From Manis javanica (lineage: Eukaryota > Chordata > Mammalia > Pholidota > Manidae): DNA of 64,000 nt. Where the stretch lies: assembly GCF_040802235.1 (NCBI RefSeq), contig NC_133163.1, positions 40,630,501 through 40,694,500 of the forward strand. The letters are read 5' to 3'. Numbering within the stretch: the first letter of the stretch is position 1; each line of letters opens with the position of its first letter. Made by a program: the position numbers and the translations under genes. Below are positions 1-64,000 of this stretch, one piece after another. A model generated the notes under the pieces. It searched no databases and was not told where the DNA came from. It saw nothing but the letters and a program-made list of their open reading frames with translations.

Positions 1-4
1 ATAT

Positions 5-155
5 TAACATTTATTGTGTTCCTAATCTGTGCCAAGCACTCCCCACACATTAGCACATGTGTTTGACAACACATCCTTTTGGGAGGAATAGCAGTTCCAC
101 TTTACACAGGAGGACACCAAAGCCACTTAGTGTCCCACCTTCCAGCTGTCTCTGG
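5..155 (-). repeat. MIR-like SINE fragment
   Basis: The order of segments (a catttattgtg-type start, a gccaagcact-type block, then an acaggaggacacc block) follows the reverse complement of the mammalian MIR consensus as I remember it. It is diverged and lies in intron 1 of L3HYPDH. No coding potential is evident in the flanking 160-1289, where the short open frames look like chance. Confidence 0.5.
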
Positions 156-1457
156 TTTCCATCTGCTTCCTCATTCTCCTTCCATTAAACCAAATTTTCA
201 TGACTCAGTGTGCAAACTCAGGAATATAAGAAACATTTTATTTTTCACAACTTAATTTCTGAATTTGAGACCCACTCTTCCCTGTTGTTTGACTTAGCAG
301 CATCCCTCCACATGCTGTCACCTTCCCTGATGTATGTGTGAGCACAGGTTTCTTAACAGAGCCAAGGCCTTGGAGAGGAGGGCCTGTTGGTGCTTAGCTT
401 GCACAGTTAACCAGCAAAACATATCTGCCCCCCTCCATGTGGCCCCTCTCCTGCCACTGCCTCTCTTCCCTCATTGCTGCTCCAGCCACACCCTGTACAT
501 CCCTGTGGTGCTGTGGAAAGTCAGCACAGGTCCTCTACACTCATAACCTTCTGTGTCTTTTCTCAGTCCAGAGGAAATTTCTCTGTTGACCAGAAGAAAT
601 ATTTCTCCCTTCAGAGTGCTCCTTTGCCAACAAATGTTTTTCTTCTGAGATCTCAGGTTTTCATAAAACCTGCTTTCCCCCCTTCCATACACCTCCCCCA
701 GAGTACTGATCACCAAGCCAGGCTGAATTGGGAAGGAGGACAAGGAAAATGCAGGAAGGGGTAAAACAGCTTTAATGTCCCAAATATCATCCAGCCACAC
801 TGCTTTGGAAATAGAAATTTGGACTTTAAAAAGACTGACCTTCAGGTGAAACTTTGGGTATGTCAGGGACTTGAAATACTCAATAAAAACCCTGATGCAA
901 AGTTGTACCGAAGGCCAGCGATTCTATTATATTCTGAGTAATTCATTTGATTCTGAGTATTTGCCTACAGGATACTTTCATGAGATGATGAGGCCAATAA
1001 ATGTTTATCATTTATGTAGAAAAATCTCTTTCATTTTGTTTTTATGTTACAGCTGAAGCAAACCAATTTGTGAAAAGGATCCAAAATCCTATTTTAAACC
1101 ATTCCTATAGTCCAAGAGGGGACCTAATTTTCCTTCACAGTTTTATGCATTGATGGTCCAGGGTTTTCCCTCTCTCTGCCTCCATGATGTGTCCTAGAAA
1201 AGATCTTCAGTATAGTTAGCAAAATAACTATTTATGATTTAGGAACAATGTGGCATTCAGGTGTTCTAAAATGTGTACAAACATCAGTTAAAAAATAGGA
1301 AGATGTGGGGCTCTCTTGTCCCCTCCTGGTGTGAGCCAGGAGCTCTGTCTGTCTTCTCACTGTATCTCTCAATAAAAGCCTCTCCCTGGCTCTCCTACCT
1401 TGACTGTTTGCTAAGTTCATTCTTTGACTCCGCAAACCAGAACGCTGGCATCATCTT

Positions 1458-1475
1458 TGGGGGCTCATCTGGGAT
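1458..1475 (+). promoter_or_regulatory. Retroviral primer-binding site, tRNA-Pro type
   Basis: The 18 bases tgggggctcatctgggat follow the end of U5. They match the tRNA-Pro primer-binding site of many gammaretrovirus-like elements (from memory) except at two positions, both explicable as decay of CpG to TpG or CpA. This fixes the upstream block as R-U5 and the strand as +. Confidence 0.8.
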
Positions 1476-1760
1476 AACTTCGGAGGCCTCTCTGGCTTCT
1501 GGGTGAGGCAAGGATGCTCTTTATTTCCTTTACATGCTCTATGTGTGCCTCCAAGTTCGTCAATTTCATGGAACCCGATGCTCACCACCGCAAGAAGCCA
1601 TATGACCTGCAAATGGTGATGGAAATGGAACCCACAGGCCCTCTTGACCGACCACTGATGGACACCTAACTGCACCCCTTACTATGCCCCCTCTCAGCAT
1701 GAAGCAGCCAGAGCAGTCATCACCCCCTTTCCCTAGCTGCAGCTAGGGTCTCCATCTGTA

Positions 1761-2189
1761 GAGGGGGGAATGAGACAGGGACTGTAGGTGTAGTCAGGGT
1801 AGGGTTAGGGCCTCCAGGAAAGGCAAGGTGAAATATTTACAGTCAGAGCAATGTAACAGTGGGCAAAGAAGTCCCTATTGAAACTGTGTTAAGAATTATG
1901 CAAAGTCAAGGTCACACTAATTCTCTAGGGAAAGATAACAGACTAAGAGTATAGCCATCTTCAGTGAGATCAGTTAAAGGTCAAAAGGCGAGGAGCAACT
2001 TGGCCTGAAATGTTTAAGTGTTCCGCAAGGGTATCTCAGCATAACCTGTGACTTCACTGTAAACAGCCCTAGCAAATAGACAACAACCCAGCCCACCCTG
2101 AGGAGCAGGTAGTACAAGTCCACACCCTAAGCCCTCAATTCCCAAAAATCCTCAACTGCCTCTAAATCCCCTAGACAACACACCACCCC
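1761..2189 (+). repeat. Polypurine tract and U3 of the processed retroviral copy
   Basis: The purine run gaggggggaa (1761-1770) is followed directly by tgagacaggg, the expected start of an LTR. U3 runs to about 2189, where the R block seen at 1307 reappears, and AATAAA follows in R (taaataaaag near 2241). The U3 has no 5' counterpart in the element, as expected for a cDNA made from RNA. Confidence 0.7.
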
Positions 2190-2482
2190 GGACTCTCTTG
2201 TCCCCTCCTGGTGTGAGCCGGGAGCTCTGTCCTTTTTTTCTAAATAAAAGCCTGTACCTTGTTCTACCTTGACAAAAAAAAAAAAATAGGAAGATGCACT
2301 TAGCTAAAGGTCTATTATTGTTTACGTGACAACTCATTTTAAATGTATCATTTTAAATGGATTTTTGCTTCATTCCTTTTTATGATAGGGAAAAGTAACC
2401 CCCAAAATAGACATCTGAAAAATGCTGTGAAATTATATTGCTAAGATACTAAAAACAAATTTACTTTGAAACATGTTTTTAG

Positions 2483-2652
2483 ATCTCCTCGTGGATGTTC
2501 CTGGTCATGGAAAGATGGTGGTGGACATTGCCTATGGTGGTGCATTTTATGCATTTGTTAGTGCTGAGAAGTTAGGACTTGATGTTTGTTCAGCAAAGAC
2601 AAAGGACCTTGTGGATGTAGCAAGTGCAGTGACGGAAGCTGTGAAAGCTCAG
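2483..2652 (+). CDS. L3HYPDH: L3HYPDH exon 2 (first exon in window)
   Basis: It is preceded by a tttttag acceptor and followed by the donor AG/gtcagt. It enters with two bases completing a split Asp codon and ends in phase 0. It encodes the block from LLVDVPGHGK to TEAVKAQ, including the family's VDIAYGGAFYAF segment. Confidence 0.93.
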
Positions 2653-5600
2653 GTCAGTACAAGTGCTGCTACAATAACAAACGCCCTCCCCTGTGGCATG
2701 GAGGGAATGTAAATTACATGTCTGTACAAAAAAATTAAACATCTGTATATTCAAATCATTAGTAGTACTAAGAATAGGGTATTGGTTACAATCTTAAACT
2801 CTAGATTAAGACTACCCGGGAGTTCTCTTTGCCACTTGTAACTTTTGTAGCCTTGAACAAGTTATAGAAACCTCCACATGCCTCAGTTCTCCTAACTGTA
2901 AAATGGAAATTATGAAATACTTCATAGGATGTTTTAAGAATGAAATGTCAATGTGTATAAAGGACTTAGAGCCTATCCATAATAAATGTTCAATAAATGA
3001 CAACTGTTATTAAATGTAATATTTGTACACTAATGTAATTTGTTATTTAAACATATAGAAAATGTATCTCATAGTATTCCAGTAATTTGAAATGCATATG
3101 CTTTGTTATATGTGATAGTTCTGCAAAGCTTGTCAATAATGAATGTAAAATATAGATCACAAATAGATTTCATTAAATATGATCAGACTGTCTCTGACTT
3201 AATAGAGAACATTAATTCCTAATTAGGGAATTTTTTTCTATACTGTTAAGAAGTTACTTAGATAACCACTCAAGTAACTCTAGTGTCAGCTAGGGAAAAC
3301 TATTCTGATAAAATCACTTTAGATAATAAGTCTACAGTATTCTTTGATTTTTAGCACAAGTCTGCCATTTTATCTTGAAATTGGGACCTATAAAACTCAT
3401 TCAATATTTGAATGTTTTAGCATATGAGAATTTGTTATTCTAAGTAAAAAATAACTTGTGAAAGATAACATCGAATATACTTGTATTAATAGTTATTTAC
3501 GGACCTATTTAACGTACCCTGAGACTTTAACATAATTTATAATGTAAACAACAGAATGGAAATATGTACTGTATCTCTATTCTAAACTGACTTTTTTCCA
3601 GGACTGTCAATATGAATATTAGAATTATTTTATCATAGTAACTTCTGAAACTCTGAATTTACATAAGTTTTCTATTCCATTAAGCAGACAACTAATAGTT
3701 TGAGTTAATAATTTGGCATAAAGTAATTTTACCTCATTTTTAATGAAACTAAGAGGAAAAGGCATAGTTCGTAATGAAAGGAGTAATTTTGAACTTCTCA
3801 TTAAAGCTTTAATTTCTCACCAAGGTGGCAAAGGGTGGACATTGAGGAAGGAGGGATTCTGAGAAAAATATGAAAAATTTTATTAGTGATGAATCAGACA
3901 GTAGACAATTTTGTGCATTGCTGACCATTCACACTGCTGATGCAGATTTAGGGAAAGACTATTTTGAGGGGGGCTGAAGTTAATATAAATTCATCTTCAT
4001 TCATTTGTTCTTTTAACAAACATTTACCAGGAGCTTATTGTATGTCACACACTATGCTAGATGCTAGAGATCCAAAGAAACAAAGCCACCTTCAAGGAGC
4101 TCAGTCTAGTTAGAGAAGCATACCTGGGAACAGTATGATGTTGTAATGGTGCTTGAATGATACTGAAATGATAACGGGAGGTGGGCATAGGGACTTCAAG
4201 AGGATGGCGGGCAAAGGTCCAGGGTGAAGGCCTCTTTAACTTGGTTTTAGATGGTGTCTGTGGATTTTAAGAATCCAAATCTACTCAGTTGCTTTAACTG
4301 ACAGGTAAGCAGTAGTGGAAGGTATTGTAAGAGTACGCATGGACTGAGACTACTATCAGGTGTTACAGAAGTCCAGGCAGAGTGAAACAACTAGGCCTCC
4401 CTGGGACAGGAAGCACTGCACACAGGGCCTGACCATGCTTTACCATCAGGGTGCCTGTGCCTTCTGCTTTCTGCGGGTCTCTGCTGCTTTTCAGGATACC
4501 AGTTGACTTTATCTTTACAATGGATCTTCTTTTTTAATCCAATTGTTTCTCTTACCTAGTAGCTTCTATATTCTTATACCTTCTGTTTATGCGTGGCCCC
4601 TCCCAAGTCCTTGTCTGTACCAACAATAATAACTTCAGCTTTGATACTTATTACCTGATTTTTCCACATAATCCCCTTCAAGCTCCTGAGCGTGAGAATG
4701 TGATTGTCTTAGCTCCTTCTGTTGGAGCAGCTGTGGTCAGCCTGTGGGTTGACCATCCTGAGGTCAGTGCTTCAAAGAGTGTGTTTGTTTAGGGTGTGTG
4801 TGTAAAACAGGGCTGTTCCTTTAGTGAAAGCTATGTGCAGGGCAGCTTCCTCAGAAAGGACTCAGAGTACGATAAGAACAATGACTTCCAATAAAACTGT
4901 ATTAATATAGACAAAGACATCATTTGTAGTATTCAGTGTTTAAACCCAAGAGGTATTTAAAAAATGATAAAGATTGAAAAGTTGTGTCTAGGAGTGCTCT
5001 AGCTACATTATTTATAAAGATAAATTTGGATGAAAATACTTATTCTACAGGTGGTTGTTAATTTTTTTGTTATTTGCAGTTTAAAATTCATCATCCTGAT
5101 AGTGAAGACCTTTCCTTTCTATATGGAACTATATTAACAGATGGAAAAGATGCTTATAGTGAGGAACCAACCACCAACATTTGTGTGTTTGCAGATGAGC
5201 AGGTATTACAACTGTAATGTTTAGCACAAAAGCCAAGTAATATAGAACTAGAACACTCAACACTCTTACATTCATTTATTCTGAAACAGGTTGACAGAAG
5301 TCCTACTGGCTCAGGAGTGACAGCCCGAATTGCCTTACAGTATCACAAAGGCCTTCTACAGCTGAACCAGACCAGAGCCTTTAAAAGCAGTGCAACTGGC
5401 TCAGTATTCACAGGGAAAGCTGTGAGAGTGAGTGATATCCTTAGTTTCTTATTTGCAAATGTTACTTATGAGACTGAAGCAGCCTGAGCTGGTGTTAGAT
5501 AAGTTTATTCACACACCTCTCAGAAGAGAATTTTAAAGCAGGCGTATAAAATATTCTGCTCAACTAGGATCCTAGTTCTGAGAAGTGTAGTTTTGGGACC

Positions 5601-6181
5601 CCTGAGGGACCCAAAGGTCTTTTCCATGGATCCACAAGGTAAAAACTTTATTCACAGTAGTAATACTAAGATATTATTTGCTTTTCACTTCCATTCTCTC
5701 AAGAGCATTCAGTGGAGTTCTCTAAAGGTACATGTCAATTCTACCTTCAAAGTATCTCTATATTTTGTCTCCATTCTCCCTAAAACTGCCCTAGTGATTC
5801 TAGATTCAGTCAATGAATTAAGGTTACCTCTTAACAGGTTTCTGGGTTTCTAGTCTCTCTCCTCTCCAAATTGTCCCCACTTTATATCTAAATGCAACTA
5901 AACACAAATTCGATCTTTTTCCGCCTTAAAAGCCTTCCAGTGTCTAAAGGATTAACCCTTGGGTTTTCTTTAAAATGATAAAAATCAGGAATATGACTTT
6001 TAGGCTAATAATGAGTGCAGCATTTTGGTATTATGCTCCTTTCACCTTTTTTCAGGAAGCAAAATGTGGTGATTTGAAATCTGTTATAGTGGAAGTATCT
6101 GGACAAGCCCATTACACAGGCGCAGCAAGTTTAATAGTGGAAGATGCTGACCCACTGAAGGATGGATTCCTTCTCAAATGA
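2483..6181 (+). CDS. L3HYPDH: L3HYPDH, trans-3-hydroxy-L-proline dehydratase, exons 2-5 (gene partial)
   Basis: Four exons join in phase with good splice sites: 2483-2652, 5080-5202, 5290-5427 and 6056-6181. The conceptual product matches the C-terminal part of the proline racemase family protein L3HYPDH, which dehydrates trans-3-hydroxy-L-proline to 1-pyrroline-2-carboxylate, a step in breakdown of collagen-derived hydroxyproline. The segment VDRSPTGSGVTAR in exon 4 carries threonine where true racemases have their second catalytic cysteine (SPCG); this substitution is known for the dehydratase. The first catalytic cysteine lies in exon 1, left of the window. The frame is open to a TGA at 6179-6181 with no frameshift, so the gene looks intact. 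Exon 1 and the promoter cannot be judged here. Confidence 0.95.
2775..3012 (+). repeat. MIR SINE, sense orientation, in L3HYPDH intron 2
   Basis: Recognisable MIR landmarks occur in order: a ccttgaacaagtt block, cctcagttctcc, ctgtaaaatgg, and a terminal aataaatgttcaataaatga tail. Divergence is high, as expected for this old family. Confidence 0.75.
3998..4200 (-). repeat. L2 LINE 3'-end fragment, antisense, in L3HYPDH intron 2
   Basis: The reverse of the familiar L2 3' tail is visible: attcatttgttc, aacaaacatttacc, then a cactatgctagatgctagag block. The rest of intron 2 (3013-3997 and 4201-5079) is AT-rich single-copy-looking sequence with nothing I can name. Confidence 0.6.
5080..5202 (+). 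CDS. L3HYPDH: L3HYPDH exon 3
   Basis: The acceptor is ttatttgcag and the donor CAG/gtatta. Its 41 codons, phase 0 at both ends, encode FKIHHPDSEDLSFLYG through FADEQ. The next intron is only 87 bp. Confidence 0.94.
5290..5427 (+). CDS. L3HYPDH: L3HYPDH exon 4, with the catalytic-site threonine
   Basis: The acceptor is ctgaaacag and the donor AGA/gtgagt. Its 46 codons in phase 0 carry DRSPTGSGVTAR (active-site Thr motif) and the ALQYHKG and TGSVFTGKAVR blocks. Reading on past 5427 loses similarity, which supports this donor. Confidence 0.94.
6056..6181 (+). CDS. L3HYPDH: L3HYPDH exon 5, C-terminus and stop
   Basis: A tttttcag acceptor leads to EAKCGDLKSVIVEVSGQAHYTG and ends at DGFLLK followed by TGA, the usual C-terminus of the family. 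An in-frame ATG at 5975 gives a longer open frame, but that is intron read-through upstream of the acceptor. Confidence 0.94.
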   Translation, partial: EAKCGDLKSVIVEVSGQAHYTGAASLIVEDADPLKDGFLLK

Positions 6182-7005
6182 CTTTTAAGGGCTTTCTTTT
6201 CAAAGAAGTTCTTATTTGTAAGTAATTTTGTCTGAATTGTGTGGAAAACTCTATCTAAATTGTACATGTAAGCCAACTTCCATTCCTTATAAAATAGTAT
6301 GCTGTGCCTAAAAAGTCTATACCTTATATTTGCACATGTATATTGTTATATCACTTATGTCTAGCATACAAAATGCCAAATTCAAACTATTTTCTAGTAA
6401 CTAACATATCAGGTAAAATTTAAACCTTAGTTTTTGTTACTTTTAAAATATTACTCAATGGTAGCTACTATATATTTTAAATGTTCTTTGAATACTAGCT
6501 GTAATTGCAGCCCTTACAACAGCTCTTAAAGGTAATTTTTATTTAGTTTTCCAGTTTTTGAGTAAAATAGTGCCTTCTCTCTAAGGGTGAGATAGATGAT
6601 TATAAGGTACTCAGCACTTAGTTTACACAGCCTGGGAAGGAGTGGGATGGGGCCGCTTCCATAGGCAGATGTTGTTATAGCTGCTGCTGGGATATTCTCT
6701 GGGCTACAAAGCCCAGCTTCCACACCCAGGTAACTGAAGTCTCATAAACTGATGTGAGAATACCAACTGGTAATCAAGCTTTTGATAGATCTTTAAGGGT
6801 CTTATTAAAGGAATTGTTTATTGCCTGACTGAAATACAAGTACACAGTAGAAATCAAATCACTGAAGCACTACTGTGGGGCAAGTCTCACACTCTGTCAG
6901 ATACATGCCAGACAAATTTAAAACATGAAAGAAATGTTACCTGTTGGCTTTCTTGTTAGCTAACTGTCCTGAGCCTGTAAAAAATAAAAGTTGATAATAA
7001 TAGTC
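6182..7005 (+). other. L3HYPDH: L3HYPDH 3' UTR, with AATAAA at 6983-6988
   Basis: The first canonical AATAAA after the stop is in gtaaaaaataaaagttg, which would put cleavage near 7005. The end is inferred. Beyond it, 7006-7680 is AT-rich with no feature I can name. Confidence 0.45.
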
Positions 7006-7979
7006 ATTATAAAATGAAGTATTAAAAATTATTCAACATGTGATGTTCTCAGTGTTCAGTAGACTCTTTTGTAAGGTAACTAACCATTTTTTTTTTCTGA
7101 GCATATAGGAACTGAAGTTATTAACTCATTGTAACTGACTTTGTCATCTAGCAAGTCTGCATAGAACCAGTTATTAGCCCAGTGATTTAATTGCCAACAT
7201 GAAGGCTAAATGCTTTTGATTTGCTTATTATATAAAAACTAATGTTTTCCACTCATTCTCTATAAAATTCTGTGGTAAGGAAATCACTTCCTCTTCAAAA
7301 TGACACCATCACTAGCTTAATATGACCAAGAAATTTTCTATAGATTAGAGAGGTTTGCTTTACTTAAAAATATAAAAACAGAGCTACTATTTCCTCTCCA
7401 AGTTTCACAAGACACATTAATTGAAAATACACACATTGTTTAAACGTTTGATTTTGTGGCCTTTTGTATTGTGTCACACACATTTCCTCTACTTTAATGA
7501 AGTACACCATGAAATGCATACCTATCATGAGTCCTTGGATACCAAGAGTGGGAGAATTTTATCACTGACATTGTTTAGAATTGTCAGCATGTGGTGACAA
7601 TAAATAAGCAGACTGACTTTCTGTTTTATTATTGTTTTAAAATTCTCCAGACCCCTTAAGGGTATTAGAGGCTATAAAGCTAGAACTTCTGACTCTAAGC
7701 CCAGTATATTCTTAACTACACTTCCTTTCTAATCCATCTCAAAGCCCTGTTGAATCTACCTTGCTCACATCAATCCATTCCCATCCTTGGAAAGGGTCTT
7801 GCCTCATCAATTAACCTCTTTCAAGCAACCTTTCCCTTGTTGGTTTCTTACCCTAAGTATTTAAATATGCTCATCATAAACAAAATGAAATAAACATCCC
7901 TTGTCTACCTTCCCTCTTTAGCTGGCTATCACCCCTATTTTCCTTCCCTGTGTAGTCAAGTTTCTAGATTCCTGACCGT

Positions 7980-8283
7980 GGGGAAGTTGGGGTTCCTATG
8001 GCCAGGATCCTCACTGAACTTAAACCACCTGATGATGTAACTGGCCTGTTGCTAGGCTACCGCTTCCACACCTTTAGGCGATAAGCTATTATTGCGCTAT
8101 ATAGAGAGCTCGGCCCAGTGCTCTAGGGGGAGGTAAGACACTAGTGGTCTACTTACCACTGGGAGAACAAGCCAGGTAATAAACCTTTTCACCCCAAAGA
8201 AACATTCTACTGTCATTTTCTTTGGTCACACTGAATCCATAGTGAACTTGCCATGGCCTGAAACCCATTGGCAAGACACTGAC
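7980..8283 (+). repeat. LTR-like repeat, copy A
   Basis: It begins near tggggaagttggggttcc and shares its landmarks with a second copy at 16477-16861: ttcctatggccaggat, a TATA-like ctatatagagagctc, agtgctct, an AATAAA (aggtaataaacc), gtcattttctttggtc, cactgaatcc and a terminal attggcaagacac. TATA box, then AATAAA, then a U5-like tail gives LTR architecture on the + strand. Exact ends and family are uncertain, and no clean TSD was found. Confidence 0.6.
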
Positions 8284-8699
8284 TCTGCTCATTGGGTACA
8301 TTTTATCTTCTACTTGTTATTCAACTATAGCAATCTTGTTTCTACCTCATTATTAAGTGGGAACTATGCTTGATATAACTGCCAAATCTAATGGTCACCC
8401 AAGGGTTTATGCATCCATGATGGATGTTGTGCTTGCTCCTCGCAGGCGTGCATGGTACATTTTAGAGCAGGAACCTCCATTGGTGCTGAGGTCAGCCACG
8501 GAGCTACTCACTGAGGCTCCCAAGGTCATTAGATTAGTACCCATTGGTCCCCACCAGGTGCTGCAGTTGTGCGGGCCCAGGTTCATGTCCTCTTTACCAT
8601 TAGCTTGCAATGCATTTTCTCTAAGCCCTCCAGATCCCATCAGAGTTGGGACATCCTTCTCTTCAACCTACAAAACCCACAAATTCCAAACCATCCAAC

Positions 8700-8850
8700 T
8701 TTAGGACAATACTTCTCATACTTTAGTGTGTATGAATTGCCTGGGGATCTTAAAATGCAGATCCTCGCTTACTGGGCATGTGGTGGGGCATCTGTGGACT
8801 CCCAGGTGGTGCTGCTGGGAGGACTTCAGTTTGAGTAGCAAACCATCTGT
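8700..8850 (+). repeat. hAT-Charlie MITE-like repeat (MER20/MER3 type)
   Basis: The order cttctcatactttagtgtg, gaattgcctgggg, ttaaaatgcagat, then a ggtggtgctgctggg block resembles the non-autonomous Charlie elements (cagtggttctcaaa family). The family name is from memory. Confidence 0.55.
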
Positions 8851-9319
8851 TCTGATTACCCATTTGGGCCCACACTTTCCAGGTGAGTCTCCTCTACCTG
8901 GAAACTTCTCCTTTTAGCTCTGAAATACATAAGAATCCTGACCTCATGAAAAGCGGCTGGATAATTACCTTTTCCTCTTTTCTGAAAAGCAAAGCAAAAC
9001 AAAACAAAAACCCCAAATATAAGACAACTGATTTCTTAATTGGCCAAAGTACCTCATTAAATATACCACTCACCTGCCTAGGTTTTCTCTCTTTACCTGC
9101 TTCTTAAATTTTGTTACTCCTTAGCACTCAATCCATAGTTCTTTTCTCTCTTCACTCAGCAGCCCATCACATTCATGTCCCTCTTGGAGAGAGGTTGACA
9201 ACTCCCAAATCTCTAAATTCCAAGGTCCAGAGCCATACTGCAGATTCACTACTTGGCAGAGCCAAATGCACTGCCCCCTAGCACATGCCCCCCTCCTGTA
9301 TTCCTTAACTTGATTAATG

Positions 9320-9415
9320 GTACCCCATTTGTGGAGGCAGGAACTTGGGATGTACCCTTGCCCCTTGTTTCTGAAAACCTAGCACAGAGAAGATTTGCTA
9401 AATAAATGAATCTAG
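9320..9415 (+). repeat. L2 LINE 3' tail
   Basis: The segment ends in cctagcacagagaag, gctaaataaatgaat, like the sense L2 3' terminus. The interval 8851-9319 before it holds nothing I can name. Confidence 0.5.
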
Positions 9416-9436
9416 TATATATTTTTGTCTTAATTC

Positions 9437-9680
9437 AGTGGTGCTAAGCTAGGGTTGTTCCTGCCTGCCCATCTCCCCCCACCCCCCACTGGCCCACCTT
9501 GGCCTCACAGCTATTTCCAAGGCCACTGGTTAATCCTGGAGACATTTTTAGTTGTCACTATGGGTCATCTCATGGGTAGAGGCTGAAGATCCTGATAACC
9601 ATCCTGCAGTGCATAGGGTAGTCCCTGAAACGATTGGTCCCAAGTGTATAATGCTGAGCTGGAGAAACCCAGTTTTAGTT
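9437..9680 (+). repeat. MER5A-like hAT-Charlie element
   Basis: The internal landmarks of MER5A are clear: ctggagacatttttagttgt, gggtagaggctgaagat, catcctgcagtgcatagg, and a terminal gctggagaaaccc. Confidence 0.7.
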
Positions 9681-9804
9681 TACCGGCTTAAATGAACTTC
9701 TGTTTATACAGTAAATTTCCGGTAAGGTATATTTCCTTACTGGAGTAAGCATCCAGAGCACTAATATCGTTAATTTTGAGATGTGCAAATAGCCTAGTCA
9801 TTCT

Positions 9805-10012
9805 TGAGAGCAGTGTTTCTCAAACCTGCCCCTGCACCAGGGTCAAGTGCAGAGCATGTGGCTGGCTCTTATTGGGTGTGTTAGACACAATAGCTTTGGG
9901 GCAAGGCCTCGGAATCTGCATGTCTAACAAGGTCTCAGGTTGTGCTCATGTTGCTGGTCTGGGGTTCACACTGCAAACTACTGCTTTAGAGAACCTGAGG
10001 ATTTATTACACT
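9805..10012 (+). repeat. hAT-Charlie MITE-like repeat
   Basis: It begins gagcagtgtttctcaaacct and ends with a ggggttcacactgcaaacta block. The central ggaatctgcatgtctaacaa motif is typical of Charlie MITEs. Confidence 0.55.
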
Positions 10013-10289
10013 ATCCCCCAGTAGAGGCCGTGGCCAGAAACTTGAAATGCAGCTTCCCTGGGCAGGCAGACCCTTCTTGTTCCATCTGCCAGCCAGACAT
10101 TTGGAGCTGCTTCTGTGGTGACTGCCTAGCTGGCAGCACCTTAGGCTGAAAACACCACAGAATGGATGAAGGCTGCTGGCAGGGTAAGTAACCACTCCCT
10201 TTTCCTCCCTTGCCCCACACAAACATGGTGGCCAGGTAAGGTCCTGAGGTCCAGGCCCTTGAAAACAAGGTGACATCCTGCCTCCAATG

Positions 10290-10612
10290 TCCATATGCTA
10301 GCTCCTCAGAGCGCCAGTATCAGAATCACCCATCGGGTTTATATCCGTGGCCCACCCTCAGTAATGCTGGGAGTCAGCCATCGATCAAATCTGCATTTTA
10401 ATAAACTCCCTACATTGGGGTTCTCAAAGTGGGGTGCTTGGACCAGCACCACTACCACCTGCAAACCTGTTAGAAATGCAGATTCCCTAACAGGACCCCA
10501 GACCTACTAAGCCTGCAACTCTTGGGGTTGGGCCCAGTCACTTGTGTGCTCACAAGCCCCTAGGTGACGCTGTTACACACCCAAGTTTAAGAACACCTGG
10601 GTTAAATTATTC
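10290..10612 (+). repeat. Two adjacent hAT-Charlie MITE-like fragments upstream of GPR135
   Basis: A first partial copy (about 10312-10405, with cagtatcagaatcaccc and aaatctgcattttaataa) is followed by a fuller one (about 10415-10612, with ggttctcaaagtggggtg, gttagaaatgcagattccc, gacctactaa and caagtttaagaacacctgg). Four such elements lie in the 2.5 kb upstream of GPR135. Confidence 0.55.
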
Positions 10613-10789
10613 TGCCTCTCAAGTTTAAGATCTCCGGATTTGGACTGTTTTCCTCTGCAGGTTTTATTTTCTTTTCCTTCCTGCATATGCCAGAAACACC
10701 CATAGGTAGCTTTCCAAGAGGACTTTTGTATCCAGTAAGAGAGCTTGAGAGCGCACCATGTTGAATTTTGGTCATTTATCTGAGGGCCA

Positions 10790-12260
10790 GTCCGGCTTTG
10801 TCTGGCCCAGCACGGGTTCCCCAAGGAGATCGATCTGCACTCTCTGAAGCCCAGGGCCTCTGCGGCGTAACTTCGCGGAGAGATGATGTCCTGGGCGGGC
10901 TTTGCGGAGGCTACCTGGCTGCCGCCCCGCCCCGCGCTGCTGCGTACACACGCGGTTCCCTCGGCAACGCCTGGAACGCACGTCAGAGGATCCGCCAGGT
11001 CACTGGCGACCGCCAGACACAGGCTCACAGCTCGACTCCCGGCAGAGGCCGCTCGCACCGGCCCGGAACCACCTCCGGCTGCGGCCGCGGCCGCCCGTGC
11101 GGGATGAGGAGACCCGTAGGCGCCGCGGGGCCCCATGGAGCAGCCATCGGTCCGCCCGCCCGTGAGCACGGCCTTGTTGGTCAGCCCACACCCCGAAGCC
11201 CCCTCCGCGGCCGGCGCGCCTGGCGGGACGTCCTCCGCGACAACATCAGCGGCCGTGGTCTCCATCAGCACCGTGGTGGCCGCGGCTCTGGGGAACCGGA
11301 GCTTCGGGAGCGGAGGCGACGGCACTGGCGCCTGGGCTGGCGGCGGGCCGCGGGCGGCGGGGGCGGTGGGGAGGCCGCCGCTCGGGCCGGAGGCGGCGCC
11401 GCTGCTGTCGCACGGGGCGGCGGTGGCGGCGCAGGCGCTCGTCCTCCTGCTTATCTTCCTGCTGTCTAGCCTGGGCAACTGCGCGGTGCTGGGGGCGATC
11501 GTGAAGCACCGGCAGCTCCGTACCGTCACCAACGCCTTCATCCTGTCTCTGTCCCTGTCGGATCTGCTCACCGCGCTGCTCTGCCTGCCCGCCGCCTTCC
11601 TGGACCTCTTCACGCCGCCCGGGGGCTCTGCGGCCGCCGCCGCTACGGCGCCCTGGCGCGGCTTCTGCGCTGCCAGCCGCTTCTTCAGCTCGTGCTTCGG
11701 CATCGTGTCCACGCTCAGCGTGGCGCTCATCTCGCTGGACCGCTACTGCGCCATCGTGCGGCCGCCGCGGGAGAAGATCGGTCGCCGCCGTGCGCTGCAG
11801 CTGCTGGCGGGCGCCTGGGTGGCGGCGCTGGGCTTCTCCACGCCCTGGGAGTTGCTCCGGGCGCCCCGGCAGCCCCCGGCCGCACAGAGCTTCCACGGCT
11901 GCTTGTATCGGACGTCCCCGGACCCCGCGCAGCTGGGCGCGGCCTACAGCGTGGGGCTGGTGGTGGCCTGCTACCTGCTGCCCTTCCTGCTCATGTGCTT
12001 CTGGCACTACCACATCTGCAAGGCCGTGCGCCTGTCCGACGTGCGCGTGCGGCCTCTGACCACCTATGCGCGCGTGCTGCGCTTATTCAGTGAGGTGCGC
12101 ACAGCCACCACCGTGCTCGTTATGATCGTCTTCGTCATCTGCTGCTGGGGGCCCTACTGCTTCCTGGTGCTGCTGGCCTCGGCCCGGCAGGCCCAGGCCA
12201 CACAGGCCCCCTCGCTCCTCAACGTGCTGGCAGTCTGGCTCACCTGGGCCAATGGGGCCA
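10790..12260. promoter_or_regulatory. CpG island covering the GPR135 promoter region and most of its coding exon
   Basis: The sequence changes abruptly from AT-rich repeats to GC-rich DNA dense in CpG, with a GC box (gggcggg, about 10896) and no obvious TATA box. The island spans the presumed 5' UTR and the coding part up to TM6-TM7. This fits a CpG-island promoter for GPR135; the start site itself cannot be read from sequence. Long open frames on both strands here are side effects of base composition. Confidence 0.8.
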
Positions 12261-12601
12261 TCAATCCTGTTATCTATGCCATTCGCAACCGCAACATTTC
12301 GATGATCCTGGGGCGCAACCGGGAAGAGGGCTACCGGACTAGGAATGTGGACACTTTCCTGCCCAACCAGGGCTTGGGTCTGCAGGCCAGATACTACAGT
12401 CGCCTTCGAAACCGCTATACCAACCGGTTGGGGGCCTGCAGCTGGATGTCCTCTTCCAACCCGGCCAGTGGGGTGGGAGGGGACGTGGCCATGTGGGCCC
12501 GAAAAAATCCAGTTTTGCTTTTCTGCCGGGAGGGGCCACCAGAGCCTGTAAGGGCAGCGGCCAAACAGCCTAAATCTGAACCAGGGGATACCAGCCTCTA
12601 A
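11135..12601 (+). CDS. GPR135: GPR135, orphan class A G-protein-coupled receptor, intronless
   Basis: One uninterrupted frame of 488 codons. A long Ala/Gly/Pro-rich N-terminus (about 1-96, possible N-glycosylation at Asn54) precedes seven hydrophobic segments at roughly 97-122, 132-157, 176-205, 219-241, 268-294, 321-348 and 359-384. Class A landmarks are present: GN at 114-115 in TM1, LSLSD with Asp143 in TM2, Cys178 at the start of TM3 and Cys256 in loop 2 for the conserved disulfide, DRY at 202-204, CWGP at 337-340 and NPVIY at 377-381. The basic, Ser-rich C-tail is about 100 residues. GPR135 is a plasma-membrane orphan reported to recruit beta-arrestin without ligand; no ligand can be inferred here. 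The ATG sits in ccccATGG, a good Kozak context. The gene looks intact. Confidence 0.97.
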
Positions 12602-13569
12602 GAAGGGATGCAAGGCTTGTGAAGGCAAATTTGCATCTGCTTCGTTTAATGATACAGGATTATGGGGAGAATTGTGTATTTCAAAAGCCAAACATTTTTT
12701 AAAAGACACAGGGAGAGGCTTACCATTCCCCCCAAACATACAAGACAATGTCCCCTTCTTGAAAAGTGCCAAAAAGAATGTAAATGCAAAAATTAAAACA
12801 ATCTCAAACCACACAACCAAGCATCATGAAAACTGTACATGCCAAGAATGACAAAAGATTCACAATTACCGAAAAGCTCATGTTACAGCAATCACACTGT
12901 GAAACAAGCAAACAGTTCATTTAATACAATCAGTATTTGTTCAAATACGTAGTTTCAGGAAAGAATGGAGACCCTCAGAATTGCTTGAAGTCCCTGCTAA
13001 ATCACCAGCATTCAACAGAACTTCAGATTTTTAGAACTTGCACCTCTGACACAGCTTTGGGTGCTTAGATTGGGAGCAAGAAATTCTCATCTTTACATAC
13101 TTTGGTGCAAGTTCTTGCCATCCCCCCGCCTCACCATTAATCTTTGTGAGATTATAATTTTTAATTCATATCCCATTTAAGACCTCTTTAAGGATTTTGA
13201 AAAGGTGGCTTATCACCATAAAATTTAACCTTTCAAAGGGCAAAGAAAAGGGTGAACATAAATATGGCTCTTCAAAAAGTACTCCAAGAGTATACTTAAA
13301 AATTAATGACCTTCAACCTACCCCCAAAATTATCGCTTTGGGAAGCTTTGAGGTTTTACCCTTACTCTGACCTGCTACTTTTGCTTCTAATAATTTTGAG
13401 GTTGCCACACTCAAAAGGTTTCCACATTAAAAAAAAAAATAACTTGAATAGTGGAAAATCTTTGCTTTTTTGAGGTAAATTTGATTTTTGGATGCAGCCA
13501 AAAATGTAATTTGAAGTCATGTTGATTGAATCAGACAAATAATGCCATATGTTATATATATATATATGT

Positions 13570-13601
<32 letters not shown>

Positions 13602-14760
13602 TTGTAAATGAGAGCTCTATAAAGTAGCAAGATTGGCTTTCCTATGTGGCAAACTAACTGAAGATGTTTCAAAAGAGGAATTCTAAAACATTTTGAGAAG
13701 TGACTGTATTCTTGGAATAAGCATAGAGCTTTCCAAGTGGATCGTACTCTCCTACATTTGACATTTGGGTACATTTATGTAAAAAAAATCATTGATTTTA
13801 TAGACATGACTTGTGTAAAATAATGTGGTCTTCATTAGACTGGGAGAATAGGTGTGGGGTTATTATATTTAGTAGGGTATTAATAATTTAGGCATAAAGT
13901 TAACTACTCCAATCAAGTTGGAAATGTCTTCAGAAATGTGCAAAAAAAGATGCATTTTAAAATTCACAAATACAATTCAGGATTTGTGTGTGTGGACTTT
14001 CTCATGTAAAATACCACTGTATATAATCATTTGATCAGAATTTTAGAAGATGTTTTTGTCATTTTCTCCCTTTCCTTTCCTCCATCTTGCCCTTCCCGTC
14101 TTCAGTATTTCACAGCCTAATGAATAAGTACTTTAAACTAGATATGAAACATCAGTTATCATATAAAGATTTCAGTGTGAAGTAACCACCTTTTTTTTCT
14201 TGTTAACTATTTAAAGATGTTTATTGCTATTTAAATTTGTGTGTGATAGTTGGGTATATGTCATCATTTTGTAATCAAAGATGGAAACACATGATTTGTG
14301 TCAGAGCTAGAGATTTAAAAAATTTTTCCCCTTCCCAAGGCATCATCACAATCAGTTCATACATTATCTGTGTATATCTTGCTACACTCAATGTAGTACA
14401 AAAGAGATGAGATAATCTCTCCTCTTTAGCACTTTTTATAAAACATGTACAGACTTAATGCAGCTGAACTAACAGTTAACAGACATCTACAGTATTTGCT
14501 TATTAAAATGTGTAATTTTTGGCATTGTGAGAAAACAGGAGTTATGTCTGGGAATTTAGGGTGAAGTGATAAAGTCTCCCAGTTATGAAAGATATCATAG
14601 AATAGGAATTTGGGAACTCTGAGTAAAGACAGAAAGCGAGTTCGAGAGCTTAGGGGAAGCAGGCAAGTGTGTTGCAAAATAAGCTATTGCCTGAGAAGAA
14701 TCATCCAAGGAAGGCATTTAAAAGGAACATAACACGGAATAAACCGGCCTCTTGAGTGAA
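12602..14760 (+). other. GPR135: Probable GPR135 3' UTR (extent inferred)
   Basis: There are no exon-like frames after the stop at 12599-12601. The interval is AT-rich, mostly free of recognisable repeats, and has an AATAAA at 14738-14743 (ggaataaaccgg), which I take as one possible end. A long 3' UTR would fit the lack of repeats, but transcript data are needed. Confidence 0.4.
13552..13601. repeat. (TA)n(TG)n microsatellite
   Basis: A run of TA dinucleotides passes into about 20 TG units with two interruptions. Confidence 0.95.
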
Positions 14761-14984
14761 AGGAAAATCAGAGACTGTAAGACTCCAGGTGGTGGCACGA
14801 AGGACTTGAAGGCAGAAAAGGGATCCCCCACACTGCCTCTTGTTATGTTGCAGTAGGAAGTTATAGAAAAGTAGAAAGTTTTGGGCAAGACACCCTTCTT
14901 TCAGTGGCTCTGAGTCATGGTTGGCCAGAATGGGAACAGAAAGAGAAAATTGCTAATATGTTATTGAAAAATTTAGTGTTCTGT

Positions 14985-15090
14985 TTGTTTTTAATTTGAG
15001 GCTAAACAACAAGTCAGTGATAGAACTAGGATTTGAACCACAGTCTGTCTGGCCTCAGAGCCCTGTTCCCTTCTCCACCTTCTGGGGCCC
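14985..15090 (-). repeat. MIR fragment, antisense
   Basis: The block gtcagtgatagaactagg, atttgaaccacagtctg, gcctcagagccctg is the reverse complement of the MIR core. Nothing else is recognisable from 15091 to 15680. Confidence 0.6.
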
Positions 15091-15684
15091 CCATAAAGGT
15101 CAGTGGATAGGGAACCTAAGGGTGAGAAGTTGTACTATCACCACCTTCATCATCACCATCAGCCTCTCCAGTTTTTCTTTCTTTCTTTGCATAGGGCAGC
15201 TTCCAGAGTGCTAAAGCAATTACAGGCAGAAATCACAGTACCTGCTTTAAAAGCACTTACAGCTTGAGGACCTTGTGCTTTATGAAAATCAGCCATAATC
15301 AGGACTCTTTACCTATGCAGAAGAAAAAGTGCAGATTTTTCAGAAGCAGTTATCAAAGAAAAGAGATGAATTTAGAAGCAAAATATATGTAAATAAAGGC
15401 CAGCCACCAATCTGGTCCAGTTATAAATACTTAGAGACAGAAATTAATGCCTTAAATGAAAGATGGAGAAAGAATAACTCAAATAATCTGAGACTTAGAC
15501 CTTTTCCTCATGCTAAGTGCACAATTACATTAACTGTTTGAAAAGAGAAAAGAGAAGCTGTGAAATATTAGGATGTACTAACTACTGCGTAACACACAAG
15601 GCCAGAAGGAAATCCTTCGTGGCTCACTCTGCTCTCAGTTTGAGTGTTTCACCTGATTTGAAATAACAGCAACAAGTCATACTC

Positions 15685-15905
15685 AGCTTCGTACAGGCAT
15701 TTGCTCTTAGAATCCTCAAAGCAACCCCCAGTGAGGTACTATTATTGTCATTCCCCCCATTTTACAGATGAGAGAAAAATGAGACATGGAGGGGTGATGT
15801 TATCTGCCTAAAGTCACACAGGAAGTAAGTGCTAGACATAAGATCTGTACCTAGCAGATGAATTCCAGAGATCCTGTCTTAACCACTGCACTGTGCTGTC
15901 TCTCT
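15685..15905 (-). repeat. MIR SINE, antisense, nearly full length
   Basis: Clear reverse MIR order: gaggtactattattgtcatt, ccattttacagatgag, aaagtcacacaggaagtaag, then cttaaccactgcactgtgct. Confidence 0.8.
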
Positions 15906-16476
15906 AATGTGTAAAAGAGAATGGGAAACCTGGGAAAGAGCCAGGGAAGATAAAGACAATTATCCAAAGGATGGCTAAAACGACATACCATAAAATTTTA
16001 AAGATTTGTTTTATTTGGAGAACAGCTTTATGAGGTATGTAATTTTAAAATATACAAAGAAATTCAGAGTATCATCCCAGCCCTGGATGACTCCAATCAT
16101 CCATTGTCTCCATTCCTGCTCCAGGGCAACTGAGCAGAGCTGCAGGAGAATTACAGACTCAGTCAATATCCTCTGCACCTAAAATCCATGGTTTCCACTG
16201 GCCCCTCCTCCTTGCCTGGCAATTTGAACCTTTTTGCTTGTAAGCTTGCTCTTTCTGTCCATTTTAGTGACACTTCAAACTTTCTCCACTCATAATTGCC
16301 CCTTGCCTCTTGAAAAATGACCTGTTCCTACTTCACCAAGAATATAGAAGCCATCAAATATATATACTCTCATATTTTAGCCACCAAACATTACAGACTA
16401 AACTGAATTTATACCAGTTCAAATTTATACAGTATAAATACTAAACTGAATCTATACCATTTGTAGAGAAAATGAA

Positions 16477-16861
16477 AGTTCCTATGGCCAGGATTCTCAC
16501 CTGACCCTGGTCATCTTGCTCACTGCACACATGTGGACAATACATTATTACTGACTTAATATAAAGAGCTCCGCCTAGTGCTCTGGGCTGCTCCGCTGCA
16601 GGAGAGCAGAGGCTGGAGAGGTGGCAGCACTGAGGACAGAGAGTGAGATGCTGCAGGGGGTGGAGGAGGCCCGGAGGCAGAGACCGACTTGCTGCATGCA
16701 GACTTGCTCTGAGGTGGACAGGATTATAGCGCTTGACCTGCCACCGTGAGAATAAAGCTGGGTATAAACCCAGCATCCCAAGAAGTTTCATTGTCATTTT
16801 TTGGTCTCACTGAATCAAGAGCAAACTTGCCTGGGGTTAAAACCTATTGACATGATATCAG
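16477..16861 (+). repeat. LTR-like repeat, copy B
   Basis: Same family and orientation as 7980-8283: ttcctatggccaggat, TATA-like ttaatataaagagctc, agtgctctggg, AATAAA (tgagaataaagc), gtcattttttggtctcac and tgaatcaagagcaaacttgcc. It has an extra block between TATA and AATAAA (gcagaggctggagagg and following) that copy A lacks. The two copies are 8 kb apart with host sequence and GPR135 between them, so they are independent insertions, not the ends of one provirus. Confidence 0.6.
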
Positions 16862-17599
16862 TTTTCATACCCAGCTCTGTCTTTTCAGTAATAAAGAAGC
16901 TGGTGCCCTCTCCAGCAGGAATCTCATACTATCATTTATCTCCTTTCTCTGGTATTCTTAGCCCTTCCTGCTCAACCAAATCCCTCCCATGAGCATGCAA
17001 ATTCTCACTTAAAAGGAAATAGAAGAAATGTTTCCTTTTCTCTCATCCACTTCTTTTCTTTCTCTCAGCTCCCTACCAACAGCTGAACTTACTGAAAAAA
17101 AGTTGCCTACACTTGTATACCTAATCTAAATCCTTGTCCACAATTTTACTGGCACAAGAAAGTTGTCATTTTTTATGTAACTCCATTTTTGCCCATCCCT
17201 AATGTGTCAGATTGCAGAAATTTAGATGGCAGCACCTAGGCCCCAGGGGCTATTTCACACCGAGGCACTGGTGAGCATGAGTCTTCGGTGGCCAACCATC
17301 TGTGCCGGCATCGGCTGAGAATCCATCAGTCTGTCTCCAGTCACACCCACCATGCTTCCTGCATGGTTGTCCCCCACTCAGTCCAAGAAGGCCCACCTCT
17401 AAGTTCAGATGACTTTAGGGCTCTTCTTTGGACCCAGAAAGATTGTTATTCTGTCTCAGGACCACAGAGGGCTGTGGCCACACCCATAAAGCTGTCTCAG
17501 GCTGTTTTAGAAAAATTATTTAAAAACACTTTTGATTATTTGATACTTTTTGATATTGTTTGATCAACAAATCAAAATAATATATAAAGTGTACATTGG

Positions 17600-18250
17600 T
17601 AGTTCCACTTACGGAATGGCAGTGAAGAGCTCTGTGGACCTGCTACTCAGTGAAACAACTACAACAGGTAAAAACTACTTAAAATCAACCATTTGAAATC
17701 TCTGGATATTGTTCTAAGAGAGTACTACAATTAAACATTTGGCCAAGAAACATTTATGTAATTTGCTAAGAACAGCTAGAGCTCCCTGCTCCCAGCTCAG
17801 TGTGACAGAAACTCCACTTCAGGTGAGTACAGCCAAGAGCACAGGGCTCCCTCTTTCCTTAGCTTCCAGTGGAGGAGTACGGTATCTTTCTGGAAGGAGT
17901 AGGCCATGAGAACTTGGCATCTTTCAAGTTAACACATAGCAGAAACTACATTCCAGGTAAGTGCAGCCAAGAGATTCAGGTTCCCTTCTTCTACCTAGTC
18001 CCCTTCATAGAGCAGATGCTTGAACTCAGGTGTGGCATTCTGGGAATATTGGGGCCACAACTGTCCTCAGCCCACCTCTTTTGTAGATTGGAGACTCCAT
18101 GCTAAGACACACAAGTTGAGAAGACCAGAGGCTATGACCCCAGTGTCCTGCTCCTTAAGCAAGGTTCACTCCAGAAGAAACAAGCCACTCCGAGCCTGAC
18201 TCCAGCTTCAGAGCTGTGCCTCAGGTATTCTGACCAGGCGAAGAGACAGG
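17600..18250 (+). repeat. Unclassified old repeat with an internal duplication of about 134 bp
   Basis: The phrase cagaaact, cca or cattc, caggt, agtacagccaagag occurs at 17806 and again in similar form at 17940. Each copy is followed by a pyrimidine-rich stretch. The duplicated style suggests the 5' region of an old LINE or HAL1-like element, but I cannot name it. Confidence 0.35.
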
Positions 18251-19300
18251 CCTCTAAACAGAGAACACCAGAGCTCTCCCCAAGGCAGCAAACTTTATTT
18301 GAAACAGAGTGTGGGGAATTTCGAGTCTAAGTACGTTCACCAAAATGTTTTTGATGAGTCTAAGTTTGCCAAAACAATGGAGATTTGGTGGTAAAAAATG
18401 AAGAGGAGGGTGATATTTCATGAGAGATGTGAGCAAAACCACTGACTAGCTAGTTTGCCAGCATCAGGGTAAGTGACAGCTAAGGAGAGCCTTTGCTTAT
18501 TGTTGAGTTTTAAAAGTTCTTTGTATGATTAGAGTCCTTTATCTTTGCAAATACTGTCTCCCTGTCTTCTCTTCTCATTGTGCTGAACTTTTCAACATTT
18601 AAAAAAAAGAAAATACATGATTTTGACATTTTTTTTAAGACTGAGATGAAGACAGAGTTGCTCCTATTAATATGAATATTAATCCTCCCTAAGGGACATT
18701 TTGGAAACTGGTGGAAGCATTTTGTGTCACAGTGTCACTGGCACTTAGTAAGTCATATCCAGGAATGCTAGATGTCCTCAAACCATAAGAGAATATTGTC
18801 CAATGCAGAATTGTCCCTCATTCCATACAGTTGTCAAAGGTCCCACCAGATACTGAAGTAGCTGATCTATGGATCATTATGTAATGCCATAACTTGAACC
18901 AATTCTTTACAGAAACACAATTTTTTAAGCATGGTTTTAATATACACTGAAAAGTTTCTTGAAATTCAAGTGTTTTGTAAATTGAACAGTTATATTTGTT
19001 TTATTTATATTTTTATCAGCAATACTCACCTTTTTGGAAAGCCACATCTCATTTTGCTACACTTCTTGGCTAAAATTATTTCTCTTTATAAAATTGTGAA
19101 GAAAACATTTGTATCCATCTGCATTTGTAGCTATTGCAATCACTGTGATTGTATATTTAGGTGTAAGCATCTAACTATTTTGTTTATGCTGCAATAAAAG
19201 AGAACTACTGGACACACAATAACACAGATGAATACTAGACATTTTTCCAAGAGAAAAATATGGATACAAAAGAGTATATACCATATGACTCCATATGAAG
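18250..19300. other. Intergenic stretch without a recognised feature
   Basis: AT-rich sequence with short chance reading frames. The part 19200-19330 vaguely resembles an L1 3' region (ccatatgactccatatgaag), too weakly to call separately. Confidence 0.4.
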
Positions 19301-19349
19301 TTCTAGAAAAAATGAAATAAATGTAGGGTGGAAATAACTAGAATTTCTA

Positions 19350-19830
19350 GTTCTTTACTGAAAGTTCCCATGTGTTCATTCACTATGTCCACTTTTTCCT
19401 TTAATCCCTTAAACATATTTATAACAGATGTTTTTAAAAGTCTTTGCTATTTCAAACATCTGTGTTATATAAAGATCTGTTTCTATTTACTGCTTTCTTT
19501 CCCTTGATTATGGATCGTATTTTCTTTCCTTTTTAAAAAAACCTAGTTGTCTTTGACTACATATTTGACACAGAGGGTAATACATTGTAGAAAATCTGGA
19601 TTCTGTGTTTTCCTTTAAAGGGTGTTAAATTACTACTGGTCCTCAAGATCCTTTCAGACTTGGCTTTGATCTTTGTTTGAGACAGTCTATTTTAGTTTCG
19701 TCCTAGGATATGGCTCTTGTTTTTAGGGCATGATTTTCACTGCCAAGGTATATTCTTTCTGTTGTCCTAAATGCTTACGGTATTAAATGAAATCTCTCCA
19801 CTCTTGATGGACTGTAACTTGAACATCATC
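19350..19830 (-). repeat. Old L1 (L1M-like) fragment, antisense
   Basis: The sequence resembles the antisense L1M landmark series: aaagtctttgctatttcaaa, catctgtgtta, gatctgtttctatttactg, cttgattatggatcgta, ttttc. It is strongly diverged. Confidence 0.5.
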
Positions 19831-22440
19831 CAGTTCAGTGTAATTTCAGGTATCTGGGTTCATCTCCCAGTCCTGTAGTACCCATTCTCTCCTAAGCCCC
19901 TTGGCAATTTTTCTTCTACATATGTACAGCCCAGGTCTATACCACAGGTCTATGGGAGAGCCCCATGTGGACTTCTGTCTCCTTCTATCACATAACTCCC
20001 TTTTCTCTGATACTCTGGTCCACAAATTGCAGTCTCTTCAGCTGCCTTGAACCCTGATCTCCACATTCTCAACTTGGGAAGACCACCATTCTCTCCTTGG
20101 GCTCCACCTCCTAGTGCCAAAGTCTGAAAAACAGCCCAAAACAGAAAGTAATTGACATCATTTATATGCATATAAAGCACTTAGCATGGATGCCTGCTCA
20201 GAATAAATGGGCGATAAATACTGATTTTTATTATGAAATCTGTATTTAATGAAATGAAATTACATCTATAATATTTTATTTTAAATGTCATAAAGGAGTA
20301 TTTAGAATAATCTAATTTTTGGAAGATACATGCACAGTAAAATAAATCTGGTAGAATATCTACCAAATAATATTTTTACCAATCAATATAATTAGAGGAG
20401 CTCTTCAGTTATTAACAATTTATCCCATTATATTTTTTTATAATAGACAGAAATTACTTTTTAAAAGTGAAGGATAAAAAGAAACCACAAAAGAATATTT
20501 TGAGGGGTCTGTGTTGAAGGAGAGAGGGGCAAGCCCCTCCTCTTGGCCTCAGAGGGAATGCAATCATTTACCTATTTACTGCAGTAGGCCCTCGGCTCCT
20601 TTTTCAGGTCTGTTGGCAGAAGGTACTACCTTTTCTGCCTAGTAGCCTCTGAGTGAGGCCCCAGATACTGGCCTGGGTCCCTGAAAATACACCACCATAG
20701 GAGCACTTCTGAGTTGTGAGTTTAAGTCGTTAAAAAAAATCAGTTAAACTATAAGCCAGTCTTATCTTTTTACTTGTAATCATACTGTTTTAATATAGCC
20801 CCTCCGTCCTGGATTCAGAAAATGTTTACATCCAATAATACCCTGTCTTATCCTCTCTGCATATGAGTGAAGGAGTAGAGGATAATCTTATCGTATCGCT
20901 ACTCCCTAGGTCCTGACTGTTTCTCTTTTCGCTGGATCTCTTTGTATCACTGGTTAAGAAAGCATAAACCACCAGAGTCTAATAATTGTTATCATGTTCA
21001 TTCATGAAGTTGAGCTGGCTGATCTGGATGGCTAGCATCTCTCTCCCAAAGCACTGGGCTTTATTGAATTAAGCTGTCCTTCCCTTTAGAGAAATATGCT
21101 CTTTGGTCAAAAGTAGAGAAAAATCTCCACTAGATTGAGGCAAAACATGCACTTATCTAATTTAACATTTTCTCAAGTGTCCAACTACATGGACGAGTTT
21201 AAAGTAAACAATTGTCAGTCAACTTGTTCTCTCTCCAAAGAACCTAGCAATGAATTTAACTGAAAAACTATTTACCCCTGCTTTACCTTTAGCTACAAGG
21301 ACTACAGACAAACTAAAGGGAAGATGGCATAGAATTCACCACTCCCTGGTAGTCATTAAGTTCCTGTCAATTTCTGGATGTCAGGAGTCTGCAGGAAGTA
21401 TGTGTTTTCTTGATAGCTCGTCTACATATGCTGCCTTTCTGAAGAGGTAGGGGCTTTAAAACAGCATTTCACCTAGATTTGAAAGCATGAAATACTATTA
21501 GTTCCCCACAAGGAGGCTCCATTATCAAGTACAACAACTTTCAAAGAGGGAAATTCAACAATTTTGAAAGTAACACATCATGGTGCATTACAATTTCATA
21601 TTCTTTAAATGCTTTAACATTCTGTTAATTGCAGTTTGGGTCTCCTTATCATATAAAAAAGTAATGTATCATCTTAGTGCTATGCAAAGTTAAGGCAAAT
21701 GTGTCATGTGTTAAATCCATAATTTAAGTTGAGTATACAGAAGAGGACAGAAGACAGAAGTTCTCTTTTGTTGGGGGGAGAGAAGACAAAGGGTAGAAAT
21801 TACAATAAAAAGAAATTTCCTTATGTTTCAGTTATTACATTGATACAAAACTTGTTACATAGATAGGTTCAACTTTGGCTTTCCAAGTCAAATAAGAAAG
21901 ACAATTGATCTTTGATAAAATTATTTCCCTTTATAAGAAAAAACATGATTGCCTGTTTAGTGACTCTTGGCCTCATCAATAACACAAATGGCCATGATAT
22001 TATTTTAATATCATTCTTTAAAACTAAAGTATTTATTATTTTTATTATATTTTATGTTAAAATTAAGCATAAATTATTGGGTGATATAGTATCTTAAAAC
22101 ATTGGTAATAACCTTTCTAAATGGGCATAAATATATTTGAAGTATGTAAACATGAGATAAAGGCTAAATATAATAAATAACTTACACAGTTGAGACCTTT
22201 TTTGATGTATGTTAAAACTAGATTTATAACACTATTTGATGTTAAAGCTTTTTCTTTTGCCTCCTTATTTCTCTGCAAAAACTTAGAATAAATATAACCA
22301 CTACTATAAATGTTCAATTAACTTTGTGTTTAAACCATTTATTTCATAACATGATACGTAGACAAAATATGTCAAGGTTTTTACATGGAAAATAGAATTA
22401 GGTTTGTAATTTCGGAGTTTTAGCTTTCTGAAACCATTCT
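19831..22440. other. Intergenic, nothing recognised
   Basis: AT-rich DNA. Several frames of 60-76 codons are open, but none has a motif, Kozak context or splice pattern I could support. Confidence 0.4.
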
Positions 22441-22464
22441 TGTTTAGAGAGTGGGGTTTTGTAC

Positions 22465-22640
22465 GTAGTCAGCATTTACTGAGTGCCTCCATTAGGTCCT
22501 TTTCTTATATTCATTTATTTTGTATCTGTGGGCTAGATACTACTATTCCCATACCATAGATGAAGAGACCGAGATTCATAGAAATAACTGTTCATGATCA
22601 GGCCAGCTTGACAACAACTGGGATTGGAAGCTACTGGCGT
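22465..22640 (-). repeat. MIR-like SINE, antisense
   Basis: The series gcatttactgagtgcctcc, gctagatactactattccc, catagatgaagagaccgag, gattggaagc follows reversed MIR/MIR3. From 22641 to 26580 I recognise only a purine-rich tract near 23745-23825 and short A-runs. Confidence 0.55.
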
Positions 22641-25600
22641 TGGAACCCACAGCAGGGGTGGATGGGGATGGAAGTCGGGGTGTCTGTGAGTAAGGAGGAG
22701 GCAGGATGAAGAGTCTTATCTGGGAGCTCACAAAAAGAGCGACTTATATCCACTAGCATGACTCCTTTGTCCTCATCAGTTCCTCTGCTGCCAGACAGGT
22801 CTCTATTTTTCTAGTCAACTGAATTTAAGCATCAATATTATGTTTGAAGTGTAAGAGTGAAGTTGGCTTCCTCTGATAACTTTGTGAGTACTGGATGCCC
22901 AGGAAACGGGCTCCTGGATGTCTGGTTACTCTTCCTAAAGGTCTGGACCATGCCTAGCTGGCCCTGCTAATAGAGTAGACAGAGTCGTACCTTGGGGCAG
23001 TCTGAGCCAAGTGGTCAGGAAAGCACTGAGACTCACTGATGCCCCCTGTGCACCTGGAGGACCTTGGTTTCCTTGCGGATGCTCAGGCTGCCTAAATGGC
23101 TCCACCCCCTTCCCTCTGCCAGCACAGCACTCACCCTGCTTATAGTGGTGAATTACCTGCAACCTCTATCCCCCCACATGCCTGGGGGCCTCTCCCATCT
23201 TTTCCACAGGAAGGACAGGAGACTGCATTAAAGCTTGCTTTGATTGCTCTTAACTTGTATACAGACCTACCTCTTTAGAGTGAAGAGAAGATTCTCCCAG
23301 TTCTGTCTTTAAAAACGGCAAGTTGGTCTTATAGACTTATATTAAAGCTAACGCAGATAGACCATTCTACAAACACTGTCTCTGGGAACTGGGAACGGAC
23401 AAATTCTCTTAGATTATTGTGCACAATAAGACAAGGGCTGGGTGGGAATGTTTCCCAGTTGTGGACAGTTGTGGATTATTTGTCTTAACTGAATAAGGCA
23501 CTCACGTAGCAGACCACATCCCCTGGAAACATTGAATGAAGTCATGTAAATTCAGGGTTCCCTGAATTTGGTGAAAAGGCAGAACTGGGAGGAGGAATTA
23601 AAAAATGTGATCATGTGTAAATTTTTTGTTCCATTATTCCTCCTGAACATTCTCTAGTTGTCTCCTAAACTTCTTCCCGTGACCTACTTAAAGGGAGAAG
23701 TAGAGAAGCGAAAAAAATCCCTTCCTAAAGAGAGTTAAACAAGGAAAGGAAGAAAAGGAGGCTGATGAGGGAGGGAAGGGGATAAAGGAAATTCTAAAAA
23801 GAAAGAGGGAAGGAGAGAAATTGGTTGCAATTATGGGGTGACAAATAAACAATAAAAGCTCTGTACATTTATTAGTTTGACATATATTTATTGACTATCT
23901 ACTAAGTGACTGGCTCTCAGTTAGACTCCAGTGGAAAGTAGGGAAACAGTTGTTTTATCTTAGCAAAGATTAGAGGAAGCACAAAATTTATTAAATAAAG
24001 TGAATTAGGTTGCAGATAAATCCTTAGTTCATTCTATTTTTACATTGTTTATCTCATCCTCTGTAAGTTTATCCATAAACCCAGGAAATAGAAATGAACT
24101 ACTCTGGGCTATTAAAATATAACATTGCTTCAAAAAATGTTTTCCCCTTTGACTTTATTTTTCCTTTTGCTTTCTTAATTTGGGGTAATGTTTTTGTATT
24201 ACTGCATGTCTGCATAGTTTAAAGGAGCTGATAAAAACATATGTGTTCTTTCCCAGATAGTCTACTTAGCAGCCTATTTGCAAAAATTTTCCTGAGAAAT
24301 GTGTAGAGGGGAAAAAGTCAGAGTCAGGAGTGAATTTTGTAGTAAATCCATAACTGGGATAGATGCAGGACAAAAATAATCTGAAATTAAATATAGAATG
24401 TTGGGTTTAGCATGAAGTGGGTGACTTGACTGCCTATCAAAAAAAAAAACCCCACACACCAAATACTCTTGTGTACCAAAGCATTTAAGTCGATAACGGA
24501 GGTGAACTTGAGGTCAGTGCTGTCAAGTAAGTTCTAAATAGACTCCAGACTGGTTCTTTGTCTCTGGTGCCAAAAAGACTAATCAACTTTGTGTATCTAC
24601 ACCTTACCTTTAAAAGATCAAACTGCAGCAGGTGTGACAGACAAAATATTTAACAACCAGTATGGCACAGACACAGACGCTGGCTGTGCACCTTAAAATG
24701 TATTTTTTGATGCATCTTGACTGAATAAATATCCAACCAAATTCTGGGGAACATGGAATGAAATTCCCCCCCTTGGCCCATTAAAAATAAAGCTACTCCT
24801 TTGAAAGAGTAAGAATGAGAAACCTCGTCGCCAGGTAGCATAGCTAACCTGGAAAAGGGGAGATGACCTATCTCCTGGGCAGAGGCCCCACTTTCGGAGA
24901 CCTCAGTGCCTCTGGAATAGGGTGTTCTCATTCTGGTCGCCAGCACTGTGTTGAAAAGGTGTAGAGGATGCAATTTCAAAACAAATGTCAGTTTGTTTAG
25001 TGTACATTGAAATATCCGTAGTTACACTGTGAGACACATAGAGAAGAGGAGACGCTCAGCGCTCGGCTCCCGCATGGGAGGCCCTCGCTCTGCTTGTGGA
25101 CGGCACTGCCAACAGCACGGGTTCTGCAGGAGCAGCCCTACAATTACACAACTGGGGAAGGAAACAACGGGTTTGGTTCTCTGTGGTCTGCTGGGCGCTT
25201 GCTCATATTCTCTTGCCAAATTTGACAGCCAAGGAACAAATGCAGCACCTGGCCCTGAGGAGGGCATAGTGAGCAAGGGTTTGGATCTCACAGTAAAGAG
25301 GGTCTTCGTGAACTCAGCCGCCAAGATGGGCAGGAGTTCTGGCCAAGTGTGAGGTGGATTTAAAGGACTAACAGGGAAGGGAGATGTTGACTATTAATTG
25401 CAGTCCTGAAATCACCCGCAGTAGTGGGGGTTATACTTCATCCCACAATTTCTCTCTTGCAAGTTTTCGAGGAAAAGAGACCACCCGGGGTCCTGAGCCA
25501 TCTGTACCCAGATGGAGTGAATGGTTTGTACAAGGCAAGTGAGTCCAAGCGAGGCGAGGGGTGCAGTGGTGGAAGCTGTGGTATCTTGTCCAGAAACCCC

Positions 25601-26584
25601 CTTCTGGGCCAGGGCACTCATTTCCCCACCTGCTAATGGGTCATAGCTAGTCTCTCCCCAAGAATTGCCCTCAGAGAAAGGAATTGCTTCATCCAAGGTT
25701 ACTCCCCCTCCCCAGGTGCAGCCCGAATCCAGTGGCTGCCCCATGTGGGAGCAAAAATCCTCTTTACTTCATTTGGGACAATTCTGAAGGGCCACCCCAG
25801 CTCCCAAGCGCCTATGGGATCTGCGGAGGTCTTCCTTGCCACTTCATCACAGTTCTACTTCTTTTGCCCAATCTGGCTTCCTTAATTCCTCACAATTTTT
25901 ATTCCTGACACCATTCTACAATAAACTTCCTGTATTCAAATTTCTGTTTCTCTCTCTCTTCCCTGGGAAATGCGATGTAAGAGAGCTTCTTATTAACAGT
26001 TTAAAACATAATGTGGAAAAGTGTATGTTTGTGACACATCTTATCAAAAATGTACTGGAAATATGCTTGAGTTTATTTTAACTCATTTAGCAAACCTCAG
26101 GACAACAAATGTAGAGATTTAGCAACAGAATATTATTTGGTAATTGGTTTTAAGTCATTGGACCAGACATTTTATACAAACATGCTATTTTTAAAGGCTA
26201 CACTTTATTTTTAAGCAATTAATATATGTTCAACCAAATCACACAAACTGCTTTAGTTCTTTTCATAATATTTAGGTTAATAAAATAGACACCAATGATG
26301 ATGTGCTTTCACTTTCCAAGTTTTCAATTTATCAAAAAAATTTTAACTAAGCTTTGCAGTCATGAGATATATTTTCAAGCCTATGGTTTATTATTTTCCA
26401 ACCTCATGCTTTCAATAATTTGGATTACTTTGTCTAATATGACAAGTTTCAGAATTCATTAAAATTTTTTTAGAAATTTCATTTCTCTAAATGGGGGATT
26501 CTACAAGCTGTCTTTTTCACAACCACATTAATGTTAATGAGGACTGAGAACCACTAACTGATAAAGCAAAATTGTAAAAGCTAT

Positions 26585-27265
26585 TTGGCATCTTTGCTTT
26601 TTATAACAGATTTATCAAGATATTGTTCACATACCATACAATTCACCCTTTAAAGTATGTGATTCAGAGGGTCTTAGTTCAGAAGCTTGTACAAGTATTA
26701 CCACATCTGACTTTTGAAAAGTCTACCACTAAGGACTTTTTCATCACCTTAAAAAGAATCCCCATACCCACGAGCAGTCACTCCCCATTCCCGTTTCCTT
26801 CCAGGTCCTGGCAACCACTCACCTTTCTGTCTCTAGGGATTGGCCTATTGCGGACATTCCATATAAAAGGAATTGTAGAGTATGTGGCTTTTGTGACCAG
26901 CTTCTTTCAATTAGCATATTCATGAACCTTGTTTCCAAGGTTTATCCATGTTGTAGCATGTATCAGAACTTCGTTCCTTTTATTGCTGAATAATATTCCA
27001 CTGTATGGATATATCACACTTTGTTTAGTCATTTACCAGTTAATCAATGAGTTGTTTGGGGTTGCTTCCACTTTTAAGCTACTATGAATAATGTGGCTAT
27101 GAACATTATGCATAAGGTTTGTGTGGACATGTTTTCTTTTCTCTTGGGTATATACCTTGCAGTGAAATGTTGGGTCATATATAGACTCTATGTTTAACAT
27201 TTTGAGGAACTGCAAAACTTTTCCAAAGTTGGCTGCACCATTTTCCATTTCCATCAGCAATGTAT
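26585..27265 (-). repeat. L1M-like LINE fragment, antisense
   Basis: Classic antisense L1 phrases are present: accatacaattcaccctt, caggtcctggcaaccactc, attgctgaataatattccac, tggatatatcacactttgtt, aatgttgggtcatat. It is cut off at 27266 by an LTR. Confidence 0.8.
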
Positions 27266-27756
27266 TGTTAGGGTGCAGGCTTCCGAGGCTTCCCCAGAGA
27301 ACAAAATACACAGGCATAGAGATGTAAATTCAAGCAAAGTCTTTATTCAGCCAACTAGTTGGGGTCCAAGTCAGCCCGATGCAGTGGGTCTCAACAAGGA
27401 CCCCGAGCACTCAGAGCCAAGGGTTTATATAGCAATTTCAAAGCACTTAACTCATAGCAATTTTCTATAACTATACATTATTCTTGCAAGACATATATCC
27501 TGGGGTTAAGCAAGGGCAGGGTAAGACTACTCCTCAATGGTTAGGGAGGTTCTGCACGATAAGCTTGGTATGTAAGATTTACTGACCAAGGTTAGCTGAC
27601 CAAGGGTCACAGCTGCCCACCACCCGGTGCTCATGATTAACTTGTTTTTCAAGGCCTTACCCAGTTCCAGTTTTTCTTTCTAAGTCACATACTCAGAAAA
27701 TGGCTTCTAGGCCTTTAAGATGGCTATGCTTATGCTAACCTATTTCTATTCTTACA
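27266..27756 (-). repeat. LTR on the minus strand (3' LTR of an older ERV)
   Basis: On the minus strand the block starts TGTAAG and ends CTAACA, giving TG...CA termini. It contains a TATA-like tatataaaccc (complement of 27421-27430) and AATAAA (complement of 27342-27347) in the right order. A purine-rich tract (complement of 27757-27773, caagaagaagaggggaa) abuts the TG end, as a polypurine tract should. I cannot name the family. Confidence 0.7.
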
Positions 27757-29560
27757 TTCCCCTCTTCTTCTTGTATCTATTTCAATCATGAAATTAGGGG
27801 TCATCTGTTTGGTTAACACTCTGATAGTTCTGTCTCAACACTATGATTTGCACGGTGCTAATGCGTTCTTTGATAAAGGTAACACATGGAGTGACTCCGG
27901 TTTGGCGGGCCTACTACTTGTTAGAATAAGCTGGGGTGGTGCTGATTACTTCTGTCTTGTTGTAGAGGGAGGTGTAAGTTTTAGGAACTCTCTCAATGCA
28001 GGTTCTTTGCCTACTTGCAGAGGATAAAGTGAGTCTCGGTCTTTGTCTTCTACAGATAGGGACTCTAGCTGCTGCTAGGGAAAAGGGGCGATGACCGCTC
28101 TGGCTGCTTCGTGCTGAGAAGGGGGTGCAGTAAAGGGTGCAGCTAGGTCTCTATTACTGGTCAGTTGAGAGGGCTTCAGAAGGCTGGCGCTTCTATTACT
28201 ATTTGCAGTTTTGTGGCTTCTAGGCAAGATAAAACAAATTGTGTTATTAGGTTATGTAGCAACATCTGGAGTTGGATTTTCTATTCTGGAGGCTGCAGTT
28301 ATTGAAACAATACTTTTCTCTAAAATCACCCTCATTTTTATTAGAAGTAACCAGGTTAAGAAAATAATTAACAGCTGGCTTGATCATTTGCACAAGTGCA
28401 GCAAGAAGAGCAATTGATTACACAGGCTCTTTTAAATATGCTTTGCTGGAACTTTTTATAAGGAATTTCAGATTGAACTTTTAAAGGCCTCTTGAGGCCA
28501 GACAGCCAAGCTAGACTCGCCATCAGGCTTTGCCTGCAGTACCTGTAGATTTGGATGAATTCTTCTCTTCTCGAGGTCTCTGAACCTGCCAGGAAGTGAC
28601 CTTCTTTACTCACCTGGTAAGGCTGCTGGGAACTCTGTAAGCAAGGTACCAGGCCAGTTCTTCCAAGGGGCTTTGTTGGCTTTATAAAGTCAATCTTAGT
28701 TCCTTAAAGTTGTTCACATCTGAGTCCATGCACATGTCTCTCAGGTATGACATTCCAGTCAAAGCCCTGGCAGTATAACCAGTGTTCTTAAGTAGTCTTC
28801 TCACAAGGAAAGCAGATTCTTATTGAACTCATGCAAATAAACATACTGCCATGGAATACAAAAACAGTCACTGAAAGTTTTTAAACTCTGGAGGGATCAG
28901 GTAGAGAGAAGGAAGTTTCAATTCTGCTCATAAAGATAGTCATTTACTAAACTGTTGTCAGTTTAAGAGAACAAGGTTAAAACACTTTATCAGCAACATT
29001 TGAAACAAAAAGACACAAAATCATTTTCTTTAGTTTATGTAATCTTATGTAACTAATACCTGTTCTGCTGAAATCTAGTTCTTTACTAGTTTAGGGATAA
29101 TACTATAAATGACAAAAGACTTACAAATGACAATGGTTAAAGATCTGATGAGAGCTTACTGTAAGACAGTTGACATAAGGAAATTCTGTTATTTCTGTAA
29201 TACAAAACATTTAGTAACAAAGTTTAGCATCATTCTCTTTGACAGTGCTTTCCTGGTAAATAAATAAATATATATCAGATAAATAAGCCAAATTAGTCAA
29301 ATACTTTCTCTAATGAGAAAAAAATTCTTCTGACATGTTCCAGGGGCCCTCTGGAAAATATCAGAGTTAACTAGAGGTAAAAGCACTTTTTTTTGAACTT
29401 AGCATAAGTGTCCAAGACCAGATACAAAAAAAGCAGAGAAAGTGCTTAAGTCTACAGGTCTTCTCTGAAAGCTTCAAGAATGTTTTACTCTTTAATAGTA
29501 GATATAAGCTGCTATGCAAATTCTATTAAAAGCTCTAAGATCATTTGCATTAAAAAAATA
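27757..29560 (-). mobile_element. Internal region of an older ERV, decayed
   Basis: It follows the LTR and polypurine tract and lacks host-like repeats. No retroviral domain is readable because of stops and shifts. The right boundary is uncertain; sequence of similar character resumes after the solo LTR at 29824 and may run to about 31000. No matching 5' LTR was found to the right. Confidence 0.35.
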
Positions 29561-29823
29561 TGAAGAGTCCTCTGAAGGACTACTACTAGTAAGATGGCAA
29601 ACTTCCGGCTTCTCTTCGGGGGGTCCTTGGTTTCCGCTGGCGCCACCTGAAGCCCAATCACCTCTCGCTCCCCTCCCAATCCCAGCACCTAGCCAACAGC
29701 CACCAGCTCCGTAGAAGTGACACCTCAATCAATTCATGCCCCTTCCTATATAACCTAGCACTTTTCCCTAATAAAGCGGAACTCTCCGGTTAATTGCTGC
29801 TATGTGTCGCTCCTTTCCTTTCA
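29561..29823 (+). repeat. Solo LTR of the tRNA-Phe-primed ERV family
   Basis: The sequence runs from tgaagagtcc to cctttcctttca and matches, in opposite orientation, the 249-bp LTRs of the provirus at 53164-60009. Shared segments are aagatggcaaacttccggct, gcgccacctgaagcccaat, cccagcacctagccaacagc, cctatataac, cctaataaag and gtgtcgctcc. It carries a short insertion after the first 10 bp. No clear TSD is visible. It lies within decayed sequence that may belong to an older ERV. Confidence 0.85.
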
Positions 29824-31600
29824 TCCCCCATGTTTTTTTTTTTTTTTAAAACATACAGCATATAAATTAAACAAGACCTGGTGGTTGTCAAAAAAATCTA
29901 TTACAACCTTTCTCAAAAGTGGTCACACGTTTGTCCATTTAAACTTTTACAGTGAAACTTGTTTTTCTGGGAGAAACATAATCTTGTCTAGATTCTAGTT
30001 TAATTTTTAAGAATAAATTTTGGTTTGTTAACTAAGTGCATTTAATCAGCTGAAAAAAGCTTTGTTACCATTCTGCTTAGTTCAGCTCTATGTTAAATAG
30101 AGGCAGGATTTAGCTCCTTGTAAATGAAATGTCTAATGAATAGGTATATCTGTAAGAATATAGTAATTTATTCTTCATTTGCCCTATGGTCCCAAGCACA
30201 TAAGCCGGTGAGAATTAGCCTGGGCTTGCCTGCGGCTTGACTGGGTTTATCTCACTTAATCTCTAAACATCCTGACCCTCCCCCCCAAAGCAACAGGCTG
30301 AGCGGGTCTTCTACAACAAAAGGCACCACGCTGTTTTCTCTCTTTAAACAAATAGCTGTACTTTAGAACAAAGTTACTTTCTTTATCACAAAACACATTC
30401 TTTAGCATGCAGAAGACTTTTCATTCTTTATACTTTTTCTTATTAAAACATACATTTTTTAGCATAGAGAAATGTTTTATTACTTTAAATAGTTTTAATT
30501 AAAACTTAAAACCATTAGAAACTTTAATTTCTAGTGAACACCGAGAAGCAGGCCATTGTAAACTGTTAAACTAACATTCTTTAGATTGACAAATTTATGA
30601 ACACATTTTATAATTTCTGAACAGGGAGGAAGGAATTCCCATTCCCCAGCGATGTTTAAGTAGATACTCTAGAAGGGTCCTGTAAGGCTATTCTGAGATG
30701 CTGTGGTTTGTAAACTTGTGCGGCAGAATTACAAAGTATGTCATAATTATTTTCTAAGTCAATATAGATATAAGCTTGGCAAGAATCCTGTTCCTAGTCA
30801 AGTCATTCACTCATTAATACGTACTCTGGAAAACAGAGTTTTATACCTCTTGGAGCCTATGGGGTGTGGTCCATACTGGGACAACGAAGCTTTCCAGAAG
30901 CCCTTATATTAGATGAATGCCTACGCCACCTGGATCAGTCATGCTAGGAGTCACCAGGGATCTTTTTTGCTGACTCCTAAGAATCATAATATCTTTTCTA
31001 AATGCTCTCAAACCACTGTTTAATAATGTCCCAAAGACTCTTTCTAAGACATGTTATGTTCTGAGATTTGCCTGATTCACCTTTTTGAAAATTGGACTCT
31101 TCATTGTTCTGACACATCTACTGTAAATAAGGGGAATAATTTAGTTCCTATTATATATGTATGTGTATGTATATATATGTTTACTTGTATATGTGTGTTT
31201 ATGTATGAAAATATCCAAAATATGAAACAGGAAAAGAATAGATAAATGCATGGACAGTTCTAAACAATTTTACTGTAATTTACTTGACTCCTGGTTTCTC
31301 AAAATGGAAATACAGAAAAGGGAGAATATTGAGCTCAACTGTAACTGACACTAAGACAAATGATAGAAATGCTTAATAAAAATTTTAAAAGAATTCCTAA
31401 TATGGACTTATTAACCTATAAATATTAGAGACAAACCAATATGGGAGTTGACTTTTTGGTAAGTTTTCAAATACACAGTCTACGTAAAGTTTATGAAAAG
31501 TAAATCTTGCCTTCAAATTAATATAAAAACAAATTGAAACAAAAGAGTAAGCTCTTGCTTCACCTTATTTCTATTTTCTCCTTTTTTTAATTTAATGGCC
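29824..31600. other. AT-rich intergenic or decayed ERV sequence
   Basis: A long T-run (29832-29847) follows the solo LTR, and a TATG/TGTA-rich simple tract lies at 31145-31207. No coding feature can be supported. Confidence 0.35.
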
Positions 31601-31611
31601 TTAATTATGGT

Positions 31612-32070
31612 ATATGTATTAATTTTCTGTTGCTGCTGTAACAAACTGCCACAAACTTAGTGGCTTAAGACACCACACATTAACATAGTTTGGAGGTCAG
31701 AAGTCTGAACTGAGTCTTAAAGGGCTAAAACCAAGGTACTGACAGGGCTGACTCCTCCTGGATGCCTCAGAAGAGAATTCATTCCTTGCCTCTTCCAGCG
31801 TTCAGAGGCTCCCAGCATTCCTGGGCCTAGGGCCCCATCATTCCAGTCTCTGCTTCTGTCATCCCATTGCTTTTTCTCTCTGGCCTCTTTCCACCCTTTT
31901 GTAAAGACTCTTGTGATTGTACTGAACCTACCTGGATAATCATCTCATCTTAAAATCCTTACAGTAATCATATTTACAAAGTCCCTTTTATCATGTAAGG
32001 TACCATATTCATAGGTTTGGGGGATTAGGACATGATTAGGAGGGGGTAGCATAATTTAGCCTACCACAGT
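31612..32070 (-). repeat. MLT1-like MaLR LTR, antisense
   Basis: It reads in the familiar reversed MLT1 order: ttgctgctgtaacaaactg, ccacaaacttagtggctta, tggaggtcagaagtctga, a cttgcctcttccagc block, aagactcttgtgattgtac, then aatcctta...aatcatatttacaaa and aggtttgggggattagg. Confidence 0.6.
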
Positions 32071-32147
32071 ACATAATATAATATGCATTTTAAAAATAAT
32101 ACATCCTAAATAATTTTTTGGAGTTAGGTGTATAGGTAGATACATGC

Positions 32148-32177
32148 CACCAACCAACCAACCAACCAACCAACCAT
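32148..32177. repeat. (CCAA)n simple repeat
   Basis: About seven tandem ccaa units. Confidence 0.95.
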
Positions 32178-32519
32178 CTCTTGTTGATATGATTTATCTC
32201 TTGCTTACTTTTGCTGCCTTATCACCTAAATATCTGCACAATTAAGAGAGGATATGAACTTAAGAAACAGCAGGTTCATTGTTAGCACTAAATCCTGTGT
32301 TGATTCAGGATATCTACTCAAGTAAGCACTTTTGACTTGACTGGAAAGGAGGAAAAAAGTTGAGCTGAATCTGGGGCCTTGCATTTTTCTAAGAAGACAT
32401 CATGCCCACCTCCAGAATGGTAAGTGCGTCAGTTCTGAAAAAAGGGTAGAACCATGGGCAGGTAACATCCCCATCATAGCTGTGTGGGGTTACTCAGAAT
32501 CAGAGACACAGTATTTAGA

Positions 32520-33370
32520 GAGATCAACTTTTTTTATAGATTAAAATATTCAACTGTTTATTCTAAGAAAATTATAGATTCCCATACAGTTGTAAGAAAT
32601 AATGTAGAGATTCCATATACCTTTATCAGTTTTTTTCCTAATAACATCATCTTGCAAAACTGTGGTACAATTTACAACCAGGACGTTGATGCTGATATGG
32701 ACAAGATTCAGGACATTTTTATCACCATCAGAATCCTTCATGATGCCCTTTTGCCGCCATTATCCATTTCCCTCCCACATCCTTAACCCCTGGCAACCAC
32801 TAACCCATTCTCCATCTCTATAATTCTGTCATTTTAAGAATGTTGTGTAAACAGAATCATACAATATGTAACCTTTTGGAATTGGCTTCTTCACACTGCA
32901 TGATCTCTTCAGGTTGATCCAGGTTGTTGCGTATAATTGCTTCTTTTTTATTTATGAGTAGCATGGATATACCACAGTCTGGGTAACAGTTCATCTATTG
33001 AAAGACATCTGGTCTGTTTCCATGTGAGAGCTATTATAAGTAGGGCTTATCTGAACATTCATGTACAGGCTTTTGCATGAATGTAAGTTGTCTTTTCTCT
33101 GCGATAAATTCCCAGGAGGGCAGTTGTTGTGTTATATAGTGGTTTCATGTTTCGCTTTTTAAGAAACTGTCAAGTTATTTTCCAGAGTAGCTATACCATT
33201 TTATATTCCCACCAGGAGTGTGTGAGTGATCCAGTTTCTTTCCTTCCTTGATAGTTTTTGGTATTGTCACTCTTTTTTCATTTTAGCCATTCTGATAGGT
33301 GTGCAGTGATCTTACCATTTTAAGTTGAATTTCCCTAATGGCTAATGATGGTGAACATCTTTGTGTGTGC
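32520..33370 (-). repeat. L1M-like LINE fragment, antisense
   Basis: Antisense L1 3' phrases occur in order: acagttgtaagaaataatg, aatttacaaccaggacgttg, cctggcaaccactaaccc, gtgtaaacagaatcataca, tcatctattgaaagacatct, then ttttgccattctgatagg-type sequence. It is diverged and truncated. Confidence 0.8.
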
Positions 33371-33916
33371 CCATTTGCTTATTTCAACTTCTGTTTCCCG
33401 GTCACTCTTGGCGCCATGAGGTGGATGTGCTGACCAAGGGACCAGGCTCAGGGCCCGTAACCTCTGCTTCTGCCAAAGTTGCTCAGTTTTTTATTAACCC
33501 ATTTTACATATTGGGCTTCTAAGCAAGGTTTCACTTGAAAAAAAGTTTCCTTTGCTAAAACTAAATTAAAATGTGAAATCAACATCTTCCGTTTTGCAGA
33601 TTATTTTGTAAGGAAATGACTTCCAAGAATTCTAGACAAAAGCTAATTTCAGAATTAGAAATACATACATTCAAATATATTTATATAAAAATTTATTTGA
33701 AAGCCAACTAAGTCAATGATGATGAATACATGCAACATGCTTGCAGATAGTCTGATTTTGGGATTCTACAGATTAGTTATTAGAAAATAAATCACTCTCA
33801 GGGAGCATGAGCCACACTGTAATCTTGTGTTCTTTTGCTGGAAAATTCCCAGAAAGACAGTAGTTTTTTTTTTTTACCTTTTCTTCTCATATTCAGGCCC
33901 CCTTGATTTTTCACTA

Positions 33917-34611
33917 AGGAGAAACATTTTTTTTTTTTTGAGAGGGCATCTCTCATATTTATTGATCAAATGGTTGTTAACAACAATAAAATTCTGTATA
34001 GGGGACTCAATGCACAATCATTAATCAACCCCAAGCCTAGTTCTCAACAGTCTCCAATCTTCTGAAGCATAACGAACAAGTTCTTACATGGTGAACAAAT
34101 TCTTACATAGTGAATAAGTTCTTACATGGTGAACAGTACAAGAGCATTCATCACAGAAACTTTCGGTTTTGATCACGCATTATGAACTATAAACAATCAG
34201 GTCAAATATGAATATTCATTTGATTTTTATACTTGATTTATATTTGAATCCCACATTTCTCCCTTATTATTATTGTTATTATTATTATTATTATTTTTAA
34301 TAAAATGCTGAAGTGGTAGGTAGATGCAAGATAAAGGTAGAAAACATAGTTTAGTGCTGTAAGAGGGCAAATGTAGATGATCAGGTGTGTGCCTATAGAC
34401 TAAGTATTAATCCAAGCTAGACAAGGGCAACAAAACATCCACGGATGCAGAAGATTTCTCTCAAAACGGGGGGGGGGGGTGGTTCTAAGCCTCCCCTCTG
34501 TTGATCCCCAATTTCTCACCTGATGGCCCCCACTGCGACTGTGCCTGTCTTAGGTTGTTCCTCCCTTGAGGAATCTTACCCGTCTCTGGCAAACAGGAGA
34601 AACATTTTTTT
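33917..34611 (-). mobile_element. 5'-truncated, L1-mobilised copy of the retroviral tail of the L1-env chimera
   Basis: The body (33934-34594) is on the minus strand, with its poly(A) as a T-run on the left, AATAAA as the complement of 33958-33963, and a 17-bp TSD (aggagaaacattttttt) at 33917-33933 and 34595-34611. Along its length it matches, with few differences, 50166-50803 at the end of the large chimera. It contains no L1 coding sequence and no env; it is the last 0.65 kb only. A 5'-truncated copy with A-tail and long TSD is the signature of L1 target-primed reverse transcription. Confidence 0.9.
34262..34302. repeat. (TTA)n tract inside the mobilised tail
   Basis: About ten TTA-type triplets with interruptions. 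The matching place in the chimera (50452-50475) has the complementary AAT run of different length. Confidence 0.9.
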
Positions 34612-35790
34612 AACAAGGCCAAAAACTTGTGTTTAAAAAACGATATCCCAACTGCACTTTTGCTAGGAATTTTCACAGCACAGTGGTGGGAGTGTCAGAG
34701 CCAGTGCTGCTGGAGGAGAGGCACAGAGGGCATTACGTGGTCAGGCTGCTCTAACTTGCCGGTAACCTAGTTTGCCTCAGCGAGGCCTTCTGAGGTGAGA
34801 GTCTGTGGCAGGACATGAGCCAGTGTAAGCCGCATCCTCAGGGGATCGAAATACAGAGGTCACTCTATCCCAGCTCTAGGGGAGCAGCGTGACCTCCCCA
34901 CGCTCTGCATCAGCTAACTGGGGCTCTTGGCTGCCCATTCGCATGCATGCAAATGGCTCTCTGGAGGGAGACAAACTGGCCACAGTGGAACATTTTTCTC
35001 CCGTGTCATCATTCATCCTGATTCTTCTGCTGGGAAATCTGTAAAAAGTCAAGGATAGGTCTGGTGAAAACAAAATGAAAACAAAACACGTTCATGTGCC
35101 TCCGTTCTGCACACGTATCTTCCCTAAACATTGCGCTTCATACATGGTGGTCAGAAGGCTCCCTGGAGAAGGTCCACGCTGTTAGCTGGTGTGCGGTTTT
35201 TTCCACTCTGTGTGTGGTGGAAGGAATTTGTCAAGGGTAATCTCTTTTGGAATAATATATTTTACCTTCCCGCTGGACCTGGGGTTTGAAGGTACAGTGA
35301 ACGCTTAGGAGGAGTGTTTGCATCCAGGTAGAACAGAGGCCTGCCAGCGGCCTGGACTCTCGGGAAGAACTCGTGCTGCCTCAGCTCATGCTTCACTGGA
35401 TTCCCCTCGCCAGGCCGTCAGGACCCAGCAAAACTGCAAGGCAGAGTGCCGGCCAATTCCAGCTTTCCCATGGAAAAGTTAATGGTATTCCCACCAAACT
35501 CATTTTAACACCAGCAGAGGATCCGGGGCTGGCAAAACATTCGCTCCTTTTCCTAGACGAAGTAGAAGACCCTAGTGCCTAAGAAAATGTGAGACTTGAG
35601 TCCATCCCCAAATAATCATGGAATTAAGACAATTATAAAATGCGTCTGGTCCTGGCCCTTCCAAAATAAATGTGGCTGTGAGTTTTAGTGGAAGAACCGT
35701 GTTATTCTAAAGCAGTATACTATCAATTTGTGTCCTGGTTTCAAAATATTCTACATTTGCCAACAGACAGAGAAGTGAGACACTTTTGAG
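34612..35790. other. Intergenic, nothing recognised
   Basis: Mixed composition. Short frames only (60-70 codons), with no motif that I can name. Confidence 0.35.
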
Positions 35791-35814
35791 AAGAATGATT
35801 AAGAACTGAGATTG

Positions 35815-36005
35815 GGCTTGTATAAATATTATCTCATTTAATCTTTATAACCACCTATCAGGAAGGTACTATTTAAGTGCTGGTTACTCACATAGAAACT
35901 GAGGGTGGTAAGGTTCAATAATTTTCCTCAAGTCACACAGACAGCAAGCTGCAGTGCTGGGAATTCAGCAGTTTCGCTGCAGAGTTCTCATGCTTAACCA
36001 CTCGG
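35815..36005 (-). repeat. MIR SINE, antisense
   Basis: The order ttatctcatttaatcttta, ggaaggtactattt, acatagaaactgaggg, tcaagtcacacagacagcaa, tgcttaaccactcggcaat is reversed MIR. Confidence 0.75.
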
Positions 36006-36309
36006 CAATACCGAGAAGACCCACCACAAACGGGGGGCTGGACGCGGGGCGGAGACAGAGAGAATTCCCTGGGGTATCAGGCCTGTGTTCAGTCCTGAGG
36101 GATTGGAAGGAGTTGGAAAGGGGAGGGAGGGTTAGAGGTGGGAAACGGGAAGATCAACTGGAATGGGAAATGGGATGTATGTACAGAGTCAAGGGAGAGT
36201 ACCGCGAGGGAAAGGGAGGCTGAGTGCTGCAGCGCACCTGGATCACTGGATTTTGGTTGAACTGAGCAAGAGGGTGGGGAGCCAAAGTAGAAATAAATTG
36301 ACCAGCTTT

Positions 36310-36800
36310 CTAAGTCATGCCAAAGAGAATTTAATTTTGAAGGTTAAGGGAGGCCAGTAAAGAATTTTAAGCAGTGTGAGCAGGGTGACAAGGTTTACAT
36401 TTGAGAAAGATCACTATCTTTGCTCAGGGAATCACTGGCAGGAACTTAGGGCCGGAGGTGTAGCAGCAGAGTCGAATGTGAGCAAACAAGACTAGGGAGG
36501 AGACAATGGCTTAATCCAGTAAGAGAAGACGGGGGTATAGATGAAGAGCAGTGCTGGGGGTGGAGAGGAGGGAATTGAGAGAGATTGAGGAGGTGGAAGG
36601 ACTCTGGTGACTGATCCAGTGTGGAGAGTAAAGGACAGGAGTGTCAAAGGTGAAGTGACATTGGTGCATTTCATACATACATGTTGGTGGTATTCATTCA
36701 GCTGGGGAAAACAGGGTGTAAAAGGGGACAGGGCTGGGAAGAAGGAGAGCAATTTAGAACATATAGTGTTTAAAGTAATTATAGAGCATCCAAATAAATA
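36310..36800 (+). repeat. Old interspersed repeat, unclassified, purine-rich
   Basis: The phrases ttttaagcagtgtgagcagg, gagaaagatcactatctttg and cttaatccagtaagagaaga resemble an old mammalian repeat seen widely in placental genomes. I cannot place it in a named family. The region 36801-38500 is otherwise ordinary, and the 177-codon minus-strand frame at 37600-38133 has no recognisable domain. Confidence 0.35.
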
Positions 36801-38512
36801 TCCCAACAGGGTGTTGACTAAATGAGTCTGGGGCTCAAGAGAGAGGCTTGGGCTAGAGAAATAAGTTTTTGAAATCTCCTGGAGTAGTTATACCAATTTT
36901 TATCTCTTGACCCAAATTCACTCTCTGTGCTCAAGTACTCACGTGCTGGAGCTGGGATGTGGCAAACCACATTTCGGATTTGCCACGTGCCTCTGTTTAA
37001 GTCTCTGCTGTGGAGGAAGGCTGCAAGGCTGGCGGAGAGAGAGGGGTGCCAGGCCCCTGAACCTCGCTTCTTCACACCAGCAGATGCAGTTTATTCCAGT
37101 AGCAGTTGTTGGGTCCAATGTGCAGTTGTTCTAACCCTTGCAGAACCAGGTTCCTCTTATCCCTATTTAAAGACACTCCAGTGCCTGGCTATGCCTTCCC
37201 CAAGGTCTGGGTCCCAACCCATGAGAATTTTTCTCTAAGTTCTAGTTGTAATAATTCCAACCTCTGTCTTCGTTCCTTCAGTCCTGGAGGTGGACTTGCT
37301 TCCTGAGACTGTTACCTCTACCGTATTTCAGAGTACTCTTTCTACCCTTCCAGTTAACAACTTTACATCTAGTTAACAATTCTTTATATTAATTTCTCAG
37401 TTAAAATGATTGGTGTGGTTCCATCTCCTGATTGGAGCCTGACTGTTGGTGGGGGACTCTGGGCCCCCAAGGGAAGTATGGAGAGTAATGAAGAAGAGAG
37501 CTTGGAAAAGCACCCTGGGACCACCTGGACTGCTAGCCCGAGCAGTGGGCCAGTGCGGTGCTGGCAGGTCCCAAAGAGTCTGTGTCTACTAAGGGAGAGT
37601 CAGCCAGGAAGGAGAGAGGGAACGTGCAGAGCAGAGTGATAGATCAGTGCAGCAAGATTCCCAAGAAAGAGGTGGGAGTCACCTCGTTCCTTGGAATGGA
37701 AGGAAATGAATGAAGGTGGGTGAAGAGTAGATAAGCTTTTGAGTGGGAGGCGTGTGTTATCTACTGAGAGTACAGACGTAGGGAAGTGATGGGATCTGAG
37801 GGAAGAGGAGGAGGAGTCTATTTCACAAATAGACTCTGACGAGGTGGACGAGAAGGCTGGCCAAGGACATCCTGTTGGAGAGCACCGAAGGCTGGGGGCA
37901 GAGAACTGGCGTTTGGGATGGCCCCGCTCCACATGACTGGGGGTGCTCCTCATTTGCTTATTCATACTGTTAGGGCAGGGCAGCCCTTTGCGGGGCAGTA
38001 AGAAGTCAAACAATGGGACTAATCCAGAGAGGGAGTTTGCCAAGTGCTCAGAAGAGATGTGGGCATTGGCAATAGGGGAATTAACATAAGGGACCGTGGG
38101 CCTTGGTTGGCTAGAAAATGAAGTGAGCCTCACGGGGTGACGGCGATGTGCAGAAGCACACAGACCTCCATGAGCTCACGATGGTGTGCGTAGGGGTTCT
38201 GTTCTTTAAGGAAAGCTGTGAAAGGAAAAATTTTCAAATGTGCTCTGGCCAGAGAGAAGAAAATCCCCACAGAGATAGGACACTAGTTTTAATATTAATA
38301 AAACATGGTGGTTCATCCTTGGTCCAACCTAATTTACAAATTACCCTTGTCAAGTGGCTTATAAAGTGGTATATTTTAATTCCTTATTTATTCTAAGTAA
38401 GGAACCGTTTTTGAGAAGCAGTGTGCTAAAAAGCTTAGAAAACTTTAGAACAACTAAAATATGAAGACTCAGGGATATTGTTACAATGAGGTGAGTGCCT
38501 GCTGTGAATACT

Positions 38513-38531
38513 ACTTTTTTTTTTTTTTTTA
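38513..38531. repeat. T-run
   Basis: A homopolymer of about 18 T that could be the complement of a retroposon A-tail; no body with a matching TSD was found. Confidence 0.6.
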
Positions 38532-39529
38532 CTGTTTTACATTTTCTTATGGCTGAGATCAAGTCTTATAAGCCCTTTAATTTAGGCAAATAACAATGGT
38601 AATAAAATATCACGTTACTGAAAAATATACTAAGTGCCCAGGCTTCTGAACTTCTCCAATTATTTTCTTATAAATGCATTTGTTTGGGGGGTAGTTTCCC
38701 CCTAGGACAGATCATAATTTTAAAAACTTGTATTTGCTGCAGCCTTTAAATTACTGCTTTCCCTTAATGTTGTCAAGTAGTAATTTATTTGAGTAAAACT
38801 GCAGACCTCACTAGGCATGCTTTACTGTGTATGTTCCTCCCTAGGGTGAGACTTTTTTAGCATATTGCTTGGGGGAAGCATAAAAGCTATTGAATTCAGA
38901 AATTAATTTACACATGAATTCTTGGTTTACTCTGCTTTGTCATATATTTTACACAAAATGACTTGTGAAATTTGCATTATCTAATAAGCAACTAAAATAT
39001 ACAACTATTAATAATTCTTACATTTTTAGAATAGAGCTCTATTGTTGCTAAATATTTTCAAATTTTCTCTTTCACTTTTGCCATCTTGATCATGAAATGT
39101 AATTTATATGCTAAGTTGTATCTAAGACTCACCTTTTCATTGCTATGGGATTTATTTTAACCCTTCTTTCATGATAGCTTTATCTCAGAAGGGCCTAGGA
39201 AAAATAGTTAAGCTGAAACAAGTGTAGCTATCTTTAAATCAATTACAGAGGCATTCGGAGATAAAATGTATCCAGAAAAATACACAGAAAGGGGAATGTA
39301 GCACAAAATGGTGAAGTGCTAGATGGTTTAAGGGGGAAAAATCCAGTGCCATGAATTACAGTTATACTACCACCTGAAGAGCCTGAATACTGTTGTGTGG
39401 GGGCCAAGGTGGTGAACATTTTAGGAATCTTCATGCATCAAACCCAAAATAAGTTATTTAGTAGAAAAAACTCTTAATTGAGATACATAATAGTTTCAAT
39501 TTCTATATTCAACAAGTGGTTTCAATTTC

Positions 39530-39690
39530 TAGCTTAGCTTCTTACTAGCTTTTGACCTTGGTCAACTTTAACTTTTCTCAGTCACCATTTCCCTGTCTGA
39601 AAATTGGAGATAAATTAATTACCTCTATGGTCCTTATGTGAAACCATTGTATTGAGAGGTGTTGAGTGCTGGCACCTGGGGGTCTTGGCA
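39530..39690 (+). repeat. MIR SINE, sense
   Basis: The order cttactagcttttgacct, tggtcaactttaac, ccatttccctgtctgaaaa, ttggagataaattaattacc matches the sense MIR core. Confidence 0.65.
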
Positions 39691-39739
39691 CAGAGCCGCC
39701 TCTTGCCTTTCCGGTCCCGTCCAGCCTCAGGCTCTGCCT

Positions 39740-40700
39740 CCCAAATGGCCATCTGCGGAGACATCAAGTAAGATTTTGCTAGACTTTAAAGGGCAGATGC
39801 CATCACAGACCATGATCCTTTGACTGATTACAAACTTTAAAACGTGGAAATGTTTATACTTGGAAGATCTGATATAAAATGTGTGATGGAGAAATCAAGT
39901 TTTTTCTGGAAGTTGTCTCCACCAAAGAAGGGGACAGTGGATGGCATCGTTGATTCCTATACCAATGCCTTGTCACAGAGGCCCCAAGCATCTTTATTTA
40001 ATTTGGAAACATGGCTGAAAGTGCAAACTCAAAAAGCAGTTGGAATAATCAAGGAAGTTGGAATGATCAACACGGTTTTTTGAAACACGCAGGAGCAATT
40101 CTCTTGTCAAAACAGCTTGGCTTAGTGACTGCTTTGCTATCACATCCTATCCAAGGACTAGTAGCGTGATTATTTCATTTGACTGTTTGTCAGAATCATC
40201 AAAAACCACAGGTGTACTGCTGGTTCAGGAAAGGACTCCCCGTGGCCTTCTTCACAGCAGCTGTTCATTCCTGTTTCTCATCAGTCTGCGGCTTTGCAGT
40301 GCTTGACAGCTTGTAAAGGATTTTCCTGTTGGCAGCCTCCTCAGGCACACATGACTGGTGTTATCTACCTCTCCCCAGTTCTTGTTTCTCTTCTTCTTTA
40401 TGGCAATCTCAGCTTCCTTGTGAAGGTCTGTGTCAGCCCTCACTTGCACCAATAGTTCTTGGTAAGTAGCTCCAGATCCTCCAGCAGGGACTTCTCTTCC
40501 ATGCCCTGGTCCCCATTGCTACGTGTCTTCTAGACACCTTCACAGCAGGGTCTTGTGAGTACTTCAAATGCCTCAGAGCCAAAGCTGAAGTCGTTATCTT
40601 TCCTCTTAACTCCTTCTTTCTGGTTAATGACATTACTGTTCCCTCAGGGACACAGGCTCAAAAGCTTTAGATTCTATTTTGCCTCCAAACTTTGAGCAGT
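39740..40700. other. Stretch with two exon-like but unidentified open frames
   Basis: A frame of 79 codons on + (39844-40083) and two overlapping frames of 66 codons on minus (40252-40633) have peptide-like composition (for example the Lys-rich KEAEIAIKKKRNKNWGEV on minus). I recognise neither protein. The minus-strand pair reads as one region in two frames, which would fit a decayed processed pseudogene, but I found no A-tail or TSD. Confidence 0.25.
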
Positions 40701-40903
40701 TGCTGTATTCTACATAGTCAATAAAGTCTTATAAATTGACTCCTCTTTTAAATTTCTGTACTTTCTGCCTTATCTCAGGTCTTCATTCCCTTTCTGAAGG
40801 ATGACTGCAACAGCCTGGGGAAGCATAGCCCTATTTTTCCCAGTCTACATGCTCCTGCTCAAGCACACGTCTAATGATGGTGCTTCCCTACTCCAAAATC
40901 TTT

Positions 40904-41720
40904 GTGATTCCTTTTTATTTTATTTTTAAAATTTTTATTTTTATTAAGGTATTATTGATATACACTCTTATGAAGGTTCACATGAAAAAACAATGTGGTT
41001 ACTGCATTCACCCATATTATCTTGTCCCCCCCATACCCCATTGCAGTCACTGTCCATCAGTGTAGTAAGATGCCACGGAGTCACTATTTGCCTTCTCTGT
41101 GCCACATTGTCTTCCCCATGATCCCCCTACACCATGTGTGTGGATCATAATACCCCTCAATCCCCTTCTCCCTCCCTCCCCACAAGCCCTCTCCCACCCC
41201 TCCCTTTTAGTAACCACTAGTCCCTTCTCGGAGTCTGTGAGTCTGTTGCTGTTTTGTTTCTTCAGTTTTGCTTCATTGTTACACTCCACAAATGAGGGAA
41301 ATCATTTGGTACATGTCTTTCTCCACCTGTCTTATTTCACTGAGCATAATATCCTCCAACTCCACCCATGTTGTTGCAAATGGTAGGATTTGTTTTCTTA
41401 TGGCTGAATACTATTCCATTGTGTATATGTACCACCTCTTCTTTCTCAATCATCTACTGATGGACACTAAGGTTACTTCCATATCTTGGCTACTGTAAAT
41501 TGTGCTGCAGTAAACACAGGGGTGCATATGTCTTTTTGAATCTGAGAAATTATATTCTTTGAGTAAATTCCTAAGAGTGGAATTCCAAGGTCAAATGGTA
41601 TTTCTATTTTTAGTTTTTTTGAGGAACCTCCATATTGCTTTCCACAATGGTTGAACTAGCTTACATTCCCACCAGCAGGGTAGGATGGTTCCCCTTTCTT
41701 TGCATTCGTGATTCCTTTTT
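40904..41720 (-). mobile_element. 5'-truncated L1 insertion with canonical L1 3' end
   Basis: The body 40917-41707 lies between 13-bp direct repeats gtgattccttttt (40904-40916 and 41708-41720). On the minus strand it runs from L1 3' coding-region homology (ggaacctccatattgctttc seen on +) through the G-rich 3' UTR to an A-rich tail with AATAAA. It shares its 3' UTR with the large L1 at 42842-49015 up to gatggacagtgactg. It keeps the L1 3' terminus that the chimera has fused to retroviral sequence. Confidence 0.88.
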
Positions 41721-41864
41721 GCATAGGGAATCTGAGTTCCAACCTTTCATCCCAAATCAAGGCTCTCGGCATTATGGACCCAACCTACTTTCTGTTCCCT
41801 TATATCTATCTACCTGTATTCTAACCAAACCAAACTTGAAACCAACATTTTATTGAGCACTTAC

Positions 41865-42050
41865 ATTTCAGATACAGTGATGAACATTTAAAACATATTA
41901 TGTCATCTAAAATGTACAACATATGATGTTATTATTTTGCCCATTATACAAATGAAGAAACTGAGTATTGGAAAATTCAGGATAATTGCCCAAAGTATTA
42001 TGGTAGTAGCATTGAGATAATTTAAACCTGAACTCCCCAAACAGACCCTC
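41865..42050 (-). repeat. MIR-like SINE, antisense
   Basis: The segments ttattttgcccattatacaa, atgaagaaactgagtattgg and aattgcccaaagtatt follow the reversed MIR core. Confidence 0.55.
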
Positions 42051-42054
42051 TGCT

Positions 42055-42400
42055 TTCTTGCTTATCTGCCTTTATTCACTGTATTTTCCTTTGTGTGCAA
42101 TGTCTTCTCTGCATACCGTTGCATATCAAAGACTTACTCATCTTCTGAAACACAGGTCAAATGCCACATCTTCCCTGTGGTCTCTCCTGATATCCCCAAC
42201 TGGTGGTACTTTGGCTCTCAGCTGAGCAGCCAGGCACTAACACGAGCCTGGCATTGGTGACTGGAGAGCCTGTCCAGTCTCATCCTCATCATGGGCTGTT
42301 GGCTTTGGGACAACAGTAACCATGTCTCGTCATATTTTATCCCCTGTGCTGACCACAAAGCTTGGTGCATTCCAGGTGCTCCATGTTGAAATGAATTATC
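42055..42400 (+). repeat. L2 LINE 3' region, sense
   Basis: Landmarks are cttactcatcttctgaaaca, caggtcaaatgccacatctt, ccctgtggtctctcctgat, then ctggtgcattccaggtgctc-type tail, in L2 order. Confidence 0.6.
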
Positions 42401-43662
42401 TCACAAATAAACAACAGATGCAATACTAGTGTTGGCAACATAATGGGGGGAAAATCCCTACATTGTAGTCCCTGTGTTTTCCCTAGAAATCATGGTGTTC
42501 GATATAATAACTAAGCAGTTAATTATGCACAAAGGAAGAGAAGGTATCTTACCAAAAGGCTGACTTTTTACATTATATACGTGGTTTAGGTGGTTTGTAC
42601 ACCCAAATAACATGGCTGCTTTCTTAGATAACCAGTGGACATGGTTGCTGACCAGGTGATTTGTCTTCTGTAAGTCAGTTCTTATATTGGTTGGAGAATT
42701 ACGCCATCATGTTGGAGTAAAATGGACTCTCTTCTACATCCACAGGAGTAACATTAACCTATACTTTCCCCTGTGTTCATCACTTATGAAATCTGGAGTG
42801 TCCTTGTTCAACACTGAAAAGTAGTCAAAATGATATGATCCGGGGGGTGGAGCCAAGATGGTGGGTGAGTAGAGCAGCGAAAATCTCCTCCCAAAACCAC
42901 ATATATTTATGAAAATATAACAAAGACAACTCTTCCTAGAAGAGAGACCAGAAGACACAAGAAAACATCCAGACCACATCCACACCTGCGAGAACCCAGC
43001 GCCTCATGAAGGGGGTAAGATACAAGCCCCGGCCCAGCGGGACCTGAGTGCCCCACACCTCATCTCCAGGCAGGAGGAGAGGAGTCAGAGCGGGGAGGGA
43101 GAGGGAGCCCAGGACTGCTAAACACCCAGCCCTAGCCATCCGCACTGGAGTGCAGACACAGTGCATGCGTGGGGTGCTGGATACTAAGGAAACAGGACAG
43201 GTAAGACCTGTGAGCAGGTCCCTGAGGCCGGCGCCCTGGGGACAAAGAAAAGCGAGTGCTTTTTGGAAGTCTTAAAGGGACAGTGGTCCCACAGCCGGAC
43301 AGAAGCATCCTGGGACACTTAGTCTAGCAGCAGGGAATCTGGGGAACTCTGGGCACTCTAATCCCCTGGGCAGCAGGGAGCATGGAGTCCCCTAATGGAG
43401 ATAAATAGCCTCCCGGCTGCTCCCCCTCCAACGCAGCTCCACCATATCGGAGCAGCAGCCTGAGGCAGGCCACACCCAGGGTGACAGCGGAGATAAACTC
43501 CATAGCAGCCGGGCAGGAATCAGAAGCCCTGTCTGTGTGCAGCTGCCCAGCACAAGCCACTAGAGGTCACTGTTCTCCCAGGAGAGGAAGACCACAAACC
43601 AACAAGAAGGAAAGTTCTTCCAGCTGTCACTCATGCCAGCTCTGCAAACTATCTCTATCACC

Positions 43663-44538
43663 ATGAAAAGGCAAAATTTCAGGTAGACCAAGATAACAGA
43701 GTCAACACCTGAGAAGGAGACAGACCTAACCAGTCTTCCTGAAAAAGAATTCAAAATAATAATCATAAACATGCTGACGGAGATGCAGAGAAATATACAA
43801 GAGCAATGGGATGAAGTCCAGAGGGAGATTACAGATGCCCAGAGGGAGATTACAGACATCCAGATAGAGATTACAGAAGTGAAATGAACTCTGAAAGGAT
43901 TTATAAGCAGAATAGATAAGATGCAAGAGGCCATTGATGGAATAGAAACCAGACAACAGGAACACAGAGAAGCTGACACAGAGAGAGATAAAAGGATCTC
44001 CAGGAATGAAACAATATTAAAAGAACTGTGTGACCAATCCAAAAGGAAAAATATCCATATTATAGGAGTACCAGAAGAAGAAGAGAGAGAAAAAGGGATA
44101 GAAAGTGTCTGAAGAAATAATTGCTGAAAACTTCCCCAAACTGGGGGAGGAAATAATCGAACAGACCATGGAAATACACAGAACTCCCAACAGAAAGGAC
44201 CCAAGGAGGACAACACCAAGACACATAATAATTAAAATGGCAAAGATCAAGGACAAAGAAAGAGTTTTAAAGACAGCTAGAGAGAAAAAGGTCACCTATA
44301 AAGGAAAACCCACCAGGCTATCATCAGACTTCTCAATAGAAACTTACAGGCCAGAAGAGAATGGCATGATATATTTAATGCAATGAAACTGAAGGGCCTT
44401 GAACCAAGGATACTGTATTCAGCACAATTATCATTTAAATATGAAGGAGGGATTAAACAATTCACAGACAAGCAAAAGTTGAGGGAATTTGCCTCCCACA
44501 AACCACCTCTACAGAGTATTTTAGAGGGACTGTTCTAG
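43663..44538 (+). pseudogene. L1 ORF1 (RNA-binding chaperone), disrupted
   Basis: Starts at ATG 43663 and has in-frame stops at 43684-43686, 43885-43887 and 44110-44112; similarity then moves to another frame. A coiled-coil-rich first half (with heptad-like repeats at about 43819-43878) precedes the RRM-like segment (NIHIIGVPEEE), the C-terminal domain (PRHIIIKMAKIKDKERVLK) and the usual C-terminal end near 44538. Intact ORF1 protein would coat L1 RNA as trimers. This copy cannot make it. Confidence 0.85.
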
Positions 44539-44851
44539 ACGGGAGCACTCCTAAGACTAAACAGATGTCACCAGAGAAAATAAAATCACAGCAAAGAAAG
44601 CAGACCAACCAAATACTAACTAAAGGCAAAAAATAAAATCAACTACCCACTAAAAGCAGTTAAAAGAAACACAAAAGAGCACAGAATAAAACAACCAACA
44701 TATAAAGAATGGAGGAGGAGGAATAAGAAGGGAGAGAAGAAAAGAATCTCCAGACAGTGTATATAATAGCTCAATAAGTGAGCTAAGTTAGGCAGTAAGA
44801 TACTAAGAGGCTAACCTTGAACCTTTGGTAACCAAGAATCTAAAGCCTGCA

Positions 44852-47800
44852 ATGGCAATAAGTACATATATTTCAATAGTCACCCTAAATGTAAATGGAC
44901 TTAATGCACCAATCAAAAGACACAGAGTAATAGAATGGATAAAAAAGCAAGACCCATCTATATGCTGCTTACAAGAAACTCACCTCAAACCCAAAGACAT
45001 GCACAGGACTAAAAGTCAAGGGATGGAAAAACATATTTCGGGCAAACAACAGAGAGAAGAAAGCAGGAGTTGCAGTACTAATATCAGACAAAATAGATGT
45101 CAAAACAAAGAAAGTAACAAGAGATAAAGAAGGATATTACATAATGATAAAGGGCTCAGTCCAAAAAGAGGATATAAACATTCTAAATATATATGCACCC
45201 AACACAGGAGCACCAGCATATGTGAAACAAATACCAACAGAACTAAAGGGAGAAATGGACTGCAATGCATTCATTTTAGACTTCAACACACCATTCACCC
45301 CAAAAGATAGATCCACCAGACAGAAAATAAGTAAGGACACAGAGGCACTGAACAACACACTAGAACAGATGGACCTAATAGACATCTATAGAACTCTACA
45401 TCCAAAAGCAATAGGATATACATTCTTCTCAAGCGTACATGGAGCATTCTCCAGAATAGACCACATACTAGCTCAGAAAAAGAGCCTCAGTAAATTCCAA
45501 AAGACTGAAATTCTACCAACCAACTTTTCAGACCACAAAGGTATAAAACTAGAAATAAATAGTACAAAGAAAGCAAAAAGGCTCACAAACACATGGAGGC
45601 TTAACAACATGCTCCTAAATAATCAATGGATCAATGAACAAATTAAAATAGAGATCAAGGAATATATGGAAACAAATGACAACAACAACACAAAACCCCA
45701 ACTTCTGTGGGACGCAGTGAAAGCAGTCTTAAGAGGAAAGTATATAGCGATCCAGGCACACTTGAAGAAGGAAGAACAATCCCAAATGAATAGTCTAACA
45801 TCACAATTATCGAAACTGGAAAAACAAGAACAAATGAGGCCTAAAGTCAGCAGAAGGAGGGACATAATAAAGATAAGAGAAGAAATCTACAAAATTGAGA
45901 AGAATAAAACAATAGAAAAAAATCAATGAAACCAAGAGCTGGTTCTTTGAGAAAATAAACAAAATAGTTAAGCCTCTAGCCAGACTTATTAAGAGAAAAA
46001 GAGAATCAACACACATCAACAGAATTAGAAATGAGAATGGAAAAATCAAAACAGACTCCACAGAAATACAAAGAATTATTAGAGACTACTATGAAAACCT
46101 ATATGCTAACAAGCTGGAAAACCTAGAAGAAATGGACAACTTCCTAGAAAAATACAACCTTCCAAGACTGACCAAGGAAGAAACACAAAAGTTAAACAAA
46201 CCAATTACAAGCAAAGAAATTGAAACAGTAATCAAAAAACTACCCAAGAACAAAACCCCGGGGCCGGACGGATTTACCTCGGAATTTTATCAGACACACA
46301 GAGAAGACATAATACCCATTCTCCTTAAAGTGTTCCACAAAATAGAAGAAGAGGGAATAATCCCAAACTCATTCTATGAAGCCAACATCACCCTAATACC
46401 AAAACCAGGCAAAGACCCCACCAAAAAATAAAATTACAGACCAATATCCCTGATGAATGTAGATGCAAAAATACTCAATAAAATATTAGCAAACCGAGTT
46501 CAAAAATATATCAAAAGGATCATACACCATGACCAAGTGGGATTCATCCCAGGGATGCAAGGATGGTACAACATTCGAAAATCTATCAACATCATCCACC
46601 ACATAAACAAAAAGAAGGAAAAAAACCACATGATCATCTCCATAGATGCTGAAAAAGCATTCGACAAAATTCAACATCCATTCATGATAAAAACTCTCAG
46701 CAAAATGGGTATAGAGGGCAAGTACCTCTATACATAATAAAGGCCATATATGATAAACCCACAGCCAACATCATACTGAAGAGCGAGAAGCTGAAAGCCT
46801 TTCCTCTGAGATCGGGAACAAGACAGGGATGCCCACTCTCCCCACTCTTATTCAACATAGTACTGGAGGTCCTAGCCACAGCAATCAGACAAAACAAAGA
46901 AATACAAGGAATCCAGATTGGTAAAGAAGAAGTCAAACTGTCACTATTTGCAGATGACATGATATTGTACATTAAAAACCCTAAAGACTCCACTCCAAAA
47001 CTACTAGAACTGATATTGGAGTACAGCAAAGTTGCAGGATACAAAATTACCACACAGAAATATGTGGCTTTCCTATACACTAACAATGAACCAATAGAAA
47101 GAGAAATCAGGAAAACAACTCCATTCACAATTGCATCAAAAAGAATAAAATATCTAGGAATAAACCTAACCAAAGAAGTGAGAGACCTATACCCTGAAAA
47201 CTACAAGTCACTCTTAAGAGAAATTAAAGGGGACACTAACAAATGGAAACTCATCCCATGCTCTTGGCTAGGAAGAATTAATATCGTCAAAATGGCCATC
47301 CTGCCCAAAGCAATATACAGATTTGATGCAATCCCTATCAAACTACCAGCTACATTCTTCAACGAGCTGGAACAAATAGTTCAAAAATTCATATGGAAAC
47401 ACCAAAGACCCTGAATAGCCAAAGAAGAATAAGGTGGGGGGGGGGATCTCACTCCCCAACTTCAAGCTCTACTACAAAGACATACTAATCAAGACAATTT
47501 GGTACTTTCACAAAAACAGAGCCACAGACCAGTGGAACAGATTAGAGACTCCAGACATTAACCCAAACATATATGGTCAATTAATATTTGATAAAGGAGC
47601 CATGGACATCCAATGGGGAAATGATAGTCTCTTCAACAGATGGTGCTGGCAAAACTGGACAGCTACATATAGGAGAATGAAACTGGACCATTGTCTAACC
47701 CCACACACAAAAGTAAATTTGAAATGGATCAAAGACTTGAATGTAAGTCATGAAACCATAAAACTCTTAGAAAAAAACATAGGCATAAATCTCTTAGACA

Positions 47801-48206
47801 TAAACATGAGTGACCTCTTCCTGAACATATCTCCCCGGCAAGGAAAACAATTGCAAAAATGAACAATTGGGACTATATTAAGCTGAAAAGCCTCTGTACA
47901 GCAAAAGACACCATCAATAGAACAAAAAGGAACCCTACAGTATGGGAGAATATATTTGTAAATGACAGATCCGATAAAGGCTTAACATCCAAAACATATA
48001 AAGAGCTCACCCACCTCAACAAACAAAAAACAAATAATCCAATTAAAAAATGGGCAGAGGAACTGAACAGACAGTTCTCCAAAAAAGAAATTCAGATGGC
48101 TAACAGACACATGAAAAGATGCTCCACATCGCTAGTTATCAGAGAAATGCAAATTAAAACCACAATGAGGTATCACCTCACACCAGTAAGGATGGCTACC
48201 ATCTAA
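44852..48206 (+). pseudogene. L1 ORF2 (endonuclease and reverse transcriptase), disrupted
   Basis: The frame begins MAISTYISIVTLNVNGLNAP, the endonuclease start, with CCLQETH and later FSDHKGI. The reverse transcriptase part shows [47 protein letters not shown], a [10 protein letters not shown] block and the catalytic FADD at 46947-46958. At least four frameshifts and several stops (for example near 45130, 45930, 46430 and 46735) break it. Similarity to the ORF2 C-terminus goes on in broken form to about 48660, so 48206 is only the last open segment's end. Confidence 0.88.
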
Positions 48207-48659
48207 ATGTCAAACAACAACAAATGTTGGTGAGGTTGTGGAGAAAGGGGAACCCTCCTACACTCCTGGTGGGAATATAAATTAGTTCAACCATTGTAGA
48301 AAGCAGTATGGAGGTTCCTCAAAATGCTCAAAATAGACTTACCATTTGACCCAGGAATTCCACTCCTAGGAATTTACCCTAAGAATGCCGCACTCAAGTT
48401 TGAAAAAGACAGATGCACCTCTATGTTTATCGCAGCACTATTTACAATAGCCAGGAATTGGAAGCAACCTAACTGTCCATCAGTAGATGAATGAATAAAG
48501 AAGATGTGGTACATATACACAATGGTATATTATTCAGCCATAAGAAGAAAACAAATCCTACCATTTGCAACAACATGGATGGAGCTAGAGGGTATTATGC
48601 TCAGTGAAATAAGCCAAGCAGCGAAAGAGAAATACCAAATGATTTCACTCATCTGTGGA

Positions 48660-49015
48660 GTATAAGAACAAAGGAAAAACTGAAGGAACAAAACAGCAGC
48701 AGAATCACAGAACCCAAGAATGGACTAATAGGTACCAAAGGGAAAGGGACTGGGGAGGATGGGTGGGTAGGGAGGGATAGGGGAGGGGGAGAAAGGGGGT
48801 ATTATGATTAGCATGCATAATGGGGGGGTGGGAGAAAGGGGAGGGCTGTACAACACAGAGAAGACAAGTAGAGATTCTACAACATTTTGCTATGCTGATG
48901 GACAGTGACTGTAATGGGGTTTGTGAGGGAGACCTGGTATAGGGGAGAGCCTCATAAACATAATATTCTTCATGTAATTGTAGATTAATGATAACAAAAA
49001 AAAAGAGAAAGAAAA
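48660..49015 (+). other. L1 3' UTR and A-rich L1 terminus
   Basis: A G-rich stretch (48745-48845) and ctgatggacagtgactgtaa are shared with the truncated L1 at 40917-41707. The segment closes with cataatattcttcatgtaat, gattaatgataac and the A-rich 48993-49015, where an ordinary L1 copy would end. Confidence 0.8.
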
Positions 49016-49360
49016 GGGGGATTACTCCCTGATAGGATAAAACTAACTGCAAATCAATGATTAATGCATGCTTTACATATCTTTAATTTTGATCATTTAA
49101 AGGTGTCAGATGATCAGCTATGGAAGTACATTTTTCTGATAATATTCCTTTCTCTTAAAAAAAATCAGTTCCTGTGTGGTGATCTCCAATAAGTTCTTCA
49201 CAATGGTAGAAAGGTCATATTAAAGTGTGGGCAAAGGGTTTGTTTGTGTTTATACAGAGGATCAAAGCCTAATTTGGCTACCCAGAAAATGAATTAATAT
49301 ACAATATGAAGAAGAACTTCCAACCTCAACATCCTCTGAAAGAGTCATTCCAGAAGATGA

Positions 49361-49924
49361 TCATTAAAAAACTTCAACAAAGATCCTGGCGCTGTTGCAA
49401 TTGTAGCTGCATTCATCCCACCGGTTCCTGGACTTGCCATTGGAATGAAGAAGGAGATATCTAGGCGGGCCTGTGCATACAGTAAAACAACAAATTTGAC
49501 TGGATCTATACTGTTGGAACTCAACCAAGAATTAGGAGAAGTGCAAGTTGCAGTGCTCCAAAATCTTGTGACTATAGACTATCTACTGTTAAAAGAACAT
49601 ATGGGATGTGGACAGTTCCCAGGAATGTGTTGTTTTAATTTGTCTGATTTTTCTCAAACTATTCAAATTCAGTTAGACAATATCCATCATATCATTGATA
49701 AGTTTTCACAAATGCCTAGGGTGCCTAACTGGTTTTCTTGGTTTCACTGGATATGGCTGGTAATTGTAGGTCTGCTTTGGTTATGTAGCTGTATTCCTAG
49801 TATGTTAATGTGTGCATGCAATTTAATTAGTAGTTTAAAACCTATACATGCATATGTTACTCTACAAGAAGATATGTCAAATAATCAATCTTCCCATGTT
49901 TTCTTCCATCTGCTACTTCTATAG
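49361..49924 (+). pseudogene. Captured retroviral env transmembrane (TM) subunit frame
   Basis: The frame is open for 187 codons (first ATG 49445, 159 codons; stop 49922-49924). It begins with a hydrophobic Ala/Pro/Gly-rich stretch like an internal fusion peptide (AVAIVAAFIPPVPGLAIG), then a Cys, a heptad region, the immunosuppressive-type LQNLVTIDYLLLK, a CX6CC motif (Cys55, 62, 63 of the ATG-started frame) followed by FNLSD, a Trp-rich membrane-proximal segment and a membrane anchor (about 100-124), then a short tail. The GMCCFNLSD neighbourhood resembles alpharetrovirus and filovirus-type TM more than the gamma-type env at 53713. The surface subunit is absent, so it cannot be a working envelope. 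No stop interrupts it, unlike the L1 ORFs. Confidence 0.85.
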
Positions 49925-50811
49925 CTTTTCTTCTTCCTTCCTAATTACAACCCTTTAGTACAATTCATGCCTCATATTGAAATTACCAAGTATAATAATT
50001 CTTCCAAGTGGTAAAGATACCTCAAGACAAATGCTGGGCATAGAAGCCACAGGGCATAAATCTGCAAAGAAGTAAGAAGCTAACCTTTCCAAATAATATT
50101 GCTTCTCTCTCACTTACCAACTTTACATTTCCCGTATGGCCCCGGAAGATGACTGGTTAGCTAGAGATGGGTAAGATTCCTCAAGGGAGGAACAACCTAA
50201 GACAGGCACAGTCGCAGGGGGGCCATCAGGTGAGAAATTGGGGATCAACAGAGGGGAGGCTTAGAACCTCATCCCCCCTGTTTTGAGAGAAATCTTCTGT
50301 ATCTGTGGATGTTTTGTTGCCCTTGTCTAGCTTGGATTAATACTTAGTCTATAGGCACACACCCGATCATCTACATTTGCCCTCTTACAGCACTATATCA
50401 TGTTTTCTACCTTTATCTTGCATCTACCTACCACTTCAGCATTTTATTAAAAATAATAATAATAATAATAATAGAGAAATGTGGGATTCACATATAAATC
50501 AAGTATAAAAATCAAACGAATAATCATATTGGACCTGATTGTTTATAGTTCATGATCCGTGATCAAAACCGAAAGTTTCTGTGATATGACTGCCCTTGCA
50601 CTGTTCACCATGTAAGAACTTATTCACTATCCAAGAACTTGTTCACCTTGTAAGAACTTGTTCGTTATGCTTCAGAAGATTGGAGACTGTTGAGAACTAG
50701 GCTTGGGGTTGATTAATGATTGTGCATTGAGTCCCCTATACAGAATTTTATTGTTGTTAACAACCATTTGATCAATAAATATGGGAGATGCCCTCCCCCC
50801 CACAAAAAAAC
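49925..50811 (+). other. Post-env and U3-R-like retroviral tail with poly(A) signal
   Basis: After the env stop comes pyrimidine-rich and then LTR-like sequence: TATA-like agtataaaaatc (50505-50516), the R-like agactgttgagaactagg, AATAAA at 50774-50779 and a short A-tail. An AAT-triplet microsatellite lies at 50452-50475. The part from 50166 on is repeated as the mobile copy at 33934-34594. The element ends at a poly(A) site and not at an LTR CA terminus. Confidence 0.75.
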
Positions 50812-50825
50812 AAATGATATGATCC

Positions 50826-51345
50826 AGAAATTCCACTTCATATGAAATATATGAACACACATGTCCACACAGAAAACATGTGTGATGTATTCAAACAGAG
50901 AAAAAAGTGAAACAATCCAATATCCATCAACTGATGAGTGATGACAAAGGTGGTATGTCCTTACAATTGAGTACTAGTCAGCAATAAAAAGGAATGAAAC
51001 ACTGACACATAGTACAACATGGATAAACTGAGAATGTGCCAGGAGAAAGCAGCCAGTCAAAAAGACCATGTACTGTATGATTTCATTTATATGAAATGTC
51101 CAGAATAAGCATATCTATAGACACAGGAAGTAGATTAGTGATTACTAGAGCTGGGGGGTGGGAAATGGGGAGTGACTGCTAATGGGTATGGGGTTTCTTT
51201 TTGGAGCGATAAAGATGTTCTAAAATGACTGTGGTGATGGTTGCACAGTTTTGTAGCTATACTAGTAACCATCTTGAATTGTACATTTTAAATGAATGAA
51301 TGTATGGTAAATTAATTCTATCTCAATATAGTTATTTTAAAAAGT
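50826..51345 (+). repeat. Older L1M-like LINE 3' fragment, sense
   Basis: The sequence ccatcaactgatgagtgatg, agcaataaaaaggaatgaaa, ccatgtactgtatgatttc, gattagtgattactagagct and an L1-like terminal aattgtacattttaaatgaa is a decayed L1 3' end. The L1-env chimera inserted at its left edge. Confidence 0.75.
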
Positions 51346-52430
51346 GGTCAAAATGGTATCAAGGGTTATTATGGGATGAGGATATCTGCTAGTTGAGGGT
51401 TATGTAAACTGTTAAAAATACTGTTTGAAAGAGAAGATTAATAATTTGAATAGGCACCTATCAAACTTTCTCCTTCTCAAAACAGATTCTAAGAAGAAGA
51501 GATGAAAAGAAAAAGGTATTTGGCTCTTTGCTCAGTTCCCTGGGACATTATACTTTAATCAGAGATTATGCTTTAGTTTAGGTCAGTCAGGAAATACTTT
51601 CTCAAAAATATTTTTTTACTCTTCTGTATCCTGAAAAGGCAAAAATGAATATTTTATAATTTGGATAATGGGGAGATTTGATTTTTAGCTTTGATATTAA
51701 TTTTGAAAGGCACCTAACACATGAGCATTTTTACTCAGCTAGCTATATGTGTTTTAACATAAGCAGTGTCAAACTTATTTAAGAGCATTTAACAACTGGG
51801 CTGTACATGGAGACCATAGAAAAAGCAGCTGCAGTGTTAATTAATGATATTATGCATCCCAGCCAACTGAGGCCTGACAGAACATTGGACCACAGAAACC
51901 CTGTAAGTGAATAACATGGGAACCATTCTATAAATAGGAAGAATATTAGTTATTTGCCAGAGCACACAGATTCTGATGCGACCACACAGAAAGGCGTAGG
52001 AATGCCATCGGGATTTCTGACAAGCTGAATGATCCTTGGACATAAGAACAGCGGTCAAGATATTATGTTGACTGAATATTATGATAGCTTAAACCTCTCT
52101 TTTCCCCTGGTTACTTTTCAGCTTTCCAGAAGAGGAAGGCGCAGCCTGGGAACATGGACGGCGTGGCAGTGCGCTGTCGGAGTCTGGCTCATGTGCTGGG
52201 CTCAGCCACTCTCAGGGCCAGTGCCCAGGGAAGGTGCTGGCTTCTTCTGCTTGGCAGGGACCATCTGTTTGCTCCTGAGGTGCTGAAAGAATCTGGGCAG
52301 ACCGTAGAACACTTCTGCCAATGCGCAGAGTGGAATGATTCTGTCCTGCCATCCTGAGGATGGTGCATGTGGCCGCTTGACTGTCTCCCAACCACCTCAC
52401 ATTCATGTCCCACTAAAGTTCTCATTTCCA
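51346..52430. other. Intergenic, nothing firmly recognised
   Basis: AT-rich to 52100, then a more GC-rich block (52130-52380) with overlapping 64-85-codon frames on both strands. It follows a pyrimidine tract and cag (near 52122), so an unspliced-exon look is possible, but no protein family fits. Confidence 0.3.
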
Positions 52431-52690
52431 TACGTACTTTGATACTCTTGTGTTTTGGTACATATTATTCCTTTTAGTTAGAATTTCCCTCTTCTTCATC
52501 TAGAAAACTTCTCAGGCAAAATCAGTCATTTCTACCTCTGATCTCGTCACAGCCCTTAAACTGTACATGGTTCTCCCTCCCCAAACTATGAGTGTCTGAG
52601 ACACAAGGATTACATCTTATATTTTAAAGTCTCTGTCACTTAGCATGACTGGTATGTAGTAAGTACTTCATAAATGTTTGTCAAGGCCAC
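52430..52690 (+). repeat. L2 LINE 3' region, sense
   Basis: Features are gaaaacttctcaggcaaaat, ctctgtcacttagcatgact, ggtatgtagtaagtactt and cataaatgtttgtc, in L2 3' order. Confidence 0.5.
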
Positions 52691-52887
52691 TGTATTGAGA
52701 TGCTGATGGATGACCTGAGAATACAGAGATGAGTAGCCAGCTGCCTGGCCCAGGAGAGAGAGAATGTTATTAACATTCAGTAAGAGACAATTAAACTGAC
52801 CACCACAGCTAAAGGACCCACCATCTCTAATGTGAGTGTTCGAGGCACCAAGGGGAGAAAGATTTGCTCAAATCATACGATGGTGGG

Positions 52888-53163
52888 TGTGTTAGTCCAC
52901 TATGGCTGCTGTGATGATGTACTACAGACAGGGTGGGTGGCTTAAACAACAAAGAAGTTTATTTTCTCAAGACTCTGGAGGCTGGAAGCCTGAGATCCAG
53001 GCGTTGGCAGGGCCGGTCTCATTCTGAAGCCTCTCTTCTGGGCTTTCTCTAGGCAGCCGCCTTCTCGCCCCGCCTTCACGTGGTCTTTCTGATGTGAGCG
53101 TGTGTGTCCTATCTCCTCTTCTTATAAGGACACAAATCATAGTGGATTAGGGCCCACCCTCGT
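52888..53163 (-). repeat. MLT1-like MaLR LTR, antisense, first part (split by a provirus)
   Basis: Reads gttagtccactatggctgct, gtggcttaaacaacaaagaa, ctctggaggctggaagcctg, cttataaggacacaaatcat, ggattagggcccaccct, the reversed MLT1 order. It breaks off at the provirus and resumes at 60010. Confidence 0.75.
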
Positions 53164-53412
53164 TGAAAGGAAAGGAGCGACACACAGCAGCAATTCACCG
53201 GAGAGTTCCACTTTATTAGGGAAAGGTGCTGGGTTATATAGGAAGGGGCATAGGGTGATTGTGGTGTTACTTCTACGGGGCTGGTGGCTGTTGGCTAGGT
53301 GCTGGGATTGGGAGGGGGGTAAGAGGTGATTGGGCTTCAGGTGGCGCCAGTGGGAACCGAGGACCCCGAAGAGAAGCCGGAAGTTTGCCATCTTACTGGT
53401 GGGGACCCTTCA
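53164..53412 (-). repeat. 3' LTR of the provirus
   Basis: On the minus strand it starts tgaagggtcc and ends cctttcctttca. It has a TATA box TATATAA (complement of 53234-53240) and AATAAA (complement of 53212-53217), giving a very short R. It is the same length as the 5' LTR. Confidence 0.93.
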
Positions 53413-53429
53413 TTCCCCCCTTTCTCCTC
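53413..53429 (-). promoter_or_regulatory. Polypurine tract of the provirus
   Basis: The minus strand reads gaggagaaaggggggaa directly before the 3' LTR, the usual primer for plus-strand DNA synthesis. Confidence 0.85.
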
Positions 53430-53712
53430 TATGGGTTTGTGGACATTGCTTTCTCTCTGACTGCTTCCTGCTGAACGGGGGCGGAGAAGGGAGTGAGGGT
53501 TTGAGGATTGGGAGGAAAGGGTTGATAGGATTCCCCACAGTAAGGATGAGTAGATGTGGACTTCTTCAGGTTGGAAATCAATGAAGGTTCCCTGTAACCA
53601 TAGGTCGAGGACCTGTTGATTCCAATGGTGCCAAGAGGATATGGGTGTCAGGAGCCAGGCGTCTGCAGCCATTGTTTCCAGGAACAGTTTCCAGTGGAGA
53701 GATGGGTCCATC

Positions 53713-55401
53713 TCAGTGTGTGGTGAGGAGGTCATGTGAGGGTGAGGGATCTTCTGTGGCCAGAAGCTGGTAGTTCCTGAGTAAAAGCTGGTTGAAAGCT
53801 TGATTAGAGATTTTTCTGACTTGGGATTTGATGAACTTTTTTATACAGGGTAAGAAGAGACAGGCGAGAAGAATGATTATTATGGGGCCTGCAATGGGCC
53901 AGAGCCAGGTGGGGAGGGGGTTTGTTAGTATTGAAGAGAATGGGTTGGAATTGGAAGCAGAGTGGAGGCTGGAGGCAAGGTCGGTGAGTTTGGTGATGTC
54001 AGTTTCTACAATGCCGGATTCGTTGATGTAATAGCAACACTCTTCCCAGAGGAAGATGCAGGTGCTGCCCTTCTCGGCTGTAAGCAGATCTAGGGCCCGC
54101 CGGTTTTGAAGGGTGACGTTAGCTAGCGAAGTGACCTGTCTTTGGAGAGAGCCTAGGGAATCGGCAGTGGATATCAGGGCTCCCTCAAGTTTGGCGTTGA
54201 GATCTCTAACTGCCCATAGAGAGTGACTCAAGGCTTCTCCCGAAAACCCTGCCCCAATGGCTGAGGTGATCAAAGAGCTACTGACCATGATGGGAAGGAA
54301 AGCAGCTCTTTTTGTGCACGAGGGCAAGGGAGGTTGGAGCTCAAGAAATTCTGCCATGCTGTAAAGTGTAAACTGTGGGATTAGGGTGATGAGAATGCAG
54401 GGTGTATCGGAGTTGAGAGGCAGTGAGTTAAAAAGACTGCCATTACACCAAAAGAAGTGTCCTGGTTGTGTAAAAGTCTTAGAGCCAGAGGTAGGGGTGT
54501 AGATAGAGAGGCAGTGAAGTGTGCTGGAGGGGGGTGGAGTTGGGCCTACACAGTGGTGGATGGTGAGATTATCTGCGTATTCTGGTTCCCATAGGGGTAT
54601 GTCTGCCAGGGGGCGGAGGGGTTGTCCTTCTGCATGGAAAGAGTAGTTGGAAATATTGAGGGGCACAGCGGCCAGCAGTGGGTGCTGTAGTGATGCGCAC
54701 AAGAAACAATTGGCGGTGTTGAGGGTGTGGTTGAGAAAGATGGTGGTGTCTTGAATGAGCTGTAACCAAGAGTAGGAGGAATAAGAAGATGAAGAGGTGC
54801 CATCAAGAGTTTGGATAATGACTTTCTCGGAATGTCTGATATCTGATGCAACTTGAGAGATCTGGGAGTGAGCGGGAACATACTCTCGAGAGATATGAAG
54901 GGTACCGTGGGGGGTCGAGGACCCCCCCCCGTAGTAAACTGAGGCTGTTACTCCAGCAGCCCATCGAGAGTCCCAGGGATCTGGGATTGATAAGGAGAAT
55001 GAGCCGTTGGGATATTTCATGAAACGGTTGGAGGAGTAATACTGTGGGTACTGGAAGTCACCCATGTAGTGAATGGCGCAAGACCAGTAGGGACATCCCC
55101 CGTAGGTGTCTTGCCATTGCTTGCAATAGGCTTGTCTTTGGTCATAGAGGAAGCAGAGGTAGGGAGAATAAAGGTAGCTGCTAGTGAACACTTCGGTGGA
55201 GGGAGGAAAGTGGAGGTATAAAGGCTCAGAGCAGCTTTTCAGAGGGCAGTCTGGTGTGGCAATGAGGGCAGTAACTTTTGTTTGATGCTGTGTGTAAGTC
55301 TGTCTGACTTTGAATCGCTATACAAAGGAGGCTGGGGTGGCGGGGAAGACAATAAGAATGAGGAAAAAAAGCGAGAGAGCAGTAAAGGAGGAAAAAGTCA
55401 T
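53713..55401 (-). pseudogene. env of the tRNA-Phe-type provirus, one early in-frame stop
   Basis: An ATG at 55399-55401 starts a hydrophobic signal-peptide-like segment; a TAG at 55318-55320 interrupts soon after it. Downstream the frame is open to 53713 (over 530 codons). Numbering from 55191: a CFLC motif (162-165, the CXXC place in the surface subunit), many N-glycosylation sites, a Lys-Arg cleavage region (SCTKR, 291-295) lacking the usual first basic residue, a fusion-peptide-like stretch, LQNRRALDLL (361-370), a CX6CC (Cys378, 385, 386), a membrane anchor (429-450) and a cytoplasmic tail of about 40 residues. This is gamma-type architecture. As it stands, full-length translation from the ATG is blocked. 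Confidence 0.9.
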
Positions 55402-55439
55402 GATTCGGGTATGGATGGCAAAGGGGGTGAATGGGATTT

Positions 55440-57175
55440 TGGAGGAAAGAGGACAGTAAGGTCAGGAGTCTGGAGGGAGGGAGAGTCTGTAAACTTTTGT
55501 AGGTTAAGAGATCTTTTAGGTGATGTGGGGACAGAATGGTAAGGGGCGCTCCGAATGTTAGTTTATGAGCTTCTTTCTGCAAGAGCTGTCCAGTGGCTAA
55601 TGCCCGTAGGCAGGGGGCCCATCACTGAACTGTGGGGTCTAATTGCTTGGAGAGATAAGCTACTGGGGCAAAGAATGGACCATAATATTGGCCTAGGACT
55701 CCTAGAGCTTGACTGGACCTCTCATGAATGTATAATGAGAAGGGTTTTGACAAATCAGGGAGATGGAGAGCTGGAGCTTCCACAAGGGCTTGACAGAGCT
55801 TAATGAAGGAGTGTCGGGGTGAGGATGATAATGGTTCTTCAGGGGGGCCCTTGCTGAGGTCGTATAGGGGTTTTGCCAACAGGGAGAAGTTAGGGATCCA
55901 CGCTCTACAATACCCAACTAGGCCTAGAAAGGAAAGGATTTCTGTCTTGGTTTTGGGAACGGGCAGGTCAGAGAGGAGTCATTTTCTGTCTAAGGTAATG
56001 GACTTTCTTTGTTGAGACAGAGGGAATCCAAGGTAAGTGACAGAAGGGGAAGAGATTTGAGCTTTGACGGGGGATACCCGGTAACCTCTGGAAGCTAGAA
56101 GGTTAAGTAGAGACGCAGTGTCAAGTTGAGACTGTTCCCACGAGGGACTGCAGAGTAGAAGATCATCTACATATTGTAATAAAGTGGACTCGGGGTGATC
56201 ATGACGAAACTGTTTGAGGTCTTGAGCTAGGACTTGTCCAAAAATATGGGGACTATCTCGGAAGCATTGTGGCAAAACTGTCCAAGTAAGTTGTTCAGAA
56301 TGTCTGGTGTATGGGTCCGTCCAGGTGAAGGCGAAAAAATCTTGGGAGGAGGAGTCTAGAGGGATAGAAAAAAATGCGTCCTTGAGATCTAGGACTGAGA
56401 AGTGGGATGCTGAGGCAGGGATCTGCGATAAAAGGGTATGTGGATTTGGAACTAAGGGATGGATAGGGACAACGGCCATCTTGATGAGGCGAAGGTCTTG
56501 GACAAGGCGGAAAGATCTGTTGGTTTTTTTAACAGCTAATATGGGGGTATTAAATGGGGAGTGAGTGGGTCTGAGGTAGTTTTTGTTTAAGAGATCTTGA
56601 ATGATGGGTTGGAGGCCTATGAGGGCTGAAGTGGTTAGGGGGTATTGGGCCTGACAGATATACTGAGAGGGGTCATGTAATTTGATAGAGGCAGGGGGAC
56701 ATAGAGCCATGGAGGGGCTTGTAATGTCCCAAACTTTGGGATTTACAGGGTGTATGAGGGTGGAACCAGAGCTTTCATTGGGTAGAAGGGGGTTGTCGGC
56801 TATGAGGGCCATCAGAAAGGGAGTACTGGGGGCTGTGGGAGTGGATATAGTTATGGAAACATGGAGGAGGGAAAGGATGTCCCGTCCTAGTAAAGGGATG
56901 GGACACTGGGGCATAACTAGGAAGGAGTAGGAGAAAGGTATGGGATTGTCTAAGATTGTGCATAAAAGGGGGGGGGTTTTAATGGGAAAATCTGTTTACC
57001 TCCTACCCCGACTATAGGAGTAGGCTGGCGTGGTAGGGCCCCGGTATTCTCGCAAGACTGAGAAGGTGGCTCCTGTATCTAGGAGGAAGGAGATAGGGCG
57101 ACCGTCTACTGTTAAAGTAACCCTGGGCTCCTGTTTGGTGATGGAAATGGTCAGGTGAGAAGACCCCGGGCCCTG
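55440..57175 (-). pseudogene. pro-pol remnant: protease and reverse transcriptase; RNase H and integrase deleted
   Basis: The protease active site FLLDTGATFS is followed by an in-frame TAA at 56996-56998; sequence resumes in another frame (CPIPLLGRD). The RT frame (56914-55979) holds LVQDLRLI, FSVLDLKDAFFSIPL, FAFTW, LPQCFRDSP and the catalytic YVDD (about 56163-56174), then ends at a stop; the connection part goes on past it (LSFLGLVGYCRAWIPNFS) and shifts frame again. At TFGAPLTILSPHHLKDLL and a little beyond, in the RT-RNase H connection, similarity stops near 55445 and the env leader begins. About 2 kb (rest of connection, RNase H, integrase) is therefore missing. Confidence 0.88.
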
Positions 57176-59098
57176 TCAATCTTCTTCTGCCAGCCCCACT
57201 ACGGCGGGCTTAGGATGAGGGTTGTTCATCCAGCCTCCCCTTTGGGTGGTTGGGCAATCAGACCCCCAGTGGCCCTTTTTGTGGCATCTGGGGCATGGGG
57301 TGGTAGGAGATCTGGGGGAGGGGCACGCCCTTGACCAATGTCCCTCTTTTCCACACTTGAAACAAGCTCCTGGGGGGGGGCTTGTTTGTAGAGGGGCACC
57401 CAGGTTGTGGTTTTATCAGCTGGGCCAACATTTGGAAATTGGCCTGATCAGCCTTTTGTTTACGGCGTTCTTTCTCCTCCTCCCGGTTATGGAAGACTTT
57501 AAAGGCCACTGTTAGGATCTCAGTCTGTGGGGTAGCGGGGCCTTGTTCTAACTTTTTGAGTTTAGCTTTAATGTCGGGGTAGCTTTGAGCTAGGAAGTAT
57601 GTCATAAGGACATGTCTTCCTTCAGGTGTTTCTGGGTCCAGGCTGGTATACTGTAATAGGGCTTGAGTGAGTCTGTCTAAGAACTCGGAGGGGGTTTCGT
57701 CTCTCTTTTGAATTATGTCTTGGAGCTTTTGAAAATTGACTAGTTTACGAGCTGCCTTTTTCAGACCTGCTATTAAGCAGGAGGCAAAAATATCTCGAGA
57801 GTGGAGACCCACGGCGGTGTTATAATCCCAGTGTGGGTCTTGTTCGGGGACAGCAGTGGGGCCAGAGGGATAGGTGTGGTCAGTCCTGTGGGTCTCGGTA
57901 GAATGTGTTTGGGCGAAGTCCCAAACTCGTCTACGCTCTTCAGGGAGGAGAGTATTGGCCAGGAGTATGAAAATGTCATGATGCGTGAGGCTGTAAGACT
58001 GGAGGGTCCATTGAAACTCCCTGACGTATGTCGTGGGATCAGTGGAAAAGGAACTTAGGCGTTTCTCTAGTTGGGCTAAATCTCCTAAGGAGAAAGGGAC
58101 GTGAACGCGCATGATGCCTTCAGATCCTGCTACCTCCCAGAGGGGGGCTATAATTTTGGGAGGCCCTCAGGACTGGGTCTGAGGGGGACTGAAGGGTTCT
58201 GGCTCAGTCTGTGTGGGGGAGACAGGTGATGGGGGCAAAGCCGTGATAATTTTGGGAGGCCTTCGGGACTGAATCTGAGGGGGCAAAGACGGAGGAGGCT
58301 CCTGGAACTTAGAGGGGGGCTGAAAGGCTCAGGCTCGATCTGCGGGAGGGGGGAGGTGAGGGGGATGGAGGAGGAGTGGGGAGGTGGGGGAGGAGATGGG
58401 GGTGGAGGGAGGGGAGGAGGGTGAAGGGAGAGGACGGGAGGCTTCTGCGGGGTTGGAGGCAGCAGCAGCGGCGGCAGAGGAAGGGGGAGGGGCTATTGTA
58501 GGAGAAGAAGGGGAAGGGAGAGGAAGGGAGGCTTCCACCACAGAGCGGTGGCAGCGGTAGAGGAAGGGGGAGGGGCTCTTGTAGGAGGAGAAGGGGAAGG
58601 GAGAGGAGGGGAGGCTTCTGCTGTGGGGAAAGAGGCAGCTGCTGCAGCGGAGGCTGGAGGGGTTGTAGGAGGTGGAGGGGCCGAAGGGGGAAGTCTGTAT
58701 GGCGGAGGCTCCTCGGCTGGGTCAAAGGTAATTGAAGAGGGACTGGGAGTGTGGGGAGGGGAGGGAGACGGCTTGCAGGCTAGGAGAACTTGGGGCGGGG
58801 AGCAGGTGGTGCAGAGGCTGGGATTTTGAGCTAGGAGGCGAAAAGCTTCGATATAGGGAATCTCCTTCCATTTTTTCAGGCGCTGGCAGTAGTTAAAGAG
58901 ATCGGGAGTGATGTTAGGATCAAGAGTTCCCCCTGCAGGCCATTGGTTGTTATTGTCTAGGGGGTATGTCGGCCAATCTTGGGAGCAATATTTACGGTGA
59001 AGTTTTGGTTTTATCTCAGGCGTCAGGGAGAGGGTAGCCAGATGCTTAAGCAGGCATTCAAGAGGTGAACTTTCAAGGCGGGATGAGGAGGCTCCCAT
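57176..59098 (-). pseudogene. gag of the provirus, frameshifted
   Basis: Starts MGASSSRLES at 59098, with the glycine-2 context for N-myristoylation of matrix. A Pro-rich p12-like region (about 58725-58140) is expanded by DNA repeats and changes frame. The capsid (from about 58140) includes VPFSLGDLAQLE and the major homology region-like ETPSEFLDRLTQALLQY. A charged Arg/Glu-rich stretch leads to nucleocapsid, where a frame change at a run of nine G (57372-57380, + strand) precedes two CCHC zinc knuckles (CFKCGKEGHWSRAC, CPRCHKKGHWGSDC). It ends at a UGA (57176-57178) with pro-pol in the same frame downstream. Broken as a reading frame, but every domain is identifiable. Confidence 0.88.
58140..58720 (-). 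repeat. GA/CT-rich imperfect tandem repeats in gag p12-like region
   Basis: A unit of about 83-90 bp opening gggagagga-gggaggcttc starts at 58426, 58516 and 58599 (+ strand). A second repeat (ttttgggaggcc) recurs at 58154 and 58250. On the coding strand these are runs of Pro, Ser and Leu codons. Confidence 0.8.
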
Positions 59099-59741
59099 GG
59101 CTAAAGGACAGAGAAGGAGACAAACAGGGGAAGACGAACGGAGATCCTCGGACTGGAAGCAGAACGCAAGGAGACAAAGGGCGTTCCCGATGATCCTTGG
59201 TGGTCTGCGGAAACTCGTACACGAGTCGAAATTTCTTAGGAAGTGTGGGTCGTCACTCAGACTTCCCTAAGAAGGCAGTTTGCCGGAGTCACGAGGTACC
59301 TAGCCTAGGAGTTTTCGGCAGACAGAACAGATTTCGGCGGACGGAACAGAAGGAGGTTGGGGGGGGGGGAAGGGAGCGTTCTCATCTGCAAAGGAGTCAC
59401 CTCGTTTATGGCTGTTGGAGGGGGGTCTGAGGGTCTGCCACAGCCGTGAAGGCCTGAGGCGGGGATTTATGGCTGTTGGAGGAGGGGCCTGAGGGGCCGC
59501 CGCAGCCGTGAAGGCCTGAGGCAGGGAGAGTTCCCTCCTCATCCCGGAGCGTCAGGGCCTTGCCGGATGATCACGGTCAATGGCACTGCGATAGCTCGGG
59601 GAAGAGTGGCCCACTCCTGGGGGAAAACTTATCTAAAGGCCAGAGAGGAGTGGTGTGATGAGCCAGCGCTGGAAAAAGAGGACGAGGGCAAGCTGCTGCT
59701 GGTGTCGGGGGGAAGACGGGGCCCAGTTGGGGTGTCCTGTC

Positions 59742-59759
59742 TCCTGGGTTTCGGCACCA
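59742..59759 (-). promoter_or_regulatory. Primer-binding site, tRNA-Phe type
   Basis: On the minus strand the 18 bases tggtgccgaaacccagga begin two bases after the 5' LTR. They match the tRNA-Phe primer site of HERV-F-like elements from memory, with one difference. Confidence 0.85.
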
Positions 59760-59760
59760 A

Positions 59761-60009
59761 TGAAAGGAAAGGAGTGACACACAGCAGCAATTCACCGGAG
59801 AGTTCCGCTTTATTAGGGAAAGGTGCTGGGTTATATAGGAAGGGGCATAGGGTGATTGTGGTGTTACTTCTACGGGGCTGGTGGCTGTTGGCTAGGTGCT
59901 GGGATTGGGAAGGGGGTAAGAGGTGATTGGGCTTCAGGTGGCACCGGTGGGAACCGAGGACCCTGAAGAGAAGCCGGAAGTTTGCCATCTTACTGGTGGG
60001 GACCCTTCA
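59761..60009 (-). repeat. 5' LTR of the provirus
   Basis: TATA box as the complement of 59831-59837 and AATAAA as the complement of 59809-59814. It differs from the 3' LTR by six transitions in my reading. Confidence 0.93.
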
Positions 60010-60145
60010 CTGGTGACCTCGTTTAACCTTAATTGTCTCTTTAAAGACCCTATCTCCAAATAGAGTCACATTCTGAGGTACTTGGGGTTAGGATTTCACC
60101 TTATAAATTTTGAAGGGATGCAATTCAGCCCATAAAAATGAGTAA
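60010..60145 (-). repeat. MLT1-like MaLR LTR, antisense, second part
   Basis: Continues the element broken at 53163: ggtgacctcgtttaacctta, aagaccctatctccaaatag, agtcacattctgaggtactt, ggggttaggatttcacc, ttcagcccataa. Confidence 0.78.
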
Positions 60146-60880
60146 CTACCTGTTTTGCCTGAGGTTAACAATTGCATTGAACCATCAGTTCTGCAATTTT
60201 GTTTTACTTTCTTTGAACTTGATCTTCACATCTAAGCAATGTTGACAGAGCCCCTTTAAGCACACGTTTAGATGGTAATTGGAACTGGCAAATGTAGAGA
60301 CTGGATGCTAACATAGGTTCCTTCTCCCTCTTCTCAGTACTGCCTGGGCTGGGGGGATCCAGCCTAGGGACCCTTCCATAGGATGTCAAAAACTCTGTGG
60401 TTCCTGACTCAACACACTGCAGCCGTATGGACTGTTTTTATACCACAAAGGAATGTGCCATTGAAAGTCTATGATTAGCATTTGCTAAAGGTCCTCTCTG
60501 AAGTTAGCGCCACCCAGCACCAAACTAGATTAGAGTTCGTGCACAAGGCTGAAGAGGGAAAGAAGACAGCTAAGGTCTCTGTATCATCCTTACACACTAG
60601 AATTGGGTATAGCTGAAGACATCAGCCCCAGAGGTGGACTGAAAGCCAGACTTGTTGTGCCAGACTATTATTATGTGAATTCTGACTCTAAGTGTAGATG
60701 GCTATTTCAAAATAAAACAAAAGAATCAATGTAATATTGTGAAATAGTTCAGAGTGGATTCCTCTTAGAAAGAGCAATCCTGGGGTAATTTCCTGAGCTA
60801 AAATGAGTTTTTGTTTGTAGCGGTGGCACTCCAAAGAAACATCTTTGCCCTCCTTTAGTTAATATTTCTCCAAGGAGGGT
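60146..60880. other. Intergenic, nothing recognised
   Basis: Ordinary mixed-composition DNA with only short chance frames. Confidence 0.4.
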
Positions 60881-60884
60881 TCTC

Positions 60885-61050
60885 AGCCACCTCTGTTGGA
60901 CTAACATGGGGTTCTTCATAAAAATGTTAGTTCCTCTGTGCTACCTCATGTCAACTGAATCAGTATCTCAGGGTGGACCTAGGAATCTGTTTTCATTTTT
61001 GCCTTGTGTAATTTTTATCCAGACTAACATGTGAATCACTGATTTAGTAA
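60885..61050 (+). repeat. hAT-Charlie MITE-like repeat, diverged
   Basis: The phrases ggttctcagccacctctgtt, caactgaatcagtatctca, gggtggacctaggaatctg fit the Charlie MITE pattern. Confidence 0.45.
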
Positions 61051-61258
61051 CTCTTCTGGAAATGTGGGAGAGGTGCCACTGGGTGTGTCTCTGTACGCAT
61101 GGGTGTGGTTCACAGACTCGGAAAGACTGACAGACTCAAAATCCGGGTACCAGGGACCCAGCTTCTGAGTCACTCTCCAGGGCTCTGCCGACGCTGCAAT
61201 TTATCCTTCTTCTCTATCCCTTTGTTCTTTGAGGTAACAGCTTGGATCATTCCTAATT

Positions 61259-61284
61259 AAAAACAAAAACAAAAACAAAAACAA
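61259..61284. repeat. (AAAAAC)n simple repeat
   Basis: About four tandem units of aaaaac. Confidence 0.9.
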
Positions 61285-61949
61285 GTGCCCGAAACTTTTC
61301 TAATCCTGATGTTACTCAATGTTGATGATGGTGTGATTAGGGGAAGGGCACCCTTACACCCAGCTGCTGGCAGTATGAACTGGCACTCTGCTTCCCAGAG
61401 GGCATTTTGTCAATCCGTACTAGAAATGATGACTTCTATGTCTAGAAATGAACCCCAGGGGAAAAGTGAGAGATTCTGTCAAAGACTTACATTGAAGAAT
61501 ATTCATTAGAGCCTTATTTATAATAGTAAAAAATGTTTACCAGATAGGGAACTTGTCAAATTCATGAAATTAAAACTTTAGGTAGTCACTAAAAATTCTG
61601 TCACAAAATACTTAACAGGTGGGAAAATATATTTAATTAATTTTCTCAAAAGTAGGCTGAAAAATCTCTATAAAAATTCCAATTTTCTCACCTCCCCTGC
61701 AAAATTTCTCTATCTTATCTCAAGAGAAAAATATCTAGTTGTTAAAAATTAGTATCTTCAGGTGAGGAGTTTCCACAGGGGAGAAATGAGCAGGAACCCC
61801 AGGGATGAAGTCACCTTAATCTTTAGGGAAATCACATCAATCTACTACCTGTATCTTAATTTGAGCTGGAATCAGCCGGTTTGAGTGAATAGAAATTTGG
61901 ACTTGTGGTGGAGGTGGAAATAGTCAATTAGAAAGGAAAACACTTTGGG

Positions 61950-62105
61950 CTGTGCATCTCAAGCCTTAGTGTGTAAAAGGATCCTCTGAGGAGCTGGTTA
62001 AAATGCAGATTCCTTGACTCCACTTCTAGAAGCTTCTACGTAAGAGATGGGGCTTAGCAAACTTCACTTTAATAAGCCCCTGATGTAATTTTGCTGCAGG
62101 TGACC
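61950..62105 (+). repeat. hAT-Charlie MITE-like repeat
   Basis: The order gcatctcaagccttagtgtg, gaggagctggttaaaatgca, gattccttgactcc, aagcccctgatgtaattttg is typical. From 62106 to 63650 nothing else is recognised. Confidence 0.5.
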
Positions 62106-63654
62106 TGAGGGTACCTGAGGGAGGTGCAGGCTGGGCAGAGAACCACAGGAGAGACCCAGAAAAGCAGAGGGCACTGAGAAGTTCAGGTGAGGGGCAAAGA
62201 AAGAGGTGCCAAGTTTTAACATTGCTCCTTCTTTTTCATGTAAATGAAGGCTATTTACTATAATACTAGGACTATAAGAATAATCTGAAAGCCCTTCATA
62301 GGCTAAACCTGAGGGTATGGCTGTCATTTAAAATTTTAATATGATTTCCAATGGAAAATATGTTTCAAGTTTAAAACAACAAATTCCCATCTGAACTTTT
62401 GGAATTCAATTTATCCCTCTACTGGCAACTATCTGTTATGACTGCCATGCCCAAGGCTCCTGAATAGAACTGGGAAAACCACCTCAACCCCAATGTCACT
62501 TTTTAGATGTTCTTCAATTTTTCACATTGCTATTAGCTTATTTATCAAAACAGAAAAAAAAATAAGATAAACCTATTTTTGAGAGAAAAGGACAGTTATC
62601 TCCTGTTAAAAATACAAAATGACATTCAACCTCCAGCCAAAAAGCTAAAAGCCAATTTGAGTCTCCATTTTTTTCACAAACAGCTTTGGATTCTCACCTT
62701 GTTGGAGAAGGGAAATACAAGGAATAAGGATATAGCTAACAGTTCTGGTCAGTTTGAATTGGGAATGGCCCCTTAAAATTTGATAAATTTCAAATTCCAG
62801 AACTCTAAAGAATAAATATTTAACAAGTTTCTTTTGACAGGAATGGAGTAGGAAAAGATGAAAACTGCCAATGCTTAATATGTACAAAACAAATCTGCTG
62901 TTGTACACTTACAATTTGGTGATAAGAAGTTGCTTCAAAGAAAGGTCAGATGTGATTTGAAACTAGGTTTAAAACAGGCGGTGGGGTGGGATGGCAGTTG
63001 CTTCCGTGTCTGTCTTGATTGGGTACAAATACTGGCAAGACTGAAAAGGGCTCTTAAGGTGTTCTCTCTCCTGATGTTTTAAGTCATTTCCAAAATAAAT
63101 GAATATAAAGCCAAAATTAAAGGCCCTAAGAGTTTAGCTAGATGCTCAGTGTGCTACAAAAGACTGAGGGTGGATTCATGATGTTCCAAGCTTTAATTAA
63201 AAAAACCCTTGGTTCAAACAGAGTCCCTTTGCTGAGGCAGAGGACTGGTCCCTCTGTCCCTTGAAGATAGCAGATGAGACTTTTCTAGCAGTTAGGGTTG
63301 TTTAATTCCAAGCAACAAATGTTGGCCAGTTTTCAGAACTGCTGAGAAAGCTGAAGAAAAGACTGAAACCAAGGAGCTCCTGAATTCCTGGCTCTCAAAG
63401 CAAGAATTAAAGGGTCGTCTCTTTAGGAATCATCATTAGAGCCAGTCGTGGGGTTTCATAGCTCTAATCGCCTTGTTTAGGTCACGTGTCCATCCCTTGA
63501 TCTAGGTGGGTGGGAACATTTTGATGAGTCATCTGGCGGGAAAGGATAACAGAAGAAGGGGGAGTTGACAGTGGGAAACTAAACACGTACCCTCTTCAGC
63601 CCCAGGATTCTGTAACTGCTGTTCCATTATTAGAAAATCCCCATTTTCTCTCAT

Positions 63655-63835
63655 CATAAGAAAAAAAAATTTTCTGTAACTATGTATAGTATAGTGATGG
63701 ATGTTAACTAGACTTATTGTGGTGATTATTTTACAGTATATACAAATATCGAGTCATTATGTTGTACACCTAAAACTACCATAATGTGTCAATTATACCT
63801 CAATAAAAAAGTAAATAATAAAAAAGAAAATGTTT
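63655..63835 (+). repeat. Old L1 3' end, sense
   Basis: The terminal L1 phrase ttgtacacctaaaactacc, ataatgtgtcaattatacct, caataaaaaag is clear and is followed by an A-rich tail. Confidence 0.75.
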
Positions 63836-64000
63836 TTAAAAATTGAAAATCTGAACTGGGATACTGATTAAAATGAAAACTGACCACCCCTCACAAAAGA
63901 AAGAAAATTCCCACCTGGAACAGCAAACCAAAGTGGCCTCAGAGAGCTTCTGCAGGCTCTGTTCTAATTTCAGTTTTTCACCTCAGAGAGTAACAGCATC

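What the first reader, a model, noticed from the sequence alone, without database searches (positions are those of the whole stretch)
42828..50825. An L1 retrotransposon with a retroviral env-LTR segment as its 3' end
One 14-bp TSD pair encloses a complete L1 body and 1.8 kb of retroviral env TM, U3 and R sequence ending at a poly(A) signal. So the fusion existed in the RNA that was inserted; it is not a later neighbour insertion. The simplest model is that an L1 sat upstream of a retroviral 3' end, its weak poly(A) site was read through, and the RNA ended at the retroviral site (3' transduction). The tail then served as the L1 3' end in later rounds.
Basis: partly seen in the sequence, partly recalled or inferred. 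Interest (0 to 1): 0.88.

Follow-up and report, generated by a model that had tools for sequence, protein, structure and literature searches.

The report
Pangolin L1 with a retroviral tail
In what is most likely the Malayan pangolin genome, a self-copying DNA element (LINE-1) carries the last part of an ancient retrovirus as its own end, and more than a thousand copies of this fusion lie across the genome; it shows that such elements can pick up a new, working end piece from a virus.

Summary
One 14-bp target-site duplication (42828-42841 / 50812-50825) encloses a full-length, now broken L1 and 1.8 kb of retroviral sequence ending in poly(A). The fusion is not unique: an exact pattern across the junction matches 1,584 places in the window's own 2.56-Gb genome, this one included (reversed control 0). 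Of 40 scored DNA matches all cross it: this copy at 100%, 39 others at 94-96%. Independent copies have different duplications. In 7 full-length copies L1 body and tail diverged about equally, so they travelled as one unit.

Corrections: the tail's first 369 bp are the 3' end of pol (integrase), then about 0.92 kb of env SU is missing, then TM, U3 and R follow. It stops at R, where a related provirus continues into U5. R plus poly(A) occurs 19,153 times in one exact form. TM evolves neutrally (dN/dS 0.9-1.1); L1 ORF2 was under selection (0.43-0.51).

Best model: an L1 lay in sense inside a provirus, its RNA read through to the retroviral poly(A) site (3' transduction), and the tail became the 3' end of a prolific L1 subfamily. 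The founder was not found; a template switch stays open.

The parts
42828..42841 (.). 5' copy of the 14-bp target-site duplication AAATGATATGATCC
   Evidence: (two places only)
42842..48995 (+). full-length L1 body (5' UTR, ORF1, ORF2, 3' UTR); ORF2 remnants in several frames about 44807-48203, broken
   Evidence: (EN piece 44943-45926: Exo_endo_phos 23.0 bits, just under the 24.5 cut-off)
48996..49011 (+). A-rich linker between L1 3' end and retroviral sequence; varies among copies, often as GAAA repeats
49012..49380 (+). 3' end of retroviral pol (integrase C-terminal part), degenerate
   Evidence: 82.6% and 84.1% to two proviruses; IN_DBD_C E 0.018, 14.8 bits, below cut-off
49380..49381 (+). 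point where about 0.92 kb of env SU is missing relative to a provirus (deletion or splicing, unresolved); the query spanning it aligns without a break in 19 of 20 fetched copies
49381..49921 (+). env transmembrane subunit remnant (open frame 49361-49921), ASLV-type TM
49922..50479 (+). retroviral 3' non-coding stretch up to the purine tract before the LTR
50480..50797 (+). U3 and R of the 3' LTR, with AATAAA at 50774; stops at the R end
50798..50811 (+). decayed C/A-run, remnant of the poly(A) tail
50812..50825 (.). 3' copy of the 14-bp target-site duplication
33940..34594 (-). second tail copy, 5'-truncated (equivalent of about 50156-50797), 28 substitutions in 638 aligned bases
34595..34611 (.). 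duplication AAAAAAATGTTTCTCCT at the 5' side of the second copy (extent within the A-run is ambiguous)
33917..33933 (.). duplication AAAAAAATGTTTCTCCT at the 3' side of the second copy (extent within the A-run is ambiguous)

Best explanation
This is one dead, full-length member of an L1 subfamily, most likely of the Malayan pangolin, whose 3' end is the 3' end of an endogenous retrovirus with an ASLV-type TM. Inferred origin: a full-length L1 inserted in sense at an A-rich site near the 3' end of pol in a provirus (or in one that had already lost SU). Its transcript read through the L1 end and was cleaved at the retroviral poly(A) signal in R. L1 proteins then copied this RNA in cis by target-primed reverse transcription (3' transduction). 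Shown: the fused junction is present at 1,584 or more places; sampled copies end at R plus poly(A), and several have their own target-site duplications. Inferred: the retroviral signal took over from the L1's own; the pol/TM piece was cargo.
For: Junction in own genome: 2,204 first-look candidates, 40 scored, all 40 cross it (this copy 100%, 39 others 94-96%); exact gapped pattern 783+801 places, control 0. 19 of 20 fetched copies match CAATAAATA...[C/T]TC plus at least 6 A, where a provirus continues into U5. Genome-wide R+poly(A) in one exact form: 19,153, control 0. 4 of 11 exact junctions in the first 10.8 Mb of C1 have an exact R+poly(A) match 1,776-1,798 bp downstream on the same strand. 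Distinct duplications: 5 of 20 flank pairs (two of them in the window) beat all 380 cross pairs, two more have perfect 11-12 bp repeats at the element's edges. 7 full-length copies: non-CpG divergence ORF2 0.059, tail parts 0.046-0.053; ORF2 dN/dS 0.43-0.51, TM 1.11. Proviral homologues of both tail parts, in the same order. No AATAAA from 48500 to 49015, one at 50774.
Against: The founder locus (L1 inside a provirus) was not found; the one pattern answered gave a chance hit. 13 of the 20 flank pairs tested show no clear duplication by the method. Distances of L1 end and tail among 15-17 copies correlate only weakly (Mantel r 0.32-0.35, 250-506 of 5,000 permutations as high). Silent divergence in ORF2 (dS 0.085-0.139) exceeds that in TM (0.050) in the 7 copies; masking CpG removes most of this, but copy L025 keeps a more diverged ORF2. 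Counts fall from 19,153 (R end) to 1,830 (SU-less point) and 1,584 (junction), so a class of tail-only insertions is possible. A variant hexamer CATAAA at 48953 might have served the L1 itself.
Confidence: 0.68

Rival explanations
1. The founder arose by template switching: reverse transcription began on the poly(A) end of a retroviral RNA, copied R, U3 and part of env/pol, then jumped to the poly(A) end of an L1 RNA. Later rounds copied the fused L1 as one unit, as in the best explanation.
For: It gives the same order: L1, A-rich linker, retroviral 3' end, poly(A). The SU gap could be a spliced or jumped stretch. Template-switch chimeras of L1 are mentioned in print (passages of PMC6500023; passages of PMC13174262).
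Against: The retroviral side begins at an A-run that is also present in the two proviruses, which is the look of an L1 target site; nothing here excludes a jump.
Confidence: 0.2
2. The tail is a separate short SINE-R-like retroposon (or processed retroviral pseudogenes) mobilised in trans by L1, and the L1 fusion is a side branch of it.
For: Exact R+poly(A) ends outnumber exact junctions about 12 to 1. The second copy in the window has tail only. HERV-W processed pseudogenes with U3-R ends are known (passages of PMC5016936).
Against: L1 insertions are commonly 5'-truncated in any case (recalled). The counts at the SU-less point (1,830) and at the L1 junction (1,584) are of similar size. A SINE-like unit should show a fixed 5' start, which was not tested for.
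Confidence: 0.11
3. Chance neighbourhood: an L1 and a separate retroviral fragment lie side by side and the 14-bp repeat is coincidence or a later event.
For: None beyond 6 of 20,000 random window pairs with 14 shared bases.
Against: The same junction, apart from a variable A-rich linker, occurs at 1,584 places.
Confidence: 0.01

Closest known systems
L1 3' transduction lineages (human and other mammals; recalled, and named in passages of PMC6500023)
   Same: L1, its A-rich end, downstream flank and a second poly(A) inside one pair of target-site duplications; flank carried on in later rounds
   Different: Here the transduced flank is 1.8 kb of a provirus with its own poly(A) signal and it is on 1,584 or more copies; the source locus is not known
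SVA, in particular its SINE-R part (derived from HERV-K; passages of PMC7353768)
   Same: A retrovirus-derived 3' end followed by poly(A), moved by L1 proteins (that SINE-R is env plus LTR up to the poly(A) site is recalled)
   Different: SVA is non-autonomous with hexamer, Alu-like and VNTR parts; here the 5' part is a whole L1 and no such VNTR is present (one search lists only three short arrays)
HERV-W processed pseudogenes (passages of PMC5016936)
   Same: U3-R 3' end without U5, made by L1 machinery
   Different: Those are colinear with proviral RNA and start with R-U5; here the 5' part is L1
ERV-Alpha-Mpen and kin, Chinese pangolin (PMC12584738: abstract, section list, sections 6 and 7 and passages seen)
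   Same: An alpha/beta-like retrovirus in pangolins; the RT thumb domain it lists was also found in provirus piece L040 here
   Different: Identity of that family with the tail's source was not tested; the parts seen report a nearly complete L1 in a gamma provirus (ERV-Gamma.b9) but no L1 family with a retroviral end

Membership tests
LINE-1 (L1) | insertion by target-primed reverse transcription: target-site duplication, poly(A), 5' truncation of some copies | tested here: met
   duplications clear in 7 of 20 flank pairs only
LINE-1 (L1) | ORF1 and ORF2 with endonuclease and reverse transcriptase | tested here: inconclusive
   broken in this copy; EN piece 23.0 bits against cut-off 24.5; RT and ORF1 of this copy not scanned; longest stop-free stretches in 6 other full-length copies 253-479 aa, over the whole fetched stretch and both strands
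3' transduction | downstream flank between L1 A-run and a second poly(A), inside one duplication | tested here: met
3' transduction | a source locus where the flank lies next to the L1 in the genome | tested here: inconclusive
   one gapped pattern, 1 hit, chance; low sensitivity
SVA / SINE-R | hexamer, Alu-like and VNTR 5' parts, non-autonomous | tested here: not met
   5' part is a full-length L1; no such VNTR
HERV-W-type processed pseudogene | colinear with proviral mRNA, R-U5 at the 5' end | tested here: not met
   5' part is L1; tail starts in pol
Alpharetrovirus-type TM | TM similar to ASLV TM | tested here: met
   E 7.6e-12 to 4jpr/5h9c; no Pfam hit
ERV-Alpha-Mpen | sequence identity with that published family | not testable with these tools
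   its sequences were not at hand; only parts of the paper's text were seen

The most novel reading that the evidence does not exclude
A mammalian L1 lineage exchanged its own 3' end for a retroviral 3' end (pol tail, TM, U3, R with poly(A) signal) and became one of the most prolific L1 lineages of its host, leaving over 19,000 retroviral R ends in poly(A); every insertion also plants a retroviral U3-R, a potential promoter, next to host sequence.
Probability: 0.52. Interest if true: 0.82.

Novelty: new variant of a known kind. Interest (0 to 1): 0.72.

Why it matters
It is a natural experiment on what an L1 needs at its 3' end: a foreign retroviral end with its own poly(A) signal served through 1,584 or more insertions that reach into the L1. 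Beside SVA's SINE-R it would be a second case of a retroviral 3' end carried by L1, but here on the autonomous element itself. It may also mislead annotation: L1 insertions ending in U3-R could be counted as LTRs (inference). In the rows listed by eight paper searches (titles and abstract starts only: 20 of 48, 15 of 431, 20 of 369, 20 of 45, 10 of 19, 15 of 390, 15 of 36 and 8 of 14 matching papers) and in the parts seen of six papers I met no description of such a family; Dfam and Repbase were not searchable.

Tried and rejected
Matches of the env protein P0014 pile up at residue 71 (11 of 132 matches, 19 of 132 at 67-72). I first took this for the L1 junction; of 8 such loci looked at, 7 share another upstream sequence and the eighth differs again, so it is a different retroviral variant. 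ORF2 divergence computed by best BLAST piece per locus (dS 0.22-0.32) was set aside because nested L1s and frame changes probably mix in; the aligned full-length copies replace it. Its TM figure (dN/dS 0.91, 20 rows) is kept. Searches of viral contigs for tail DNA and for TM protein, and of genome contigs for tail DNA, gave no confirmed relative. Pfam gave no family for TM. Founder pattern: one chance hit; a looser one did not complete. Truncation counts at 0.62 kb and 1.15 kb did not complete. Mantel tests were inconclusive. P0025, a protein joining a TM piece to an L1 ORF1 piece, is not this junction. A P0026 search of the genome did not complete.

Whether the SU gap is a deletion or a splice was not resolved: the 3' side begins at or after an AG in the provirus, the 5' side shows no clear matching GT donor in the two proviruses.

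Full report
What is there. The 14-mer AAATGATATGATCC lies at 42828-42841 and 50812-50825 and nowhere else in the window. Between the two lie a full-length L1 starting GGGGGGTGGAGCC at 42842 and ending at about 48995, an A-rich linker, and a retroviral tail that ends in a decayed A-run. ORF2 of this copy is open only in pieces that change frame, so it is dead. The target resembles an L1 endonuclease site (TC|AAAATG), read by eye.

Composition of the tail. The open frame 49361-49921 is a retroviral TM. The closest solved structures are the ASLV TM (E 7.6e-12, residues 40-106); Pfam has no hit. A protein search gave 25 relatives among 74 candidates; the only one with a source name is 'uncharacterized protein LOC108387303 [Manis javanica]' (P0014). 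P0014 matches the window's own genome over 302 of 302 residues at 100% as printed (C2:83590960) and 99.7% by BLAST, so the window most likely comes from the Malayan pangolin. I read two adjacent pieces of each of two proviral loci. Tail 49012-49380 matches the end of pol in both (82.6% and 84.1%; weak integrase match of the tail itself). Tail from 49381 on matches TM and what follows (82.7% over 49381-50395 at C2; 63.8% over 49382-50795 at C15). In the C2 provirus the two matches lie about 0.92 kb apart, so the tail lacks most of SU. A query across this point aligns unbroken in 19 of 20 fetched copies (L018 gave no hit), and an exact pattern for it has 896+934 = 1,830 matches (control 1). The tail ends at R: the C15 provirus reads ...ATGCCTTCTC then GGCACC (U5), whereas 19 of 20 copies read ...TC then an A-run by a strict expression (the twentieth, L014, also shows CTC and an A-run).

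It is a family. The 251-bp junction query gave 2,204 first-look candidates in the own genome; 40 were scored and all 40 cross the junction over nearly the full query, this copy at 100% and 39 others at 94-96%. The exact pattern TGTAGATTAATGATA N{12,42} GGGGATTACT has 783+801 = 1,584 matches, this copy included, reversed control 0. The L1-end half alone has 20,076 (control 4), so at least 7.9% of L1 3' ends with that exact motif carry the tail. In the 20 fetched copies, all of which hold the junction, the exact pattern keeps 13, so the true number is probably larger. Some matches are segmental duplicates, for example three with one linker 19.98 kb apart on C1. An independent trace came before the genome search answered: an antisense reading frame from another contig (P0026) matches the L1 end, the linker and 12 of 16 tail-side residues. 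Of the four other hits of those searches, three reach the L1 end and show no tail (P0027, P0028, P0030) and P0029 stops inside the L1; their hosts are not known.

Independent insertions. Of 20 fetched copies, 18 had both ends usable (L019 and L026 dropped); with the window's two copies that makes 20 flank pairs. Five beat all 380 mismatched pairs (window element, second window copy, L009, L015, L020; that of L009 lies 12 bases before the first aligned base, that of L020 has one mismatch). L012 and L027 have perfect repeats of 12 and 11 bp at the element's edges, but 3 and 11 of 380 cross pairs score as high. The other 13 show no clear duplication by this method; L017 has an imperfect one by eye. 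By eye, several copies have L1 sequence as 3' flank, that is, they sit in or beside other L1s.

One unit. In 7 full-length copies divergence is level from ORF1 to the end of R (about 0.04-0.08) and higher in the 5' UTR (0.11-0.13). With CpG columns masked, ORF2 is 0.059 and tail parts 0.046-0.053; L025 stands out with a more diverged ORF2. Pairwise medians in 17-21 rows are 0.069 for the L1 3' end and 0.056-0.067 for three tail parts. Correlation between L1-end and tail distances is weak. ORF2 dN/dS is 0.43-0.51, TM 1.11 in the 7 copies; TM is 0.91 in 20 rows, of which 8 have in-frame stops. So the L1 genes were selected while the TM was cargo. A rough age of about 10 million years follows from half of about 0.047 and a recalled rate near 2e-9 per year; this is inference. 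The fetched copies were chosen by similarity to this one, so older branches are under-sampled. In a tree of 24 TM fragments P0014, P0016, P0017, P0019 and P0023 group together (support 88/92) and the window copy lies among the others; what the other fragments' contigs hold was not seen.

Scale. R followed by poly(A) in one exact form: 9,628+9,525 = 19,153 places, control 0. R followed by U5 in one exact form: 30+15 = 45, control 0, among them four pairs 7.28-7.32 kb apart, as in proviruses. That U5 form was taken from one provirus whose LTR is only about 63% like the tail's and it contains a CpG, so 45 is no census of proper LTRs. In the first 10.8 Mb of C1, 4 of 11 exact junctions have an exact R+poly(A) match 1,776-1,798 bp downstream on the same strand. 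By my arithmetic the drop from 19,153 to 1,830 within 1.4 kb and then to only 1,584 at 1.8 kb is steeper at first than a single exponential; strong 5' truncation or an added class of tail-only insertions could do this, and the counts in between did not complete.

How it works, most likely. Shown: RNA that contained L1 and the retroviral end was a template more than once, with new target-site duplications. Inferred: the first such RNA came from an L1 lying in sense in the 3' part of pol; the site in the two proviruses is an A-run followed by GGGGATTAC or GGGTGATTAC, fitting an L1 target. There is no AATAAA from 48500 to the end of the L1, only a variant CATAAA at 48953; the tail has AATAAA at 50774. 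Template switching could give the same founder. The founder was not found.

Known or new. Papers seen: PMC13174262 (abstract, section list, passages) is about human L1 chimeras with other RNAs and 5' transductions; PMC7353768 (passages) describes SINE-R as derived from HERV-K; PMC5016936 (passages) describes HERV-W processed pseudogenes; PMC6500023 (passages) an engineered L1/MaLR chimera; PMC12584738 (abstract, section list, sections 6 and 7, passages) pangolin ERVs; PMC9604959 (abstract and section list) env genes of carnivores and artiodactyls. The parts seen do not describe this family. The kind (L1 3' transduction; retroviral 3' end carried by L1) is known; an autonomous L1 subfamily with a retroviral 3' end at this number is, as far as these searches show, a new variant.

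Noticed in passing
window 53140-60009, minus strand: A gamma-type provirus with LTR-like repeats at 53164-53412 and 59761-60009 (97.6% alike) and a 534-aa open env frame (53716-55317, TLV_coat, nearest solved structures syncytin-1 and -2); a third partial copy of the repeat lies at 29585-29823.
   Followed up: partly
L029, L030, L032-L036: A recurrent retroviral variant in which env homology starts at residue 71-72 of P0014 after a shared, splice-acceptor-like upstream stretch; 7 of 8 loci examined.
   Followed up: partly
G000 contig C1, about 2.46, 5.44, 5.90 and 168.2-168.3 Mb: L1-end and junction matches repeat at about 18-20 kb spacing, which points to segmental duplications.
   Followed up: no
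P0025: A predicted protein that joins a TM fragment (93% over 29 aa) to an L1 ORF1 fragment: another TM/L1 arrangement, perhaps a nested insertion.
   Followed up: no
L018: A tail copy whose 3' flank looks, by eye, like U3 sequence of another copy, that is, an insertion into its own family.
   Followed up: no
window 11120-12598: Open single-exon GPCR frame, 493 aa, 7tm_1; GPR135-like by recall only.
   Followed up: no
L038 2147-2601 (C15 provirus, about 120 bases past the R end of the 3' LTR): L1 sequence (88% to window 46836-47293) lies just downstream of this provirus's R end.
   Followed up: no
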